64,000 bases of DNA, from the NCBI RefSeq assembly GCF_014132355.1, contig NZ_BLZO01000184.1, forward strand, positions 62,001 to 126,000, read 5' to 3'. The notes under the pieces are model-generated. The model made no database searches, had not been told where the DNA came from, and was given only the letters and a program-made list of their open reading frames with translations. Shown here piece after piece: positions 1 to 64,000 of the stretch. A program made the translations under genes and the position numbers. The stretch's first letter is position 1. Each line of letters starts with the position of its first letter. The DNA is from Okeania sp. KiyG1. Its GTDB lineage: Bacteria > Cyanobacteriota > Cyanobacteriia > Cyanobacteriales > Microcoleaceae.

Positions 1-1181
1 TGAGTCAGAACGTAATCACGTTCAGTATCAGTGTATTGATAAACTCGATAAGCTCGCTTGAGACTTCCTACTGTATTATGCTCTTCATTTAAGAGTGGGT
101 CTTCTAGATAAGTTACTCCTGGCTGAGTAGTAGGAAAGGCCAAAAATTGACTGTCTTTTAGCTCAAAACCATCAACAAATAAGTAGGAAAACTTTTGTAG
201 TTTTGGTAATTGTTTTTGAGCAATTTCAGCATCAACAGATTTATAAAATTCAGAAACAGGAATATTAACTCTACTATTTGAATCTTTAGATTTTGAAGCT
301 TTTGCTAGTCTGTCTATTGGTACAGTCCAACTAGATTTTGGAATCAACTCCCCATAACCAGTAAAGGGATAGTTACCACCAAAAACAATAACATTTTGGG
401 CTGGTTCTACCTGCATTACTTGCTGCCGAAAGTGGTTTACTAATGGTTCGAGAAATTTGAAAAAGCTAACTTGATAATTTTGCGTGTAATTCTTTTTAAT
501 GAATTTTCTAGCCATGAACCATCGCAAATAAACTAGCTCGAATCCTACTAATAGCCCTGCAACGATGCTAACCAGAGAAGCCAAGTTTGAAAAACCAGTG
601 TCGATTATTATTAAAATTTGTACGCATACTGCGGCTAAGGCTAATATTGAAAACAATAGTGTAATTAAAGCCGAACGAGCAGCGTGACCTGCTATTTCAT
701 CCAAATCAAGGCTAGATGAGGGAATTTTCGCTTTGTAAGGATCGACTTGCAAGTAATCCAGCAGCTCAAAACTACTAAAAATTCCTTTTAAGTAAGCATA
801 GCCTGACAATAACCGTGTTGATGTTATTAACTTTTGCGACAATGGTGGCGAGCTTTCCGTTTCGTCAGACTTAGCTCTAGGTATAGCTAATAATGCCTGC
901 CCTTCTGTAATTTCTATGCGAGTTTCCCCTAAAATAGGAACCTCTTTGTCTTCCATTGCCCCTTCATTGAAGGTAACATTCTTATTGCCATCTAAGTTTT
1001 TTACACACCATTTTTTAATTGATTGGTCATATCTAAACTCTAAATGAAGGGTTGCCACATGACCAATACTAGGAAGGATAATATCGCAGTCAGAATCTTG
1101 GCCAACTGTACAAGTGCGGTGTGGGTGCAGAGTCCAGGTTAAATTCGCTCTCTCAAGAGCTAAAATTAGGTTTGTCTTCAT
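1..1181 (-). CDS. FHA-like membrane protein, 3' end outside window
   Basis: The frame is open from an ATG at 1181 down to the window edge, giving 393 codons without a stop, so the C-terminus is missing. Residues 1-95 look like a divergent FHA domain: strand-rich, with TVGQDSDCDIILPS near residue 22 followed by a conserved-looking His and a NLDGNKNVTFNEG turn. A soluble linker leads to two adjacent membrane segments at about residues 155-210. The rest is cytosolic or extracytosolic sequence containing FGGNYPFTGYGELIP and WTVPIDR, which reminds me of uncharacterised actinobacterial membrane proteins. FHA domains bind phosphothreonine peptides, but the usual GR and SxxH core is weak here, so binding is uncertain. 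No function can be assigned. Confidence 0.7.
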   Translation of the reverse strand, partial: MKTNLILALERANLTWTLHPHRTCTVGQDSDCDIILPSIGHVATLHLEFRYDQSIKKWCVKNLDGNKNVTFNEGAMEDKEVPILGETRIEITEGQALLAIPRAKSDETESSPPLSQKLITSTRLLSGYAYLKGIFSSFELLDYLQVDPYKAKIPSSSLDLDEIAGHAARSALITLLFSILALAAVCVQILIIIDTGFSNLASLVSIVAGLLVGFELVYLRWFMARKFIKKNYTQNYQVSFFKFLEPLVNHFRQQVMQVEPAQNVIVFGGNYPFTGYGELIPKSSWTVPIDRLAKASKSKDSNSRVNIPVSEFYKSVDAEIAQKQLPKLQKFSYLFVDGFELKDSQFLAFPTTQPGVTYLEDPLLNEEHNTVGSLKRAYRVYQYTDTERDYVLT

Positions 1182-1257
1182 CCAACTTCGACTAAAGAAT
1201 TATTTAGGCCTAGTATATCATCAAATCTAGGAGTTGTTTAATGCTCTTAGATCCTGA

Positions 1258-1383
1258 GAGACCATCTTAATTGACAATGCAGACAAATACGGTTTTGAAA
1301 TGTCATTTCCTGAAAACAACTCTCAAGGAGTAAGTTATGAACCTTGGCACTGGCGTTTTTTCAAGTATGATGGCTTTCGATAG
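1258..1383 (+). pseudogene. VanY-type D-Ala-D-Ala carboxypeptidase, C-terminal remnant
   Basis: A 41-codon frame ending at a TAG at 1381 reads ADKYGFEMSFPENN and then VSYEPWHWRFF. The KYGF...YEPWHWRF signature is the C-terminal zinc-site motif of VanY/LD-carboxypeptidase (peptidase M15B) proteins, which trim the terminal D-Ala of peptidoglycan stem peptides. A TGA at 1255 closes the frame and nothing upstream matches the rest of the family. The normal end of the motif (FVGD or similar) has become FFKYDGFR. This is a relic of about one sixth of a gene, squeezed between two minus-strand genes. Confidence 0.7.
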
Positions 1384-1415
1384 TTTAAAGTTGATTCCTG
1401 ACGGGTTTGATATTA

Positions 1416-3703
1416 TTACTCACCCACAACCTTTTTCATATAATCCCCCCATAACTGAGCCGCTTGTCCGCTACTGCTATAAGTAGGAGAGTTATCATCA
1501 TTTCCCAACCAAATACCTGTAACCACACTTTTCTTAGGAATATAACCAACAAACCATAAATCTACTCCTCTATTAGTCGTACCCGTTTTACCAGCTTCAT
1601 CTAATCCTACATAAGCTCCACGACCAGTACCATATTCCACTACTCCTTGGAGCATTTGGGTCATGGTATCTGCTATTTGTGGTCGTAATATCTGGCGGTT
1701 AGCTTGAATATCTCCTTGAGGGTTTTCACAGCTTGGGTCTGAATTATAGGAATAAATACAACGACAAGTGTAGATATTATTGCGATCGCTACAGTCGCTA
1801 CTATCAATAATCTTTCTAATGGTATGAGGGCGGTTTCCTACTCCACGATTAGCGATCGCTCCATAAGCGCCAGTTATTTCTAAGACATTAACTTCACTTT
1901 GACCCAATATTAATCCTGGTACAGCATCTAACTTAGATTTAATCCCTAAACGCTTCGCCATCCTGACTACATTACCTAAACCCACTTGTTGAGCAACTCG
2001 CAAAGCTACTGCATTTTCAGAAAGTGCTATTCCAGTGTACATATTTGTATTGCCACCACTGCGTTGACAACCTCCGTAGGTTTGACCCATCCATCTCAGA
2101 GAATTACAAGAATATAATCTTGTTGGTGGTATCCCTCTTTCCAAAGCAGCAGCGTAGGCAAAAACTTTAAAAGTAGATCCTGGTTGACGTTGTGCTTGAG
2201 TTGCCCGGTTAAACTGACTCTGTTGATAATCTGCACCTCCGGTCAAGGCGATGACTTCTCCATTTCGAGAGTCTATTGTGACTATAGCGCCTTGAGAAAA
2301 ATTAGCATAAGACCCAGCATTGTTAATTGCTTCTTTTAAACTTGTTTCTGCTAAGGTTTGAATTTCAGGATTTAAAGCTGTTTGAACAACAAAATTTCCC
2401 TCTCTAGCTAAGTCTTCTCCTAATAATTCTTCCAGTTCGCTAAATACATAACTATAATAATAAGGTGCTATTGTACTTTGGAGAATTTCTATAGCTTTAG
2501 GATTAATTTCTACCCGCGAGCGTCTCGCTCTATCTGCTTCTTGTTGGTCGATCATGCCCAAAGTGAGCATTCGATAAATTACTCCATCTCTTTTTCTATA
2601 GCTAATTGATAATTTTCTACGGGATTAAAAGTATTGGGTGCTGGTAAAATTCCTACTAATGTTGCTGCTTCTGATAAAGTTAAATCTTGAGCGCTTTTAG
2701 CAAAATAAAATCTAGAGGCATCTTCAAATCCGTATAAATCTAACCCTAAATAAACCTTATTCAGATAATTTAATAATATTTCGTTTTTACTATAAAAAGC
2801 CTCTATTTTGAAAGATACTATTGCCTCTCGTATTTTCCTTCCAACAGAATCTTCTGTACCTACATAGTCACGAAATATACTTCTCGATAGTTGTTGAGTT
2901 ACTGTACTTCCTCCCTGGCTTATACCATCTGCCCTCAAATTTGTCAATACTGCTCTAGTAATTCCGATGGGGTCTACGCCAAAATGCCAATAAAAGCGAC
3001 TATCCTCAGAAGCAATAACTGCATCAGGTAAATATTTAGAGAATTTAGATATGCGCCCTAATTCATAATGAGCATTTCTGTAGGTGGGACGTAGAGGAGT
3101 TTGTCCATCACGAGCATAGACAACTACTGGGCCAGTAATTGGATTGGGTAAAGGGTCTACCTGAAATTTTGTCCATTCAAGCAAAATCATTAAACTGATT
3201 AAAGCGGTTAATCCAGAAAGACCGAAGACAGTATAACGAAATGCTTGAAAATACCAAACAGGAGGGTCTACATACCGAATTTTAACAGTATCAGCTAATA
3301 CTGGCGGTCCTAAAGTTAGAACATCACCATGACGTAGAGACATACGAGAAACTTGTTTTTTCCCATTGTAGATACCATTAGCAGAATTCTCGTCTTTAAC
3401 TATGTAAGGAGCGTTAGATTTATTAGTATTTTTGGAGACAGACAGATGAATTTTACTAATCAGGGGATTACGAATGACAATATCACAAGCTTGGGAAGAG
3501 CGTCCTAGTAAATAGCGATCGCCCAAAAGAGGATATTTTTTAGCTGGAGTATTCTCTGTTTCCTGTATCCAGAGTTCGGGTACTTTAGCATTAGGTCTCA
3601 GTGCTAGTCGGGAAAAGTTAACATTGGCATGAATAGTTTTAACCATCTGGGTAATATTACCCAAGATAGTTTGAGAATTACGAGGAGGTCGTGGATAATT
3701 CAT
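1416..3703 (-). pseudogene. FHA-domain class A penicillin-binding protein, frameshifted
   Basis: Two consecutive frames (start to 2579, then 2570 to 1416) together make one bifunctional murein synthase. From the N-terminus there is an FHA domain (LLGRSSQACDIVIRNP, then SANGIYNG), one membrane segment, and a family 51 transglycosylase with EDSRFYWHFG and GGSTVTQQL. A transpeptidase domain follows with STFK (SxxK), SENA (SxN) and KTGTT. It would polymerise and cross-link peptidoglycan outside the plasma membrane. The frame breaks at 2580-2590: on the coding strand GAAAAAGAG gives KEME-stop, whereas one more A restores KRDGVIYRMLTLGM. The rest is intact, so this is a recent lesion, an A-run sequencing error or, less likely, slippage. 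I use the ATG at 3703; the longer TTG start lies in a heptamer repeat. Confidence 0.85.
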
Positions 3704-3891
3704 AACTGGAGGGAACAGGGAACAGAGAGTTAACGAAGTCAAAAGTCAAAAGTCAAAAGTCAAAAGTCAAAAGTTAGAAATTATTTTTGTAACAGGAGGT
3801 TTAAATCTCCCTCCAAAAATATTTCGCCTTAAAAGGCAGGGTATTATAGTTCATAAAAATATGGTCACATAAGACATATCCTTATTTTGCA
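3704..3891. repeat. AGTCAAA heptamer run and tnpB-element right end
   Basis: Positions 3738-3773 are five tandem copies of a GTCAAAA heptamer, a short tandem repeat seen at many gene borders in this window. Positions 3812-3841 hold the palindrome GCCTTAAAAGGC followed by an AATATTTTTGGAG-type tail (on the reverse strand). The same block recurs at about 44150 and 48485. It lies just past the C-terminal end of the neighbouring tnpB and is probably the right end of that IS200/IS605-type element. Confidence 0.6.
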
Positions 3892-5162
3892 GGTGTTATC
3901 CTGACTGGGTGAACTACAACACCCTCTATCCTATGGTCCAAGACATTTGGGACTACTTTTCTCATAATGTTCAAAGAACCATTAACGTAACTCATTAATT
4001 AATTCTTTGTTGGCGGTACGATTGCATTCCTCTTTGTCTTGATGCAGTCGCTCATGGGGGAAACCCCCTTTGGCGGCGCTGCATCGCTTTATTCTTTTTC
4101 CTGAGAAAGTGACTTGATTTTTCTTACTTTTTTGTATACAGGAAGAATATCATTATCTATAAAACTTGCTTTTGAGGTATAAGATTCTTCTGTAATTATT
4201 ACACCTATCCCTACCATCTTGGCTTTATAGGATAACATTTCTATTAACTTTTTATAGCGAACAGATACAAAGTATGAAATATTTCTTTTCCCTAAATTTA
4301 TCTTCTGCTTCCACTCTTCATTGTGCCCTATTATCAATGTTCCTATTTTCTGATTAATCAAAGTATTAATAATCAAACGAGATGATTTATGGAGATAATC
4401 ATTAATTTTAAATTCTCTTTTATTACAAAGCTTTTTCAGTCTCTGGCTTGATTGATTTTCCCGGAGTTTAGATTGTAGGAAGCTCTTGACTTTATTATAG
4501 TATTGATTGATAGATTTTAATGGTCTGCCATTTATCAAGAGCGGTTTGATTCCGGCTTTATTAAAGGTTAATTTAGCTAAGTTGTTTAATCCTATATCAA
4601 TACTGGCACAACGATTTTTTTCTAGCTCGTATTGTTTTGCGCATTTCTCATAAATCACCTCAATTACATAATGGTTAAGTCTGGGGACGAGACGAACTTG
4701 TTTAATTTGTGAAGTAGGTACTAATGTTTTTAGATAAATCCCAGTTTTAGAAGGATTAATAATTCCTTGTTTAAGTTGCTTCTTGCTGATGGCTTGTGTG
4801 GTATAAACTACAATATTTCTTCCCGTTACTTTATTTTTATATCCAGGAAGATGAGGAAGATATTTAAAATTTGATGAGTTCTGTTTATAAACTTCGTTTG
4901 CTGCTAAAAAGCTTTTCCAATTTCTATCTAGTATCATCAATATTTGTTGAGATACTTTAGCTGGCATTGCTTGATAATCTGATTGAGTAGAGAGTGTTTT
5001 TTGCAGGTCGTAATAAGAATTATTTGTCTTTTCAAATATCCAAGACTGACGAACCAAATAATTAGCATAGTTATAGAGATTTTTCGACAAAAAACACAGT
5101 CGGTCAATTTCAGCATAAAACCGATGATTTTTTTGAATAATATGTCTCTCAACTAATTTCAT
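3892..5162 (-). pseudogene. tnpB: IS200/IS605-family TnpB, broken 3' end
   Basis: The intact part (ATG at 5162 to a stop at 4089, 357 aa) is a TnpB/OrfB RNA-guided nuclease of an IS605/IS1341-type transposon. It has the RuvC-I motif SIDIGLNN and the RuvC-II region TEESYTSKASF. Past the stop, in other frames, the original C-terminus is still readable: NGSLNIMRKVVPN and GVVVHPVRITPAK, ending at 3892. Between them a 45-bp palindrome (4041-4085) interrupts the KRIKRG region, and several small indels have destroyed the frame. The third RuvC aspartate (normally in NADVNGS) reads SYVNGS. The nuclease must be inactive. No TnpA (Y1) gene is present. Confidence 0.85.
4041..4085. repeat. 45-bp palindromic repeat inserted in tnpB
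   Basis: The segment begins GATGCAG and ends CTGCATC. It has an inner GGGGG/CCCCC stem around a 3-4 nt loop, so it can fold almost end to end. It sits inside the coding sequence for the KRIKRG stretch of the adjacent tnpB. Its GC content is far higher than its surroundings, suggesting a small mobile palindrome. Confidence 0.7.
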
Positions 5163-6108
5163 AAATCAAGGAGTTTAAATTATATTAAGATTGGAGCATT
5201 AAGGAAATTTTCTGATTATTTAGTCTGGAATTCTCAGGAAATTTGATTATACAATAATACAGGTGGTCGAGATTTATTAAATTTTGTCAAGTATTTAATA
5301 GCTTCTGAATACAAATCAACTAAGATATTTGACATTATTTGACTACATAAGACTATATTTATGTATAACTTTTATTATACTTAAAAATAGCTATTCCAGT
5401 TCATTTTAGATAGCTATTTATATTTTTTTCCCTTTTTTTCAAGATTTAAACCATCTTCCTTCTTTGCTCTTCCTTTTTTCGTACGGACGTTGCATAAGGG
5501 AGTCCCTACCATTTGTCAAAAACATTTATCAAATTGGTATTATGCCCAATTATTTTGATAAAAAAGCGTTTACTGGCGGAATGCTGCCCAAACAGAAGTT
5601 CAGCAGTCAGCTTTGCGTGTATGCCGAGCATTCTCGAACGGAAAGGGTATAAGCAACCCAAACTTTTTTTGACAGACTGCTCCTTCATTAATTGATAATG
5701 GATAATGGATAATTGATAATTACCTCGGGTTTTAACCGCTACGGAATTGAACATAAGGAAATATTATTTCTTCTCTTGGTCGATTAGATATGGCGCAGGT
5801 TTCCTCGCCATCTCTCGACCGCTTTTTCCCCTTAAAAGGGGAGGCTTCAAGGCGCGAATTATTTAATTATTAATAATTAATAATCCGGTAAACAGATACC
5901 ATTATCTATAGCACTACATTTTTAGGCTGAAGCGCTGAAGCGCGCTCTAACTAATAGCTAGTTAACCCAATTTTTCAGTAATTTGCTTGAGAATTCATTG
6001 ACATCCTAAGCTACAAAATAATAGAAACTGTAACTTAAGGATGTCTACAATATGCTTATTTAATTTTACTGGCGAATATCACAAATTGATGTTAATCATA
6101 CCACACTT
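5163..6108. repeat. Gene-free region with mosaic repeat
   Basis: I see no convincing gene; the short frames here fall in repeat DNA. Positions 5686-5885 are one copy of the most abundant mosaic repeat of the window: an AATTGATAAT-type simple run, then ACCTC, a variable middle with CTTGGTCGATT and GGCG/CGCC palindromes, then CCCCTTAAAAGGGGAGGCTT and an AATTATTAATT run ending in CGGTAA. Related copies lie at 9817, 11764, 14540, 27590 (inverted), 29846, 31474, 31766, 32560, 34029, 35578, 37371, 42045 and 54405. Around 5565-5625 there is a GGAATGCTGCCCAAACAG motif that also occurs at 30110. Confidence 0.6.
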
Positions 6109-7794
6109 TTAATCTAATCCAGCATCAGTTACTGCGCCAACGCTGCTAGAAGATACTAACTTCGCATATTTTGCTAATACACCTCTGGTGTACCGGGGTG
6201 CTGGAGGTTGCCATGCTTGACGACGCTGTTGTAGTTCCTCATCAGAAATATTTAACTGTAACAAACGCTGGTGAGCATCAATAGTAATCATATCTCCTTC
6301 CTTTATCAGAGCGATCGCTCCACCTACTGCTGCTTCTGGAGCTACATGACCAACTACCATACCGTAAGTACCACCAGAAAATCTACCATCAGTAATCAAC
6401 CCTACTTTATCTCCTAAACCAGCACCGATAATAGCCGAAGTTGGTGCTAACATTTCTCGCATTCCTGGCCCACCTTTTGGTCCTTCATAACGGACTACAA
6501 TAATATCTCCTGCTTGAATTTTGCCTGCTAATATTGCCTCTAAGCAGTTTTCTTCTGACTCAAATACTCTTGCCGGACCTGTTATTTCTGGGTTCTTGAC
6601 TCCTGTAATTTTAGCAACAGCTCCCTCAGTTGCCAGATTCCCTTTTAAAATAGCCAAGTGTCCTTTAGCATACATCGGATTATCCCAAGGGCGAATCACA
6701 TCTTGGTTAGAAGGTGGTTCCGAAGGTACGTCTGCTAACTGTTCTCCAATAGTTTTACCTGTAATAGTTAGAGCATCTGGGTAGAGTAGGTCATGTTCGA
6801 GGAGCATTTTCATTACTAAAGGAATACCACCTGCTTGATGCAAATTTGTTGTAACGTATCTACCACTGGGTTTGAGGTCGCACAATACAGGAACTCTGGC
6901 TCGAATAGTTTCAAAATCATCAATGGATAATTCTACCTCAGCAGCATGAGCAATGGCGAGTAAATGTAGAACTGCATTAGTTGAACCCCCAACTGCAGTA
7001 ATTACCGAAATTGCGTTTTCTATAGCCTTGCGGGTAATTATTTGACGAGGTAGAATTTGTTTGCGGATAGCCTCTACTAGAATTTTGGCAGACTCCTCAG
7101 TACTATCAGCTTTTTCTGCATCTTCGGCCGCCATAGTTGATGAATACATCAGACTCATACCCATTGCTTCAAAAGCTGAAGACATAGTATTTGCGGTGAA
7201 CATTCCTCCACAAGACCCAGCACCTGGACAAGCTCTACGTTCAATTTCTTTGAGCTCTGTTTCATCAATTTTTCCAGCACTGTATTTTCCTACTGCTTCA
7301 AAAGCACTAACTACGGTTAAATCTTCACCATTATAGTGACCTGGTTTGATAGTACCACCATAGACAAATATCGCAGGAATATTCATTCGAGCGATCGCTA
7401 TCATTGCCCCTGGCATATTTTTATCACAACCGCCAATAGCTAAAACTCCGTCCATAGCCTGGCCATTACAAACTGTTTCGATGGAGTCAGCAATGACATC
7501 CCTAGAAACAAGGGAGTATTTCATTCCCTCAGTTCCCATAGAAATACCATCGCTAATGGTAATTGTGCCAAATATCTGTGGCATTGCCCCTGCTTGTTTG
7601 GCTCCTGCCATGGCCCGCATGGCCAAATCATTGATGCCCATATTGCAGGGGGTAATAGTGCTATAAGCGTTTGCTACTGCGACTATCGGTTTAGTAAAGT
7701 CTGAATCTTCAAAACCTACAGCTCTGAGCATAGCTCGGTTAGGAGCACGTTGTACTCCTTTTGTGATTAATTGGCTTCTTACATTCTCTGGCAT
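6109..7794 (-). CDS. ilvD: dihydroxy-acid dehydratase
   Basis: At 561 aa this matches full-length IlvD/Edd family enzymes. It dehydrates 2,3-dihydroxy-isovalerate and 2,3-dihydroxy-3-methylvalerate to the keto acids in valine, isoleucine and leucine synthesis, in the cytosol. The iron-sulfur and active-site signatures are present: GGCDKNMPG near residue 122 and [15 protein letters not shown] near residue 190, followed by KPSGRYV and the late [12 protein letters not shown] motif. The ATG at 7794 gives the standard N-terminus (MPENVRSQ...). The gene stands alone, with repeat-filled DNA on both sides, and shows no frameshift. Confidence 0.97.
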
Positions 7795-8789
7795 AGTATT
7801 TTTTTTGTTGTACTATCTTATGTTCTTGATTTTCTCAGAAGATAAGCGTGGTTTTTGAGATATTTACAATAAAGTTACTAAACTTAGGCCCTTAATTTGG
7901 TGTATAGCAGAAGGAAGAAGGCTTTAGTTATCTAGGAGAAAAGGCTTTAGCTATCTAGGAGAGAAGGAAGAAGGAAAAATTTGACTTGTCTGAGTTTTAA
8001 GCTTTTGATATGTCCGCGGCGTTTACTTCGACTGCTATATTTAGGGTTTGCTGATTAAATCTCAAATTATTACCAGATAAAGGTTTTAGCCTTTTTAGGT
8101 ATTGAAAAAGTACATGGTTTTCAGCTCTTGATGCTCATGCATGGAGCGCATTTTTAGAAGAGTTGGGCAAAAAAATTCTCCCCTACTCCCCTACTCCCCT
8201 ACTCCCTTTTTCCCCTCCACGGTCGGGGTTAGGGGTGGGTCCCCTACTCCTTAAAAAAGACTTTTTCAGCAGACCCTATGTATTTTAGGGCGTGACCGAT
8301 CTAATCTAAAAGCATTGACATATAAAGACAAGTACCTTTTTGGGGTCGAATTGCAGTGCAAATTTTTCAGCTCTTAACGCTCATCCATGGAGCGTATTTT
8401 AGGCTCATCGTTGGGCAGAAAAATCCCGAATTGACAATTGTTACTCCTACCTCCTTGCTCATTCCTCGTTCTTCCTGTCTTCCCCTCCACGGTCGGGGTT
8501 AGGGGTGGGTTGTCTCCCTGTCTCCTGTCTCCTGTCTCCTGTCTAAAGCAAAAAGTTTTATAGAAAAAGCTAGTTAATAAGTTAATTAGGTATATATGGG
8601 GGTTCTCTTTACTTTATATAAGTTAGTAATGTCCTAGTGCAGGATGGCTCAAATAACTGACCAGTTACAAAATCCTAAAACAATTACAAATCAATACTTT
8701 TGACTTTTGACTTTTGACTTTTGACTTACGCGTAGCGGCACTAGTTTAAATATAAAATATAAAATAGAAAATAGTTTGAGGCGGTGCAA
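7795..8789. repeat. Repeat-filled gap upstream of pentapeptide gene
   Basis: No gene is visible. In order it holds: a GAAGAAGG-rich block ending in GTTTACTTCGACTGCTATATT (7905-8037), which is repeated at 19990-20115 and partly at 21421-21510; a complete MITE at 8043-8277 and a partial second copy at 8286-8565; and a unit starting GTGCAGGATGGC (8637-8700) that is shared with 38534-38740. TTGACTT heptamers at 8700-8727 close the gap. Confidence 0.6.
8043..8277. mobile_element. MITE, TIR AGGGTTTGCTGA, copy 1
   Basis: A 235-bp non-coding unit bounded by terminal inverted repeats AGGGTTTGCTGA (8043) and TCAGCAGACCCT (8266-8277). Inside are the shared blocks ATGGAGCGCATTTTTAG, a run of CCCCTACT and CCTCCACGGTCGGGGTTAG. 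Copies of the same family lie at 8286-8565 (left end lost), 27302-27566 and 39965-40208; a single end is at 48286. No transposase for it is visible, so it would depend on one elsewhere. Confidence 0.75.
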
Positions 8790-9629
8790 ATGGAGGCGGA
8801 AGAACTTCTAAAGCAGTATGCAGCAGGGGAAAGAAATTTTAAAGGTATTACTCTAGTAGGGGTAGATTTAAGGGGAGCTGATTTAAGTAATGCTAACTTT
8901 ACTAGGGCAAACTTCCGTAATATAAAACTTATGGATGGTCGCCTATGTGGAGTTAATCTCAGAGAAGTGGATTTAGAGAATGCTTATCTCAATGGGACTA
9001 ATTTGAGTGAAGCTAATTTGATTGGAGCGAGTCTGGTGAAAACTGACTTAACTAATGCTGATTTGAGTGAGGCTAATCTACGGGGTTCTAATTCTAGGGA
9101 AGCTAATTTAAGTCAAGCGGATTTAAGAGGTGCTAATCTAACAGAAGCTAATTTCAGTCAGGCTAATTTAACGGCAGCTAATTTAACAGCAGCTACAATG
9201 ATTCGCGTTAATTTGATCAGAGCTATTTTAAATGGCTCAAATTTAGAGTCTGCGAATTTAACAAATGCCTTGATGAATGAGTCAATTTTAGAAGAGGCCA
9301 ATCTAAGTAATGGCATTCTGAGTGGGGCGATGTTAAGTGGGGCTAATCTGAGTGAAGCTGAATTGAGCAAATCTACTACTATTGGAGCTACTTTGAGTGA
9401 AGCTAATTTAAGTGGAGCGAAACTACGAACTGCTAATGTTAGTTGGACTACTTTTCGAGGAGCTAATATGAGTGGGGCTAATTTATTTCGGGCTAATTTA
9501 AGTTGGTCAAATCTGACAGGAGCAACATTAATTAAGGCTGTATTGATTGATGCGAAGCTAAATAAAACTAATCTACGAGATGCAGATATGAGGGGAGCAA
9601 TTATGCCTGATGGTACAACTTGTCCTTAA
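8790..9629 (+). CDS. pentapeptide repeat protein
   Basis: About 279 aa, almost entirely A(D/N)LXX repeats such as ANLSEADLRGANL. These form a right-handed quadrilateral beta helix without any obvious enzymatic residues. The N-terminal MEAEELLKQYAAGERNF leader is typical of cyanobacterial cytosolic members of the family. Function is unknown; the fold serves as a rigid scaffold, and some relatives mimic DNA. A GAGG at 8778-8781 lies 8 nt before the ATG at 8790 and only 2 nt before the alternative GTG at 8784, so I prefer 8790. It is flanked by repeats and has no operon partner. Confidence 0.9.
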   Translation: MEAEELLKQYAAGERNFKGITLVGVDLRGADLSNANFTRANFRNIKLMDGRLCGVNLREVDLENAYLNGTNLSEANLIGASLVKTDLTNADLSEANLRGSNSREANLSQADLRGANLTEANFSQANLTAANLTAATMIRVNLIRAILNGSNLESANLTNALMNESILEEANLSNGILSGAMLSGANLSEAELSKSTTIGATLSEANLSGAKLRTANVSWTTFRGANMSGANLFRANLSWSNLTGATLIKAVLIDAKLNKTNLRDADMRGAIMPDGTTCP

Positions 9630-10052
9630 AAGTGATAATTCAAAAGTGATAATTCAAAAGTCAAAAGTCAAAAGTCAAAAGTAAGATTTTATAGAGCTGC
9701 AACACTTTGATGCTACATTAACTTCACAGAAGTCAAAAATCAAAAGTGATAATTCAAAAGTCAAAAGTCAAAAGTAAGATTTTATAGAGCTACAAAACTT
9801 TGATGCTACATTCAATAATTATTAATTATTAATTATTAATTATTAATTATTAATTACCTCTCCTTTAAAAGGGATAGGATTGACTCAAAGGAAATTTTTT
9901 CTTTATTATCCCCTTAAAAGGGGAGGCTTTAAACCATAATTTTTAGGTAATTTACCGAAGTTATTTAATATTAAAAGGAGCAAAACTATTTGTGATATAC
10001 CTAAAGTGAATTGGTATTAATACTGTAATTTTAAGATTTTTTATTAATTTAT
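9630..10052. repeat. Duplicated unit and mosaic repeat
   Basis: An imperfect direct duplication of about 75 bp occupies 9639-9713 and 9748-9816. Each copy has AGTCAAA heptamers followed by GATTTTATAGAGCT and TTTGATGCTACATT. Positions 9817-9961 are a mosaic repeat: a (AATTATT)n run, ACCTCTCC, CCCCTTAAAAGGGGAGGC. The last 90 bp are AT-rich, and I see no certain promoter for the gene that follows. Confidence 0.6.
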
Positions 10053-10963
10053 ATGTTTTATTTGACGGATAATAATGATATTAAAAATGTATTGAACAAT
10101 TAGCTACTGCTAATATACTTTGGATTGATACAGAAGTTGCTGATTATAAGACTCGTAAACCTAGATTGTCTTTAATTCAAGTCTTAGCTGACTCTCAAGA
10201 TTTAGTGGGCGATCGCGTTTATATTTTGGATGTTTTAGATAATCCCGATCTAACTAATTTTTTTATCGATAACATAATGGTCGAACCTAATATTGAGAAG
10301 GTATTTCATAATGCTAGATTTGATATTAAATTTTTGGGTAAAAATCAAGCTGAAAATATTACTTGCACTTGGGAAATAGCGAAAAAATTACCTTATTATA
10401 TTTTGCCTCTTCCTAATTTAAAACTGAAGACATTAGTTGAAAATTTAACTGATTTTAAAAATATAGATAAACAAATACAGGGAAGTGACTGGGGACAACG
10501 CCCACTGACAGAAAAACAGTTAGAATATGCGAAAATGGACTGTGTTTATTTAGCTCAAGTACATTTAGCTTTGTTAGAATTAATGAAACAAAATAATTCT
10601 GAACCTACTACTGAGAATTTAGAGGAACTAAGTCAAAGATATCAAGATATTTTACATGAATGGAAATTGTTAGATTCAGAAATTGCTCATATACTTGAGC
10701 GGATAAAATTAGCTATGCAAGCACAGAATATTTCTGAAACTTCAACTTTTAAATTATCACCTACAGAACGAGTTACTCAAAAAGTTAATTTTGCTGAGTT
10801 GGCAGCGATCGTACAAAATCAGGAAATAGACTTAGATTTTCCAATTACTGTCACTCAAAAACTACAAAAAGATTTTGGAGATATTATGAATAAAATTTTG
10901 GTAAATAAAGAGAAAAGTTCTAGCTGGAAATTGACTGTTAAAGATTTGTCTGATACTAACTAG
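10053..10963 (+). pseudogene. ribonuclease D-like 3'-5' exonuclease, frameshifted
   Basis: A DEDD-family 3'-5' exonuclease related to RNase D, which trims RNA 3' ends. The ATG at 10053 opens MFYLTDNNDIKNV and then shifts out of frame at 10091. The downstream frame begins EQLATANILWIDTEVADYKTR, carrying the first catalytic pair (D, E of IDTE). It continues with FHNARFDIKFLG (Exo II) and LEYAKMDCVYL (Exo III, with Tyr), through to 10963. One extra A in GTATTGAAC would join the two as NVIEQLA. Without that base, translation would need the TTG at 10166, which lies after the first catalytic motif and would make a dead protein. A stop codon at 10082 rules out a start further upstream in the long frame. 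Confidence 0.8.
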
Positions 10964-11117
10964 CTCTGAACTAACAGCTAATTAAAAATAATTTGATTTG
11001 ATAAATCTATAGACTAAATAACTCTTTTATCCTAATCTTAAATTAATAACTAAAGCTGCTAAATATTAGTAGCTTAAATATCAATAACTAAATACATATT
11101 ATTGAGGAAAAGTCAAG

Positions 11118-11732
11118 ATGATGAAAGCTAAAGATATTATGACCACAGAGGTTGAAAAAATTCGTGGTTCGGCAACGGTAGCTGATGCTGTGAAGAAAAT
11201 GAACGATCTCTGTCTGCGCGCTCTAATTGTGGAACGCCGTCACGAACAAGATGCTTATGGTATTATCACAGAGACAGATATTGTTTATCAGGTTGCTGCT
11301 TACGGCAAAGACCCTAAACAAGTGCGAGTTTATGAAATTATGACTAAACCTTGCATTGTTGTTAACCCCGATCTAGGTGTAGAATATGTAGCGAGATTAT
11401 TTGCTAATACAGGTATACATCGAGCGCCTGTAATTAAGGATAAGTTACTTGGTATTATTTCAATTACAGATATTTTAAGCAAAAGTGATTTTGTGGAGAA
11501 ACCAAAATCTGTATTGCTTGAAAGGAGAATAGAAGCAGCTATTGAAGAAGCAAGGAGTATTTGTGCGGAAAAAGGTGTGACTTCTAAAGAATGTGCAGCA
11601 GCTTGGGATGTTGTAGAAGAGTTACAAGCTGAAGCTGCTCATCAAAAGGCAGAAAGGATGGAAAAAAGTGCTTTTGACCTCTATTGTGAGGATAACCCAG
11701 AAGCTGCTGAAGCACGAAGTTACGATGTTTAG
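11118..11732 (+). CDS. CBS-CP12 fusion protein
   Basis: 204 aa: two CBS motifs (about residues 2-60 and 70-125; DIMTTEV, ITETDIVYQV, YEIMTKPC, ISITDIL) followed by a CP12 domain (about 135-204). CP12 proteins tie phosphoribulokinase and GAPDH together in redox control of the Calvin cycle, and CBS pairs usually sense adenine nucleotides. CBS-CP12 fusions are known in cyanobacteria. The CP12 core AAWDVVEEL and the first Cys pair (ICAEKG, KECAAAW) are present. At the C-terminal pair, YCEDNP keeps the first Cys, but the second, normally in a DECR-like motif, is Ala (EAAEAR). GAGGA at 11104-11108 is 9 nt before the ATG. Single gene. Confidence 0.92.
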   Translation: MMKAKDIMTTEVEKIRGSATVADAVKKMNDLCLRALIVERRHEQDAYGIITETDIVYQVAAYGKDPKQVRVYEIMTKPCIVVNPDLGVEYVARLFANTGIHRAPVIKDKLLGIISITDILSKSDFVEKPKSVLLERRIEAAIEEARSICAEKGVTSKECAAAWDVVEELQAEAAHQKAERMEKSAFDLYCEDNPEAAEARSYDV

Positions 11733-11763
11733 TTTCAGATTTTTGGATAGCAGGGAATAGTTC

Positions 11764-11990
11764 ATTAATTGATAATTGATAATGGATAATTGATAATTAC
11801 CTCTGGTTAAAAACGTTACGGAATTGAATATAAGGAAATATTATTTCTTCTCTTGGTCGATTGAATATGATTAGGAAACCCATCCATCCCATCCTACGGA
11901 ATGCTCCGCAAACGACCGCTTTTTTCCCCTTAAAAGGGGAGGCTTTCAACCAGAATTATTAATTATTAATTATTAATTATTAATTATTTC
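11764..11990. repeat. Mosaic repeat copy
   Basis: A copy of the CCCCTTAAAAGGGG mosaic repeat: AATTGATAATTGATAATGG run, ACCTCTGG, GGAAATATTATTTC, CTTGGTCGATT, the palindrome at about 11930-11943, then four (TAATTAT)n units. It fills the gap between two genes that are convergent here. Confidence 0.65.
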
Positions 11991-12000
11991 CTCCTACTCC

Positions 12001-12684
12001 CTATTTTGATAATTTATCCACAAAATTTTGATGTTCTGCTGTCGCTAACCCAAGTTGTACAACTTCAATTACTTTGATTAAATTTCCTGTTAATAAAGCT
12101 GTTTTATCTAACCATAAACCAGGAAAAACTTCACTATAAATTATTCCCTCGGAATTAGGTTGAAGCTGAATATATTCCCCTTCTTTTAAGCTATACCAAT
12201 CAATTTCTCCATCTTCGACGCGCCAAACCAGATATTCTTGAACTTGATTACGACGATAGATTTTCTTTTTTTCATGCACATCAATAGAAACAGTACTAGC
12301 AGCAATTTCTACTATTAATTCCGGCGCTCCTTCCACATAACCATCCTCACTAATAATTGACTGCCCACCATTTTCAATTCGCAGTAAAGCATCGGGTTGA
12401 GGTTCGTTATCTCCATCCAAACGAACAGTAGAATTATCACCAAGTTCTATACCTGGAGTTGCTGACCAATAAATACCTAACCAAGTCATAATTCTTGCAT
12501 GAGGATTACCATGTTTTGTAATTCGTAAAGGAGATGCCATATAAACTATTCCCTCAATTAATTCTGCTTTTTTAACATTTGACTTACTGTAACGATGTTC
12601 AAATTCAATTCGAGTTAAGCGATCGCCATTTTCTAGAGTAGGAATTGTTAATTTTAGTACTTTATTTTCTAATCCACTTGTCAT
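12001..12684 (-). CDS. Uma2/DUF820 family putative endonuclease
   Basis: 227 aa with the PD-(D/E)XK-like core of the Uma2 (DUF820) family, which is greatly expanded in cyanobacteria. The N-terminal IEFEHRY and KAELIEGIVYMASP lead to HARIMTWLG, EPQPDALL (catalytic Asp), then ELIVEIAASTVSIDVHEKKKIY (Glu and Lys of the nuclease site) and EYLVW. The biological role of the family is not settled; association with mobile DNA is common. The gene is intact and lies in an area of decayed toxin-antitoxin-like loci. Confidence 0.85.
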   Translation of the reverse strand: MTSGLENKVLKLTIPTLENGDRLTRIEFEHRYSKSNVKKAELIEGIVYMASPLRITKHGNPHARIMTWLGIYWSATPGIELGDNSTVRLDGDNEPQPDALLRIENGGQSIISEDGYVEGAPELIVEIAASTVSIDVHEKKKIYRRNQVQEYLVWRVEDGEIDWYSLKEGEYIQLQPNSEGIIYSEVFPGLWLDKTALLTGNLIKVIEVVQLGLATAEHQNFVDKLSK

Positions 12685-12828
12685 AACTATTTGGCCTCAA
12701 TATGTTAGATTTTGTTAATACATATATAATATAAAATATTAGTTTTTGAGGTGTGTTGAATTGTCAAGGATAGGCAAAGTTGAGTTATGAATACTATTGT
12801 TAAATGTGGTGTAATTTGACTATCTAAA

Positions 12829-12864
12829 TTAGAAGCGATCGCTAATTTCAATTTGATATTCCAT
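12829..12864 (-). pseudogene. RelE/ParE-type toxin, 11-codon remnant
   Basis: An ATG at 12864, overlapping the last 17 nt of the antitoxin gene, opens MEYQIEISDRF and meets a TAA at 12829-12831. The MxYxIEISDRA-like start, overlapping a Phd/YefM gene in another frame, is what one expects of a RelE/ParE toxin. The next stop follows quickly and no further toxin sequence is recognisable downstream, so the toxin body has been lost. Confidence 0.6.
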
Positions 12865-13168
12865 GCTTCTGTTTGAGCTTGGTTAATGTTTGCTTTGCTG
12901 GAAAAGTGCGTCCCTCTTGTACTGAATTTAAACCTGCCTGAATACCTTCTATTGCTTGTATATGGTCTACTAATTCTAGTAATTTTTGGTATGACTCTGC
13001 ATCTTGAACTACTACTTCAGCTTTACCATTAACTGTGAGGATGAGTGGGTTTCCGCTTTCCTTAATTCGCTGCAAATATTGAGTAGTATTACGCTTGAAG
13101 TTAGTGAGGGAGTCAATGTCTTTGGTTCTGTCTAGCATCTTGTTACTTGGATAGCTGTTTAGCATCAT
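12848..13168 (-). CDS. Phd/YefM family antitoxin
   Basis: 106 aa. The region TNFKRNTTQYLQRIKESGN, PLILTVNGKAEVVVQD and ESYQKLLELV is the DNA-binding Phd/YefM fold, which represses its own operon and neutralises a partner toxin through its C-terminal tail (here GLNSVQEGRTFPAKQ...). The usual partner is a RelE/ParE toxin directly downstream; here only an 11-codon stub remains. It may therefore be an orphan antitoxin, perhaps still acting on toxins elsewhere. Start: the first two codons are both ATG. Confidence 0.88.
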   Translation of the reverse strand: MMLNSYPSNKMLDRTKDIDSLTNFKRNTTQYLQRIKESGNPLILTVNGKAEVVVQDAESYQKLLELVDHIQAIEGIQAGLNSVQEGRTFPAKQTLTKLKQKHGISN

Positions 13169-13246
13169 ATTGGCATTTTTTTAGGCGTTGCTGAGTGGTA
13201 ATGATTTTTAGATTAAGTATCAACACAAAATATAAGTTTTTCCTTG

Positions 13247-13433
13247 GTTGAATAAAAAGTCATATACAGGGGCGAGTAGCTCCCAATGATTACATACTAT
13301 CATAATTTTTTTGAGGATGCAAGGGCTAATACCTTGCCGTTTTTTTTTGGAGCTTTACAGGATGACATTTTTCTTTGGTTATGAATAATAGCGATCGCAC
13401 AGTAAGTGCGGTAGCTACATCACGAATTCTACA
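13247..13433. repeat. 187-bp direct repeat, copy 1
   Basis: Starts GTTGAATAAAAAGTCAT and ends CACGAATTCTACA, containing AATAGCGATCGCACAG. It is about 95% like the segment at 13582-13768. The 148 bp between the copies hold a partial third echo, TTCACAGGATGATAA at about 13503. No coding potential. Confidence 0.8.
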
Positions 13434-13581
13434 TGAGTAAATATATGGATGTGTTGATGGGGTGAAAATTTTTCGGTGTCGCCACTTCTTTTCTTAGTGC
13501 TTCACAGGATGATAACTTTCTGGTGCTTTGGTGTCTGAGTATCTTTTCTATATGTATTCAGTAACGAAATGCTGTTTTGGC

Positions 13582-13768
13582 GTTGAATAAAAAGTCATGT
13601 GTAGGGGCGAGCAACACCCAATGATTACATACTATCATAATTTTTTTGAGGATGCAAGGGCTAATACCTTGCCGTTTTTTTTGGAGCTTCACAGGATGAT
13701 AATTTTTCTTTGGTTATGAATAATAGCGATCGCACAGCAAGTGCGGTAGCTACATCACGAATTCTACA
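13582..13768. repeat. 187-bp direct repeat, copy 2
   Basis: Second copy of the unit at 13247-13433. Its right end lies inside the 3' end of the small DUF4926-like gene and supplies that gene's last codons and stop, so the repeat seems to have truncated the gene. Confidence 0.75.
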
Positions 13769-13926
13769 ATAGATTCTCCTATGGCATTAAATACTTCTAA
13801 AACATAGCCATTTTCTCCTCCTTCTGGGTGAATTGCTGTATCAATTAACATGGCAATATCACCTTTTTTTAGGTGATATTCTGGGAAGTCTTTGGTTAGA
13901 GAAATACGTTGGTATAATTCAAGCAT
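13750..13926 (-). CDS. DUF4926-like small protein, 3' end replaced by repeat
   Basis: 58 codons, too short for many gene finders. It reads MLELYQRISLTKDF, then YHLKKGDIAMLIDT and ENGYVLEVFNAIGES. This matches the DUF4926 family of 65-75 aa proteins common in cyanobacteria next to other small toxin-antitoxin-like genes; no function is established. Its ATG overlaps the last 8 nt of the upstream DUF2442 gene, so the two are translationally coupled. The C-terminus after GESI changes to VEFVM and a stop provided by the 187-bp repeat; the usual VTVP-like tail is missing. Possibly still functional, but truncated. Confidence 0.65.
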   Translation of the reverse strand: MLELYQRISLTKDFPEYHLKKGDIAMLIDTAIHPEGGENGYVLEVFNAIGESIVEFVM

Positions 13927-14215
13927 TTATGGTTTTATCTTTTGTTGTTCTGGAAATATATTGAGGAATTGGTTCATTTGTCACAATAGAATACAAAACA
14001 TCTGGATCTAAATCTGCGCCATTTTCCCAGTAAATTGTTCCCCATTCAGGATTAAGTTTAACAGTTTTAAAATAATTTATATCTTGTAATTTGGCAAAAA
14101 TTCCCGTAAATTCTATTAGCTGACTAATATCTACAATTCCCTCTTTCCCATCTTCAAATTTCAGATAAAGTAGATAGTTTTCTTGATGATTAACTTCGAT
14201 AATGTCTTTTAACAT
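13919..14215 (-). CDS. DUF2442 domain protein
   Basis: 98 aa: YLLYLKFEDGKEGIVDISQLIEF, then FKTVKLNPEWGTIYWENGADLDPDVLY, the complete DUF2442 pattern. Such genes are usually coupled to a DUF4160 gene, and the pair has been suggested to act as a toxin-antitoxin-like module; the activity is not proven. Here the DUF4160 gene directly upstream (14219-14438) is broken, and the DUF4926-like gene follows with an 8-nt overlap. The ATG at 14215 is 3 nt after the DUF4160 stop. Confidence 0.85.
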   Translation of the reverse strand: MLKDIIEVNHQENYLLYLKFEDGKEGIVDISQLIEFTGIFAKLQDINYFKTVKLNPEWGTIYWENGADLDPDVLYSIVTNEPIPQYISRTTKDKTINA

Positions 14216-14218
14216 GAT

Positions 14219-14438
14219 TTACTCCAAAGGTTCAATTTTTTCCAAAGGATTTTGTTCTCTTGCTCGTTGCTAGTTTTCTAGAAGTTCTCTTTGATGAATT
14301 GTTGCCTATTCGATTACTAAAACAAGAATTCTAGGGGTTAATTTACCTTCAAGAATGGAAAGGTTTTCTATCAATTAAAGCTTTTTGTTGGTTATAACGA
14401 AGGTGAAAATGAGGAGGTGGATGGTCGTTATAATACAT
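14219..14438 (-). pseudogene. DUF4160 protein, broken
   Basis: Reading from the ATG at 14438 (or one two codons earlier): MYYNDHPPPHFHLRY, then a frameshift after KALID, then NLSILEGKLTPRILVLVIE. Two in-frame TAG codons follow, where the family has Trp (E-stop-ATIHQRELLEN-stop-QRAREQ). HPPPHFH is the hallmark of DUF4160. One indel plus two W-to-stop changes make this a true pseudogene rather than a sequencing slip. Its partner DUF2442 gene downstream is intact. Confidence 0.8.
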
Positions 14439-15191
14439 GGTCATTTCAGTTATCAGTTATCAGTTATCAGTTAGCCTCCTGTCGGAGGAACTGCGTTAAC
14501 AGTACCTCTAGCTGTTTGCGCAGCATGACCTAGGAAAGCAAGATGCTTGAAATAAGGAATATGTTCTTTTTTTATCCCCTGAAAAGGGGAGGCTTTAGAC
14601 CACAATTTTTCGGTAATAATAATTCCTAAAAAACGACTTATTTCGGGTATTAATTTTAGTCAACTAACTCTACTTTTAAACTAAGACTATCAAATTCTGG
14701 GAGTTGATGATTCATTGCCAGTTTTCATCAGGAATAATTACAGCTTGGAGTAGTTTCATTATTTGGGGAGTAGAAACAATAAATTTTTGATATGACTACT
14801 GGGGTCGTTTTGTTAATTTTGTTGATAACAATAAACTTTAAATATTGTGCTGATAACTGATAACTGATAACTGATAACTGAAATGACAGGTTGGGGTAGT
14901 TTCATTATTTGGGGAGTAGAAACAATAAATTTTTGATATGACTACTGGGGTCGTTTTGTTAATTTTGTTGATAACAATAAACTTTAAATATTGTGCTGAT
15001 AACTGATAACTGATAACTGATAACTGAAATGACAGGTTGGGGTAGTTTCATTATTTGGGAAGTAGAAACAATAAATTTTTGATATGACTACTGGGGTCGT
15101 TTTGTTAATTTTGTTGATAACAATAAACTTTAAATATTGTGCTGATAACTGGTAACTGATAACTGACTGAGGCGGCTGAAATGTTTATATG
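14439..15191. repeat. Gene-free region with 146-bp tandem triplication
   Basis: GATAACT/TTATCAG heptamers at 14450-14475 lead into a short mosaic repeat (14540-14625). At 14656-14800, minus strand, a decayed gene tail is readable (QKFIVSTPQIMKLLQAVII, then in another frame LPEFDSLSLKVELVD and a stop); I cannot assign its family. A 146-bp unit beginning TTGG(A/G)GTAGTTTCATT is then repeated three times, starting at 14745, 14891 and 15037. It contains part of that gene tail and a block of TGATAAC heptamers, and ends near 15172. Confidence 0.75.
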
Positions 15192-16700
15192 TTACAGTCT
15201 ACAATTCTCTGCGCGAGAGAAGAGTAGCACTCCCCCAACAAACCACCACATCTTAGACCACCCAACTCTTGACGGTAGATGACCTTTATAATGGGTGCTA
15301 ATGTCGAAAGTTAATTCACTGTAATATAACCATTTTTCTCCTTTACGCCATCCTACTTTATCTGCAAATTCTTTCCAGAGTTCTTCATTATACTCTTTTT
15401 TTCCTCCTAAATTCTGATAAATTTCTTTTTGCACAGAAAAGCCAAATTTACCATCGCTATATTTTACCCAAAGTTGGTCTATTGTGCGGAGGTCTGTGCA
15501 AGGAAAATTTTCTATATCTTCTATGTCTAGATATCTTTGCTCCTCTTGCCCCGCAACTTTCAACATACAACGAGCAGTTTCCATATCTGCCTTTTTCCAT
15601 TCCCCATTTGCTAGAAATTCACGGAGTTTTGTATAGTCTACATTTTTGTCAGAAAGTAATTCTATTTCATCATTTTTTGAATTTTCATCTGTCTCTTTTG
15701 AACTCCAATTAGCAGCTTTATCTCCTGTAGATTTTGTTTCTTGTTTAATAGAATTTTCAGAAGTTATACCTGATTTTATATTGTGCTGCTTCTGCCAAAT
15801 TCTTCTCAGAGCTTTTAAAGCTTTTTCATTAGCAGGAGAAACTGCTAAAACGCGAATCCATAATTGTTCTGCTAATTCTAGATTATCCTCATTTTCTGTT
15901 TCTAATGCCTCTTCTCTGAGAGTAGCAATATCTTGTTCAGTTGCCTGTTTTTCCAATAAAATTAAATGATATTTAGTAGCAGGTTCAACAATAGCATAAG
16001 GAGTTTGCCGAGGCTTTCTAAATTGACGATTAATATCAGGAATTCTATAAAGTAGACGATTATATAATCTTTCAACAGTTGCACAATTACCTTCACCTTG
16101 AATTCTTAAAGCTTCTAATAAAGAATAGGTAAAAGCACCCTGTTTTATCCTTTCATCCTCAATTTCATAAGACCTTTCATTGGGACTACAAGAAAAAAAT
16201 GTAATTACTCCTTTTTGCTTTTCTTTTCCTATACCTAAACCCTTTGAACTTTCCTGACTGCGACAAGCATCCAAAAATAAAATAATATTATCTGCTCCAC
16301 ATCGCCTTAATCTTTCTGTCACAAAATAAAGGGGAATAGCAGTATTTTCTACTCCATCTGGATGAGGATCAGCATCAGTAGGCATTAAATAATCTCGGTC
16401 ATTAAAACGCATTCCATGACCACTATAAAAGAACCAAAAATTATCACCAGCAGATAAAAATTCATTCTCAAATCTCTCTCGTAAAAACCTTCTTAAAGTG
16501 CCATAGGTAGGTTGGGAATTAAAAGGTTGATCTACATCATTAATTTGAGGAGAATTATCAGTAAATAAATAAACTTTCTCAAAACCTGCTTCATTGAGAA
16601 AATAATCCCGCATTAATTCAGCATCTCTCTTAGCATATTGAAGAGTTGGCATATTATCGTAATGATTAATCCCAACACAAATAGCCCAATTTTTTGCCAT
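15192..16700 (-). CDS. caspase-like protease (orthocaspase) with GUN4 domain
   Basis: 502 aa. Residues 1-240 are a peptidase C14/metacaspase p20-like domain: AICVGINHYDNM, the catalytic His in FYSGHGM, the catalytic Cys in LFLDACRSQ, then FFSCSPNERSYE and GAFTYSLLEAL. A helical linker follows (about 255-300), then a Ser/Lys-rich stretch. The C-terminal GUN4 domain (about 345-500; LREFLANGEWKKADMET, FPCTDLRTIDQLWVKYSDGKFGFSVQ) is known in chlorophyll synthesis as a tetrapyrrole binder and recurs as a sensor module in cyanobacterial signalling proteins. The Pepco-like gene lies 3 nt upstream, so the two form one operon. A stress-activated protease is likely; the ligand is not known. Confidence 0.9.
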   Translation of the reverse strand: MAKNWAICVGINHYDNMPTLQYAKRDAELMRDYFLNEAGFEKVYLFTDNSPQINDVDQPFNSQPTYGTLRRFLRERFENEFLSAGDNFWFFYSGHGMRFNDRDYLMPTDADPHPDGVENTAIPLYFVTERLRRCGADNIILFLDACRSQESSKGLGIGKEKQKGVITFFSCSPNERSYEIEDERIKQGAFTYSLLEALRIQGEGNCATVERLYNRLLYRIPDINRQFRKPRQTPYAIVEPATKYHLILLEKQATEQDIATLREEALETENEDNLELAEQLWIRVLAVSPANEKALKALRRIWQKQHNIKSGITSENSIKQETKSTGDKAANWSSKETDENSKNDEIELLSDKNVDYTKLREFLANGEWKKADMETARCMLKVAGQEEQRYLDIEDIENFPCTDLRTIDQLWVKYSDGKFGFSVQKEIYQNLGGKKEYNEELWKEFADKVGWRKGEKWLYYSELTFDISTHYKGHLPSRVGWSKMWWFVGGVLLFSRAENCRL

Positions 16701-16703
16701 CTT

Positions 16704-17060
16704 TTAAGACTCCTTTCGTTCTAATTTTAATTTAATTGCACCTTTACTTCCAGCTTTTCCACCAATACCAAATAGAGTAACTTGACCTTCTCCATTAATT
16801 TCAACAGATAATTCTATTTCTTTTAAATTAACATTAGAAGATTCTCGATTTGTTTGGTCAAATACATATTCAATAACTTCAAGAAATTCAGACATTTCTC
16901 GTTTCAAATCTTCAGCTTTAACCTGAAATCTTTTTCTGTCAGATTCGGTAGATTCTTTTGACGAATTACTATACTTAGGTCCAGTATCTACTGGATCTTT
17001 CTCACCAGAGACTTTTGAAGCAGTTTCATCAGCAATAATCCAAATTTTCTTGTCTTCCAT
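16704..17060 (-). CDS. Pepco/TCO-like peptidase-associated protein
   Basis: 118 aa: an N-terminal strand (KIWIIADETASKV), an acidic Ser-rich linker, a helix (FQVKAEDLKREMSEFLEVIEYV) and a beta region ending in ELSVEINGEGQVTLFGIGG and KGAIKLKLERK. This is the pattern of the small trypsin/peptidase-co-occurring (TCO/Pepco) proteins found next to proteases and caspases in bacterial conflict operons. It is 3 nt upstream of the caspase-GUN4 gene. I infer that it is an adaptor, regulator or substrate of the protease; no catalytic residues are visible. The family call rests on memory of the pattern and on context. Confidence 0.7.
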   Translation of the reverse strand: MEDKKIWIIADETASKVSGEKDPVDTGPKYSNSSKESTESDRKRFQVKAEDLKREMSEFLEVIEYVFDQTNRESSNVNLKEIELSVEINGEGQVTLFGIGGKAGSKGAIKLKLERKES

Positions 17061-17659
17061 AATAATAATTAGTTCTGATTTTTAAGGTTTTGGACATTTT
17101 TCAGTAGTTGCCCAGAGATAATTTTTATATTTTAACTTATTTTATTTTTAGATAAACTCTGGAGAGCGATCGCTCTATATCAAATCCTAGTTTTGACTTT
17201 TAACTTTTAACTTTTAACTTTTAACTTTTGACTTGACTCTGGAGAGCGATCGCTCTATATCAAATCCTAGTTTTGACTTTTAACTTTTGACTTTTGACTT
17301 TCCTCTTGCTATCTTTAAGTCCCCCAATTTTGGGGGATTTAGGGGGCTGTGAATTTTGCCCCCCTAGCCCCCCAATTTTTTGGGGAAAAAGAGTCAATTT
17401 GCTATCTTTAAGTCCCCCAATTTTGGGGGATTTAGGGGCTGTGAATTTTGCCCCCTAGCCCCCCAATTTTTTGGGGAAAAAGAGTCAATTTGCTATCTTT
17501 AAGTCCCCCAATTTTGGGGGATTTAGGGGCTGTGAATTTTGCCCCCCTAGCCCCCCAATTTTGGGGGGAACAAGAGTCAATTTGCTATCTTTAAGTCCCC
17601 CAATTTTGGGGGATTTAGGGGGCTAAGAGTTTTGTCAAATTTCCCCGATCCAACTAACT
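17061..17659. repeat. Two tandem arrays: duplicated HIP1 unit and 92-bp unit x4
   Basis: Positions 17156-17300 are two copies of a unit starting ACTCTGGAGAGCGATCGCTCT and ending in TTTTAAC/TTTTGAC heptamers. Positions 17308-17632 are four copies of a 91-93 bp unit (starts 17308, 17401, 17492, 17584) with CCCCCAATTTTGGGGG and related palindromes; the fourth is partial. Each unit can form strong hairpins, so the block may also act as a terminator between the genes on both sides. Confidence 0.8.
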
Positions 17660-19771
<2,112 letters not shown>

Positions 19772-19774
19772 CAT

Positions 19775-20502
19775 TTCCTCACACTATACTTATTACTTTG
19801 ACAAGACTTACCCATGGACACTAAATCAATTGAGGGCGAATTAATTAGCCCCTACATATGGCGTTTTTAAGGTGAATTTGCGTAAGTCCTATTTGAATTG
19901 ACAATTAATGCAGTTTAATAAAAATTAACTTTAACATTGAAGAAGGCATAAGGCATAAGGTAGAAGACAGAAAGCAGAAGGGAAAATTGCTTATGGATAG
20001 TCAAAGACCGACTATGAGCGTGTCTTATAGGAGAAGAAAGAATAAGGAAAAATCTGGCGTTGTCTGAGTTTTAAGATTTTGATATATCCGCGTCCTTTAC
20101 TTCGACTGCTATATTAATTTCCCTAGTAGAAAAATCTACTTGCTTTATTTGACTTCAACTACAGCGCTTTTCATTTAACATTTAAGTAGACTACACAAAA
20201 TTATTTTGGGTTAGGAAGTAGACAGTAGGAGCAGGATTTACGCACAGACACTAAATCCAGTGAGGGCGAATGCCATTCGCCCCTACTCCCCCACTCCCTG
20301 ACCTATCCGTATATCCGTGCCATAATCTGTGTGAGCCACTCCCCCACTCCCTGACCTATCCGTATATCCGTGCCATAATCCGTATGAGCCACTCCCCCAC
20401 TCCCTGACCTATCCGTATATCCGTGCCATAATCTGTGTGAGCCACTCCCCCACTCCCTGACCTATCCGTATATCCGTGCCATAATCCGTGTGAGCCACTC
20501 CC
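19775..20502. repeat. MITE, mixed repeats and 53-bp tandem array
   Basis: Positions 19803-19890 are an inverted copy of the AGGACTTACGCA MITE. Positions 19990-20115 repeat the block seen at 7905-8037. Positions 20158-20232 are a unit found inverted at about 35467-35533 (TTAAGTAGACTAC). A half MITE lies at 20226-20286, with its GAATGCCATTC palindrome. Positions 20286-20497 are four copies of a 53-bp unit (CCACTCCCCCACTCCCTGAC, then two ATCCGT steps). No gene. Confidence 0.7.
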
Positions 20503-21420
20503 TCACTCCTGGCTTCCGGGAAAAGGTTGGCCATAACCCAGATTGATTGTACCGGGTTTTAGGAAAATTTCTGAAGAAGATATTTGAGGCTGAGTTAGCG
20601 GACTACCTGAGTCTTGGTTAAACTTGACCCGTAATTCCCCATTAGTCGTTACTCCCACAATTGTGCCAATACGATCTTCTACTACTACTTGCTGCCCAAT
20701 ATTTATTAGTAGTTGCTGATAGGAAGGTAAGATACTTTCTATTCCTGACTCTAAAAGTTGTTTAATGCCAGAATCTAGTCCATGAAAGACTATAGCAGCT
20801 AACATCTCTAGAGAGAATATTCCTGATTTTGACTGTTTCCTATAATAGCTCTGCAAATTAATTCCTGTTTCTGGCACAGAATTAGCCCAATTAATTCCTA
20901 CGCCAATGACTGCTTGAGAAATTTTTTTCTTGTTTATCCTAGTCTCTGTTAAGATGCCTCCTAATTTTTTGTGTTCTAAAATTAAGTCGTTGGGCCACTT
21001 AACTTTAACTGGTACACCATAATCCCTCAAACTAGAGGCTATACCCCAAGCACTTGATAAAGTTAGCTGAGAAGTTTGAGATATAGAAATATTAGGAGCG
21101 ATGGTATTGCTCTTAGCGATCGCTATTGACATATATAGGCCACCGACAGTTGACTGCCAATTTCTTCCCCATTGACCGCGTCCTGCTGTTTGTTGACTGG
21201 CAATAACAATGCTTGATGGGTTTCCGGAGTCGATTAATTGCCAAAGAGTTTGATTTGTTGAGGGGAGGCTCAGAAAAATATGGAGATTAGGGAATGTTGA
21301 AGCGGTGAATTTATCTGAAACTCCCTGAATATTTGACAAGCTGTCTATAAATTTTTTTTTGTTAAATTCTGCTACTGACAATTTTCCTAGTATTGGGTCA
21401 AAGTTGATAGATATCAACAC
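20503..21420 (-). CDS. birA: biotin--[acetyl-CoA-carboxylase] ligase
   Basis: About 305 aa. It activates biotin to biotinyl-AMP and attaches it to the carboxyl carrier protein of acetyl-CoA carboxylase, the first step of fatty acid synthesis. The biotin-ligase motifs are complete: SQQTAGRGQWGRNW (the GRGxxGR loop), VKWPNDL and KLGGILTE, then AVIGVGINW. No N-terminal HTH is present, so it is a group I enzyme without a repressor role. The C-terminal SH3-like domain is present (QVVVEDRIGTIVGV...GELRV). The start is uncertain: the frame opens with GTG at 21420 and has no ATG near the N-terminus. Confidence 0.93.
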   Translation of the reverse strand: MLISINFDPILGKLSVAEFNKKKFIDSLSNIQGVSDKFTASTFPNLHIFLSLPSTNQTLWQLIDSGNPSSIVIASQQTAGRGQWGRNWQSTVGGLYMSIAIAKSNTIAPNISISQTSQLTLSSAWGIASSLRDYGVPVKVKWPNDLILEHKKLGGILTETRINKKKISQAVIGVGINWANSVPETGINLQSYYRKQSKSGIFSLEMLAAIVFHGLDSGIKQLLESGIESILPSYQQLLINIGQQVVVEDRIGTIVGVTTNGELRVKFNQDSGSPLTQPQISSSEIFLKPGTINLGYGQPFPGSQE

Positions 21421-21514
21421 TTTATCGCAGAAGGAACAAGGAAGAAGAAAGAAGGAAGAAGGAAAAGTTTTACTTTATCTGAGTTTTAAACTTTTGAACT
21501 GTCCTAACCTTTCC

Positions 21515-22884
21515 TTAAGTTGATGACTCAATAATTTGTTCTACTTCTGTTGCGGATGTCGCAATAGTCATTTCATTCTGTGAAGCACTCGAAGTTGGAG
21601 GTGTGACTTCTACTTCTGTTGCGGATGTCGCAATAGTCATTTCATCCTGTGAAGCACTCGAAGTTGGGGGTGTGACTTCTACTTTTGTTGCGGATGCCGC
21701 AATAGTCATTTCATCCTGTGAAGCACTCGAAGTTGGGGGTGTGACTTCTACTTCTGTTGCGGATGCCGCAATAGTCATTTCATCCTGTGAAGCACTCGAA
21801 GTTGGGGGTGTGACTTCTACTTCTGTTGCGGATATCGCAATAGTCGTTTCATTCTCTGAAGCACTAGAAGTTGGAGGTGTGACTTCTACTTTTGTTGCGG
21901 ATGCCGCAATAGTCATTTCATTCTGTGAAGTACTCAGAGTTGGAGGTGTGACTTCTACTTCTGTTGCGGATATCGCAATAGTCATTTCATTCTGTGAAGC
22001 ACTAGAAGTTGGAGGTGTGACTTCTACTTTTGTTGCGGATGCCGCAATAGTCATTTCATCCTCTGAAGCACTCGGAGTTGGGGTGTGACTTCTGCTTTTG
22101 TTGCGGATGCCGCAATCGCCAGTTCATTCTATGAAGCACTCGAAGTTGGGGGTGTGACTTCTACTTCTGTTGCGGATGTCGCAATAGTCGTTTCATTCTG
22201 TGAAGCACTAGAAGTTGGAGGTGCGACTTCTACTTTTGTTGCGGATGCCGCAATAGTCATTTCATCCTGTGAAGCACTCGAAGTTGGGGTGTGACTTCTA
22301 CTTCTGTTGCGGATGTCGCAATAGTCATTTCATTCTGTGAAGCACTCAGGGTTGGAGGTGTGACTTCTACTTTTGTTGCGGATGCCGCAATAGTCATTTC
22401 ATTCTGTGAAGCACTCGGAGCTGATGACTCAATTATTAGTTCTACTTCTGTTGCGGATGTCGCAATAGCCAGTTCATTCTGTGAAGCACTCAGAGTTGGA
22501 GGTGTGACTTCTACTTCTGTTGCGAATGTCGCAATAGTCATTTCATCCTCTGAAGCACTCGGAGTTGGGGTGTGACTTCTACTTCTGTTGCGGATGTCGC
22601 AATAGTCATTTCATTCTGTGAAGCACTCGAAGTTGGGGTGTGACTTCTACTTCTGTTGCGGATGTCGCAATAGTCATTTCATTGTGTGAAGCACTCAGAG
22701 TTGGAGGTGTGGCTTCTACTTTTGTTGCGGATGCCGCAATAGTCATTTCATTCTGTGAAGTACTCAGAGTTGGAGGTGTGACTTCTACTTTTGTTGCGGA
22801 TGCCGCAATAGTCATTTCATCCTCTGAAGCACCAAAAATTAAATCATTAATTGTTCCTTCTACTTCATATTGCGAATATAGCAA
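21515..22884 (-). pseudogene. 23-residue-repeat protein gene, multiply frameshifted
   Basis: On the minus strand each 69-bp unit reads MTIAASATEVEVTPPTSSAS with a QNE joint, a Thr/Ser/Pro-rich hydrophilic repeat. The frame runs 22884-22606, 22541-22257 and 22054-21515, interrupted by shifts. At four units (about 22080, 22285, 22563 and 22633) a CACCCCCAAC tract has lost one C; the frame then reads TPQLRVLHRMK and stops. The first unit contains YEVEGTINDLIFGASEDE, and a further decayed unit lies upstream (22885-22925). There is no good start or Shine-Dalgarno sequence. The plus strand is also open over long stretches, so the coding strand itself is not certain. Confidence 0.45.
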
Positions 22885-22925
22885 TAGTCAAATTCATTCT
22901 CTGAAGCACTTTAATTTTGGGTAGA
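21535..22925. repeat. 69-bp tandem repeat array, about 20 units
   Basis: Units carry TTGCGGAT(G/A)(T/C)CGCAATAG, then TCATTTCATTCTGTGAAGCA and a G4 or G5 tract. Units with GTTGGGGTG (four G) are 68 bp; units with GTTGGGGGTG or GTTGGAGGTG are 69 bp. Variation between units is mostly synonymous with respect to the minus frame (T/C, G/A at third positions), which favours minus-strand coding in the past. One unit boundary at about 22425 has a GATGACTCAATTATTAG variant. Confidence 0.9.
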
Positions 22926-23121
22926 CTCCTAATCTTGTGCAGTAGAAGGCACAAAAATGTCAAAATAATAATCTCAATCCTAAACAATAACTTTGATTCT
23001 GATGACCAAAAAATCAGGTCTCAAGCCTCCCCTTTCAAGGGGATGAAAAAAAAATAAAGTTCAATATTTCAAGCCTCTGACTCTAACTAGAGGTACTGAT
23101 AACTGATAACTGATAACTGAA
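22926..23121. repeat. Inverted mosaic repeat abutting pgeF start
   Basis: Positions 23015-23060 are an inverted copy of the GCCTCCCCTTTCAAGGGG block. Positions 23094-23121 are TGATAAC heptamers running directly into the ATG of the next gene, so no normal Shine-Dalgarno sequence is left in front of it. Confidence 0.6.
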
Positions 23122-23982
23122 ATGACTGTAGCTGACTCTGACTCACAACAATTAAATAGATACTACCAAATTTTGGGCGAGAATAATGCCACTTGGCACT
23201 GGCAAAAATGGCAAGGATTATCTTACCTAACTTGTAGCCTCTTGGAAAATTGGCCTCATGGCTTTTTTACTCACCATTTTTGGCCTCGTACACCAGGAGA
23301 ATTAGTAGAACTATTCCCTTCTTCTGCTGAGGTATATCGTGTGAAGCAAGTACATGGCAATACTGTACTAACAACAGGGAAAGCTACTCAGGTAGAGATG
23401 CCTAACTCTGATGCCGAAAAAACTTATGCTGAAGCTGATGGTTTAATAACTCAAACAACAAAACAAGCAGTTTGGGTTTGCAGTGCTGACTGTGTACCTG
23501 TTTTGATTGCTGACAAAAAAACAGGACAAGTGGCAGCAGTTCATGCCGGATGGCGTGGCACGGCCGCTAAAATTGTTCCGGTGGCATTGGCAAGTTTTCA
23601 AGCTCAGGGTAGTCAATTATCCGATTTATTATTTGTTCTTGGACCTGCTATTGCTGGAGAGGTTTATCAAGTATCTGAAGATGTGGCGGCTGAGGTTGGG
23701 GCGACTGTTGTTCCACAAATAGAGAGAGCAACTACTGAGGAGATTTTGCATTTTATGGGGCTTTTACCTAATTCACCAGTTTTATCCGATCCTGAACCGG
23801 GTAAGGTCCGCTTGGATGTGCGTATGGTTAATGTTTTACAGTTGGAGCAATTGGGTATTGGTCATTCACAGATGGCGATCGCTCCTTATTGTACTTATCA
23901 ACAACCGGATTACTTTTTTTCTTATCGGCGTGAAAAACAGAAAAAAGTGCAGTGGTCAGGAATAGTCAGTGGGTTGAATTAA
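23122..23982 (+). CDS. pgeF: peptidoglycan editing factor PgeF (YfiH/DUF152)
   Basis: 286 aa of the multicopper polyphenol oxidase/laccase-like family, also called YfiH. The E. coli member removes muropeptides carrying L-Ser in place of L-Ala and so guards peptidoglycan composition. The metal-binding residues are present: KQVHGN (His), CSADCVPVLIAD (Cys) and HAGWRGT (His), with AIAPYCTY near the end. The ATG at 23122 lies directly after TGATAAC heptamers, so the true start could be a little downstream (family members often begin near the TWHWQ motif, residue 24), but no other ATG lies there. The gene is intact. Confidence 0.9.
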   Translation: MTVADSDSQQLNRYYQILGENNATWHWQKWQGLSYLTCSLLENWPHGFFTHHFWPRTPGELVELFPSSAEVYRVKQVHGNTVLTTGKATQVEMPNSDAEKTYAEADGLITQTTKQAVWVCSADCVPVLIADKKTGQVAAVHAGWRGTAAKIVPVALASFQAQGSQLSDLLFVLGPAIAGEVYQVSEDVAAEVGATVVPQIERATTEEILHFMGLLPNSPVLSDPEPGKVRLDVRMVNVLQLEQLGIGHSQMAIAPYCTYQQPDYFFSYRREKQKKVQWSGIVSGLN

Positions 23983-24274
23983 GTCAAAAGTATAAATTAA
24001 AAAGCCAAAAGACAGATAGTGTAAATTAATCAAGTGGTAATTTCAATGTTTGGCAGAACATACTCTGGAGCTAAAATTACTTTTTTTCTCTAACCAATGT
24101 TAAATGCTTTACTTAAGTAAAGTCTTATTCTTTGCCTCTCGACATCTTTAATTTTGATTTTCCTTCTATTAATCTCAGGGGGTTAAAAGCTATTTTTGAT
24201 AGTTAGTACTTATGTTAATTTATGAGATTATTCGGTAATTTTTGACACTCCCCGGTCTCAAGACGCAGGGATTC
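23983..24274. other. Gap with right end of tnpB element
   Basis: Positions 23983-24240 show no gene. At 24242-24275 the block TTGACACTCCCCGG, then GACGCAGGGATTCTTAAG, is the right-end hairpin typical of IS1341-type tnpB elements; in such elements the transcript of this end serves as the guide RNA scaffold (omega RNA), read here on the minus strand. The variable guide would come from DNA just left of about 24242. Confidence 0.55.
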
Positions 24275-25538
24275 TTAAGTAGCCCAAAATCGAACTCTTA
24301 AAGGCGTTGTCAAAGCACCTCTACTTAGTTGGCTTAAGTCAAGACCAAGCCTTCCAGATACTTTTCTGAGAATGTTTGCCGCACCGTTAGCATCAGCGTT
24401 AATCAGATAACCGACTGATAATTGATATAAACCGCGTTTGACTCGCTTTCCTGATGGTTTCCAGTTGTCGGGTTTTTCACGCCCTGATTGGGAGAAAGTC
24501 ATCATCTAAAAACGACGCTTTTGAAGTATAAGATTCTTCAGTTTCTACAAACTTAAGCCCATATAAATTACAAAGTTGTTCAATTCTTTCCTTGAGTTTA
24601 GCTGTAGGAATTTGTACAAATTTTTGATTAATTTTACTCCCTAATTCAATTGACTGTTTTTGACCTTTATTCCATCCAAAAACAATCGTGCCAATTCCAT
24701 ATTTAAGGCAATGATTGATTACTAATCTTGCTGTTTTATTAACGGCATCTCGCATCTGACGATTACGTTTTTCAGTTATACAAGCTAATCTTTTAGACCA
24801 AAAATCTTGTGGTTTATTTTTCTTCAGAGTAGCTATATGTTTGTTGTACCACTGATTTTTGGACTTGAGATGTTTGCCATCAACAATAAAACTATGGCCT
24901 TGAGTATCTACACAAGTTAACCAGTTGTCTAGGCCGTGGTCAATAGAAAGAGCTTGGTTAGGGTCTAACTTAACTGACTGAGTTTTCATTTCATAAACAA
25001 ACTCAGCATAAAAACAACCATGACGAGGCATAATTCTAATTTCTTTAATTAGGTTCCAGTCTAGATTACTTGGCATTGGGATATAGAAAGCATCTAATCT
25101 AAACCATGCTTTGACCTTACGGCCTAATGGAACTTTAATCCCAATATCAGTTAATTTCAGCCATTTTTTAGGATAAGAAACAGTAAATAGACCTGGTTTT
25201 CGATATTTAGGAGGTTTGGGTTGATTGGCTAATTCACCTTTTCCAAACAGTTTAAGTAGTTGTTTAAAACTTCTAAAAGATTCAACAATACCGTTGCATA
25301 TTTGTTGGGCACTAGAGGCGTACATTGCATTAAAATGTACGTTCCATTTCATCTGCCGACAAAGTTCACCTTGAGTGAGAAATCTATTTTCTTTAAACCA
25401 AACTTGTCGAGCATAATAAACGGAACAATTGAATACTTTATTGGCCTCGCCACACAAGTACTTTAATATGGCCAACAGATTTTGATCGGGATGAAGCAAC
25501 ACTTGTTGACATCCCATATTTTTTGTTGTTTTGCTCAT
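24275..25538 (-). pseudogene. tnpB: IS1341-type TnpB, frameshifted
   Basis: The ATG at 25538 (MSKTTKNMGCQQV) opens a TnpB of the IS200/IS605 superfamily. RuvC-I is SIDHGLDNW, and RuvC-II lies in FVETEESYTSKASFLDD. The frame stops after FLPIRA near 24477; the rest continues in another frame as GREKPDNWKPSGKRVKRGLY, then INADANGAANILRKV (RuvC-III Asp). All three acidic residues survive, so only the frameshift breaks the nuclease. The zinc-finger cysteines of typical TnpB are replaced (TSKAS rather than TSKCS). A longer GTG start at 25628 would run into the left-end hairpin and is unlikely. No tnpA is nearby. Confidence 0.88.
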
Positions 25539-25589
25539 GTTTCTATTATCATCAAAATAGGGAAAGTCAGCACTGCTAAGATTTTGGAG

Positions 25590-25645
25590 TACGTTAATGA
25601 CCCTAACTACGGCGGTTGAAACCGCCACGTCATTTTCCCGCCCTG
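25590..25645. mobile_element. Left end of the tnpB element
   Basis: Just upstream of the second tnpB, ACTACGGCGGTTGAAACCGCC forms a strong hairpin followed by ACGTCATTTTCCCGCCC. Subterminal hairpins of this form are recognised by TnpA in IS200/IS605 elements. Together with the right end near 24242, the element would span about 24240-25645. Confidence 0.55.
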
Positions 25646-25720
25646 CGCCTAAATTGACGGGGCTACCAAATTCCCAAACTTTCTCCGTATCATAGTTTAA
25701 AAAATTATTAATAAATTGAA

Positions 25721-26332
25721 ATGAGCGATTTAAGTCATTATCAACAACTTGGTCTCACTGAAGATGCTTCTTTTGATGAAATTCAAGCAGCAAAGGAACG
25801 TTTGAAGCAGCAGCATAGTGGCGATCAAAAGGTTATAGAAAATATTGAAGCTGCTTATGATTCGATTTTGATGGACCGTTTAAGGTTGCGTCAGGAAGGA
25901 AAGATTAAGGTTCCTGAGCGTATTCGGTTTCCTGAGAAGCAAACAAAGAAGGTCCCTGATAGTTTTACTCCTGGGTTGACTGAAAAAGGGCCAGCTTGGC
26001 TACAAAAGTTAATTGATACTCCTAGTCAGGCTGATATTTTGTGGCCTACTGGTATATATGTGGTTTTAGGTGCTATTAGTATTTATTCTGGGGTTAGTCA
26101 ACCGTCTATTTTGCAACTTACTTTGGCTTTGGGAGTTGGTGGTTGTCTTTATTTTCTTAATCGTAAAGAGAATAAGTTTGGTCGTGCTGTATTGTTGACT
26201 GTTGCGGGTTTAATTCTTGGGTTGATTTTAGGTGGAATATTGACTGCTTTAGCAACTGGTTTAACCACAGAAATATTTATTACTTTGGTAACGTTTTTGG
26301 TGTTATGGATGGTTAGTTGTTTTTTACGTTGA
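25721..26332 (+). CDS. CPP1-like J-domain-like membrane protein (DUF3353)
   Basis: 203 aa. Residues 1-60 resemble a J domain (LSHYQQLGLTEDASFDEIQAAKERL) but lack the HPD tripeptide. After a basic linker (PERIRFPEKQ) come three to four membrane segments (ILWPTGIYVVLGAISI, ILQLTLALGVGGCLYF, AVLLTVAGLILGLILG, IFITLVTFLVLWMV). The plant homologue CPP1 is a chaperone-like protein that stabilises protochlorophyllide oxidoreductase; the cyanobacterial function is less clear. The gene is intact; its ATG at 25721 lies in AT-rich DNA with no obvious Shine-Dalgarno sequence. Confidence 0.88.
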   Translation: MSDLSHYQQLGLTEDASFDEIQAAKERLKQQHSGDQKVIENIEAAYDSILMDRLRLRQEGKIKVPERIRFPEKQTKKVPDSFTPGLTEKGPAWLQKLIDTPSQADILWPTGIYVVLGAISIYSGVSQPSILQLTLALGVGGCLYFLNRKENKFGRAVLLTVAGLILGLILGGILTALATGLTTEIFITLVTFLVLWMVSCFLR

Positions 26333-26611
26333 TTAAGGTAAGAAAGAAGTAAGAAGGAAGAGGGAAGAAGGAAGAAGGAAGAAGGAAGAGGGAAGAAGGA
26401 AGAGGGAAGAAGGAAGGAATTTGAGGGGTTGCACATTATGGAATGATATTGCCAAAATTTAGTTCATATTGTGACTAAAAAAAACCATTAATTAATCATT
26501 CTAGCAACTCTCAAATCCCAAATTCAATTCAATCAAAAATCTAAAATCATTCGTCATTGTGCAATGCCCGGAATAGAGTTTAATTACAGTTTGATAGTAG
26601 AGTAATACTAT

Positions 26612-26708
26612 CAGGACTTACGCAAATTAACCTTGAAAAAACCAGATGTAGGGGCGAATGGCATTGGCTAACGCCCTCACTCTATTTATTGTCCGTGGGT
26701 AAGTCCTG
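26612..26708. mobile_element. MITE, TIR CAGGACTTACGCA
   Basis: A 97-bp unit with terminal inverted repeats CAGGACTTACGCA and (G)GGTAAGTCCTG. In the middle is a TAGGGGCGAATGGCATT palindrome. Related copies are at 19803-19890, 36196-36287 and 59358-59448, with half copies at 20226, 42424 and 57361. This is a non-autonomous element; no transposase is in the window. Confidence 0.75.
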
Positions 26709-26860
26709 ACTCTGAAAAATAGAAGTCAAATTTTATGTCTAGAAGAGACTTTTGCCATTATAGAAGCTATCTATCTCAAGCAGTTATTTCTCTTGATTTC
26801 AATTACTCTCTTACCTGCTTCTCTTATTAATAATTGAGAGCTGATAGGTGAATAGTTACG

Positions 26861-26978
26861 CTATGATTATTTATGAATTGTCAAGAAAGGAAATAGCTAA
26901 GTCGGTTCTAAATTTACTCCATTAATATTTTTCTGAACAAATACATAATCTTTATCTAACCGGAGCGGAATAAAAGGA
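26861..26978 (-). pseudogene. Duplicated 3' tail of the adjacent SBP gene
   Basis: About 118 bp nearly identical to 27758-27875 and in the same orientation, i.e. the last codons of the substrate-binding-protein gene (the DKDYVF...NINGVNLEPT region on the minus strand). It ends abruptly at the AAAAGGA corresponding to position 27875. No start or remaining gene body is present. Confidence 0.8.
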
Positions 26979-27301
26979 GTCAGAAGTCAGGAGTTAGAAC
27001 TAATTACTAAGAGCAGAGGTTTTAAATCTACTTAATTTATGAATTACTCAATGATTTATTCTGAATTTTAGCTCCTGTACCTTGCCAATATGTCTTCTGA
27101 ACTCCCTTGAAAGTTATAACTCTAACTATCTACAAGATATCCCTTATATAATGTCTCTTTAAATAACCCCAATAAAAAATTTAGGGAGTAAGGAGTAAGT
27201 AGTAGGGAGTAGGAAACAAGAGGAAATTTGTTTCCTCCCCATGACAAATGGAAAAAATATTCTCTATCAAGAGAATAAAATTTTTATTATGGCTAATTAT
27301 T

Positions 27302-27566
27302 GCTCTGCTGATTAAATCTAAAAGCATTGACATATAAAGACTTTAGCATTTTGGGGCCTTTAAAAAGTGCCTGGTTTTAAGCTATTCATGCTCAAAAAGT
27401 TAGTATTTTAGGCGCATAGTTGAGCCGAAAAATCATTCTTACAATTGTTACTCCTAACTCCTTGCTCATTCCCATTTCTCCCCTCCACGGTCGGGGTTAG
27501 GGGTGGGTTGTCTCCTGTTTCCTGTCTCCTACCCCTACTAAAAGACTTTCCATACGCAAACCCTAA
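27302..27566. mobile_element. MITE, TIR AGGGTTTGCTGA family, copy 3
   Basis: Left end TGCTCTGCTGATTAAATC, right end CGCAAACCCTAA. The interior shares AGCATTGACATATAAAGAC, GGCGCATAGTTGAGC and CCACGGTCGGGGTTAGG with the copies at 8043 and 39965. The ends have diverged, so it is an old insertion. Confidence 0.65.
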
Positions 27567-27757
27567 TTATTAATTGTTGAACTCCTCCTGTTATCAATAG
27601 CTGATAGCTGATAGCTGAATGCTTAACGAAATATTGTGGTTTAAAACCTCCCCTTTTAACTGGATAATAAATAAATATTTTCCTTTGAGTCAATCCTCTT
27701 CATTTTCAAGGAGAGGTAATTCTAAATTCGCGCATTCTAAATTCTAAATTCTTGAAG

Positions 27758-29416
27758 CTATGATGATTTATTAATTGTCCAGAAAGGAAATTGCTGAGTT
27801 GGTTCTAAATTTACTCCGTTAATATTTTTCTGAGCAAATACATAATCTTTATCTAACCACAGTGGAATAAAAGGAACGTCTTCTCCTAATAAGTCTTGAA
27901 TTTCTCTGAAAATACCTTGGCGCTTTTCTGGGTTTTGTTCTTGACGTTGTTGCTCTATTAATTGATTGATACGATCGCTATAATAAAATGAACCTTGAAA
28001 TTGGCTAGCTCCTGCTTCGCAACCTGTTTCTTTTGAGCCTTTTGTACATTCTAAAAATGGTTGGATATAGTTATCAGGGTCAACAAAATCTCCGTACCAA
28101 TCTAACATAAAAGTTTGATATAGTCCTTTGTCTAAATTTTTAAAGGCGGTCGCTGCTTCTACACTATTTAATTCTAACTCCATTAAACCGTCTATTTTGT
28201 CTTCTACGGATGCTCTGAGTGTACTAGCGACTAATTGTCTTTTTGTCGAATTAGATGCATACCAAATTTCTATTTTTGCTGGATTATCTTGAGAATATCC
28301 TGCCTCTTTTAATAACTCTTTAGCTTTGTCAAAATTTCCATCTCCATAATTTTCTTGAAATACTGGTTTATAACCTGCAAATTTATTGGGAATTAGACTA
28401 TAAATAGGTTCTGCTTGCCCTCGTAAAACTCGTTTATTTAACAAATTTCTGTCAACAATAGCTGCTAATGCTTGTCTCACTGCTTTGTTGTCTAATGGTG
28501 CTGAATTAATATTTAAAACTATATAATTAACTGTCTTACCATCTGTAGAAATTACTTGCCAACCTTGACGTTCTGATTCTTGTTCTAAATTATAAATTTG
28601 GTCAGTGTCGAGAGATAGATAAGCTACATCAATAGCACCTGTTTTAAAGGCATTAAATAAGTTGGCTGAACTAGAAAATATTTGAATGTCAACTCCTTGA
28701 TTTTGTGGTTTTTCTCCCCAATAATTTTCAAATATATCTAATCGTAAAACATCAGTACCGTATTCAGCTAATTTGTATGGTCCGGTACCAATAAATGTAT
28801 CGGGTTTAAATTTATTTTCATCTATTGTGTATGCTTGAGGGGAAACAGCACAAAGACCAGAAAATGCTAGTAGAGGAGTAAAAGCAGCAAAGGGTTTTTT
28901 TAACTTTATTGTTAACTGATATTCTCCGGTAGCTTCTACTGACTCTACTGTATTTGCTAATAAAGAAGAAGGTGGACCTTCATTTTCAATAAAACGTTTT
29001 AAAGAAAAGGCCATTGCTTCACTGTTGAAGGGAGTACCGTCATGAAATGTTACCCCCTGACGAAGAGGAATTGTATATGTTATGCCATCTTCGCTAATTT
29101 TTGGCATTTCTGTAGCTAGTTGAGGGACAAGTTCTGTTGTTCCTAACTTGTAACCGTAGAGGCGATCGCCTAAGTTATAGAGTAAGTTACCAGATATTAC
29201 TTCGTAGGCATCTGCTGGGTCTACGGTACGAGGTTTAAGAGTTGTACCAATTGTAATACGATTTGTTTGAATTTCTGTGGTGGAGGTGTTATTAGGATTA
29301 TTCTGTGGTTGACTACAACTAATAACTAGGAAACAGCAAAGACAAAACAAACTAATAAATTGAATAATTAGCTGTCGGGAACGGTTGACAGAATTAAATA
29401 ATTGATGTTTGACCAA
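27758..29416 (-). CDS. ABC transporter substrate-binding lipoprotein (SBP_bac_5)
   Basis: 552 aa. The N-terminus has a basic region, a hydrophobic core and a lipobox-like LVISC (about residues 30-34), so it is a lipoprotein of the periplasmic face. The mature part is a family 5 solute-binding protein (oligopeptide/dipeptide/nickel type): GTTLKPRTVDPADAYE, the family signature near YTIPLRQGVTFHDGTPFNS, and NINGVNL at the end. The substrate cannot be read from sequence; peptides are most likely. No permease or ATPase gene is adjacent, so the partners are elsewhere. Its 3' end is duplicated at 26861-26978. Confidence 0.9.
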   Translation of the reverse strand: MVKHQLFNSVNRSRQLIIQFISLFCLCCFLVISCSQPQNNPNNTSTTEIQTNRITIGTTLKPRTVDPADAYEVISGNLLYNLGDRLYGYKLGTTELVPQLATEMPKISEDGITYTIPLRQGVTFHDGTPFNSEAMAFSLKRFIENEGPPSSLLANTVESVEATGEYQLTIKLKKPFAAFTPLLAFSGLCAVSPQAYTIDENKFKPDTFIGTGPYKLAEYGTDVLRLDIFENYWGEKPQNQGVDIQIFSSSANLFNAFKTGAIDVAYLSLDTDQIYNLEQESERQGWQVISTDGKTVNYIVLNINSAPLDNKAVRQALAAIVDRNLLNKRVLRGQAEPIYSLIPNKFAGYKPVFQENYGDGNFDKAKELLKEAGYSQDNPAKIEIWYASNSTKRQLVASTLRASVEDKIDGLMELELNSVEAATAFKNLDKGLYQTFMLDWYGDFVDPDNYIQPFLECTKGSKETGCEAGASQFQGSFYYSDRINQLIEQQRQEQNPEKRQGIFREIQDLLGEDVPFIPLWLDKDYVFAQKNINGVNLEPTQQFPFWTINKSS

Positions 29417-30900
29417 TTTAATTATTTACCTCACTTATACTGGAGCTTATTATTTTTTCTGAGATAAATTCTACCAAGATTTTAGTTCCTCAGAAAATTA
29501 TTTAAAATATTAGACATCTCTGGAAAAGAGGGAGTAGGTAGGGAGGTTGCATGGAACGTCCGTACAGAGTAGGGGGAAATAATTGATAATTTATGTACGA
29601 TAATTGATTTAATTTTTTATTATTGGAGGTGTGTATTGCTTCTAAATTATGACTTGTTTAGTGGAAGCTCAAAATATTAAAAAGCTTTTCCTAACAGAAT
29701 GCTCTGCAAACAGCAATTAAGCAGCCATAATTCAGCTAAAACTGAGAGAAATGCAATTGAATAAGGGTATTTCAACCCTTCTTTAATGGTCTTGATTGTA
29801 GAATTAGAATATTTCAACCCAAGCTGATAGCTAAAAGCTAGTTCAACAATTAATAATTAATAATTAATAATTAATAATTAACAATTACCTCTCCTTGAAA
29901 AAAAGAGGATTGACGCTTAAGGAAATTTTTTTTCTCCTTTAAAGGAGAGACTTTAAACCTTTATTATTCCGTAAAATTGACATCTAAATAAAATTATTCT
30001 TACTAAATTTGATTACTACCATAAAAATTTATTGAGAGTGTTTGTCACAACTTATAATAATAATTCATCTATACATAGAATATAGCAACGTAAGCATTTC
30101 CTGCGGAATGCTGCCCAAACAGCCGTCAGCTATCAGCTATCAGTTATTGCTTTTAGTTTACAATCAAAGCTTTATTAATTGTCTTATACCAAATTCAAAA
30201 AGGTAGTTACATCTTAGTTTGTGATTTCTTCCTACCATAAAAAAGATAAATCTGATAAATTCTAAAAATTAAACCTTTTTTCCTCTTTAATATTTATGTT
30301 TTTCCTTCCCTATTCCCTCCATACCTATTCCCTATTCCCTCTGCCGTGACTGTAGCAATATTTTATGAAATTGGTATTACTACAAAAGTTGGTTCCCTTG
30401 ACCTTAAAGTCAGTTGTTAATTTAAACACTGTTCTTAAAGAGAAAGTATTTTTGCGCTATAGCTGACTGCTATTAGCTGTCAGCTCTCAGCAAAAGGATG
30501 GGGGTTAAATTAATATAGACTTTAAAGCCAACTTTGGTAGTAAGTATAAATTATGCCTCAATTAGTAAAGCTTTTATCTAAAACTCAAAGCAATAGCTGA
30601 TAGCTGATAGCTGATAGCTGACGGCTGTTTGCGTTTGCGTAGCATCCCGTAGGGAAGCAGTCCGCAGGAAATGCTTACGATAATAGTTAAGATTGACGAA
30701 AAACCTTAAAATTTCTGACTCCTGACTCCTGACTCCTAGCTACCACAGAAATATTAAAATTGAAATAGGATTGCTATAGTTTTGCTGATGTTAATTCTTA
30801 TCTAACTTAGAAAAAATTAAGAATTATCACAGACTATGGATAAGTTGAGAAGTTCAAGTTTAAAATTGCGATACCATATAGCTTTATACTGGCAAATTCT
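29417..30900. repeat. Gene-free 1.5 kb with large imperfect palindrome
   Basis: No gene. A mosaic repeat lies at 29846-29985 ((TTAATAA)n run, ACCTCTCC, CCTTTAAAGGAG). Positions 30090-30678 form a nested inverted repeat: GTAAGCATTTCCTGCGGAA at 30090 matches its complement ending at 30678, with GCTGATA heptamers and ACGGCTGTTTG, and the inner arms TTACTACAAAAGTTGG (30374) and CCAACTTTGGTAGTAA (30528). GACTCCT heptamers lie at 30717-30740. Confidence 0.65.
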
Positions 30901-31422
30901 ATGTGTAATTCTCAACATATCAATAAAGATTTGAGCTTAGAAGAAGTTTATACTTGTCCTGTATGTTATCATGGCCATATATCAGCAATGGTTTTAATGG
31001 ATGCTTTTGCTTGTAACTTCTGTAACCATATTTTTACTGCCGATATGGTAAAGCAATCATTGAAAATAGCAGATAGTTCTTCTAATTTAAGTTGGCGGTG
31101 GAATGGTAGAAATTGGAAAGTCGATCATCCTAATGTAGAATTGAACTGGATAATTAAGTTATTAGCAGTTGCATTTGTAATATTACCAACAACATTAATA
31201 GGATTAACGGCTTACTTTTATCCCCCAATACCTGGTACTCCTTTGTGTTGGTTACCGAAAGTTTGGACTGGTTTAACTTTTCTATTTCATTTGCTAATTA
31301 TCGTTAATATTTTCATTGATTATTATCAGTTTCCAGTCAGGTTATATTTAAAGGCAGTAGGACGGTATTTATGGTTGAGAATTTCACCACAAAATTCTTC
31401 TACTTCAACAATTAACAATTAA
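30901..31422 (+). CDS. Conserved cyanobacterial zinc-ribbon membrane protein
   Basis: 173 aa. An N-terminal zinc ribbon with two CxxC knuckles (CPVC at about 19 and CNFC at about 39) precedes WRWNGRNWKV, then two membrane segments (about residues 82-106 and 122-142), with YQFPVRLY at the end of the second. Proteins with this layout are, as far as I recall, conserved across cyanobacteria without known function. The gene is intact, isolated, and preceded by AT-rich DNA without a clear Shine-Dalgarno sequence. Confidence 0.75.
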   Translation: MCNSQHINKDLSLEEVYTCPVCYHGHISAMVLMDAFACNFCNHIFTADMVKQSLKIADSSSNLSWRWNGRNWKVDHPNVELNWIIKLLAVAFVILPTTLIGLTAYFYPPIPGTPLCWLPKVWTGLTFLFHLLIIVNIFIDYYQFPVRLYLKAVGRYLWLRISPQNSSTSTINN

Positions 31423-32816
31423 CAATTAACAATTAATCATTAATAATATCAAGTCCGCTAGCATCGGTATTTTCATTAATTGATAATTGATAATGGATAA
31501 TTGATAATTACCTCGGGTTTTAACCGCTCTTGATTGAACATAAGGAAATATTATTTCTTTTTTTGCCCTTAAAAGGGAGGCTTCAAGGCGCGAATTATTT
31601 AATTATTAATTACTAATTATTTGGTAAAGGTAAGGAAGAAGGAAGAAGGGAGAGGGAAGAAGGCTTGATTTATCTAGAACAGAAGACTTAAAATTCCAAA
31701 AAACTTAAATTTTTGTAGATATTCATCCTTGAGTTTACACAAATACGCCCCAGCGGAAATCATATAATTACCTCTTCTTGTAAATTAAGAGGATAGGCTA
31801 AAAAAGAATTTTCTTTTTTCTCTATGAATGGAGAGACTTTATACCTTAATTTTAATTTTTCGATAAATTTCAAGGTAAGCATTCAGCGGTCAGCTATCAG
31901 CTATCAGCTATGAGTTATTAACTGATTATTTTGGCAGGAAGAATGAGTCTCGAAAAAAAATGAAAAGTTATTAATGAAATTGGTCATCAGCGAACCTTAG
32001 TCGTTGCTTGATTCTTTCAAAAGCTGTTTGCGTAGTATTCCGCAGGAAATGCTAATAGCTGAATGTTTACATTTCAAGACGATCAATTGCCAAATTAGAA
32101 CAAATTGATAAATGTTTGCTACAAATATCTAGGGTATTTCTTAGGAGTCAGGAGTAGTATAGGAATGGCTTTAGTGCCATTTTTAGGGCATAAACTATCT
32201 TTTTTGTCAAAGAGAGAGACATCTCCTGCACGCGTCTTTTTATCGCTCTTACTATTCGTAACATTCTTTTTTAAAATTGGTATTAGACAAAATTAACGAG
32301 CAATATATGAAAATATGGAGTTTCCAGATGAGTTATGAAACTAGATTATCATTTTTTACCATACTAAAAATCTGTAAAATTCTGCACTTTTCTCTGTTCC
32401 CTAAAGTCTTGAATTATCTTTTTATACCATTGTTAAAAAGAATGTGTTTGAAGAATAAGTGTCATTTCAGTTATCAGTTATCAGTTATCAGTTATCAGTT
32501 ATCAGTTAGCCTCCTGTGGGAGGAACTGCGTTATCAGTAACTCTATCTGTTTGCGCAGCATTCCGCAGGAAAGCAAGAAGCTTGAAATAGATAATATTCT
32601 TTTTATCCCCTTAAAAGAGGAGGCGTAACTACCCAATTTTTTGGTGATTAAAAGAAAGACGCAGGAGATGTCTCTTTGACAAAGCGGTGCGACCCCGCGT
32701 CGCCTGTACCTGGTAGCGCACCAAGAGAAAAAGAAAGAGAATTTCCTACCTAAAAACTGTTATTGAAGGCATTCATTCTGATTTCTGACTTCTGACTTCT
32801 GACTTCTGACTCCTAA
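31423..32816. repeat. Gene-free 1.4 kb of mosaic repeats and inverted repeats
   Basis: Mosaic repeats lie at 31474-31625 and 31766-31880. Positions 31875-32070 are bounded by GTAAGCATTCAGC and its near-complement (GCTGAATGTTTAC). TTGTCAAAGAGAGAGACATCT (32205) and its inverted partner at 32651-32684 enclose TTATCAG heptamers (32463-32507) and a short mosaic copy (32560-32650). TCTGACT heptamers fill 32780-32812. Short frames here are repeat-derived and not credible genes. Confidence 0.6.
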
Positions 32817-33463
32817 TTAAAGAAAGATAGCATTAATAAAAACATCAGTTAAATTCATATTTTCTAAGTCTTCAATAGTCACAGTATTACAAATATCAAA
32901 CCTAGCACCCATTGTTTGTAATTCATTATCTAATAATTGAAAAACTGTGTTACTTCAGGCTTATTTCCTACCTGAATAAGTGAAATACCCAATTCTTCAT
33001 CTTGTTGCAAATTATTAGCAGCAAAAATTATAATATCCTTGACTCTATCGGGATTTTCTATCTCACCTACCGTAACAACCAAGATAGTTTCCCCATTTGG
33101 CTTTGCTATATTTAAAGCACGTCGCTCAAAATAATTATCAATAGCATCCTTAAGAGCATCTGCTAAATTAGTTTTACCCGAAGGTTGATTTTCCAGAAAG
33201 ATATGAACTAAGTCGGTGGATGTCACCTGGTCATATCGTTTAAAATAGTCAGAAAATAGATAAACTGTTAGTCCATCTAAATCTAACTTCTCACATTCAC
33301 TTGCTAATTTTATTACCGACTCTTGCATTAGCTCCCAAGGACTTTTGCCTATAGCAGAGTCAGATAGATACATATCTTTGCTTTTATCGATGATTAAGGT
33401 GTAATCACGCTGTTGTATAGCAGCACCACCTTCAAGTAACGGGTCCATAATATTTTTCTCCAT
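32817..33463 (-). pseudogene. vWA-domain protein (TerY-like), frameshifted
   Basis: A von Willebrand A domain: RDYTLIIDKSKDM, then LDLDGLTVYLFSDYFKRYD, GKTNLADALKDAIDNYF and NGETILVVTVGEIENP. The frame stops at 32930 (TQFFNY). With one more T in the TTTTTC run it continues as QLLDNELQTMGARFDICNTV to a stop at 32817, the full length of related cyanobacterial proteins. In those the metal site reads DKSGSM and TDGEP; here it is DKSKDM and TVGEI, so the MIDAS is degenerate. A GGAG 9 nt upstream favours the ATG at 33448. vWA proteins mediate metal-dependent protein contacts, often with chaperone-like ATPases or kinases; none is adjacent. Confidence 0.75.
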
Positions 33464-34581
33464 TATCTTCTCTTGCTAAATTGTTAATAGCACCAAAATT
33501 GCTTTGTGCTTACTTAATTTTCTACTGCCAAGGAAGATATTTTTATCCATCCGTAGAAACTTCTAGGTTCGAGGATGTTTGTCAACATAAAGATTAAGTA
33601 GGGTCTGTGACGGTACCCTTACCATTTCTGGAATAATGGTCAGTTTTACACCTCAAGCACCTCGTGATGTGAGAGGTGTGCATTATGCAACACACTTCGC
33701 ACCCTACATGGTTAAATATTTATTTTACAAACACTCTCTGATGATGAGATGAGAATTAGAATTTTGATTTGTCAGTAAAAATTTAGAACTTTAATAGCTT
33801 AACATTGTATTATCGTACCATCTTGTTGGTAGTTGCAGATACTTTCAATGCAGAAAATTTAGATAGAAGCAAACTTTACATTTACATCAGCTCTAGAAAA
33901 AAGTCTCTTCTCCGGAAAAACACCAAATTAAATTGAAATAAAGTAATAGTTGTTGTCAGAGCTTTTATGACGAATTATTACGGAACTAACTGACTTTTTT
34001 GTAAGTCTATTTTAGTTAAATACTTTCAATAATTGATAATGGATAATTGATAATTACCTCTCCCTAAAAGAAGAGGGTTGAATAAAAGGAAAAATATATT
34101 TTCTTGGTCGATTGGATATGGCGAGGTTTCCTCGCCATCCCTCGACCGCTTTTTCCCCTTGAAAGGGGAGGCTTTAAACCTGAATTATTTAATTATTTAA
34201 TTATTAATTCTTCGGTAAATTTTTCTTGTCTGTTACTAACCAGATAAAATGGTACAAACTAAGTTCATTTTAGTTATGAGAGATTAAATAGATATAGACA
34301 AATTAAGTTTAACTAATACTAAATTTTACAATTCTTCTGTTATGTTTAGCCAAGTAGCAGAATAAAATTAAAACTTACATTTTTAAGCAGCTACACAAAA
34401 TTAATCACACATTTTTTCAGATTAATTACCTGATATTGTAAGCATTCTATAGAATCAGAGTATGTCAATAATTTTGTTTAGTAGTTTATCTAATCCTGTA
34501 GTTATATTCAGAGTTATAAAATGACAGCTTCCTCAATTCATAATAACAAGTAAATCTAGCAATAATAAATGAGTACTAACT
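33464..34581. repeat. Gene-free 1.1 kb with one mosaic repeat
   Basis: Positions 34029-34220 are a mosaic repeat (CTTGGTCGATTGG, GGCGAGGTTTCCTCGCC palindrome, CCCCTTGAAAGGGG). Positions 33600-33715 contain CACCTCGTGATGTGAGAGGTG, a strong hairpin in a TGTGACGG...CACCCTACATGG unit. The remainder is AT-rich and featureless to me. Confidence 0.55.
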
Positions 34582-35256
34582 ATGAAATTAAACTCTAAAA
34601 ATTATAAACCCAATCTAAATGAGCGAGTTTATAAGAAATCACCTCATCCTTTTTTACTAGCATTAATTTTGACTGGAATATTAGCTGCTGAAGCATATCC
34701 CAATCTGACTGAAACAGCAATTGCTTCTGTCAAAGTACTTCAATCTCAACAATTAGAAACAAACACCAAAATTAATTCTACAGCTAATAAATTTGCTAAC
34801 CTTATCAAGTCTGCAACAGAGATGAAAATCGACGATCAGACAGAAATATCTCAACCCTTTTTTTCTAAAAAATAAATCTATCAATCAGGTACTCGCTGTC
34901 AGCAAACCTTCCATTAATCAAAATTTTGATGGGATAAAAAAATTGGTAAACCCACTCTAGATAAAGTGGAAGAATTTGCTGATAATGAAGAAATAATACC
35001 TAATAATATAGTTGATGCTGTTCGCGAAGATTTAAGTAATCAAACGGGTATTTTGCCTGAAAATATCAAGGTTACTCAAGTCAGTCAAGAAACTTGGCCT
35101 AATACTTGTTTAGGACTTGCAAATAGTAATGAACTTTGTGGGCAAAGATTAGTAGAAGGTTGGTATATTATCTTGTCTGATGGTAATTATACCTGGGCTT
35201 ATCGTACAGATGATAAAGGTAAATCTATCAGAGTAGAAGCAAAAAATAAAATATAG
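34582..35256 (+). pseudogene. Secreted small protein, two compensating frameshifts
   Basis: The ATG at 34582 opens a protein with a signal-like segment (FLLALILTGILAAEAYP) and stops at 34875. The same frame resumes at about 34930-34966 and ends at 35256 with IPNNIVDAVREDL, LPENIKVTQVSQETWPNTCLG, CGQRLVEGWYIIL and YTWAYRTD. The DNA between reads open in a different frame (SINQVLAVSKPSINQNFDG), bounded by runs of six and seven A. Two A-run length changes would restore one protein of about 225 aa. The C-terminal WPNxCLGL...GW domain recurs in cyanobacterial exported proteins of unknown function. Confidence 0.65.
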
Positions 35257-35871
35257 TTCTCATCAGTTATCTATTAATTACCAAATACTTTAAATGGAAA
35301 TGCCATAAATAGATGGAAATGCCATAAATAGATTGTGTTGCACCACATTTTGCTACATCAAATAAAATATCTCAGCATTGCGGAGCTATAGTTAAGTTTG
35401 GTATTATGAAAATTTATCAGCAATTATAGCAGTTTTTAATAATAGATAGACTACAGTGGCCAAAGCTCCTACTGACTACTCCCTAACTCAAAATAATTTT
35501 GTAGTCTACTTAAATGAATTGCGCTGTAAGTTTGCTTTCGTAGGGGAAGGAAAATGTTTAAACTAGGGAGAGTTCAAGAATTTAGAATTTAGAATTTAGA
35601 ATTTAGAATTTAGAATTTAGAATTTAGAATTATCTCTCCTTTAAAACTGAATTGATTGACTAATCATGAAATTTTTCTTCTCTTGGTCTCATGGATATGG
35701 CGAGGAAACCTCGCCATCCCACCCTACGGGAAGCTGCGCTACGAAAGCTTTTTATCCCCTTAAAAGGGGAGGCTTTATACCACAATTTTTCGGTAATTAT
35801 CAATTATCAATTATTGAGAAGCACTTTCTAATCTTGAAGAGATAGTGGTGCAGAAAAATTGAATATTAAAA
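35257..35871. repeat. Mosaic repeat upstream of tRNA
   Basis: GAATTTA heptamers at 35578-35625 pass into a mosaic repeat ending about 35825 (GGCGAGGAAACCTCGCC palindrome, ACCCTACGGGAAGCTGCGC, CCCCTTAAAAGGGG). A unit at 35467-35533 is the inverse of 20158-20232. No gene. Confidence 0.6.
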
Positions 35872-35944
35872 TGGAGCTAAGCGGACTCGAACCGCTGGCC
35901 CCCTCAATGCCATTGAGGTGCTCTACCAACTGAGCTATAACCCC
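35872..35944 (-). tRNA. tRNA-Ala (GGC)
   Basis: A 73-nt cloverleaf. The acceptor is GGGGTTA with TAGCTCC and discriminator A, and it includes the G3-U70 pair that identifies alanine tRNAs. The D arm holds AGCTCAGTTGGTAGAGC, the anticodon arm is CCTCA-ATGGCAT-TGAGG with anticodon GGC, and the T arm holds GGTTCGAGTCC. The CCA end is not encoded; TTT follows the discriminator. Confidence 0.97.
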
Positions 35945-36607
35945 TAATCAGAAGTACCTTAGCCTATTCTAAACAAACTGCTTCTTTTTTGATTAGTATA
36001 CTAACTATACCAGAACTTCTAGATTTTACAGATACTTTATCAAAAATACTTATTTTTAATTTACTTATGCATAGGAGTATTTTATATTTTTCGATTAATT
36101 AATTAATATTAATACCCATCCGGCGTATATTGAGGCTCTAAGAATTTTTTCTGATAACAAAAACAATCAATCCCCTAGCTTTTATTCAACATTACCAGGA
36201 CTTACGCACGCATATCAAATCACACATCATATGTAGGGGCGAATGGCATTCGCCCTCCCTGTATGTAGAGTCTCTGCGTAAGTCCTGATTACCTTACTAT
36301 TTTAGTCATCTGAAACGAAAGTAAATGTCCAAAGTTTAAGGTCTTTACTCGGTCTCGGAGGGTATATTACTGAAAAACCTCACAAAACTGAGTTTTCTAA
36401 TCAAGGCAAAGTTGGTAAACGGAAATTAAAACGAGACTGAATTGGGAAATGTCTAGACCATCTATTCCCCCTCGAAGTCGTGTATTCTCTCTAGAACCAA
36501 TAGAGGACTTCACAACTACTCTATAATGCAATAGTAAGGTTAAACTTAGATAGAGTTTGTGCTAAGACCACAAAAATTAATCATAATTCTGAATATTTGA
36601 TTAGATA
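35945..36607. repeat. Gap with MITE between tRNA and VOC gene
   Basis: A MITE with TIR CAGGACTTACGCA lies at 36196-36287. Elsewhere the DNA is AT-rich with no readable gene. Promoters for the divergent tRNA and VOC genes must lie here, but I see no certain -35/-10 pair. Confidence 0.5.
36196..36287. mobile_element. MITE, TIR CAGGACTTACGCA
   Basis: A 92-bp unit with near-perfect ends CAGGACTTACGCA and TGCGTAAGTCCTG, and the inner palindrome GGGCGAATGGCATTCGCCC. It is the best-preserved copy in the window, suggesting recent movement. Confidence 0.8.
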
Positions 36608-37207
36608 ATGTTAGTAGTAAATATTATGGCTTTTCTACTCCCTCAGCTAACTTTAGGCGCTTTTTTACCAGAGTTACCACTTGATAGTTTATTTTCTACC
36701 CAAGGAATAATGGTAATGCTACTAGCAGCTTATGCTGTAGCTATGTGGATGTTTCTTACTAGCGCCCCGAAGGTTTACACAATAATGGTTTCAGACTTAG
36801 CCATTGCTCAACAGTTTTATGAAGGAATGCTTGATTTACCAGTAGCAGAAGTGCCTTTACATTATTATTATAATTATGAACAAACATTAGGTGCAACAGG
36901 TATAGATCCACTTTATCTATCGAGCGATTATACCAGACCAAGCACTACTAATCAAGGAACAGGAGTTTCAGATGGTCTGTGGTATCAATTGATGAAAAAT
37001 ACTCAGGTACATATTATTAGTGGAGCAAGTCTAGGTACGAGAGATAACCAACGTCATGTCTGCTTTGATAAAGATTGTTTAGAACAAATATTAATGCGCG
37101 TACAAATGCGAGGTATTAAATACAAAATTAGAAGGGAGAGACCCCTGAATTTATTAGTTAAAGATTGGAATGGTCGAGTAATAGAAATAGCTGAAGTTAA
37201 AAATTAA
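36608..37207 (+). CDS. Glyoxalase/VOC-superfamily-like protein
   Basis: 199 aa. An N-terminal hydrophobic part (residues 1-50: MAFLLPQLTLGAFLP, IMVMLLAAYAVAMWMFL) includes a likely membrane segment. A beta-alpha-beta-beta-beta module follows: VYTIMVSDLAIAQQFYEGMLDL, then RHVCFDKDCLEQILMRVQMRG and LLVKDWNGRVIEIAEV, as in vicinal-oxygen-chelate proteins. The metal ligands of active glyoxalases cannot be assigned with confidence, so no reaction is proposed. Translation could also begin at the ATG at 36626. It is intact and alone. Confidence 0.75.
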   Translation: MLVVNIMAFLLPQLTLGAFLPELPLDSLFSTQGIMVMLLAAYAVAMWMFLTSAPKVYTIMVSDLAIAQQFYEGMLDLPVAEVPLHYYYNYEQTLGATGIDPLYLSSDYTRPSTTNQGTGVSDGLWYQLMKNTQVHIISGASLGTRDNQRHVCFDKDCLEQILMRVQMRGIKYKIRRERPLNLLVKDWNGRVIEIAEVKN

Positions 37208-37819
37208 TAATAAATTATAGATTTAACTATAGATTTTAATAATTGAAGAAGTAGTTAGAAAATGCATTCTATGGGGATTTGTACCCCACCAACGGCATTT
37301 GCAATCTGTAAACTGTAGGGGAGGATATTATATCAAATCCGGTTAAACAGTTATAGATTGGTTAATTCATTAATTGATAATTGATAATGCATAATTGATA
37401 ATTACCTCTGGTTAAAACCGTTACGGGATTGAATATAAGGAAATATTATTTCTTTTTTCCCTTAAAAGGGAGGCTTCAAGGCACGAATTATTTAATTATT
37501 AATTATTAATAATTCGGTAAGAAGGAGTCAGGAGTCAGGAGGAGAGAGAATCACAAAGATGAGCGTAGTTATGTTGTACCTGTCGGAGATTTCAATACAA
37601 TGGCATCAGCAATTGTCAAGATTTTAGACGGGAATCAGAAAAATCATTTTCGTCAATCCTATCCGTTTTCAGGAGAGGTAATATAGCATTTCTCACACTA
37701 ATGAAATACACCTAATCTTTATTTCTTTTTTATCGCCTATTCTTCATATCTGGTGTTCCCTCAAACCAAAAAATTTTGCATCTCTCACTTCTTGGGAATT
37801 GCTAATAATTAATTACTAA
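37208..37819. repeat. Gap with mosaic repeat
   Basis: Positions 37371-37520 are a mosaic repeat (AATTGATAATTGATAATGC, ACCTCTGG, GGAAATATTATTTC, CCCTTAAAAGGGAGGCTT, CGGTAAG). GGAGTCA repeats follow at 37524-37540. The rest is AT-rich with no gene. Confidence 0.6.
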
Positions 37820-38368
37820 TTATTTCTTATTTCCAGGCATTAAACGGTAGGCATCCATACTTAAAGATGCTCCTAGAAGTTGAGAAAACCAGATTTCAAA
37901 AGAGCGAAACCCATAATTAGGAATATCTGAATCTATATTAGATATAGGCTCAACAAGAATAGTAAACATTCCTAAACGATTTCCTGCTAGAACATCAGTA
38001 AATAAGCGATCGCCTACCATTGCAACTTGCTCTACTGGTAAATTCATCGCATCAACAGCTTTTTTTAATTTACGACGAGAAGGTTTACCTGCTCCAGCAA
38101 TATAAGGTATATTGAGAGACTCGGCGATGCGACTTATTCTATATTGGCTCAGATTATTACTTACTAACCATAGACTTGTTATTGTTCTAATTTCCTCTAC
38201 CCATTCACTTAATTCCGGAGAAGTATTACTGTCACGAATTGGTACAAGAGTATCATCTACATCCAACACTAAACCTTTAATTTGATGTGTTTGAATAATT
38301 CCCGATGTTAGACTTAAAATTGAGTTCCCTAAAACTAAATCTGGCTGTAAAAGTTTACCCCAAGACAT
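37820..38368 (-). CDS. YqeG family HAD-IIIA phosphatase
   Basis: 182 aa of the YqeG/HAD superfamily subfamily IIIA. The motifs are LVLDVDDTLVP (nucleophile Asp and the acid/base Asp two residues on), SLWLVSNN (motif II), a Lys in GKPSRRKLKKA (motif III) and MVGDRLFTDVLAGN (motif IV). Related enzymes dephosphorylate phosphatidylglycerophosphate in some lineages (plant and mitochondrial PGP phosphatases), so a lipid phosphate substrate is possible. It is the last gene of a same-strand series with mltG, DUF3727, yqgF and GNAT, an order that I recall as recurrent in cyanobacteria, although the gaps are repeat-filled here. Confidence 0.9.
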   Translation of the reverse strand: MSWGKLLQPDLVLGNSILSLTSGIIQTHQIKGLVLDVDDTLVPIRDSNTSPELSEWVEEIRTITSLWLVSNNLSQYRISRIAESLNIPYIAGAGKPSRRKLKKAVDAMNLPVEQVAMVGDRLFTDVLAGNRLGMFTILVEPISNIDSDIPNYGFRSFEIWFSQLLGASLSMDAYRLMPGNKK

Positions 38369-38739
38369 AAAATTAAATTAATATTTATAATAAAAATAAC
38401 AATAATTTTCAATGAATAAGTTAAAAGTCAAAAATAATAGAATATTAACGCAGTATAAATAAAAGACATCAAAGTTATTTATTCATAAACTGCTAATTTT
38501 GACTTTCTTACTAATCAAAAAAGTAAAAAAACTGCTAGTGCAGGATGGCGGAAATAACTGGTTACAAAATCCTAAAAGCTTTACCAATCAATACTTTTGA
38601 CCTTTTACTTTTAGTGCAGGATGGCAGAAATAACTAACCAGTTACAAAATCCTAAAAGCCTTACCAATCAATACTTTTGAGGGCGAAGGCCATTCGCCCC
38701 TACGACTTTTAAATTTTGACTTCCGCGTAGGGATACTAG
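38369..38739. repeat. Tandem GTGCAGGATGGC units
   Basis: Two copies of a unit of about 65-75 bp, at 38534-38600 and 38612-38680 (GTGCAGGATGGC, CAGTTACAAAATCCTAAAAG, TACCAATCAATACTTTTGA). The same unit lies at 8637-8707. The half-MITE palindrome GGGCGAAGGCCATTCGCCC follows at 38682-38700. No gene. Confidence 0.65.
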
Positions 38740-39828
38740 CTACTGAGATGATAACATTCTTTCTACCTCTGCAATAGCAGCCTCATGTTCTGCGGCAGTA
38801 CGACTGAAAATATGAGTACCATCATACCTGGCCATAAAATATAAATATTCTGTATCCTCTGGATTAAGAGTTGCTTCTAAACTAGCTAAACCTGGGCTAG
38901 CAATTGCGGTTGGTGGTAAGCCAGTATTAAGATAAGTATTATAAGGAGAAGGAGTTTCAACCTGACTATAGGTAAGAGGTTTCTCTTTTGTTTGACGAAT
39001 ACCAAGGCCATATTCCACCGTTGGGTCTGCTGCTAACCTCATACCCTTCTTCAAACGATTATTAAATACACCGGAAATTACACCTCGTTCCTCAGCAACT
39101 ACAGATTCCTTTTCTACAATACTTGCCAAAGTCACCCACTCATGGAGGTTCAAATTTTCGGCATTATTCAGATTTTTCTGATATACAGGCAATGCTATTT
39201 TTTCAAACTGCCCTAACATTTGATTAATAATAGCTTCAGCAGTCTTATTTTCCGCTTCTATCTTATAAGTATCTGGGAATAAATAACCCTCTAAGTGAGG
39301 AATATTACTTGGTAACCAGGGAAATTTATCATAAGGAATATTTTTAGTAGCAGCAATAAAATCAGCAGCAGGAAAAAATTCTTGAGCTTCTAAATATTCA
39401 GCCATTTGTTTAATTGACCATCCTTCACGAATGGTGTAGCTGAGTTTAACTACATCTCCGTCTAGAATTTTATCCGCGATCGCGCTGAGTGGTTCTGTAG
39501 GTGATAAATTATAAGTTCCTGCTTTAAACTCTAGATCTGGATTTTGCATTCCCAACCATTTGACCCAGAAATTCCAAGCTGTTGCAGAACGAATAATACC
39601 AGCAGCTTCTAAATCTTCACCTATTTGTTGACCATAAGTTCCGACTGGAATTTTAATTGTTACAGCATTTTCTTCTGGAGACTGAGTAGATGATGTGTTT
39701 GTCACTAGAGGGCCACTAACCCAACTCCACCAGGCCCATCCCTGCCAAGCAAAAATACCACAGCTTACAGGTAAGATGGCCAAATAGAATAGGGCACGAT
39801 TGGAAATTAGTTTAATACTATTTTTCAT
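38740..39828 (-). CDS. mltG: endolytic murein transglycosylase MltG
   Basis: 362 aa. One N-terminal membrane anchor (about residues 10-34) and an acidic linker lead to a LysM-like region (KIPVGTYGQQIGEDLEAAGII). The YceG domain follows: HLEGYLFPDTYKI, the catalytic Glu in LASIVEKES, NNRLKKGMRLAADPTVEYGLG, SPYNTYLNTGLPPTAIASPG and YFMARYDGTHIFS. The enzyme cuts nascent glycan strands at the outer membrane face and sets their length. The gene is intact and on the same strand as yqeG. Confidence 0.95.
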   Translation of the reverse strand: MKNSIKLISNRALFYLAILPVSCGIFAWQGWAWWSWVSGPLVTNTSSTQSPEENAVTIKIPVGTYGQQIGEDLEAAGIIRSATAWNFWVKWLGMQNPDLEFKAGTYNLSPTEPLSAIADKILDGDVVKLSYTIREGWSIKQMAEYLEAQEFFPAADFIAATKNIPYDKFPWLPSNIPHLEGYLFPDTYKIEAENKTAEAIINQMLGQFEKIALPVYQKNLNNAENLNLHEWVTLASIVEKESVVAEERGVISGVFNNRLKKGMRLAADPTVEYGLGIRQTKEKPLTYSQVETPSPYNTYLNTGLPPTAIASPGLASLEATLNPEDTEYLYFMARYDGTHIFSRTAAEHEAAIAEVERMLSSQ

Positions 39829-39964
39829 TTGATTAGTTAATACTTTATCCTCAAGGTTCTCTTAGCTTAGTTTGTAGCGAAGATGATTATCTAAGTTATT
39901 CTAGAGCATAATTTTAGGTATAAATATTTGACTAAATCACCCTGATTTGCTCAAAGTTTTAAAT

Positions 39965-40208
<244 letters not shown>

Positions 40209-40215
40209 AAATAGT

Positions 40216-40788
40216 CTATTCCATATCATTGAAAAGTTGATCTTCTAGCATTGATTGAACCATTGGCTGAATTTGCTGAAACTCTTCTTCTGAAAGCAAT
40301 TCCAGTTTTCCATTATCACTTTTACGAGCTGGAATTAAAAATGGATCTAATGGTGTATATATTGCGTATTTCTGGTCTTTATATAAAAAAGTGGCCAACT
40401 CTTCGTAATATTCACCTTCTTCATCATTTTCATCTACTTCATCTAGTTCATCTTCATCCCATTCTGGTAACTCCCCAGTAACAGTTAAGGTTATAGCCGT
40501 TCTTTGAAGTGTGAGGTTGTGTTCTTCAAGTACAACTTTGGCAGTATCAAAAATTCGATCTATTTCCATTTCATCACCTACAGGAATACTTGCTTGGTCT
40601 ACATCTCCTTGTGCCCAAGTAAAGATTTCTACAGGTAAGTCTATTGGTAGTAACATTACATACTCTTGGTTATCTAACTCCAGAGAATACTCTACAGTAC
40701 AACATAGCGATCGCTCTGCCTCATCAGTTAAAGTGACATAAGTTTCTGGATATTGTCCATTTTCTTGTGATTCTGGGGATGAAAACAT
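40216..40788 (-). CDS. DUF3727 (DUF1292-like) protein
   Basis: 190 aa. YVTLTDEAERSLCCTVEYSLELD and YVMLLPIDLPVEIF are the DUF1292/DUF3727 core; a highly acidic loop (WDEDELDEVDENDEEGEY) separates it from a second module, LYKDQKYAIYTPLDPFLIPAR, and LLSEEEFQQIQPM. Cyanobacteria and plastids keep such genes beside yqgF and mltG, but no function is known. Intact. Confidence 0.9.
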   Translation of the reverse strand: MFSSPESQENGQYPETYVTLTDEAERSLCCTVEYSLELDNQEYVMLLPIDLPVEIFTWAQGDVDQASIPVGDEMEIDRIFDTAKVVLEEHNLTLQRTAITLTVTGELPEWDEDELDEVDENDEEGEYYEELATFLYKDQKYAIYTPLDPFLIPARKSDNGKLELLSEEEFQQIQPMVQSMLEDQLFNDME

Positions 40789-41390
40789 TTTGGGTATTTG
40801 GATGATTTTTTCACTTTAGTAGTGCTTTAAGTATAGATAAATTCTGTTCATCAAGGTTCAAACAAGGTCTAAGAGATTGAGTTTTTGTTGATGAGCATTA
40901 AGCAGATTTTTAGATTCTACTAGATAATTACCGTATACTTTCATATAATTAACTTTATACCAAATTGAAATGAAGCTGCATAGAATAATATTTCAAGCAT
41001 AATTGACCGCAGGTAAGTGTAGATAGATATAGATCGATTTAATGAATTTCAAATTCTATGCAACCTCATATAAAACTGATATTAGGTAGTATGTATTTCA
41101 ATACTCAACAGTTTTCCTATAAGGTTCTAAAATATCATAGCTCCTTTTCTAGATAATTAACAATTAACTGTTATTTCTCTGAGTTATACTTGATTGATAG
41201 TTGATAATAGTCAAATTTTACCAATCTAATTATAACTCTGTTTTTATATTTAGTATTTATTGGCTATTTTTCAAGATATTAAAATTCTAGGCAATCTTAT
41301 TTATGAGAGAACAATTGATAATTTATGGATAATAATTGATTTTATTTTTGATTTTTACCAGATGTCTATTGAAATAAGTTTGTTTCTCTT
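40789..41390. other. Gap without recognisable features
   Basis: About 600 bp of AT-rich DNA. I see no gene, RNA or clear member of the repeat families, apart from short AATTGATAATT-like runs near 41310. Confidence 0.5.
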
Positions 41391-41873
41391 CTATGTAATA
41401 GATGTTTCTATATCTATTGAATAATTTACTTGTGAGCTAATATTGTTTTTTCTACGTTCATCCAGCCATTGCTGTAAAATCAAAGCTGCTGCTTTTCTAT
41501 CAATTAAATGTTTATTCTGAGAAGGAGAAATATTCGCAGCTTTCAACATCTCCTCAGCTTGAACTGAAGTCAAACGTTCATCAACATATTCTATAGGTAG
41601 TTCTAGAGCTTGTGACAATCTTTGAGCATATTTTTGTATTTGTTTAGCTTGAAAACCTATAGAACCATCCATAGAGTATGGTAAACCTACAATTAGAACT
41701 TGTACTTGACGTTCTTGGATAATAATTTTTAACTTAGCTATATCTTCTTGAAAAGAGGTACGTTTAATAGTAGTAATACCAGTAGCAATCAAACCAGTAC
41801 CATCACATCCTGCGACCCCCATGCGTTTTCTCCCTACATCTAAACCCAGTGCTGAAATTCGAGATTGAGACAT
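41391..41873 (-). CDS. yqgF: Holliday junction resolvase-like YqgF (RuvX)
   Basis: 160 aa with the RNase H-fold of YqgF/RuvX. ALGLDVGRKRMGVA carries the first Asp, LIVGLPYSMDGS the middle motif, and YVDERLTSVQAEEML the ERLT signature with its acidic residue; the last Asp is in HLIDRKAAALILQ. The family acts in processing of the 16S rRNA 5' end in E. coli and resembles RuvC. The ATG at 41873 is well placed. Intact. Confidence 0.94.
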   Translation of the reverse strand: MSQSRISALGLDVGRKRMGVAGCDGTGLIATGITTIKRTSFQEDIAKLKIIIQERQVQVLIVGLPYSMDGSIGFQAKQIQKYAQRLSQALELPIEYVDERLTSVQAEEMLKAANISPSQNKHLIDRKAAALILQQWLDERRKNNISSQVNYSIDIETSIT

Positions 41874-42591
41874 TGAAAATTCAACTCCTTAAATCTACAA
41901 TTATACTTTTTAGATTTGTGACAAATCTCTCACTCCCACTCCTTTTCTTGGTCAAATGGAGATATTCAACAATATATTGACATCCTCCCGACGCTCCCGA
42001 CGAGGAGAGCGCGGGTCTTCTGCCAACATTTAGATAAGCAATCAATAATTAACAATTACCTCTTCTGTTCTAAAAAAAGGATTAGATTTACTAAAAGGAC
42101 ATTAGAGTTATTTTTATCCTAGCTTCGATAGGCTTCAAACCTAAAATTGTTAAGAGACTTTTTGTTACCTATTTAGGACTTGTGCTCATAAATCTGAAAG
42201 TCAGGAAAGCTTACGGTAATAGAGCTTTTTATATTCAGTTTATCTCGTCGTTTTTGGCTCTTATTGGCATAAATCTACTGAAATTTTCTGCTGAAATTTA
42301 AGAAAATTTCTTCACATAAAATGGCTGAAATTGTTGTCTGTTCCCCACACATCGACCCGTCCCCGCGTCTGGTGCGTCTCCGTGTCCTACCCCCACCAAC
42401 CAATTTTTTCACCCGTACCCTATTTAGGACTTACGCACCCGCAACCTATTTTCGTCATTGCGACTGATAGGGAAGCAATCTCAAATCCTAGTTTTTCCTA
42501 CCTCATGCGTAAGTCATGCTTTTGTAAGTTCAAGCGATATAAGTCCGTTGCGTCAACCTTCTTCAATTAGACACACCCTAATTTTTCATCT
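41874..42591. repeat. Gap with solo tnpB-element end and decayed repeats
   Basis: At 41976-42020 ATTGACATCCTCCCGACGC and the hairpin to GAGAGCGCGGG resemble the right end of an IS200/IS605 tnpB element, with no tnpB left. Positions 42045-42165 are a decayed mosaic repeat. At 42424-42520 two ends (GGACTTACGCAC and ATGCGTAAGTC) mark another relic MITE. The 79-codon frame across 42331-42570 is not credible. Confidence 0.55.
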
Positions 42592-43887
42592 TTAGATTTT
42601 TCCATTATCATCTTCATCTTCACTTTGTGAATTTGGAGATGAAGATATAGAAGATTCTGATGCAGAATTTACTTGTTCGCTTGTAGCTTCCCAATAATTA
42701 TTATTATTAGTCTTGAGCTGAGAGTTACTATTTTTACCATGTCTATTTTGCATGATTTTTAACAAGGAACTACGACTAGGAACTGGTTTACGAGCTGGTT
42801 GCAGACCTTGAAGAACTTCCGAAAACTGGAGGTCAGAAATAACAGACTTAGACTCTCGGAGTTTATGCCAAACAGAACGAGACATCAACAAAGAATGTTC
42901 AATTTGTTGAGCTTTTATCTTTTCTAAATATGCTTCACGTTCAGGTTGATAATCAACAGAAGCAAGTTGTAGAGATTGAAGAGGAAAATCTTGAGCCAGT
43001 GTTGCCATTTGAGATAATAACTCTGGATACAACCAAGTATAAGCTGGATGTACAGTTAATTGAGCTATATGTGGTTGTGTACCATCACGACATAATTGTA
43101 CTTGAAAGTAGCCGATCGCTGCCTTACGTTGGGGTTCAAACACATACCCACTAACCAATTCAGTATGATTTACCCATTGCCTTACTCCCTCCATCAAACT
43201 ACTAACAAAGCTAGTTTGAAAATCTGGGATATGGCGGTCGAATACTTGCCGTACCAGAGGAGGCATAGATACTGTGTCCAATTGATAGAGCAACTGAGCA
43301 TCAGCATTACTAATAGGTAGTAAGTTTGGTAAATTTGGCTGAGAAAGGGCTAACTCTTGTAATTGTTGGGGAGTAATTGTCCAGTAAGTAATTTGGGCTA
43401 ATGGCTGAAAACCATTTTGGCGATAAAGGGCCATAGTCTCTTTATCATTAACATTAACTTCCAATAACCATGTCCGTGCTTCCCAAATTTTCTCAAAGCA
43501 ATATCGTAATAGTTGAGAACCTATTCCTCTGTTTGTCCCTATTTCTTCAGTAACTATCCTTTCTACCCGCCAACTACTGCGGGTACGGTTACTAGGAAAA
43601 ACTTGGATAGCCCCTTTAATTTGTCCATCTACTTCTGCAACATAAGAAGTTAGCAAATATTTGCAGGGATTAGGGAAAAGGCTCAAGAATTTTATGGGCC
43701 AGTACCAACGACTAATTTGTGGTAATTTCTGACTGAGGCTAATAGGAGAGAGGTTAAAGGTAACATCTCGATGATTGTGTTGTACCTCCGGAGTTTCCTT
43801 ACTTATGTTCTTGATCGCTTCTAGGTCGCGGTACTCTAGGGGACGGATGACCACCTGACTTTTGTTTTGGCGGGTTAAAGGTTTCAT
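42592..43887 (-). CDS. GNAT family N-acetyltransferase
   Basis: 431 aa. Residues 10-190 form a GCN5-related acetyltransferase domain: VVIRPLEYRDLEAI, a central TSYVAEVDGQIKGAIQVFP, and the acetyl-CoA loop NRGIGSQLLRYCFEKIW, followed by LEVNVNDKETMALYRQNGFQ. A second, GNAT-like but degenerate half follows (about 200-340), then a low-complexity Asn/Ser/acidic tail. The substrate is unknown. Such two-part proteins lie next to yqgF in cyanobacteria. Intact. Confidence 0.88.
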   Translation of the reverse strand: MKPLTRQNKSQVVIRPLEYRDLEAIKNISKETPEVQHNHRDVTFNLSPISLSQKLPQISRWYWPIKFLSLFPNPCKYLLTSYVAEVDGQIKGAIQVFPSNRTRSSWRVERIVTEEIGTNRGIGSQLLRYCFEKIWEARTWLLEVNVNDKETMALYRQNGFQPLAQITYWTITPQQLQELALSQPNLPNLLPISNADAQLLYQLDTVSMPPLVRQVFDRHIPDFQTSFVSSLMEGVRQWVNHTELVSGYVFEPQRKAAIGYFQVQLCRDGTQPHIAQLTVHPAYTWLYPELLSQMATLAQDFPLQSLQLASVDYQPEREAYLEKIKAQQIEHSLLMSRSVWHKLRESKSVISDLQFSEVLQGLQPARKPVPSRSSLLKIMQNRHGKNSNSQLKTNNNNYWEATSEQVNSASESSISSSPNSQSEDEDDNGKI

Positions 43888-44260
43888 TATTTTTTCTTAT
43901 AGATTTTTGGGTACTTATATCAAATAAAGTTTTGATTTTTGTGGAACTGGAAATTTGCCTAAATCAGCTTTTAGTCATCCAGATAATTTTGAATGACTAA
44001 AATAGACGTGAGTTTATAGTTGTTTCAGATTAGTTATATAAGCATTAGTAATACTTTATATCTTGCTCATTCCAGTAATCTTCACTTTTTTAGCCTTCAT
44101 TTCCATCAACTTCTTGTCTGATCAAAATAATTGGGTCGTGTCACCCCGCCTTTTAAGGCGAAATATTTTTGGAGTCTTGCTCAAAATCTTCCTACTTCCC
44201 TCCTGGGAGGGGAGGGGCTAGGGTGGGTTAACTTCTGACTTCTGACTTCTGACTTCGTCG
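43888..44260. repeat. Gap with hairpin and repeat ends
   Basis: TTTTAGTCATCC and its partner AATGACTAAAA (43970-44001) form a hairpin just upstream of the GNAT gene. Positions 44144-44180 carry CCCCGCCTTTTAAGGCG with AATATTTTTGGAG, the tnpB right-end-like block. CTTCTGA heptamers at 44231-44254 precede the next gene's 3' end. No gene. Confidence 0.55.
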
Positions 44261-45433
44261 TTAAGATGATGGCCTAATCAAAACTACTGGAGTTTGTTCA
44301 TCCGCGTTTCCTGCGGGATTACTTCTCAAAGCGTCCTCTAATAAAGAGGTAGACACGTTAGAGGTTGCTGCTAATATTTTAACTGCTTTCAAATCGTTAA
44401 CATCTACTATTGCTGCACCTAGGCCAGTTGCTGTTTGAATTTGGTCTACTAATTGTTGAGGATTTTCTGGGCCTAAAACTATAAATTGGTCATAAGGAGG
44501 TAAAGTTCCGGTAACGTCATCTATTAGTCTGGCTTGTTCTCCTGCAAATTGATAGAACATACCGGGTTTCCCTAATAATTTGGCTATGGCACCTCCGAAA
44601 AAGGCCATCAATACTTTGGTTGGTCCAACAATATCTACGAGAGTTTGCATCCCACAAGCTGTTGCTAGACTAGAAGTGGGGAGAAAGAAGTAACAAATAC
44701 GTTTGGCTACCCACCCAGGTTTAACGTCAGTGGGGTGACGAAAACGACCTTGTATTAAGGCCAGGGGTGTTTCACCGATGGTAACAATGTCCCCTGGTTG
44801 AGCATGAGGAACTACATAACGTTTGACAATTTCTATCGGATCGTCTAATTCTGTTAATAAGTGAGTGCGAATGGGAAATACTGTTGCATTTTGCGCTTCT
44901 CGCTGATTTGGAATAGCTTTAGGGTCGGGAAATTTGAGAGGCACTACAATATGACGAACTTTGGGAATGCGACCTTGAGGTCCATAGGTAATATAATTGA
45001 CTTTAATCCAAGCTGACTTTAGTTGGTCTAAATTTTCCCCACGAATATCTATTGATATCTTCAGTTTTGTCTTTTTTCCTACTTTAACGATATAAGCAAA
45101 CCAATAGTCATCAGGTCTAGCTGAGGCATCTTCATGGAAAGGAATTATTCGAGTTTGATAATTTACTTTCTCTAAACTTGCACCAGAGAGAAGTTTTACT
45201 TCTGCTTGTATTTCTGGCACCATAATTTCTAAGCTTTTGGTACGGTTGCATAATTCCATTTCACCCACTAATAGGTAATTTTCTGGTTCTGCAACTGCTA
45301 AATGCCATTCTCCAGAGGTTAGCTCTAATGCATTTCCTGGACGACTACGATATTGTAATTCTAGTGCTAAATAGCCTAAACCTAGAAGTATCGTTAAGAC
45401 TATAATTCCTGTTGTGAAAATTTCTATAATCAC
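44261..45433 (-). CDS. CofE-like (F420-0:gamma-glutamyl ligase domain) membrane protein
   Basis: 390 aa. An N-terminal membrane segment (IFTTGIIVLTILLGLGYLAL) precedes a beta-rich region of about 130 residues (WHLAVAEPENYLLVGEMEL...). A domain resembling F420-0:gamma-glutamyl ligase follows: FPIRTHLLTELDDPIEIVKRYV, PGDIVTIGETPLALIQGR, RICYFFLPTSSLATACGMQ, IDDVTGTLPPYDQFIVLGP and GAAIVDVNDLKAVKILAAT. The form is conserved in cyanobacteria; because it is membrane-anchored and F420 is not universal there, the actual reaction is uncertain. Intact. Confidence 0.82.
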   Translation of the reverse strand: MIIEIFTTGIIVLTILLGLGYLALELQYRSRPGNALELTSGEWHLAVAEPENYLLVGEMELCNRTKSLEIMVPEIQAEVKLLSGASLEKVNYQTRIIPFHEDASARPDDYWFAYIVKVGKKTKLKISIDIRGENLDQLKSAWIKVNYITYGPQGRIPKVRHIVVPLKFPDPKAIPNQREAQNATVFPIRTHLLTELDDPIEIVKRYVVPHAQPGDIVTIGETPLALIQGRFRHPTDVKPGWVAKRICYFFLPTSSLATACGMQTLVDIVGPTKVLMAFFGGAIAKLLGKPGMFYQFAGEQARLIDDVTGTLPPYDQFIVLGPENPQQLVDQIQTATGLGAAIVDVNDLKAVKILAATSNVSTSLLEDALRSNPAGNADEQTPVVLIRPSS

Positions 45434-46024
45434 TTAATCTCCTGTTAATATTTCTTTGAACTAAGCTTACTTAATATAATTTCCTTAATCTTATTTGAAA
45501 ATTCAGCTTATTTTACAGAATACTTTTTGCACAAGCTTAGAAACAGGGAATAATTTAAAGAGAAAAAGCCTTTATATAAAGGAACAGGCAACAGTAGGAA
45601 AAAACGAATTGTATTTAATTCATCATCACTCTATTTTTTATAGAAGAAATCTAAAAGTAGTATCAAGTACCTAATATTGGCTTGGTTAGGGCAGAGTAGA
45701 ATATTTGGTAATATTACCATTATAATGATTGACATATGTTATCAAGTATGGTAATAAAAGCTTTAATTTATGAGAATTTATTAAAATAAATTTTAAAAAT
45801 ACAAAGCAAAACAAAAGATATAAGTTATTCTGGTTCTTTTTCTTGTAAAGATTTGTAAACTAATAGGTAGTGTTTTGCAGGATTGGTTTCTCGAAAAAAT
45901 TAGTCCCACTAAGAAAAAATACTTCCAACTTTCTGCTGCTGATGCACAGAATAGATTTGGACTATTTTCGCAAGAACACAAAACTAAAAAATTAGTGATT
46001 TTTGACCTCAGAAATAGGACTTCT
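45434..46024. other. Divergent intergenic region upstream of cruF
   Basis: AT-rich DNA between two divergent genes. GGTAATATTACC at about 45710-45722 is a perfect palindrome and a candidate operator. Otherwise I see nothing. A TTG at 45875 is in frame with cruF, but the 50-residue extension it would add does not look like the family. Confidence 0.45.
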
Positions 46025-46963
46025 ATGAAGCAACTTATGATTGCCGAACGCTATCTATTACTTGTACATATCTTGTCAACATTTTTTGGACTAGCAGGTC
46101 TGTTAATAGTTCTACCTAATCCTGAAATTATTATCAGCTTGCCTCCGGTAGGACAGACTGCTTTCCAATGGAGCATGGCAGGAGGAGGAGCAACTTATAT
46201 TATCTTTGGAGCATTAGCAGTTGCCTTATATAGCATGAGGAACTTAGGAATAGGTACAACTCTGGCTTTTATGCTGCCTTCTGTGTTTCTATCTTTGAGT
46301 AGTGAACTATTAGGCACTAGCACGGGTTTTCCTTTTGGAGATTATGCTTACCTGAATGGCTTAGGATACAAAATTGCAGGTTTAGTACCTTTTACTATTC
46401 CCTTATCTTGGTTTTATATGGGATTGGTTTGCTATTTACTAGCTCGTTGTGGTTTACAAGTCAAGAGTTCTAGCTCTTGGTTACGTCATGTAGGAGCGAT
46501 CGCTACAGGAGCAGTGCTTCTAACAGCTTGGGACTTAGTCCTTGACCCAGCCATGAGTCAGGCACCATTTCCGTTTTGGACATTTCAAGAGGAAGGCTCT
46601 TTCTTTGGTATGCCTTACCGCAACTTACTAGGATGGGTAGGTACAGGTGCAATATATATGTCTGTAGCTGCTTGGTTTTGGCGCAAGAAAACAATTTCAT
46701 TGTCCCGTCAAGAGTTAAATCTGCCACTCATTACCTATTTAGTTAACTTTGCTTTTGGAGCAACAATTACTGTCGTTGCACTAGATAGCAGATTCTTATT
46801 ACCTACTTGTTTGAGTGTAGTGGTAGGGGTAATTCCAGCGATCGCCCTGTGGTGGATATCTCCAGCTAATCAATTCAGTGAAGTGGATATGTCCCTCGAC
46901 AATGCTGTGAGTGATGATGAGGTAAAAGTAGCTGTCACACAGGTAAATATGGCTGTAAAATAA
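46025..46963 (+). CDS. cruF: carotenoid 1',2'-hydratase CruF
   Basis: About 312 aa from the ATG at 46025 (AGGA at 46016-46019). It is a polytopic membrane protein of the CruF/COG2324 family with seven or more hydrophobic segments; the conserved stretches are SSELLGTSTGFPFGDYAY, LVPFTIPLSWFYMGLV, TAWDLVLDPAMS and PYRNLLGWVGTG. CruF hydrates the psi end of gamma-carotene or lycopene at C-1' on the way to myxol glycosides (myxoxanthophyll). The next gene, cruG, does the next step, and the two are 129 bp apart on one strand. Confidence 0.92.
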   Translation: MKQLMIAERYLLLVHILSTFFGLAGLLIVLPNPEIIISLPPVGQTAFQWSMAGGGATYIIFGALAVALYSMRNLGIGTTLAFMLPSVFLSLSSELLGTSTGFPFGDYAYLNGLGYKIAGLVPFTIPLSWFYMGLVCYLLARCGLQVKSSSSWLRHVGAIATGAVLLTAWDLVLDPAMSQAPFPFWTFQEEGSFFGMPYRNLLGWVGTGAIYMSVAAWFWRKKTISLSRQELNLPLITYLVNFAFGATITVVALDSRFLLPTCLSVVVGVIPAIALWWISPANQFSEVDMSLDNAVSDDEVKVAVTQVNMAVK

Positions 46964-47092
46964 CTCAAAAGTTATATCAGTTTTAGGTTTTAGAAAGAAC
47001 ACCAGGGGTAAAGGTATTTGAAAAAATAAATTCTTGGCTTTGTTTGAGAAATAATATAGAGTCTAAAATATTGCCCAATAGAATCCAAAATC

Positions 47093-48265
47093 ATGCCTGA
47101 AGCCTTTTTTTTTGTCATTCTACTGTTGCAACTACCAGCAACAGCTATCTTACTATCGCGTCTCATTAAAGGTCCTACTCGCCAACCACCATTAAAACCT
47201 GACTCACCCACACCAGAATTAGTAGGTAAAGTAACTGTTGTCATACCAACTCTTAATGAGGCCACTCGCATTACTCCCTGTTTACTGGGGTTGAGTCGGC
47301 AAAGTTATGAAGTGCGGGAATTTATTATCGTTGATAGTAATTCGATAGATGATACTCAATATATAGTCAAAACTAAGGCAGAAACAGACCCAAGGTTTCG
47401 CTTAATTACGGACGACCCTTTGCCCTCTGGATGGGTAGGTCGTCCGTGGGCTTTGCATACAGGCTTTTTGAGAAGCTCTCCAGAGAGTGAATGGTTTCTC
47501 GGGGTAGATGCAGATATTCAACCAAACCCAGGGTTGGTCGCTAGTTTGGTCAAAAAGGCAGAGGCTGAAAACTATGACCTGATTTCCCTGTCGCCACAGT
47601 TTATTCTGAAATATCCAGGAGAGCTGTGGCTACAACCTGCTTTACTCATAACGTTGGTCTATAGATTTGGACCTACGGGCACCGGGGCACAAACGCCGGA
47701 ACGAGTTATGGCCAATGGTCAGTGTTTTTTGTGTCGGCGCTCGGTGTTGTCAGAAGTGGGAGGTTATAGCAGTGCTAAGGGTTCTTTTTGTGATGATGTA
47801 ACTCTGGCTAGAAATATTGCTGCCCAAGGTTTTAAGGTGGGGTTTTTGGATGGGGCGGAGGTTTTGCAGGTCAGGATGTATGAGGGTATGGCAGAAACTT
47901 GGCAGGAGTGGGGGCGATCGCTTGACTTGAAGGATGCTTCCCCTACTGCTCAAGTTTGGAGTGACCTGTGGTTATTGTCAGCTACGCAGGGTTTGCCTTT
48001 GTTGATAGTTTTGAGTTATTTATTGTTGAGTTTGCCTGTTGATATTTCTTTGTCTTCCAGGTTTTTGTTATTTGGATTAAATTTATTTTTACTATTAATT
48101 AGATTTGCTTTGTTGTTAGCGATCGCTCCTGCTTATGATTTGAGTAAAGCTAAATTTGGTTGGTTATTTTGGTTATCTCCTTTAGCAGATCCTTTTGCAG
48201 TTTTGCGGATATTTTTATCTGCGATGAAAACTCCTAAAAAATGGAGAGGTAGAGTTTATAATTAA
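47093..48265 (+). CDS. cruG: 2'-O-glycosyltransferase CruG
   Basis: 390 aa. An N-terminal membrane segment is followed by a GT2 family domain: VTVVIPTLNEATRI, FIIVDSNSIDDTQ, WFLGVDADIQPNP (DxD-like), MANGQCFLCRRSV and FCDDVTLARNIAAQGFKVGF. Two or three C-terminal membrane spans end in FWLSPLADPFAVLRIFLSAM. CruG attaches the sugar at 2'-OH of myxol. Its last 33 codons (48160-48259) are duplicated at 57246-57345, on the far side of a three-gene cassette, in the same orientation. Confidence 0.92.
   Translation: MPEAFFFVILLLQLPATAILLSRLIKGPTRQPPLKPDSPTPELVGKVTVVIPTLNEATRITPCLLGLSRQSYEVREFIIVDSNSIDDTQYIVKTKAETDPRFRLITDDPLPSGWVGRPWALHTGFLRSSPESEWFLGVDADIQPNPGLVASLVKKAEAENYDLISLSPQFILKYPGELWLQPALLITLVYRFGPTGTGAQTPERVMANGQCFLCRRSVLSEVGGYSSAKGSFCDDVTLARNIAAQGFKVGFLDGAEVLQVRMYEGMAETWQEWGRSLDLKDASPTAQVWSDLWLLSATQGLPLLIVLSYLLLSLPVDISLSSRFLLFGLNLFLLLIRFALLLAIAPAYDLSKAKFGWLFWLSPLADPFAVLRIFLSAMKTPKKWRGRVYN
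48160..48259 (+). repeat. Direct repeat, left copy (cruG 3' end)
   Basis: 100 bp, 95% identical by my count to 57246-57345 (five substitutions, no gaps), from TTGGTTATTTTGG to GGTAGAGTTTAT. It is part of the intact cruG coding sequence and bounds the 48.3-57.2 kb cassette on the left. Confidence 0.85.
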
Positions 48266-48697
48266 TAATTAATAATTAATAATTAGGGTTTGCTGAAAAA
48301 GTTTTATCAAAATAATATGGGTCTAATATCAAATCCGGTAGCATCGGTGTAATTAGATGAGGAGATGGGGGGATGGGGAGATGGGAACCCACCCCTAACC
48401 CCTCCGAGGAGGGGAATATCGAGAAATATTTGGTAATGGTTGAAGATGGAACATTTTTTACGTGCCGAATTAAACGGATTTGATATAAAACCCCGCCTTT
48501 TAAGGCGCAATATTTTTGGAGAGTTGCTCAAATCCCCTATTTCCCCTCCTCGGAGAGGTTAGGGGTGGGTTAACTTCTGACTTCTGACTTCGTTAAGGGT
48601 AAGGGTAGGAGACAGCGATACTGGAGACAACTCACCCCTAACCCTTCCGGTGGAGAGTAGAGCAGGGTTGGGAGGATGTCAATTCTGGAACGTTTTG
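48266..48697. repeat. Gap at left edge of cassette
   Basis: ATTAATA heptamers at 48262-48283 follow the cruG stop. A lone MITE end, AGGGTTTGCTGAAAAAG, is at 48285-48301. A tnpB right-end-like block, CCCCGCCTTTTAAGGCG with AATATTTTTGGAG, is at 48482-48520, and GGTTAGGGGTGGG with CTTCTGA heptamers at 48555-48592. No gene. Confidence 0.6.
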
Positions 48698-50488
48698 CTA
48701 CCTCTGACCTCTAAACAATACTCTACCTGGCAATACTTCCTCTTGAATCTTTGCATATACTCGCAAACAAGCTAAAACTTCCCCTGGAGTTCCCCCGCTA
48801 TCGCGTTCTAAATCATTATTCTTATTCTGGGAATAACTGAAAATATCAGCATAAGACCCCCATAAAGGACGAATTCTCACTTGATAACCAGCATTTTGAG
48901 CGCGAGTGCTGATAACAGCTAGTGTATCCCGACATTCCTTTTGCAATTTTCCCCACCAAGAGTCACGAGGAACTGGTGGTACATACACTAAAGAATGTAT
49001 CGCTTCATCTAGGTCTATTCTAGCTTCCAGAATTTTCAGGATATCACCACTCTCTTCTGTAGTTACTGCCCACTGGAAACGGTCGATCAAAGCATTAATA
49101 TACTTAGACTTTTGCTCTGAGTCTGAACTCAAACACCTCACACCAAAGCGATCGACTGCTTTCAAAGCATGATGTATTTGGGGGTCGAGTTCAATAAATT
49201 TAAGATATAAAGAAATAACTTTCGCTAGGAACAACAGTTCCTCTGGTAAATTTTTCTGTGTCAGTCGTGGGTCTAATTTTTCCTGAGTTGATAAGCATAA
49301 ACCTTGAGCTTTCAATTTACCAGTGAGACCGGGATACAATATTTCATCTTTAGTAGAAGGTAGTGGGATAAGCGATCGCTCTTCTTTCTCACCTCCCACT
49401 TTCAATGCTAACTCCAAAGCTTGGTTTTGCAATCTATTTGTCTCTACTCCTGGAAGTCGCAGCAGCAGACATTGTAGTTCCTGCCACAAATCAGAAACAT
49501 TGTTGCTATTTAACTCAACTGAACCGACATACTCTGATAATTTGTTGTCAGTAAGGAAAACTACCCGGAGACGAATTTTCATTTCATTCTCAGGTGGAGG
49601 TGGTATAGGTGACAACGGTTCTTTTGGTGGTATGGGTATCAACCCATTGTTTGCTTCTGAAAGTTCCAAAAGTGAATCAAGTTTCTCTAGTAATGTTTGA
49701 CATTCTTGTACTCCTGGAGCTGTTGTGTATTTGGCGATCGCTTCTTTGAGTTGAGCTGCCATTCCACGCAAACTCAAGCGCATTACCCATCCTAAATCTG
49801 AATCTTTTATTTTGTTGTCAGTCAGCAAAAGTTTCCAGAGATGAATTAGTTTCAATTCATTCTCAGGGGGAGATGGTATTGGTTCCAATGAAGGTTCCAA
49901 AAGTAAATCAATTTCCTCTAGTAATGTTTGACATTCTTGTACTCCTGGAGCTGTTGCGTATTTGGCGATCGCTTCTTTGAGTTGAGCTGCCATTCCCCGC
50001 AAACTCAAACGCAGTACCCACCCTAAATCGGAATCTTTTATTTTGTTGTCAGCAAGCAAAACTTCCTGGAGAGGAATTAGTTTCTGTTCATTTTCAGGGG
50101 GAGATGGTATTGGTTCCAACCCATGGTTTGGTGATATAGGGAGCAACAGATCGTTTGTTTCTGAGGAGTTAGTTTCTTGTTTCTCCTGATTTTGTATTGG
50201 TTCAAGTGGAGTTTTCCCTGGTGAACTCTCTTCATTCTCAGACGGAGGAGTTATAGGTATCAACACATTATCGAACTTAGTTTCTTGAATTTTCTCTTCG
50301 TTTATTGGTGTTGGTTTCAAAAGTGAATCAAGTTCCTTTAGTAATGCTTGACATTCTTGTACTCCTGAGTCTGTTGTGTATTTGGCGATCGCTTCTTTGA
50401 GTTGAGCTGCCATTCCCCGCAAACTCAAACGCAGTACCCACGATAAATCCGAATCTTTTTTATTTAATAAATTACTCAAGTGTTCCAT
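48698..50488 (-). CDS. Protein with three 45-residue repeats, cassette gene 3
   Basis: 596 aa, not recognised. Three near-identical blocks (about residues 11-58, 150-198 and 225-275) read DSDLGWVLRLSLRGMAAQLK, then EAIAKYTTAPGVQECQTLLE and LDSLL; they are predicted helical and separated by Pro/Glu-rich linkers (PIPSPPENE). The C-terminal 300 residues have no repeat and contain YPGLTGKLKAQG, FGVRCLSSDSEQKSKYINALID, YVPPVPRDSWWGKLQKE and RVLFRGQR. There is no membrane segment. It is transcribed after the Hsp70-like gene. If the cassette is SrfABC-like, this would take the third place, but I see no sequence evidence for SrfA itself. Confidence 0.75.
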   Translation of the reverse strand: MEHLSNLLNKKDSDLSWVLRLSLRGMAAQLKEAIAKYTTDSGVQECQALLKELDSLLKPTPINEEKIQETKFDNVLIPITPPSENEESSPGKTPLEPIQNQEKQETNSSETNDLLLPISPNHGLEPIPSPPENEQKLIPLQEVLLADNKIKDSDLGWVLRLSLRGMAAQLKEAIAKYATAPGVQECQTLLEEIDLLLEPSLEPIPSPPENELKLIHLWKLLLTDNKIKDSDLGWVMRLSLRGMAAQLKEAIAKYTTAPGVQECQTLLEKLDSLLELSEANNGLIPIPPKEPLSPIPPPPENEMKIRLRVVFLTDNKLSEYVGSVELNSNNVSDLWQELQCLLLRLPGVETNRLQNQALELALKVGGEKEERSLIPLPSTKDEILYPGLTGKLKAQGLCLSTQEKLDPRLTQKNLPEELLFLAKVISLYLKFIELDPQIHHALKAVDRFGVRCLSSDSEQKSKYINALIDRFQWAVTTEESGDILKILEARIDLDEAIHSLVYVPPVPRDSWWGKLQKECRDTLAVISTRAQNAGYQVRIRPLWGSYADIFSYSQNKNNDLERDSGGTPGEVLACLRVYAKIQEEVLPGRVLFRGQR

Positions 50489-50768
50489 AAAAATATTTTC
50501 TCTACAACAGTTTGCTAAAATTATTTGACCCTACTCTGTAGGGATGTTGTATGCAACGTCCCTACTCCCTCTTTTGGAGGAGATGTCTAATAGTTATCAG
50601 CAGTTGCGTTTTCAGATACAACGGGTTCCACCTTGGTGGGGTACACCCCAAAGCGAGCAAGATGCTCGCACTGGGAACATTTAATTTTTAAGAACTGTAC
50701 TTCTTATGCTTGGAATTTGCTGTAATTGTCTCAAACACGTACTGATAACTGATAACTGATAACTGATT
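50489..50768. repeat. Short gap inside cassette
   Basis: GTAGGGATGTTGTATGCAACGTCCCTAC at 50538-50566 is an imperfect palindrome also seen at 54506 and half-preserved at 29553 and 5483. TGATAAC heptamers at 50741-50766 overlap the 3' border of the Hsp70-like gene. Confidence 0.55.
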
Positions 50769-53700
50769 CTAATGTATTCCCGAAAATGGATTCTTCTTTT
50801 CTTCTATCTTATTTGGTTCATATTGCAACTCATCTTCAAAAACATATCCTTCCTGCTTTAGACATTCCCACTTATTCGATTTCCAATAGGGAACTGTTCC
50901 CTGATGTAATCGTAAAATCCCCTTACTATCCAAACTCACATAATAGTCACAAGGATATTCAGTTTTAGTCTCCGGTTTCAACTTCCCAATAAGTTCCCAC
51001 TTATCGGTATTTGGATCGGGGGATTGGAAATAAAAACTATATTCTCCACTCAAAGGAACTGGAGGTAAAGCTTGACTAATTATCCCAATTTCTGGAGAAT
51101 TATTGTCGCCATCATATTGAAAAACTTCCTGACCCTGACTATAATCTTTCTCCTTATCAAATACAAGTGTATGAGCATCTGTTTTCATTGCTGTTGCAGA
51201 CTCAATTACATTCACAGCAATATTGCACATCACTCTACCCTCAGAAATTAGTGGAGAAATTTTGGTAACGTCCGCAGCATTAAGACTGGAAATATTATCG
51301 GAATTAGAAATTAAATAGTGGGGTTTACCTTGACAGAAAAATAACTTAATATTTAGTTCTTGGTCAATTTCAAATTCAACTTTAATTTTGCTGTTAAATT
51401 CCTTTTCTGTCATTTCCAAATTTTTTTGCAATTCTTGAGAATCATAACTACCCCATAGTTGTTCTTCCTTATCTTCAAAATCTTTTCGGTATATCACAAT
51501 TTTTAATTGTGCTCCATAGAGTTTTCCATCGGGTTGTTCGCTGCGTACTCTCGCTACTGACTCTTTGGCGTCAAGTTGATAAAGTTGTTCACCTGCTTTA
51601 AAAATAGTTAAGTTACCATCTATAGTCCTCAGAGTAAAAGAACATGGCAAAAAATAAAGCAAATTTTTGACATCAATGTAAAGTTGGTTTGCCCCTTTTC
51701 TGAGCAATGGTTTAGATTCTTTCGGATCAAAAATGAATTGTCGTAGGTTTTGAGCATAACACGCTCCTGCGGAAGTTGCTAACTTAGTATATTCTGGGAC
51801 AAAAGTAATTTTTTCTGAGTTCCAAATAAAACGTTCTGATTGAGACTTATTAAATTCTTGATAAAGTTCCTCTTCTACTAAATAAAAACCACAGGTTTTT
51901 CCAGACAAAATCAACCAATCTAATTGTTCTTTTTCATCAGAATTTTGAGATTTTTCTTGTCTTGACAAACCACTTTCTACCAACCCTTTAGCAATACCAA
52001 CTGCTTCCTTAATTACAGGTTTAGCAGCTTTTTCTAACTGACTTAAAGTTAAACTTACACTTAAATTATTAACTCCATCACCTTGTAGTTCTAAATTTGT
52101 TGACGCCAATAATTCAGTTATTTTCTGCCCCTCTAACACAAAAGTAGGTTCCACAAATTCATCTGTTTTACCCTTGGCCAATACTGATTTTTTAGCCTCT
52201 TCTGCATATTCCCAAAGAGTGTAAAATACTTGCTGAGGAGCTGATGATTTTGCATTTTTCCAGCGAGTTGGTAACACTTTATTCGCAGTATCTAAAGCAT
52301 CCTTATAAGTAGCATCAGTTTCCGGATTATCCTTATCCACAAAAGCTAATAAATTGCCACTTTCAAACTTATTATTATTCAGGAATTTTTCATTCAGGTC
52401 ATTTAGCTGATTTGTCAATATATCTGATTGAATATTTCCTGCTTGCACCGCTGTCAGCAAACAATCGGCAATAGCAACCTTGAGCAAGCGAAATATATTG
52501 AGAGTAATCTGTTCCCCACCCAAATGTAAATGACCAGAAGAACCTAAAAGTTGGGGAGTCAGTTTATAATAGCGTCCTCCAGAACCTCGGTCTTCATCAC
52601 CCTTGAAAACTTCTATCTCTTCAAGTGTGAAGTCGATTAAAGCTAAATCGGTAGTTCCCCCACCAATATCTAACACTAAAATATTTTGCGTCCATTGGTC
52701 TCCATAGCGACGACATCTGGTTTTCAAAGATTCAATCCCTACATTCAAGTCTCCACCAAACTCTCGCCATAGGAAAAAGATGGCTACGGATACAGCTTCA
52801 TCATAAGCCATCTCCACATTCTTAATACCCAGTTTTTCCACCAGTTCTTTGATTTCCTGGCGCACTCTGGGAGGTGCTATAGTCGGGTAAGTAATCACTG
52901 CATTATTAAAGCGACCTTCAGAAAGTCGATCTGAGTTGCGAGCGCAATACTCTGAAGTTGATTGAATCAGATAACGAAAAGCAGATTGCACCAGTTCTTC
53001 TGCTTTAATCTCCTTACTGTTGCCATCTAAGTTGACATTAATTAGTCGCGAGCTAGGTTGACCTAGATAGCGTTTGGGTGAGTGGTGAAATTTACCTGTT
53101 ATGTCTTGGTTTTGAGCGATAGCATCTAATCTATTTTGTTTAGATCGTCTTCCCATAATTACTTTAATTGAATCTGATTCAATACTTTCTATTTCTAACT
53201 CGCTAGGAATTTCGCTAAGTTTGGTAATTTCATCAAGTTCTACTGGAATTAAACTTTGCCACTCCAACGGTGGAACCCGAAACACTTCGTGATAAATACG
53301 ATTAAGTGCTTTACTAGCAGAACGGCGAAACCATTCTTTACGTTGGTATAGACCAACTTCTATAAGGCGAATCCCTTCCAATAAGTATTTAATATCTGTT
53401 CCTAAAAAGATTTGGCTTCCTAGATTACTTTGGTTGGTATCGTTTATGTTTGGCAATTCCCTGCTAATTTCTGTTATTAACTTTTTCCACTCATTTTCCC
53501 AATCTTGTGTAACTACACCTGGTTTAGTATCTATTGGTTTGTTATTTAACCACTCAGCTAAACTTTTGCGCAACTTCATTTCTTGTTCTCTTGGTAAATG
53601 CTTTGGAGATACTTGAACTTTAGGATCGAATAAGGTAACAGTTGTATTACTTGTGCCAAAATCAATTGCTAACCAACCAGGATGCTTGCCTTCTGATGAA

Positions 53701-54221
53701 GGAGTAACTGTAGGTGATGAACTTGGAGTAACTGTAGGTGATGAACTTGGAGTAACTGTAGGTGATGAACTTGGAGCAACTGTCGGTGATTGAGTTGGAA
53801 TAGCTGTAGTTGATTGAGTTGAGCTTTCAGAATGAGAGATAATGTGGCACTTAGCTTGCAAATTTTGGGGTTGGGAAAGCTGAGGATTACCCTGAGCATC
53901 AGAATCAAAATATTCAACTTCTACTTTTAAAGTACAGTCAACATCTGTAGTTAGAGGTTTCTCTAACTCGCAATTATATTGTTTTAATTTTTGAGGTGCT
54001 GAAACTTTAATTGGTGGATTCGCCATAACTTGACTGTAAGCAGATTTTATCTTTGTTGCCAGTTCTGGTGGTTGTCCTTCAACAGATATACTAACAATAG
54101 ATATATGGGGAATATTGTCATTTGAAGGAGTTAGTTCAATGACCGGAAGTAGTAATAGTTCATTGTTGGTTGGTTGAGTTTTTAAGACAAAACTTGTTAG
54201 TAGTTCAATTTTTAGAGACAT
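50769..54221 (-). CDS. Giant Hsp70/actin-fold ATPase, SrfB-like, cassette gene 2
   Basis: 1150 aa. Residues 1-125 are a beta-rich N-terminal domain; 130-178 are a Ser/Thr/Pro linker with four SSSPTVTP units. The actin/Hsp70 ATPase core spans about 180-810, with phosphate-1 loop WLAIDFGTSNTTVTLFD, phosphate-2 loop NILVLDIGGGTTDLALIDF and a late adenosine-type segment (LATSAGACYAQNL). About 330 further residues follow (EYSFYFQSPDP, YYVSLDSKGILRL). Size and layout resemble the SrfB family (Hsp70-like virulence factor) rather than DnaK; no J protein is adjacent. AGGAAG lies 7 nt before the ATG. It is followed by the three-repeat gene and preceded by the GTPase gene. Confidence 0.78.
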   Translation of the reverse strand: MSLKIELLTSFVLKTQPTNNELLLLPVIELTPSNDNIPHISIVSISVEGQPPELATKIKSAYSQVMANPPIKVSAPQKLKQYNCELEKPLTTDVDCTLKVEVEYFDSDAQGNPQLSQPQNLQAKCHIISHSESSTQSTTAIPTQSPTVAPSSSPTVTPSSSPTVTPSSSPTVTPSSEGKHPGWLAIDFGTSNTTVTLFDPKVQVSPKHLPREQEMKLRKSLAEWLNNKPIDTKPGVVTQDWENEWKKLITEISRELPNINDTNQSNLGSQIFLGTDIKYLLEGIRLIEVGLYQRKEWFRRSASKALNRIYHEVFRVPPLEWQSLIPVELDEITKLSEIPSELEIESIESDSIKVIMGRRSKQNRLDAIAQNQDITGKFHHSPKRYLGQPSSRLINVNLDGNSKEIKAEELVQSAFRYLIQSTSEYCARNSDRLSEGRFNNAVITYPTIAPPRVRQEIKELVEKLGIKNVEMAYDEAVSVAIFFLWREFGGDLNVGIESLKTRCRRYGDQWTQNILVLDIGGGTTDLALIDFTLEEIEVFKGDEDRGSGGRYYKLTPQLLGSSGHLHLGGEQITLNIFRLLKVAIADCLLTAVQAGNIQSDILTNQLNDLNEKFLNNNKFESGNLLAFVDKDNPETDATYKDALDTANKVLPTRWKNAKSSAPQQVFYTLWEYAEEAKKSVLAKGKTDEFVEPTFVLEGQKITELLASTNLELQGDGVNNLSVSLTLSQLEKAAKPVIKEAVGIAKGLVESGLSRQEKSQNSDEKEQLDWLILSGKTCGFYLVEEELYQEFNKSQSERFIWNSEKITFVPEYTKLATSAGACYAQNLRQFIFDPKESKPLLRKGANQLYIDVKNLLYFLPCSFTLRTIDGNLTIFKAGEQLYQLDAKESVARVRSEQPDGKLYGAQLKIVIYRKDFEDKEEQLWGSYDSQELQKNLEMTEKEFNSKIKVEFEIDQELNIKLFFCQGKPHYLISNSDNISSLNAADVTKISPLISEGRVMCNIAVNVIESATAMKTDAHTLVFDKEKDYSQGQEVFQYDGDNNSPEIGIISQALPPVPLSGEYSFYFQSPDPNTDKWELIGKLKPETKTEYPCDYYVSLDSKGILRLHQGTVPYWKSNKWECLKQEGYVFEDELQYEPNKIEEKKNPFSGIH

Positions 54222-54615
54222 TATTTATCTTCCTCTTTATTTTTACGTTTGCACGAAACCCGCACTCCCTATCCCCTTTTTTTTTCTTGTTACCCCCTTT
54301 CAAAGGAGGATTAGGGGGGATAGATCGATGTCAATTAATATTGCAGTTTAACAGATAATAATATGTTAACCTGCTGCTGCATAAATCAACAGTAAATTAC
54401 TACAGTTTATTTTTTTATTCCCTTAAAAGGGGAAACCTGAGACCTTATTTTTTAGTTATTTCTGCTGATAAAACCGATATAAAACGAATAAGTTACATTT
54501 TATGTGTAGGAACGTTCGCATTTTTGTTATGCAACGTCCCTAACTTCGGCGGTCACTCATCCACAGACATTTACTGGTCTTGCCCGACCGTTTATACTCT
54601 CTTACCTAAAAATAC
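54222..54615. repeat. Gap inside cassette
   Basis: Positions 54285-54325 have CCCCCTTTCAAAGGAGGATT. A short mosaic repeat lies at 54405-54470 (CCCTTAAAAGGGG). The palindrome family with ATGCAACGTCCCTAAC lies at 54506-54545. The Shine-Dalgarno sequence of the Hsp70-like gene lies at the left border. No gene. Confidence 0.55.
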
Positions 54616-57228
54616 CTATCGCTTAACTTCAACTGATGCAATTTGAGATAGATTTTGTAACCACAGAGGTGTTTTAGTTTCTAACTCATCTGCTGCTATA
54701 TACTTCAACAGTGCTTCGTTTCTAGAAATAGCGTTTAAGCGGGGAACTTCTTGATTTAGAATCCTGTTCAAAATATCATTCACTTTCTTAGTCATCTTCC
54801 CTACATATTCTACTAGCTGTAGCTGCATACAAGAATTATTAATTTCATTTCGTAATCTTAGCACTAGAATTTGATTGTTAAATGATCTCGGTTCAGTCTG
54901 GTCTCTTTCTCTTCTGTCAGGATTCCAGTCAAACACTTGACCTTTTTGATGTTCTTTTTCTGCACGAGCTAGAGGAAATATGCTATCAGCATCTATAGTT
55001 AGAGTATCATCCTCAAGCTTACTTTTCTGAAGAACAAACGGTTTCCAATATTGACTTAGATCGTTAACCTGGGAGAGAGTTGTAAAACAGTTTGCTTCTT
55101 TTTTACCAAAATTTTCCCTGATATTTTTCTTGATTTCCTCTCTCATGTCAAGTGGCAAAATTTCCTGAAGTTTTTGGCGTTGAGGTGCGAGTTCTCCAGA
55201 TAATTTAGTGAATAGTTCTGTAACTGCTTCTTTAATACGATCGCGAGCCAACTTCTCCAGTTTTTCCACACTATTCTTAAAGGTTAACTCAAAATCTTCA
55301 CTCTTAGAGGGAGTCTTCTCATCATCTTCTAGTTCATAATCATAACCAAAATCTATTATTTCCTCATCTTCTATAGACACTATCCCATCCTTGGTTTTAT
55401 CAAAAAGTAAACTCCACTCATTCCATTTAAAGAATATTTCATTAGTTACTTCCTCTTTCACTACCTCAGTAATCTCATCTTGTAGTGTTTTCTTCTTCAA
55501 ATCTGTTCTCAAACGAGTGTAGACATTGTAAACTTCTTCAATAGTTTGAGAAAGCTCAATAAAAGTTTGACTGTCAGAATCTGGTATATATTCAGGAATT
55601 TTCTCTAATACTCCCTTTAGTTCATTCTGGTGCTGTTGACAAACACGAGCTTGATGACCAGTATCTTCTTCTAGTTGCTTCAAACCGTAAGCTTTTACAT
55701 GGTCTATAATTAGCGAACGCAACCTCTTTACACCTCCATCATATACAAAATCCTTTAGTTGTCGCTGTAAAACACCCGCTGAACTAGAATCTAACATTTC
55801 AGCCAACTTTTCCCATGTCGGAGCTATGTCATCCTGATATCTTTCTATTTCCCGCATAAAGTCTTGAGAACATACTTCCAAAGTAGTTGAAAGTTTTGTC
55901 AACTCCTTCAAAGATGACATTTGCGACAATAGTACAACTCTCTCTGGTTTAGTAGTCAAACCTTTAGCACCTGTCATCGTCAACTTTAGAACATTCAATT
56001 CGTCTAGCACATCTTCTTCTTTTAGTAGAGCTAATTCCTCAGCTAAATCCTCAAGAGTTTCCTTATCCCCCTCCGATAATGGTAGTTGGTTAAAACGACC
56101 CACTCCCACTAAAATCCTGTCTTTCAGGTCTTGACTCCCGCCGTCTTTCTCCATCATACTCTTAATTTTATCCGCAGTTTCTCCCCCTGGATGCTTACCA
56201 TTCAACAATAGCAGAATTGTTTGTACTTCTTTGAGTTCCCGCAAAGACAGGAAAGCATCTCTCACCCCAGAATTAGCTGCTCCTAGTCCGGGAAAATCTA
56301 GCAAAACAAACTCTTGATTTTCCCCTAGAGCGGACAAATCCCAGATTTGTTTTGAGACTTTAACTGTGACATCTATCCGACGAATTAAAGAGAAACTGTT
56401 TTTTAGGTCTTGAGCAGATGGTCTAGCAGGATTTAGCCAAGGTTGAGGAGAAACGACTAACTCTTGAAAGTCGAGTTCCAGAACATTTGGTGGGAGTTTT
56501 AATTTTAGTCCATCTTGAGCTGTGGCCATATCAACTTGATAGAGGCGATCGCAGATATTCTGGCCATAAACTCTATAGGCAAGCAAAAATCCTACCAGTT
56601 CCCGCAGCAGAGAACGTAATTCTTTATTTTGACTCGCCCCCCAGGTTTGTTTACACCATCCCAGGATGCCGTCAATATCTATATTTGTAGTAGTAAATTT
56701 CTTGAGGGGATCTGGAGATTGTTTCGCTTTCTCTGCTGCTACTTCAAGCATATAATCCAGACATTCTTTGACCTCATTATGAGACAGATATTTAATCGTA
56801 AATTCCCCAAATTCTGTCTTGTGCAAGTCTTCTGACTGAACTGGGTCTAGATGAATAGCTGTAACATTTCCTGTGGTAGGATTTTCACTTACTGGTAAAC
56901 CATCAGCGTATCCAATTAAGCTTCCGAGTAATAAGGTTTTCCCACTACTAAATTCTCCCATTAAACCAATTTTTACTGGGGAAGATGCAAGTTCAATAGT
57001 TTTTTTGGCTGCTTGTTCAACTTTTTGTAAATTGTTGTTAAGCTCTCCGGGTATCCAATCTGGCAGGGGTTGTTGTTGGGATAATGAATCTATCCCTTGG
57101 ATAATGGAATCTCCATATTCTTTGAGTCGGTGCAGTTGTTCTTGTACCATTGGATAGTTTTTTTGACATATTTTAATACCATTTTCTACCAATTTTCTAG
57201 AAATCGCAAGTACCGTATATGTATCCAA
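54616..57228 (-). CDS. Dynamin-like large GTPase, SrfC-like, cassette gene 1
   Basis: 870 aa. The GTPase domain (about residues 80-430) has G1 LMGEFSSGKTLLLGSL, a G2 Thr region NPTTGNVTAI, G3 LLDFPGLGAANSGV (DxPG) and a G4-like VGRFNQLP that departs from NKxD. Long amphipathic helical regions follow (to about 850), with acidic EDEEIIDFGYDYELEDDE at about 630. No membrane segment is evident. The combination with an SrfB-like neighbour suggests the SrfC class. The start is odd: the frame opens with TTG at 57228 just after a stop, and the cruG tail copy begins only 18 bp upstream, so the native 5' end or promoter may have been cut off. Confidence 0.8.
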   Translation of the reverse strand: MDTYTVLAISRKLVENGIKICQKNYPMVQEQLHRLKEYGDSIIQGIDSLSQQQPLPDWIPGELNNNLQKVEQAAKKTIELASSPVKIGLMGEFSSGKTLLLGSLIGYADGLPVSENPTTGNVTAIHLDPVQSEDLHKTEFGEFTIKYLSHNEVKECLDYMLEVAAEKAKQSPDPLKKFTTTNIDIDGILGWCKQTWGASQNKELRSLLRELVGFLLAYRVYGQNICDRLYQVDMATAQDGLKLKLPPNVLELDFQELVVSPQPWLNPARPSAQDLKNSFSLIRRIDVTVKVSKQIWDLSALGENQEFVLLDFPGLGAANSGVRDAFLSLRELKEVQTILLLLNGKHPGGETADKIKSMMEKDGGSQDLKDRILVGVGRFNQLPLSEGDKETLEDLAEELALLKEEDVLDELNVLKLTMTGAKGLTTKPERVVLLSQMSSLKELTKLSTTLEVCSQDFMREIERYQDDIAPTWEKLAEMLDSSSAGVLQRQLKDFVYDGGVKRLRSLIIDHVKAYGLKQLEEDTGHQARVCQQHQNELKGVLEKIPEYIPDSDSQTFIELSQTIEEVYNVYTRLRTDLKKKTLQDEITEVVKEEVTNEIFFKWNEWSLLFDKTKDGIVSIEDEEIIDFGYDYELEDDEKTPSKSEDFELTFKNSVEKLEKLARDRIKEAVTELFTKLSGELAPQRQKLQEILPLDMREEIKKNIRENFGKKEANCFTTLSQVNDLSQYWKPFVLQKSKLEDDTLTIDADSIFPLARAEKEHQKGQVFDWNPDRRERDQTEPRSFNNQILVLRLRNEINNSCMQLQLVEYVGKMTKKVNDILNRILNQEVPRLNAISRNEALLKYIAADELETKTPLWLQNLSQIASVEVKR

Positions 57229-57582
57229 AAATTAGTAGAGCAAGTTTGGTTATTTTGGTTATCTCCTTTAGAAGATCCTTTGGCAGTTTTGCAGATATTT
57301 TTATCTGCTATGAAAACTCGTAAAAAATGGAGAGGTAGAGTTTATGGGTAATTAGTAATTCAGGACTTACGCATGAGTGCTATTGGTAGGGTGTGTTAGC
57401 GGTAGCGTAACGCACAAAACCCTATATTTATTGTTAGTGAGTAAGTGTTGTAATTGTTAAAGAGGGCGAATACCATTCGCCCCTACAATCTGGGTTCAGT
57501 TCCCTGCGATCGCCAGATTTATGATGCGAGATACAGTAGAGAAATCTTAAAAATAGCGATCGCATATTGCTAGTCACTACAG
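57229..57582. repeat. Right border of cassette
   Basis: It contains the cruG tail copy (57246-57345) and then a half MITE (CAGGACTTACGCA at 57361 and GGGCGAATACCATTCGCCC at 57463-57482). GGTAGCGTAACGC at 57400 is a small palindrome. Two HIP1-like GCGATCGC sites are at about 57507 and 57556. No gene. Confidence 0.65.
57246..57345 (+). repeat. Direct repeat, right copy (cruG tail fragment)
   Basis: The fragment keeps the cruG reading frame (WLFWLSPLEDPLAVLQIFL, ending WRGRVYG and a stop). Three of the five differences from 48160-48259 change an amino acid conspicuously (A-E, R-Q, P-R). It has no start codon and directly abuts the 5' end of the GTPase gene. Confidence 0.85.
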
Positions 57583-58071
57583 TTATGGTTTAATCCAACC
57601 TTGAAAAGCTGCTACTAAAATATTAGCAATTGGATTATTGAGAGCTTCTTTGAATGTTTGTATTCCTGATGATTTTAATGCTCCTATTACTCGCTGTTTT
57701 AATCTGGGATTATTTTCTACAATTTCAACAGCTTGAGCAACAACTGCCATTTGGTCTGCTGTGGTTTCTGTAGGGTTTGATTGTTCTAATTGTTGGAGAA
57801 GTTGTTGAATTTCTGCTGCTGTTTCAGTTAAATTCTTTGGTTGAGCTTCGTTAATATTTCTAATTAGTGTATCAGCGTTGATTGTTCCGTTGTTCAAATT
57901 TACAGCTACATTAGTGTTATTAGCGTTTTGGTTCTCACCTTCTCTTTTATCAACACCTGTAACAAAACCGCCTTTTTGTTTGATTTGGCCGCCGTATATA
58001 GTGGTATTTTTTGAATTATTGTTTTCCATAATGCTTGTCTCTAGATGTGTACTATTTGATTTTTCAGTCAT
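57583..58071 (-). CDS. Small protein with C-terminal helical module (paralogue A)
   Basis: 162 aa. The N-terminal half is Asn-rich, with short glycine turns (NTTIYGGQIKQKGG, VAVNLNNGTINADTL) that look like a beta-solenoid cap. The C-terminal half is a helical module: NLTETAAEIQQLLQQLEQS, ADQMAVVAQAVEIVENNP and LKQRVIGALKSSGIQTFKEA, ending in NILVAAFQGWIKP. I know this kind of tail from many cyanobacterial proteins with variable front ends, but no function is established. The neighbouring gene shares the front part of the module. An alternative start is the ATG at 58029. Confidence 0.75.
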   Translation of the reverse strand: MTEKSNSTHLETSIMENNNSKNTTIYGGQIKQKGGFVTGVDKREGENQNANNTNVAVNLNNGTINADTLIRNINEAQPKNLTETAAEIQQLLQQLEQSNPTETTADQMAVVAQAVEIVENNPRLKQRVIGALKSSGIQTFKEALNNPIANILVAAFQGWIKP

Positions 58072-58245
58072 ATTGTGTTTAGTTGAACAACTATAATCAA
58101 TTTCTATGTTTCTAACCTGTAGGGAAGTTTCAGATAACCTCTCAAAATTGTCGGGAATTTACCGGACAAAATACTGTCCTGGAGAGTTCAATGTCAACAT
58201 TGAAAACTATACCAATTGTCGTTGGAGGATTCTAGATATCATTCT

Positions 58246-59274
58246 CTACAGATGTGGTTTCCACACTCTTATAATTTGTTCTTTGTGTACGAAATTGTTT
58301 TTAAACATCTCAATTTCTTTAGGAAATGTCAAGTTAGGTATCTTGGTTTCTATAGAGTTGAATTTTTCTAATTGTTGAAAGAATTCCTGCATTTCTGGTG
58401 TTGTTTCAGCTAAAGTTTTTTCTTGAGCTTCGTAAATATTTTCAGTTAGTGTATCCGTGTTGATTTTTCCGTTGTTATAACCTACACCTATGTTAGTGTT
58501 TTGATGCTCAATTTCTCCTAAACTAATACCTATACCAAAACTGCCTTGTTGTTCTATTTGATCGCCGTGTATGATAGTGCTTCCCTCTAGATTAAATGTA
58601 CTACCTAATACATGATTGTGTGTAACGTTTGATTCTCCATTCATCGCAGAGATTCCCCATGACACAAAAGTTGAAAGTCCAACACTACACCCTATTGTTG
58701 CTATAGAAGTCTGAGTACTATTTTGAGTTCCATTTTGAGATAGATTACTATTTCCGCTATTGTCATCGTCTGTATCGCTGTCTTCTGAACTAGAATTATT
58801 TTGAAGTTGCGGTTGGTTTATATAGGGATTTTGGAAGGAACCTAAACTATATTGATTGGAATATTCCGAACTGTGTGCATAATTTACCCGTGTACTATTG
58901 ATAGAGTAAGGGGAAAAGTTGTCTGAATGGTTATCCAGTGCATAATTCAAATCTTGTGTTTCGGTTTCTTGCTGATTGCTAGTAGGGAGGTAGTAACCGT
59001 TGTCTTCTCCATAATAAGGAGAGTTATAGTTATTATCAAATTCTCCTCTTTCATAATCATTCCACTCATTTGCAAAGGAGTACGGTGAGTGATTTTCATA
59101 AATATTCTCCGTAGTAGGTATGCCATACTCTGGGCGATCGGGATATCCTGAACTCGGCGAGGATAAATGATCGTTTTGATATGACAAGTGGCTAGAATCA
59201 TCTAATATTTCATCTGAATATTCATCAGATTGATCGGACATAGAAAATGCATTCTGCAAATTAGGAATATTCAT
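58246..59274 (-). CDS. Asn/Ser-rich protein with truncated helical module (paralogue B)
   Basis: About 342 aa from the ATG at 59274. Residues 1-180 are low-complexity Asp/Ser/Tyr/Asn; a hydrophobic stretch at about 185-210 (TIGCSVGLSTFVSWGIS) may be a membrane segment. Then come STIIHGDQIEQQGSFGIGI, NNGKINTDTLTENIYEAQ and KTLAETTPEMQEFFQQLEK, which align with paralogue A. After that the helical module is disrupted (IPNLTFPKEIEMFKNNFVHK) and ends early. It is probably a duplicated, partly degraded relative. The frame can be extended to 59337 with a poor N-terminus. Confidence 0.65.
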   Translation of the reverse strand: MNIPNLQNAFSMSDQSDEYSDEILDDSSHLSYQNDHLSSPSSGYPDRPEYGIPTTENIYENHSPYSFANEWNDYERGEFDNNYNSPYYGEDNGYYLPTSNQQETETQDLNYALDNHSDNFSPYSINSTRVNYAHSSEYSNQYSLGSFQNPYINQPQLQNNSSSEDSDTDDDNSGNSNLSQNGTQNSTQTSIATIGCSVGLSTFVSWGISAMNGESNVTHNHVLGSTFNLEGSTIIHGDQIEQQGSFGIGISLGEIEHQNTNIGVGYNNGKINTDTLTENIYEAQEKTLAETTPEMQEFFQQLEKFNSIETKIPNLTFPKEIEMFKNNFVHKEQIIRVWKPHL

Positions 59275-59595
59275 GGTGGTAAAACTCCATATCAAAAATT
59301 CTGGCAGGCAAAAATATTTCTGGACTTCCCTCTGCAATTACAGAAAGTTATATCCTTAGGACTTACCCATGCTTCACCTGGGAAACGCTATCTGTAGGGG
59401 CGAATGCCATTCGCCCTCACTGGATTTAGTGTCTGTGCGTAAGTATTGACCCTTTCATACATTTGCCTCTATATGCTTGCTTTAATTATAGTGCTTTGAA
59501 TTATAAATGGTGGGTTAGTTAAAAAAAGTAACATTTTACCACGATTCTCGTTTACTCTTTGCTAAAATATTGAAATCTTAAGGTTCAGATTTTAT
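59275..59595. repeat. Divergent gap with MITE
   Basis: A MITE of the AGGACTTACGCA family spans 59358-59448, with the inner GGGCGAATGCCATTCGCCC. The remaining 145 bp before the GTPase genes are AT-rich and should hold their promoter; I see no certain -10/-35. Confidence 0.55.
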
Positions 59596-61979
59596 ATGAC
59601 TTCCTTAGAGCAACCTTCTACAAATCAAAATGAGAACCACATGAATCCCTTATTAGGATGTTTAGCATATCCTGTGGGTATTGCTGTAAGTAACCTCATA
59701 GGAAAATGGGTTGACTACAAAACCATACAACCACAAGCTCATCGTTTTCGAGAACAGGAACTAGAGACACAACATCAGTTTCGTTTAAAGGAACTAGAAA
59801 AACAATACGAACAGAGCATAACTAAATCCTTTATAGATTCTGAGATTAGGATAAATGAACAACAAATCATTGAACATTTAAAGTCAAGTTATTCTATTTC
59901 CATAAAAAAGCTTTTATAGATTTAGCTAGAGAAGATGCAAACAGTCCTTTTTTTGATGGGATAGAGACAACTCATCAAGTTATAAAGGGGTTGCATGAAA
60001 AGACAGGTTTACCAATCATTTTGGTATCTCCTTTTTGGGATGATACTAAACCTAAAGACAAAAATGAACAGGGTGGCTATGTTGATTTTCGCGCCTCTTT
60101 TAATACTTCTTATAGTTGGCATAATTTAGCATCTAAGCAGGATGGCTATTTTAAGCGACCTTTATATCAAACAGATCGGGATATAAATTACATTTATAGT
60201 GTACTTTCTGATGTTCCTATTATTTTAGTACATGGAACAATTCAAGGGGTTCATTCAGCTCAACAATTTGTCCAAAGAATTCACCCTCATATTACTTTTT
60301 GGAATTTATTGCCAGAGCAACAGGATAGTTATACAAGCCTAAATTTAAGGTTTTTCCCTCTTGAACTTCCTGTCGGAAAACCTGACAATCCTGATATTTA
60401 TCGGCAAATGGGTGAATATAGTCTAAATTTGCAAGATACTGTCAGTAAGTATTTAGCTAAAGGCATTGGTTTGTTAAGTTCTTTTTATCATTTATATCGT
60501 TTTGAAACTCGTCCTAATTTACAACAATTTGAGTTAGAAAGTGAAGAGGAACTAGAGATTTTATCACTTCAGGTAAATGAGATTTATGACTTTCTAGCTC
60601 AAAAGAACTCTAACAAAGCCAACTATTATAAACTTGAAAAGTCGGTACTATCTTTAGAGCGTAACCTCGACGAAATAAAAGGCAAGAAAAAATTAGCTCC
60701 TAAAGGCAACTCTAAGCTAAATTTGGAAGCAACTGAAGTTTATTGTTGTTGGTTTGCTGAACGACTAGATAAAATAGCTACAACTATTATTGAATTTGAA
60801 CAGCAAGAAGGTGTAATTAATTGTCAATCTCTTGTCGCTACATTACAAGAATCAATCAATAAACTGCTAGATATAGGTAATCTTAGAATCTTGATTATTG
60901 GAGATTTTAATCGTGGTAAGAGTACGATTCTTAATGCTTTGCTTGGAAAAAATTTGCTACCTACGGGAGTAACTGCTGCTACTGCAATTCCTACTTTTGT
61001 AAAATATGGTAAGCAGGAAAAAGTAGTAGTTCATCAGAAAGATGGTACAGAAGAATCCTTGAATTTTGAACAATATAAAAGGAAATACACGCTTAACTCA
61101 AGAGAAGTAAAACATCAAATAAAGAATGTATTTAAGTCAGTGGGAGGTTGGCTAAATCCTCTAGACTATGCTGAATTTTATTGTCCGATTGAATTGTTAT
61201 CTAGGGGAGTCGAGTTTATCGATACAGCAGGATTAAATTTTACAGAAGAAGAAAATAAAAAAACTTTTTCATATATTCAGGAATGTCATGCGATTCTTTT
61301 CGTTTTAGCCGCCGATCAACAATTTACTCAGCAAGAAAAAGATTACCTAAAAAGATTACTCGGAATCAAGAAAAAGATTGACAATAGCAAACACCAATCA
61401 CGATTAATACAAAGTGAAAGTGAACTTCCAAAAAGCGGAAATATAAAGCAAGTCAGACCGATTTTTTACTTGATTAATAAATGGGAAAATATTGAAGAAT
61501 ATGAAAAAGAAGAAATCCATGAAATTTTTGTTGATAAATTCTGTGAATGTTTAGACATAAATCAAGATGAAGCAGAAAAAATGTGGGGAAATACAGTATT
61601 TGATGTTTATGCTAAAACAGCTTTAGAAAATTTAGCTCAAGGAAAATCTCTTAACGGTACTGGAATTAAAGAATTTCAAAAACGGCTTGATGATTTATTA
61701 AGTAATGAAGGATTAAAAACTAAATTATTACAAGCTGTTCAAATAGCAGAAATTGTTAAAGCTGAAATTGCTTCAAAAGTCAGTGATAAATTAGTTTTGC
61801 ATAAACATACTGAGGTTTACCATGAGGCAAATATCAAACATTTACAAGCCTTACAAGATAATATTTCTGCTCAAGTGGAAATAATTGAGGCTAAGTATAA
61901 TGAAATAGTAAGAAGTTTAACTAAATCTAAAGTTAGACCAAACTTTTTGTCCGATAAATTTCATCCTAAAGAAAATTAA
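59596..61979 (+). pseudogene. Dynamin-like GTPase 1 with novel N-terminal domain, frameshifted
   Basis: The ATG at 59596 gives a short hydrophobic segment (LLGCLAYPVGIAVSNLIG) and a coiled coil (EQELETQHQFRLKELEKQYE), and stops at 59919. One extra T near 59897 would continue it as FHKKAFIDLAREDANSPFFD into the long frame ending at 61979. Next is an uncharacterised domain of about 190 residues (LPIILVSPFWDDTKPKD, SDVPIILVHGTIQGVHS, ITFWNLLPEQQ). The GTPase domain has GDFNRGKST (G1), TAATAIPT (G2), FIDTAGLNFTEEE (G3) and INKWEN (G4). It ends in a coiled coil without the membrane hairpin of its neighbour. 61 bp separate it from GTPase 2, so they are co-transcribed. Confidence 0.8.
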
Positions 61980-62040
61980 AAATCTATACTTTCTCAAAAT
62001 GAAAGTAATCAAAATTAAACAATAATTGAGGTTAACGACG

Positions 62041-64000
62041 ATGCAAAATCAAAATACTGGATTCAACTTAGAAGTAACAAAAGTTCGTCCTTTGTTTGCC
62101 GATCGACTTCAAGGAATGGCTGAAATAATTGCTCAATCTGAACAACAAGCAAAAAATAAAGGAGCATCGGGAGAATTAGCATTATCTGCTTTCATAAATG
62201 ATTTAGATAAAGAAATCGAAAGACTAAAAATGGAAAATTTCGCTTCTTGATTATTGGAGATTTTAATCGTGGTAAGAGTACGATTCTTAATGCTTTTTTT
62301 GGAAAAAGTGTGCTACCTATGGGAGTAACTGCTACTACTGCAATTCCTACTTTTGTTAAATATGGTAAACAAGAAAAAGTAGTAGTTCATAAGAAAGATG
62401 GTAAACAAGAATCTTTGAATTTTGAACAATATAAAAAGAAATACACGCTCAACTCAAAAGAAGTCAAAAATAAAATAAAGAATGTATTTAAGTCAGTGGG
62501 AGGTTGGCTAAATCCTCTAGACTATGCTGAATTTTATTGTCCAATTGAAGTTTTATCAAGAGGAGTAGAATTTATTGATACAGCAGGACTAAATCATACA
62601 GAAGAAGAAAATAAAAAGACATTTTCGTATATTCAGGAATGTCATGCAATTCTTTTCGTTTTAGCAGCAGATCAACAATTTACTCAGCAAGAACAAGATT
62701 ACCTAAAAAGGTTACTCGGAATTAAGAAAGAGATTGAAAATAGCGAAAACCAGTCACAATTTGAACAAGGTGAAAGTGCAGTTCCACAAAGCAAAAATAC
62801 AAAGCAAGTCAGACCGATTTTTTACTTGATTAATAAATGGGAAAATGTGGGAGAAGATGAGACAGAAGAAATCCATGAAATTTTTATTGATAAATTCTGT
62901 GAATGTTTAGATATAAGTGAAAATGAGGCTGCAAAAATGTGGGGAAATACAGTATTTGATGTATACGCTAAAACAGCTTTAGAAAATCTAGAGCAAGGAA
63001 AATCTATTGACGGAACTGGACTTAAAGAATTTCAAAAAAGACTTAACGATTTTCTAATTCATGAGCGATTAATGACAGAATTATTGCAAACTGTTGACAT
63101 AGCAAAAATTGCCGAAATTGAAGTTACTTCAAAAATTAACGAAAGATTATTTGTACTTGAAGATAAGGTAAAAACATTGGAAGCAGAAATTGAGGAAACT
63201 AAGCCTTATGTTGCTCTTATGAAAAAAAGTGTCCAAACTTTAGAGAAGTCTATTATAAGCGACAGAAAAGCCTGTATTGCAGAAGTGGCAAAAAAATATA
63301 GAACATATTTTTCTCAATTAGCCGAAAACTTTGAAGAAGAATTTAAAATGCCTGAAGTATTCAGCCTTGAAGATGATGAGCGTAAACAATATACCCAAGA
63401 TTTAGAGAATAAATTAACAAAACATCTACAAGACAAGTTGGAAATTTGGTACAACAGAAGGAATCAGATCGTCTCAGAGACTATTGAGACCTTAAGAAAT
63501 TCATTTGACACAGAAAAAAAAGATTACAGTCAAAAAAGAGATGTTGTCAGGAAAATTCTTAATGGAGGAAGTTTTAATATTGAGAGTCCTCCCCGGTTCT
63601 CAATTACTCAAAGTAGCTCATCAGAAAAATCATCATTAACTACAGCTGATGCTGCAGGATCACGATTTGGTGTAGCATTAGGCAGTGCTGCTGGAGCATA
63701 TATAGTCTCAGGAACTATTGCTGGTTTAGCTTTAACCCCTGTTGTAGGATGGGCATTATTAGGTGGTAGTGCTGTTGTGGGAGGAGTAGTAGGATTGTGG
63801 CGAGCTAAAGATTTTCAGAAAAAAATGCAGGAAAGAGCCAAAGAAGAATTTAAAAAATTACTAAAAGAAGAGGAAGTCTCAGCTCTTAAAAAGCAAGTTG
63901 GAGAATTATTTAACCCCTATGAAAAGTCAGCTAAATTAATGAGAGAGGATGTTGAATCCCTAGAAAAATCTCTTGGGAATCTATTGGAAATGAAAAGAAA
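62041..64000 (+). pseudogene. Dynamin-like GTPase 2, frameshifted, 3' end outside window
   Basis: The ATG at 62041 has GAGG 9 nt upstream. The first 70 residues (FADRLQGMAEIIAQSEQQ) stop at 62250. One extra T in AATTTCGC (about 62239) would join them as MENFRFLIIGDFNRGKST. From there to the window end the frame is open: G2 TATTAIPT, G3 FIDTAGLNHTEEE, G4 INKWEN, a long coiled coil, then a Gly/Ala hydrophobic hairpin (GVALGSAAGAYIVSGTIAG, then VVGWALLGGSAVVGGVVG) of the sort used by bacterial dynamin-like proteins to enter membranes, then another coiled coil. The GTPase part is very close to GTPase 1 (recent duplication). Bacterial dynamin-like proteins often work as tandem pairs. Confidence 0.8.

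Follow-up and report, generated by a model that had tools for sequence, protein, structure and literature searches.

Hotspots without mobile elements, in which recombination takes place at flanking core genes, are documented (PMC5635113, 2017, in the accessible part of its text). Integration by a homologous join at one end and an illegitimate join at the other has been described, as has circularisation with a single crossover (PMC3240628), and merodiploids born of transformation have been reported (PMC3784515), both as far as the accessible text of these papers goes. According to the portions available of PMC3191183 and PMC5426353, the microcin H47 island of E. coli spans 13 kb between repeats of 148 and 144 bp (76% identity) and has no integrase, and both its excision and its integration were detected. 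Other GTPase/HSP70 conflict systems are treated in PMC7159879; because SrfB and dynamin are absent from its main text, as available, the cassette described below is not filed with them. Among the matches listed, no mention of cruG was found in related literature and nothing on the cruG locus in the literature on Okeania genomic islands, and no literature was found that joins three of SrfB, SrfC, dynamin, Hsp70 and conflict systems.

The window, a 64,000-nucleotide stretch of DNA from Okeania, a marine filamentous cyanobacterium, contains a duplicated end of the pigment gene cruG, which encodes a glycosyltransferase, with a three-gene cassette between the two copies. The original prediction read this arrangement as site-specific insertion at the 3' end of cruG, by a mechanism that would be new unless the mobile gene has been lost. 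Most likely the duplication was left when related strains exchanged DNA in the ordinary way at a site of frequent gene swapping, and does not reflect a new mechanism of site-specific integration. The features of the locus are as follows (G002 and G005 being two of the Okeania genomes compared).

47093..48265, plus strand: cruG (2'-O-glycosyltransferase CruG), intact; NCBIfam NF045692, 668.9 bits against a cut-off of 600
48160..48259, plus strand: left member of the direct repeat, at the 3' end of the intact cruG; repeat search and ungapped comparison
48266..48697, no strand: spacer between cruG and the cassette, with dispersed repeats and content that varies by strain; comparison of relatives
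48698..50488, minus strand: gene 3 of the operon, 596 aa; ORF list, repeat search and length comparison of relatives
50769..54221, minus strand: SrfB-like gene with weak Hsp70/actin-fold similarity, 1150 aa; Pfam SrfB, 23.8 bits, cut-off 27.1
54616..57150, minus strand: gene for a dynamin-like GTPase, 844 aa if started at ATG 57150; Pfam Dynamin_N, 36.7 bits, cut-off 27
57223..57224, no strand: junction at which DNA common to the G002 and G005 cassettes ends and the probable cruG relic begins
57224..57245, plus strand: probable relic piece from the 5' part of cruG, aligned to cruG nt 116-140 (47208-47232) with 4 bp deleted
57246..57351, plus strand: 3' fragment of the probable cruG relic, including a stop; right member of the direct repeat
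57352..64000, no strand: right flank, two small ORFs with a common repeat followed by dynamin-like genes (LeoA-like)

The arrangement itself is as had been predicted. Positions 48160-48259 and 57246-57345 are identical at 95 of 100 sites, with five substitutions, no gaps and the same orientation, and the second-best ungapped match of the 100-mer inside the window reaches 48/100. A repeat finder lengthens the pair to 114 nt at 91%, and the left copy ends two codons (AAT TAA, 48260-48265) short of the end of the cruG ORF. When 48100-48270 was searched against its own genome (198 contigs), only two strong matches were obtained (E 1.8e-84 and 3.2e-40), the third-best having an E-value of 8.5e-4 over 27 nt. 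Exactly three long ORFs, all on the minus strand (48698-50488, 50769-54221 and 54616-57228), lie between the copies together with the repeat-bearing spacer, which holds no long gene, and a domain-library scan of the three ORFs found no integrase among them. Base composition, proposed as a further check of 48.7-57.2 kb against its flanks, does not mark the insert as foreign: its GC content is 0.380, that of the adjoining 5 kb on the left 0.390, that of the initial 47 kb 0.359 and that of the right-hand side 0.336, and 19 of 111 nine-kb windows deviate more from the window average in tetranucleotides than the insert does. By eye, the dispersed repeats of the spacer (48266-48697) are MITE-like, with inverted ends near ATATCAAATCCG / CGGATTTGATAT; G001 and G004 have spacer repeats akin to those of the window, yet different.

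Comparison of six Okeania genomes, including that of the window, revealed that the layout varies within the genus instead of being common to all relatives. In G004 the site is empty: cruG runs straight into the equivalent of window 57246-59175 in one alignment at 95.2% identity, which places the first ~1.8 kb of the right flank directly 3' of cruG and provides the strain, with cruG immediately before the DNA right of 57346, that the original prediction had proposed to look for. G001 has the layout of the window, including the right junction (L040 7479-7616), in diverged sequence and in a separate assembly. Its left-to-right continuity is presumed, since two of its contigs (C11 and C228) break inside the operon with no exact end overlap of 20-399 bases. 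An assembly artefact might be suspected in a draft genome of 198 contigs, and it is extremely improbable here because the separately assembled G001 has the same right junction in diverged sequence; the two copies also differ at five sites.

Two further genomes carry the cassette behind cruG in another form. In G002, cruG is followed by a spacer of ~2 kb, the cassette (48683-57223 at 96-98%), a TnpB gene and then an ABC exporter, with no second cruG tail at E <= 0.001. In G005 a spacer after cruG leads into the cassette's left end, at a contig edge, and no second cruG tail was found anywhere in the genome at E <= 0.001. Exact 127-base overlaps join the G005 cassette contig to two neighbours on each side; of the right-hand pair, one bears the ABC exporter, and the other bears a Tn3 transposase and a tyrosine integrase (both Pfam calls) with ParA/ParB-like genes (labelled by reading the sequences). 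Which of them belongs to the cruG copy was judged from G002. The second cassette copy of G005 (C62-C82-C72) was considered as a possible plasmid source with att sites and dismissed, no second cruG tail having been found in that genome; it may reflect a collapsed assembly or a strain mixture. Adjoining this second copy (L097 771-8579, contig C62) is a run of three small GTPase-like genes, one of which passes Pfam DO-GTPase2, together with genes for a 769-aa protein, a 376-aa protein and a vWA protein; none of these neighbours was found at 80 cassette loci (tblastn, E <= 1e-5).

The sixth genome, G003, has no cassette at cruG and instead carries a cytosine methyltransferase and a 221-aa ORF, for which the label of restriction enzyme would be a guess because it has no Pfam or PADLOC match at E 0.01. 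G003 (L051 183-184) also lacks the equivalent of window 47075-47650, that is the cruG start and the first ~186 codons, and the best cruG match in G009 likewise starts at residue 186. In the window genome, G002, G003 and G004, the contig that carries cruG has an ABC-exporter gene further downstream; in G001 and G005 this gene is on another contig, and the interval between the two genes presumably extends across contigs. This interval holds a methyltransferase in G003, a dynamin-like gene in G004, the cassette in G002 and G005, and the cassette plus dynamins in the window, giving four arrangements of partly defence-like cargo in six genomes. Related strains hold different cargo between the same conserved flanks, as is the case for hotspots without mobile elements, although G002 does have a TnpB gene there. 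Since the cargo differs among the six genomes, the cruG-to-ABC-exporter interval is a variable slot in Okeania.

The right repeat copy is probably not a clean cruG 3' end, because it is preceded by 22 fused bases that resemble the 5' part of cruG, clearly so in G001 and not in the window alone. These bases (57224-57245) were at first taken as filler; a search against the body of cruG then gave nt 116-140. In the G001 version the alignment to cruG nt 116-140 scores 28 (with 3000 trials under each null, 4 shuffles, 4 random 22-mers and 0 random segments reached this value), while the version in the window scores 21, which is not significant under the same three nulls (301, 582 and 1146 of 3000). 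At both positions where window and G001 differ in the G001 alignment, G001 carries the cruG base. Two other targets, the adjacent cruG bases and Trichodesmium upstream DNA, had been compared before the 5' part of cruG, and two scoring schemes were used; the other scheme gave 5 of 1000 shuffles for G001 and 105 of 1000 for the window. The nt 116-140 test compared cruG of the window genome, G001, G004 and G005, that of G002 having been missed by the start motif. Among the rejected targets, the cruG bases directly upstream of the tail gave weak alignments (25 of 1000 shuffles for the window and 78 for G001; 37 and 156 of 2000 random 30-mers; 100 and 404 of 2000 once the common TTTGG was left out), and Trichodesmium upstream DNA gave no match at the same offset. 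An 11-mer is common to G001 and the region upstream of the GTPase in one Trichodesmium MAG, 17 bases away, and would offer an origin for the putative 5' fragment that competes with cruG.

A derived G, absent from six intact tails, is common to the window and G001 in their right copies. Over 31 codons, each right copy has 3 nonsynonymous and 0 synonymous differences from the intact-tail consensus, compared with 6 and 5 for the six intact tails together and 3 and 0 for G003 alone, a pattern that would weakly fit relaxed selection. The interpretation of the right copy as a putative cruG relic with an internal deletion of ~930 bp is moderately supported.

With these observations, the mechanism favoured by the original prediction can be weighed. 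A tyrosine or serine recombinase, acting in trans or since lost, would have put the island at the cruG 3' end, the left copy restoring cruG and the right copy being the displaced original. The direct repeat does correspond to a gene 3' end and flanks a block of cargo, the site is empty in G004, and a tyrosine integrase gene is present on G005 contig C72, whose end overlaps the cassette contig. However, no recombinase is encoded by the three long genes, the G002 and G005 cassettes sit behind cruG without a second tail, the repeat adjoins what is probably a piece of the cruG 5' part, and a second tail was present in just 2 of the 40 genomes searched, including that of the window. Nor was the repeat seen beside other cassettes, where a search for it had been suggested: no cruG was found in the flanks of 78 of 80 GTPase loci, the other two being Okeania (tblastn, E <= 1e-5, flanks up to 10 kb, many of them shorter). 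We consider such an insertion unlikely; what endures of the prediction is a polymorphic segment with an empty site in a relative, and what does not is its site-specific entry at the 3' end.

A mobile island of the E. coli H47 type, lacking an integrase and excised and reinserted by host recombination at long imperfect repeats, would make G004 an excision product. The architecture is similar, with ~9 kb between ~100-bp repeats of 95% identity, and the empty site of G004 is in keeping with it, but the G004 tail lacks the base common to the right copies, and the cassettes in G002, G005 and at 78 other loci show no such repeat in the sequence searched. This origin appears quite improbable.

We find it more probable that homologous recombination placed a block of cruG plus cassette next to the resident cruG, the right-hand join being illegitimate, and that the redundant copy decayed. 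The ancestor of the window strain and G001 would have had its resident cruG followed by the dynamin-type flank, as G004 has now, and the incoming DNA, with cruG followed by the GTPase/SrfB-like cassette, would have come from a relative that already carried the cassette behind cruG. One end would have been joined by homologous recombination in the common cruF-cruG stretch and the other by an illegitimate join inside the resident cruG, apparently near nt 116, so that a cruG copy would have stood on each side of the cassette. Of the two, the incoming cruG would have stayed functional, while the resident one, now redundant, would have lost ~930 bp by internal deletion, leaving ~120 bp; an integrase would not be needed. 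What is observed is the two-copy layout in two genomes, the empty site, the cassette without a second tail in other relatives, the shuffling of alleles described below, the variable cargo and the derived base of the two right copies; the direction and order of the proposed events, the type of donor and the linear or circular form of the added DNA are inferred. Because the left spacer is not the same in the two cassette layouts, the donor is a putative one; no intermediate with a longer second cruG was seen among the six Okeania genomes, and G004 could be an excision product instead of the ancestral state.

Relatives of the GTPase were collected in named genomes, the best 80 of 176 being kept and some loci being cut by contig ends; judging by their titles, we take these to be cyanobacteria, largely of filamentous genera. 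Among these best 80 loci the SrfB-like gene was present at 77, gene 3 at 68 and cruG at 2. At two Scytonema loci (L114 and L124) cruF lies ~7-7.5 kb upstream of the GTPase, on the opposite side of the operon from Okeania. On sequence grounds, the cassette is a conserved, putative three-gene SrfB-like/dynamin-like operon. Translation of the GTPase probably begins at the ATG at 57150 and not at the TTG at 57228, since G005 has one base fewer just upstream of that ATG and the longer frame is thereby disrupted. A weak SrfB match occurs in 17 of 17 aligned members, the window protein lying under the Pfam gathering score, and no other Srf-named model appeared in the domain-library scan of the three cassette proteins.

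Complete relatives of gene 3 measure 355-436 aa in 65 of 66 cases. In the window its N-terminal unit is present three times (49658-50539; 231-bp repeats, 91% and 70% to the reference). The best library matches of gene 3 are all under curated cut-offs (Pfam Lambda_Kil, 2.6e-5, and CdiI_2, 0.0039; NCBIfam TIGR00044, 1.1e-4). In a structure model of a relative at L113, as distinct from the window protein, the N-terminal part is helical, and a comparison of the model with the PDB found no match (best E 0.73). None of the three cassette proteins had a PDB sequence relative, and all their PADLOC matches had E-values above 0.02. The neighbours in the slot, namely the methyltransferase and the LeoA-like dynamins, prompt the guess that the cassette has a stress or defence role.

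The cassette alleles are distributed differently from the junction types. Three genes outside the cassette, some of them partial, show 92.7-97.3% identity across all pairs of the six genomes. Within the cassette, the window and G002 form one class (98.0% for the SrfB-like gene, 96.2% for the GTPase) and G001 and G005 another (97.7 and 96.4%), with 82.7-85.8% between classes for these two genes. The contrast is sharpest in the 3' third of the GTPase (54616 to ~55400), at 97.8-100% within and 59.5-77.1% across classes. Outside that third the window GTPase is about 83-98% identical to those of G001 and G005. Some stretches in the middle of the GTPase blur the classes (for example, at 56571 the window has 90.0 to G002 vs 91.3 and 92.7 to G001/G005), and gene 3, from partial sequence, has 97.7% between the window and G002 and only 90.3% between G001 and G005. 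By junction, the window groups with G001, and G002 with G005. Since the identities pair the genomes one way and the junctions another, allele class crosses junction class, and exchange of cassette sequence between strains would be the simplest account of this shuffling.

Second copies of cruG also occur elsewhere. In an evenly drawn survey of 243 genomes of the order, including that of the window, the last 57 residues of CruG found a match in 198, six of them with two matches, one of which (G071) proved to be a single match split in two. G146 has an internally deleted second cruG ~1.4 kb downstream, from tandem duplication, and in both G186 and G115 a pair of adjacent long ORFs resembles cruG and could be duplicates or older paralogs. 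In G020 an 82-bp cruG relic (88%) lies 17 kb downstream, beyond two very large genes; the intervening ORFs (L193/L194) have 2106 and 2364 codons, and the same region contains a 235-bp repeat, at 86%, of the DNA just after cruG. Second copies or relics near cruG are thus present in 5 of the 198 matching genomes, including the window. Their varied length and content would fit duplication and decay better than one attachment site.

Such copies in G146, G186, G115 and G020 lend some weight to an internal tandem duplication of cruG and cassette in one lineage, followed by loss of the second cassette and most of the second cruG, with no foreign DNA involved. Against this, the flank directly adjoining the right copy is the one found after cruG in the cassette-free G004, so that a precise second deletion would be needed, and the allele shuffling points to exchange from strain to strain; we regard a purely internal origin as doubtful, and exchange between strains with decay of the redundant cruG is preferred. 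A broader generalisation, in which the 3' side of cruG would be a recurrent, integrase-independent site of acquisition and duplication in cyanobacteria, where cargo brings its own cruG and the resident copy is sacrificed, is a speculative extension that we hold to be rather unlikely. If true, functional cruG would travel with defence-like cassettes and leave datable relics.

The locus suggests that no recombinase need be involved when an apparently clean att-site duplication is found and a relative has the empty site. Diagnostic features to look for are fragments of the target gene beyond the apparent core, relatives that have the cargo and no repeat, and cargo alleles that cross junction types. 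The results also indicate that Okeania has a variable slot whose cargo is partly defence-like, and that filamentous cyanobacteria share a conserved, uncharacterised operon of three genes, of the GTPase/SrfB-like type.

Compared with described systems, the middle gene of the cassette resembles those of SrfABC-type operons (Pfam SrfB) in its weak SrfB match and in adjoining a dynamin-like GTPase gene, but the score of 23.8 bits falls below the domain cut-off of 27.1. Like the H47 island, going by the portions available of PMC3191183 and PMC5426353, the locus is a small, integrase-less island between long imperfect direct repeats with empty sites in relatives; mobility was demonstrated for H47, whereas here the island is known from its sequence, and of the two repeats one forms the end of a functional gene while the other is relic-like. 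The integration events in the accessible text of PMC3240628 and PMC3784515 come from experiments in other bacteria, whereas here the process is read from a decayed product, and in both a one-sided homologous join, or a crossover at a repeat, partly duplicates resident DNA. Compared with the hotspots of PMC5635113, as its available text describes them, the cruG locus differs in having a leftover duplicate of the flanking gene, and its likeness is drawn from arrangements in six genomes, not from recombination rates; that likeness lies in variable, partly defence-type cargo between conserved neighbours, with signs of allele exchange and no integrase in the long genes.
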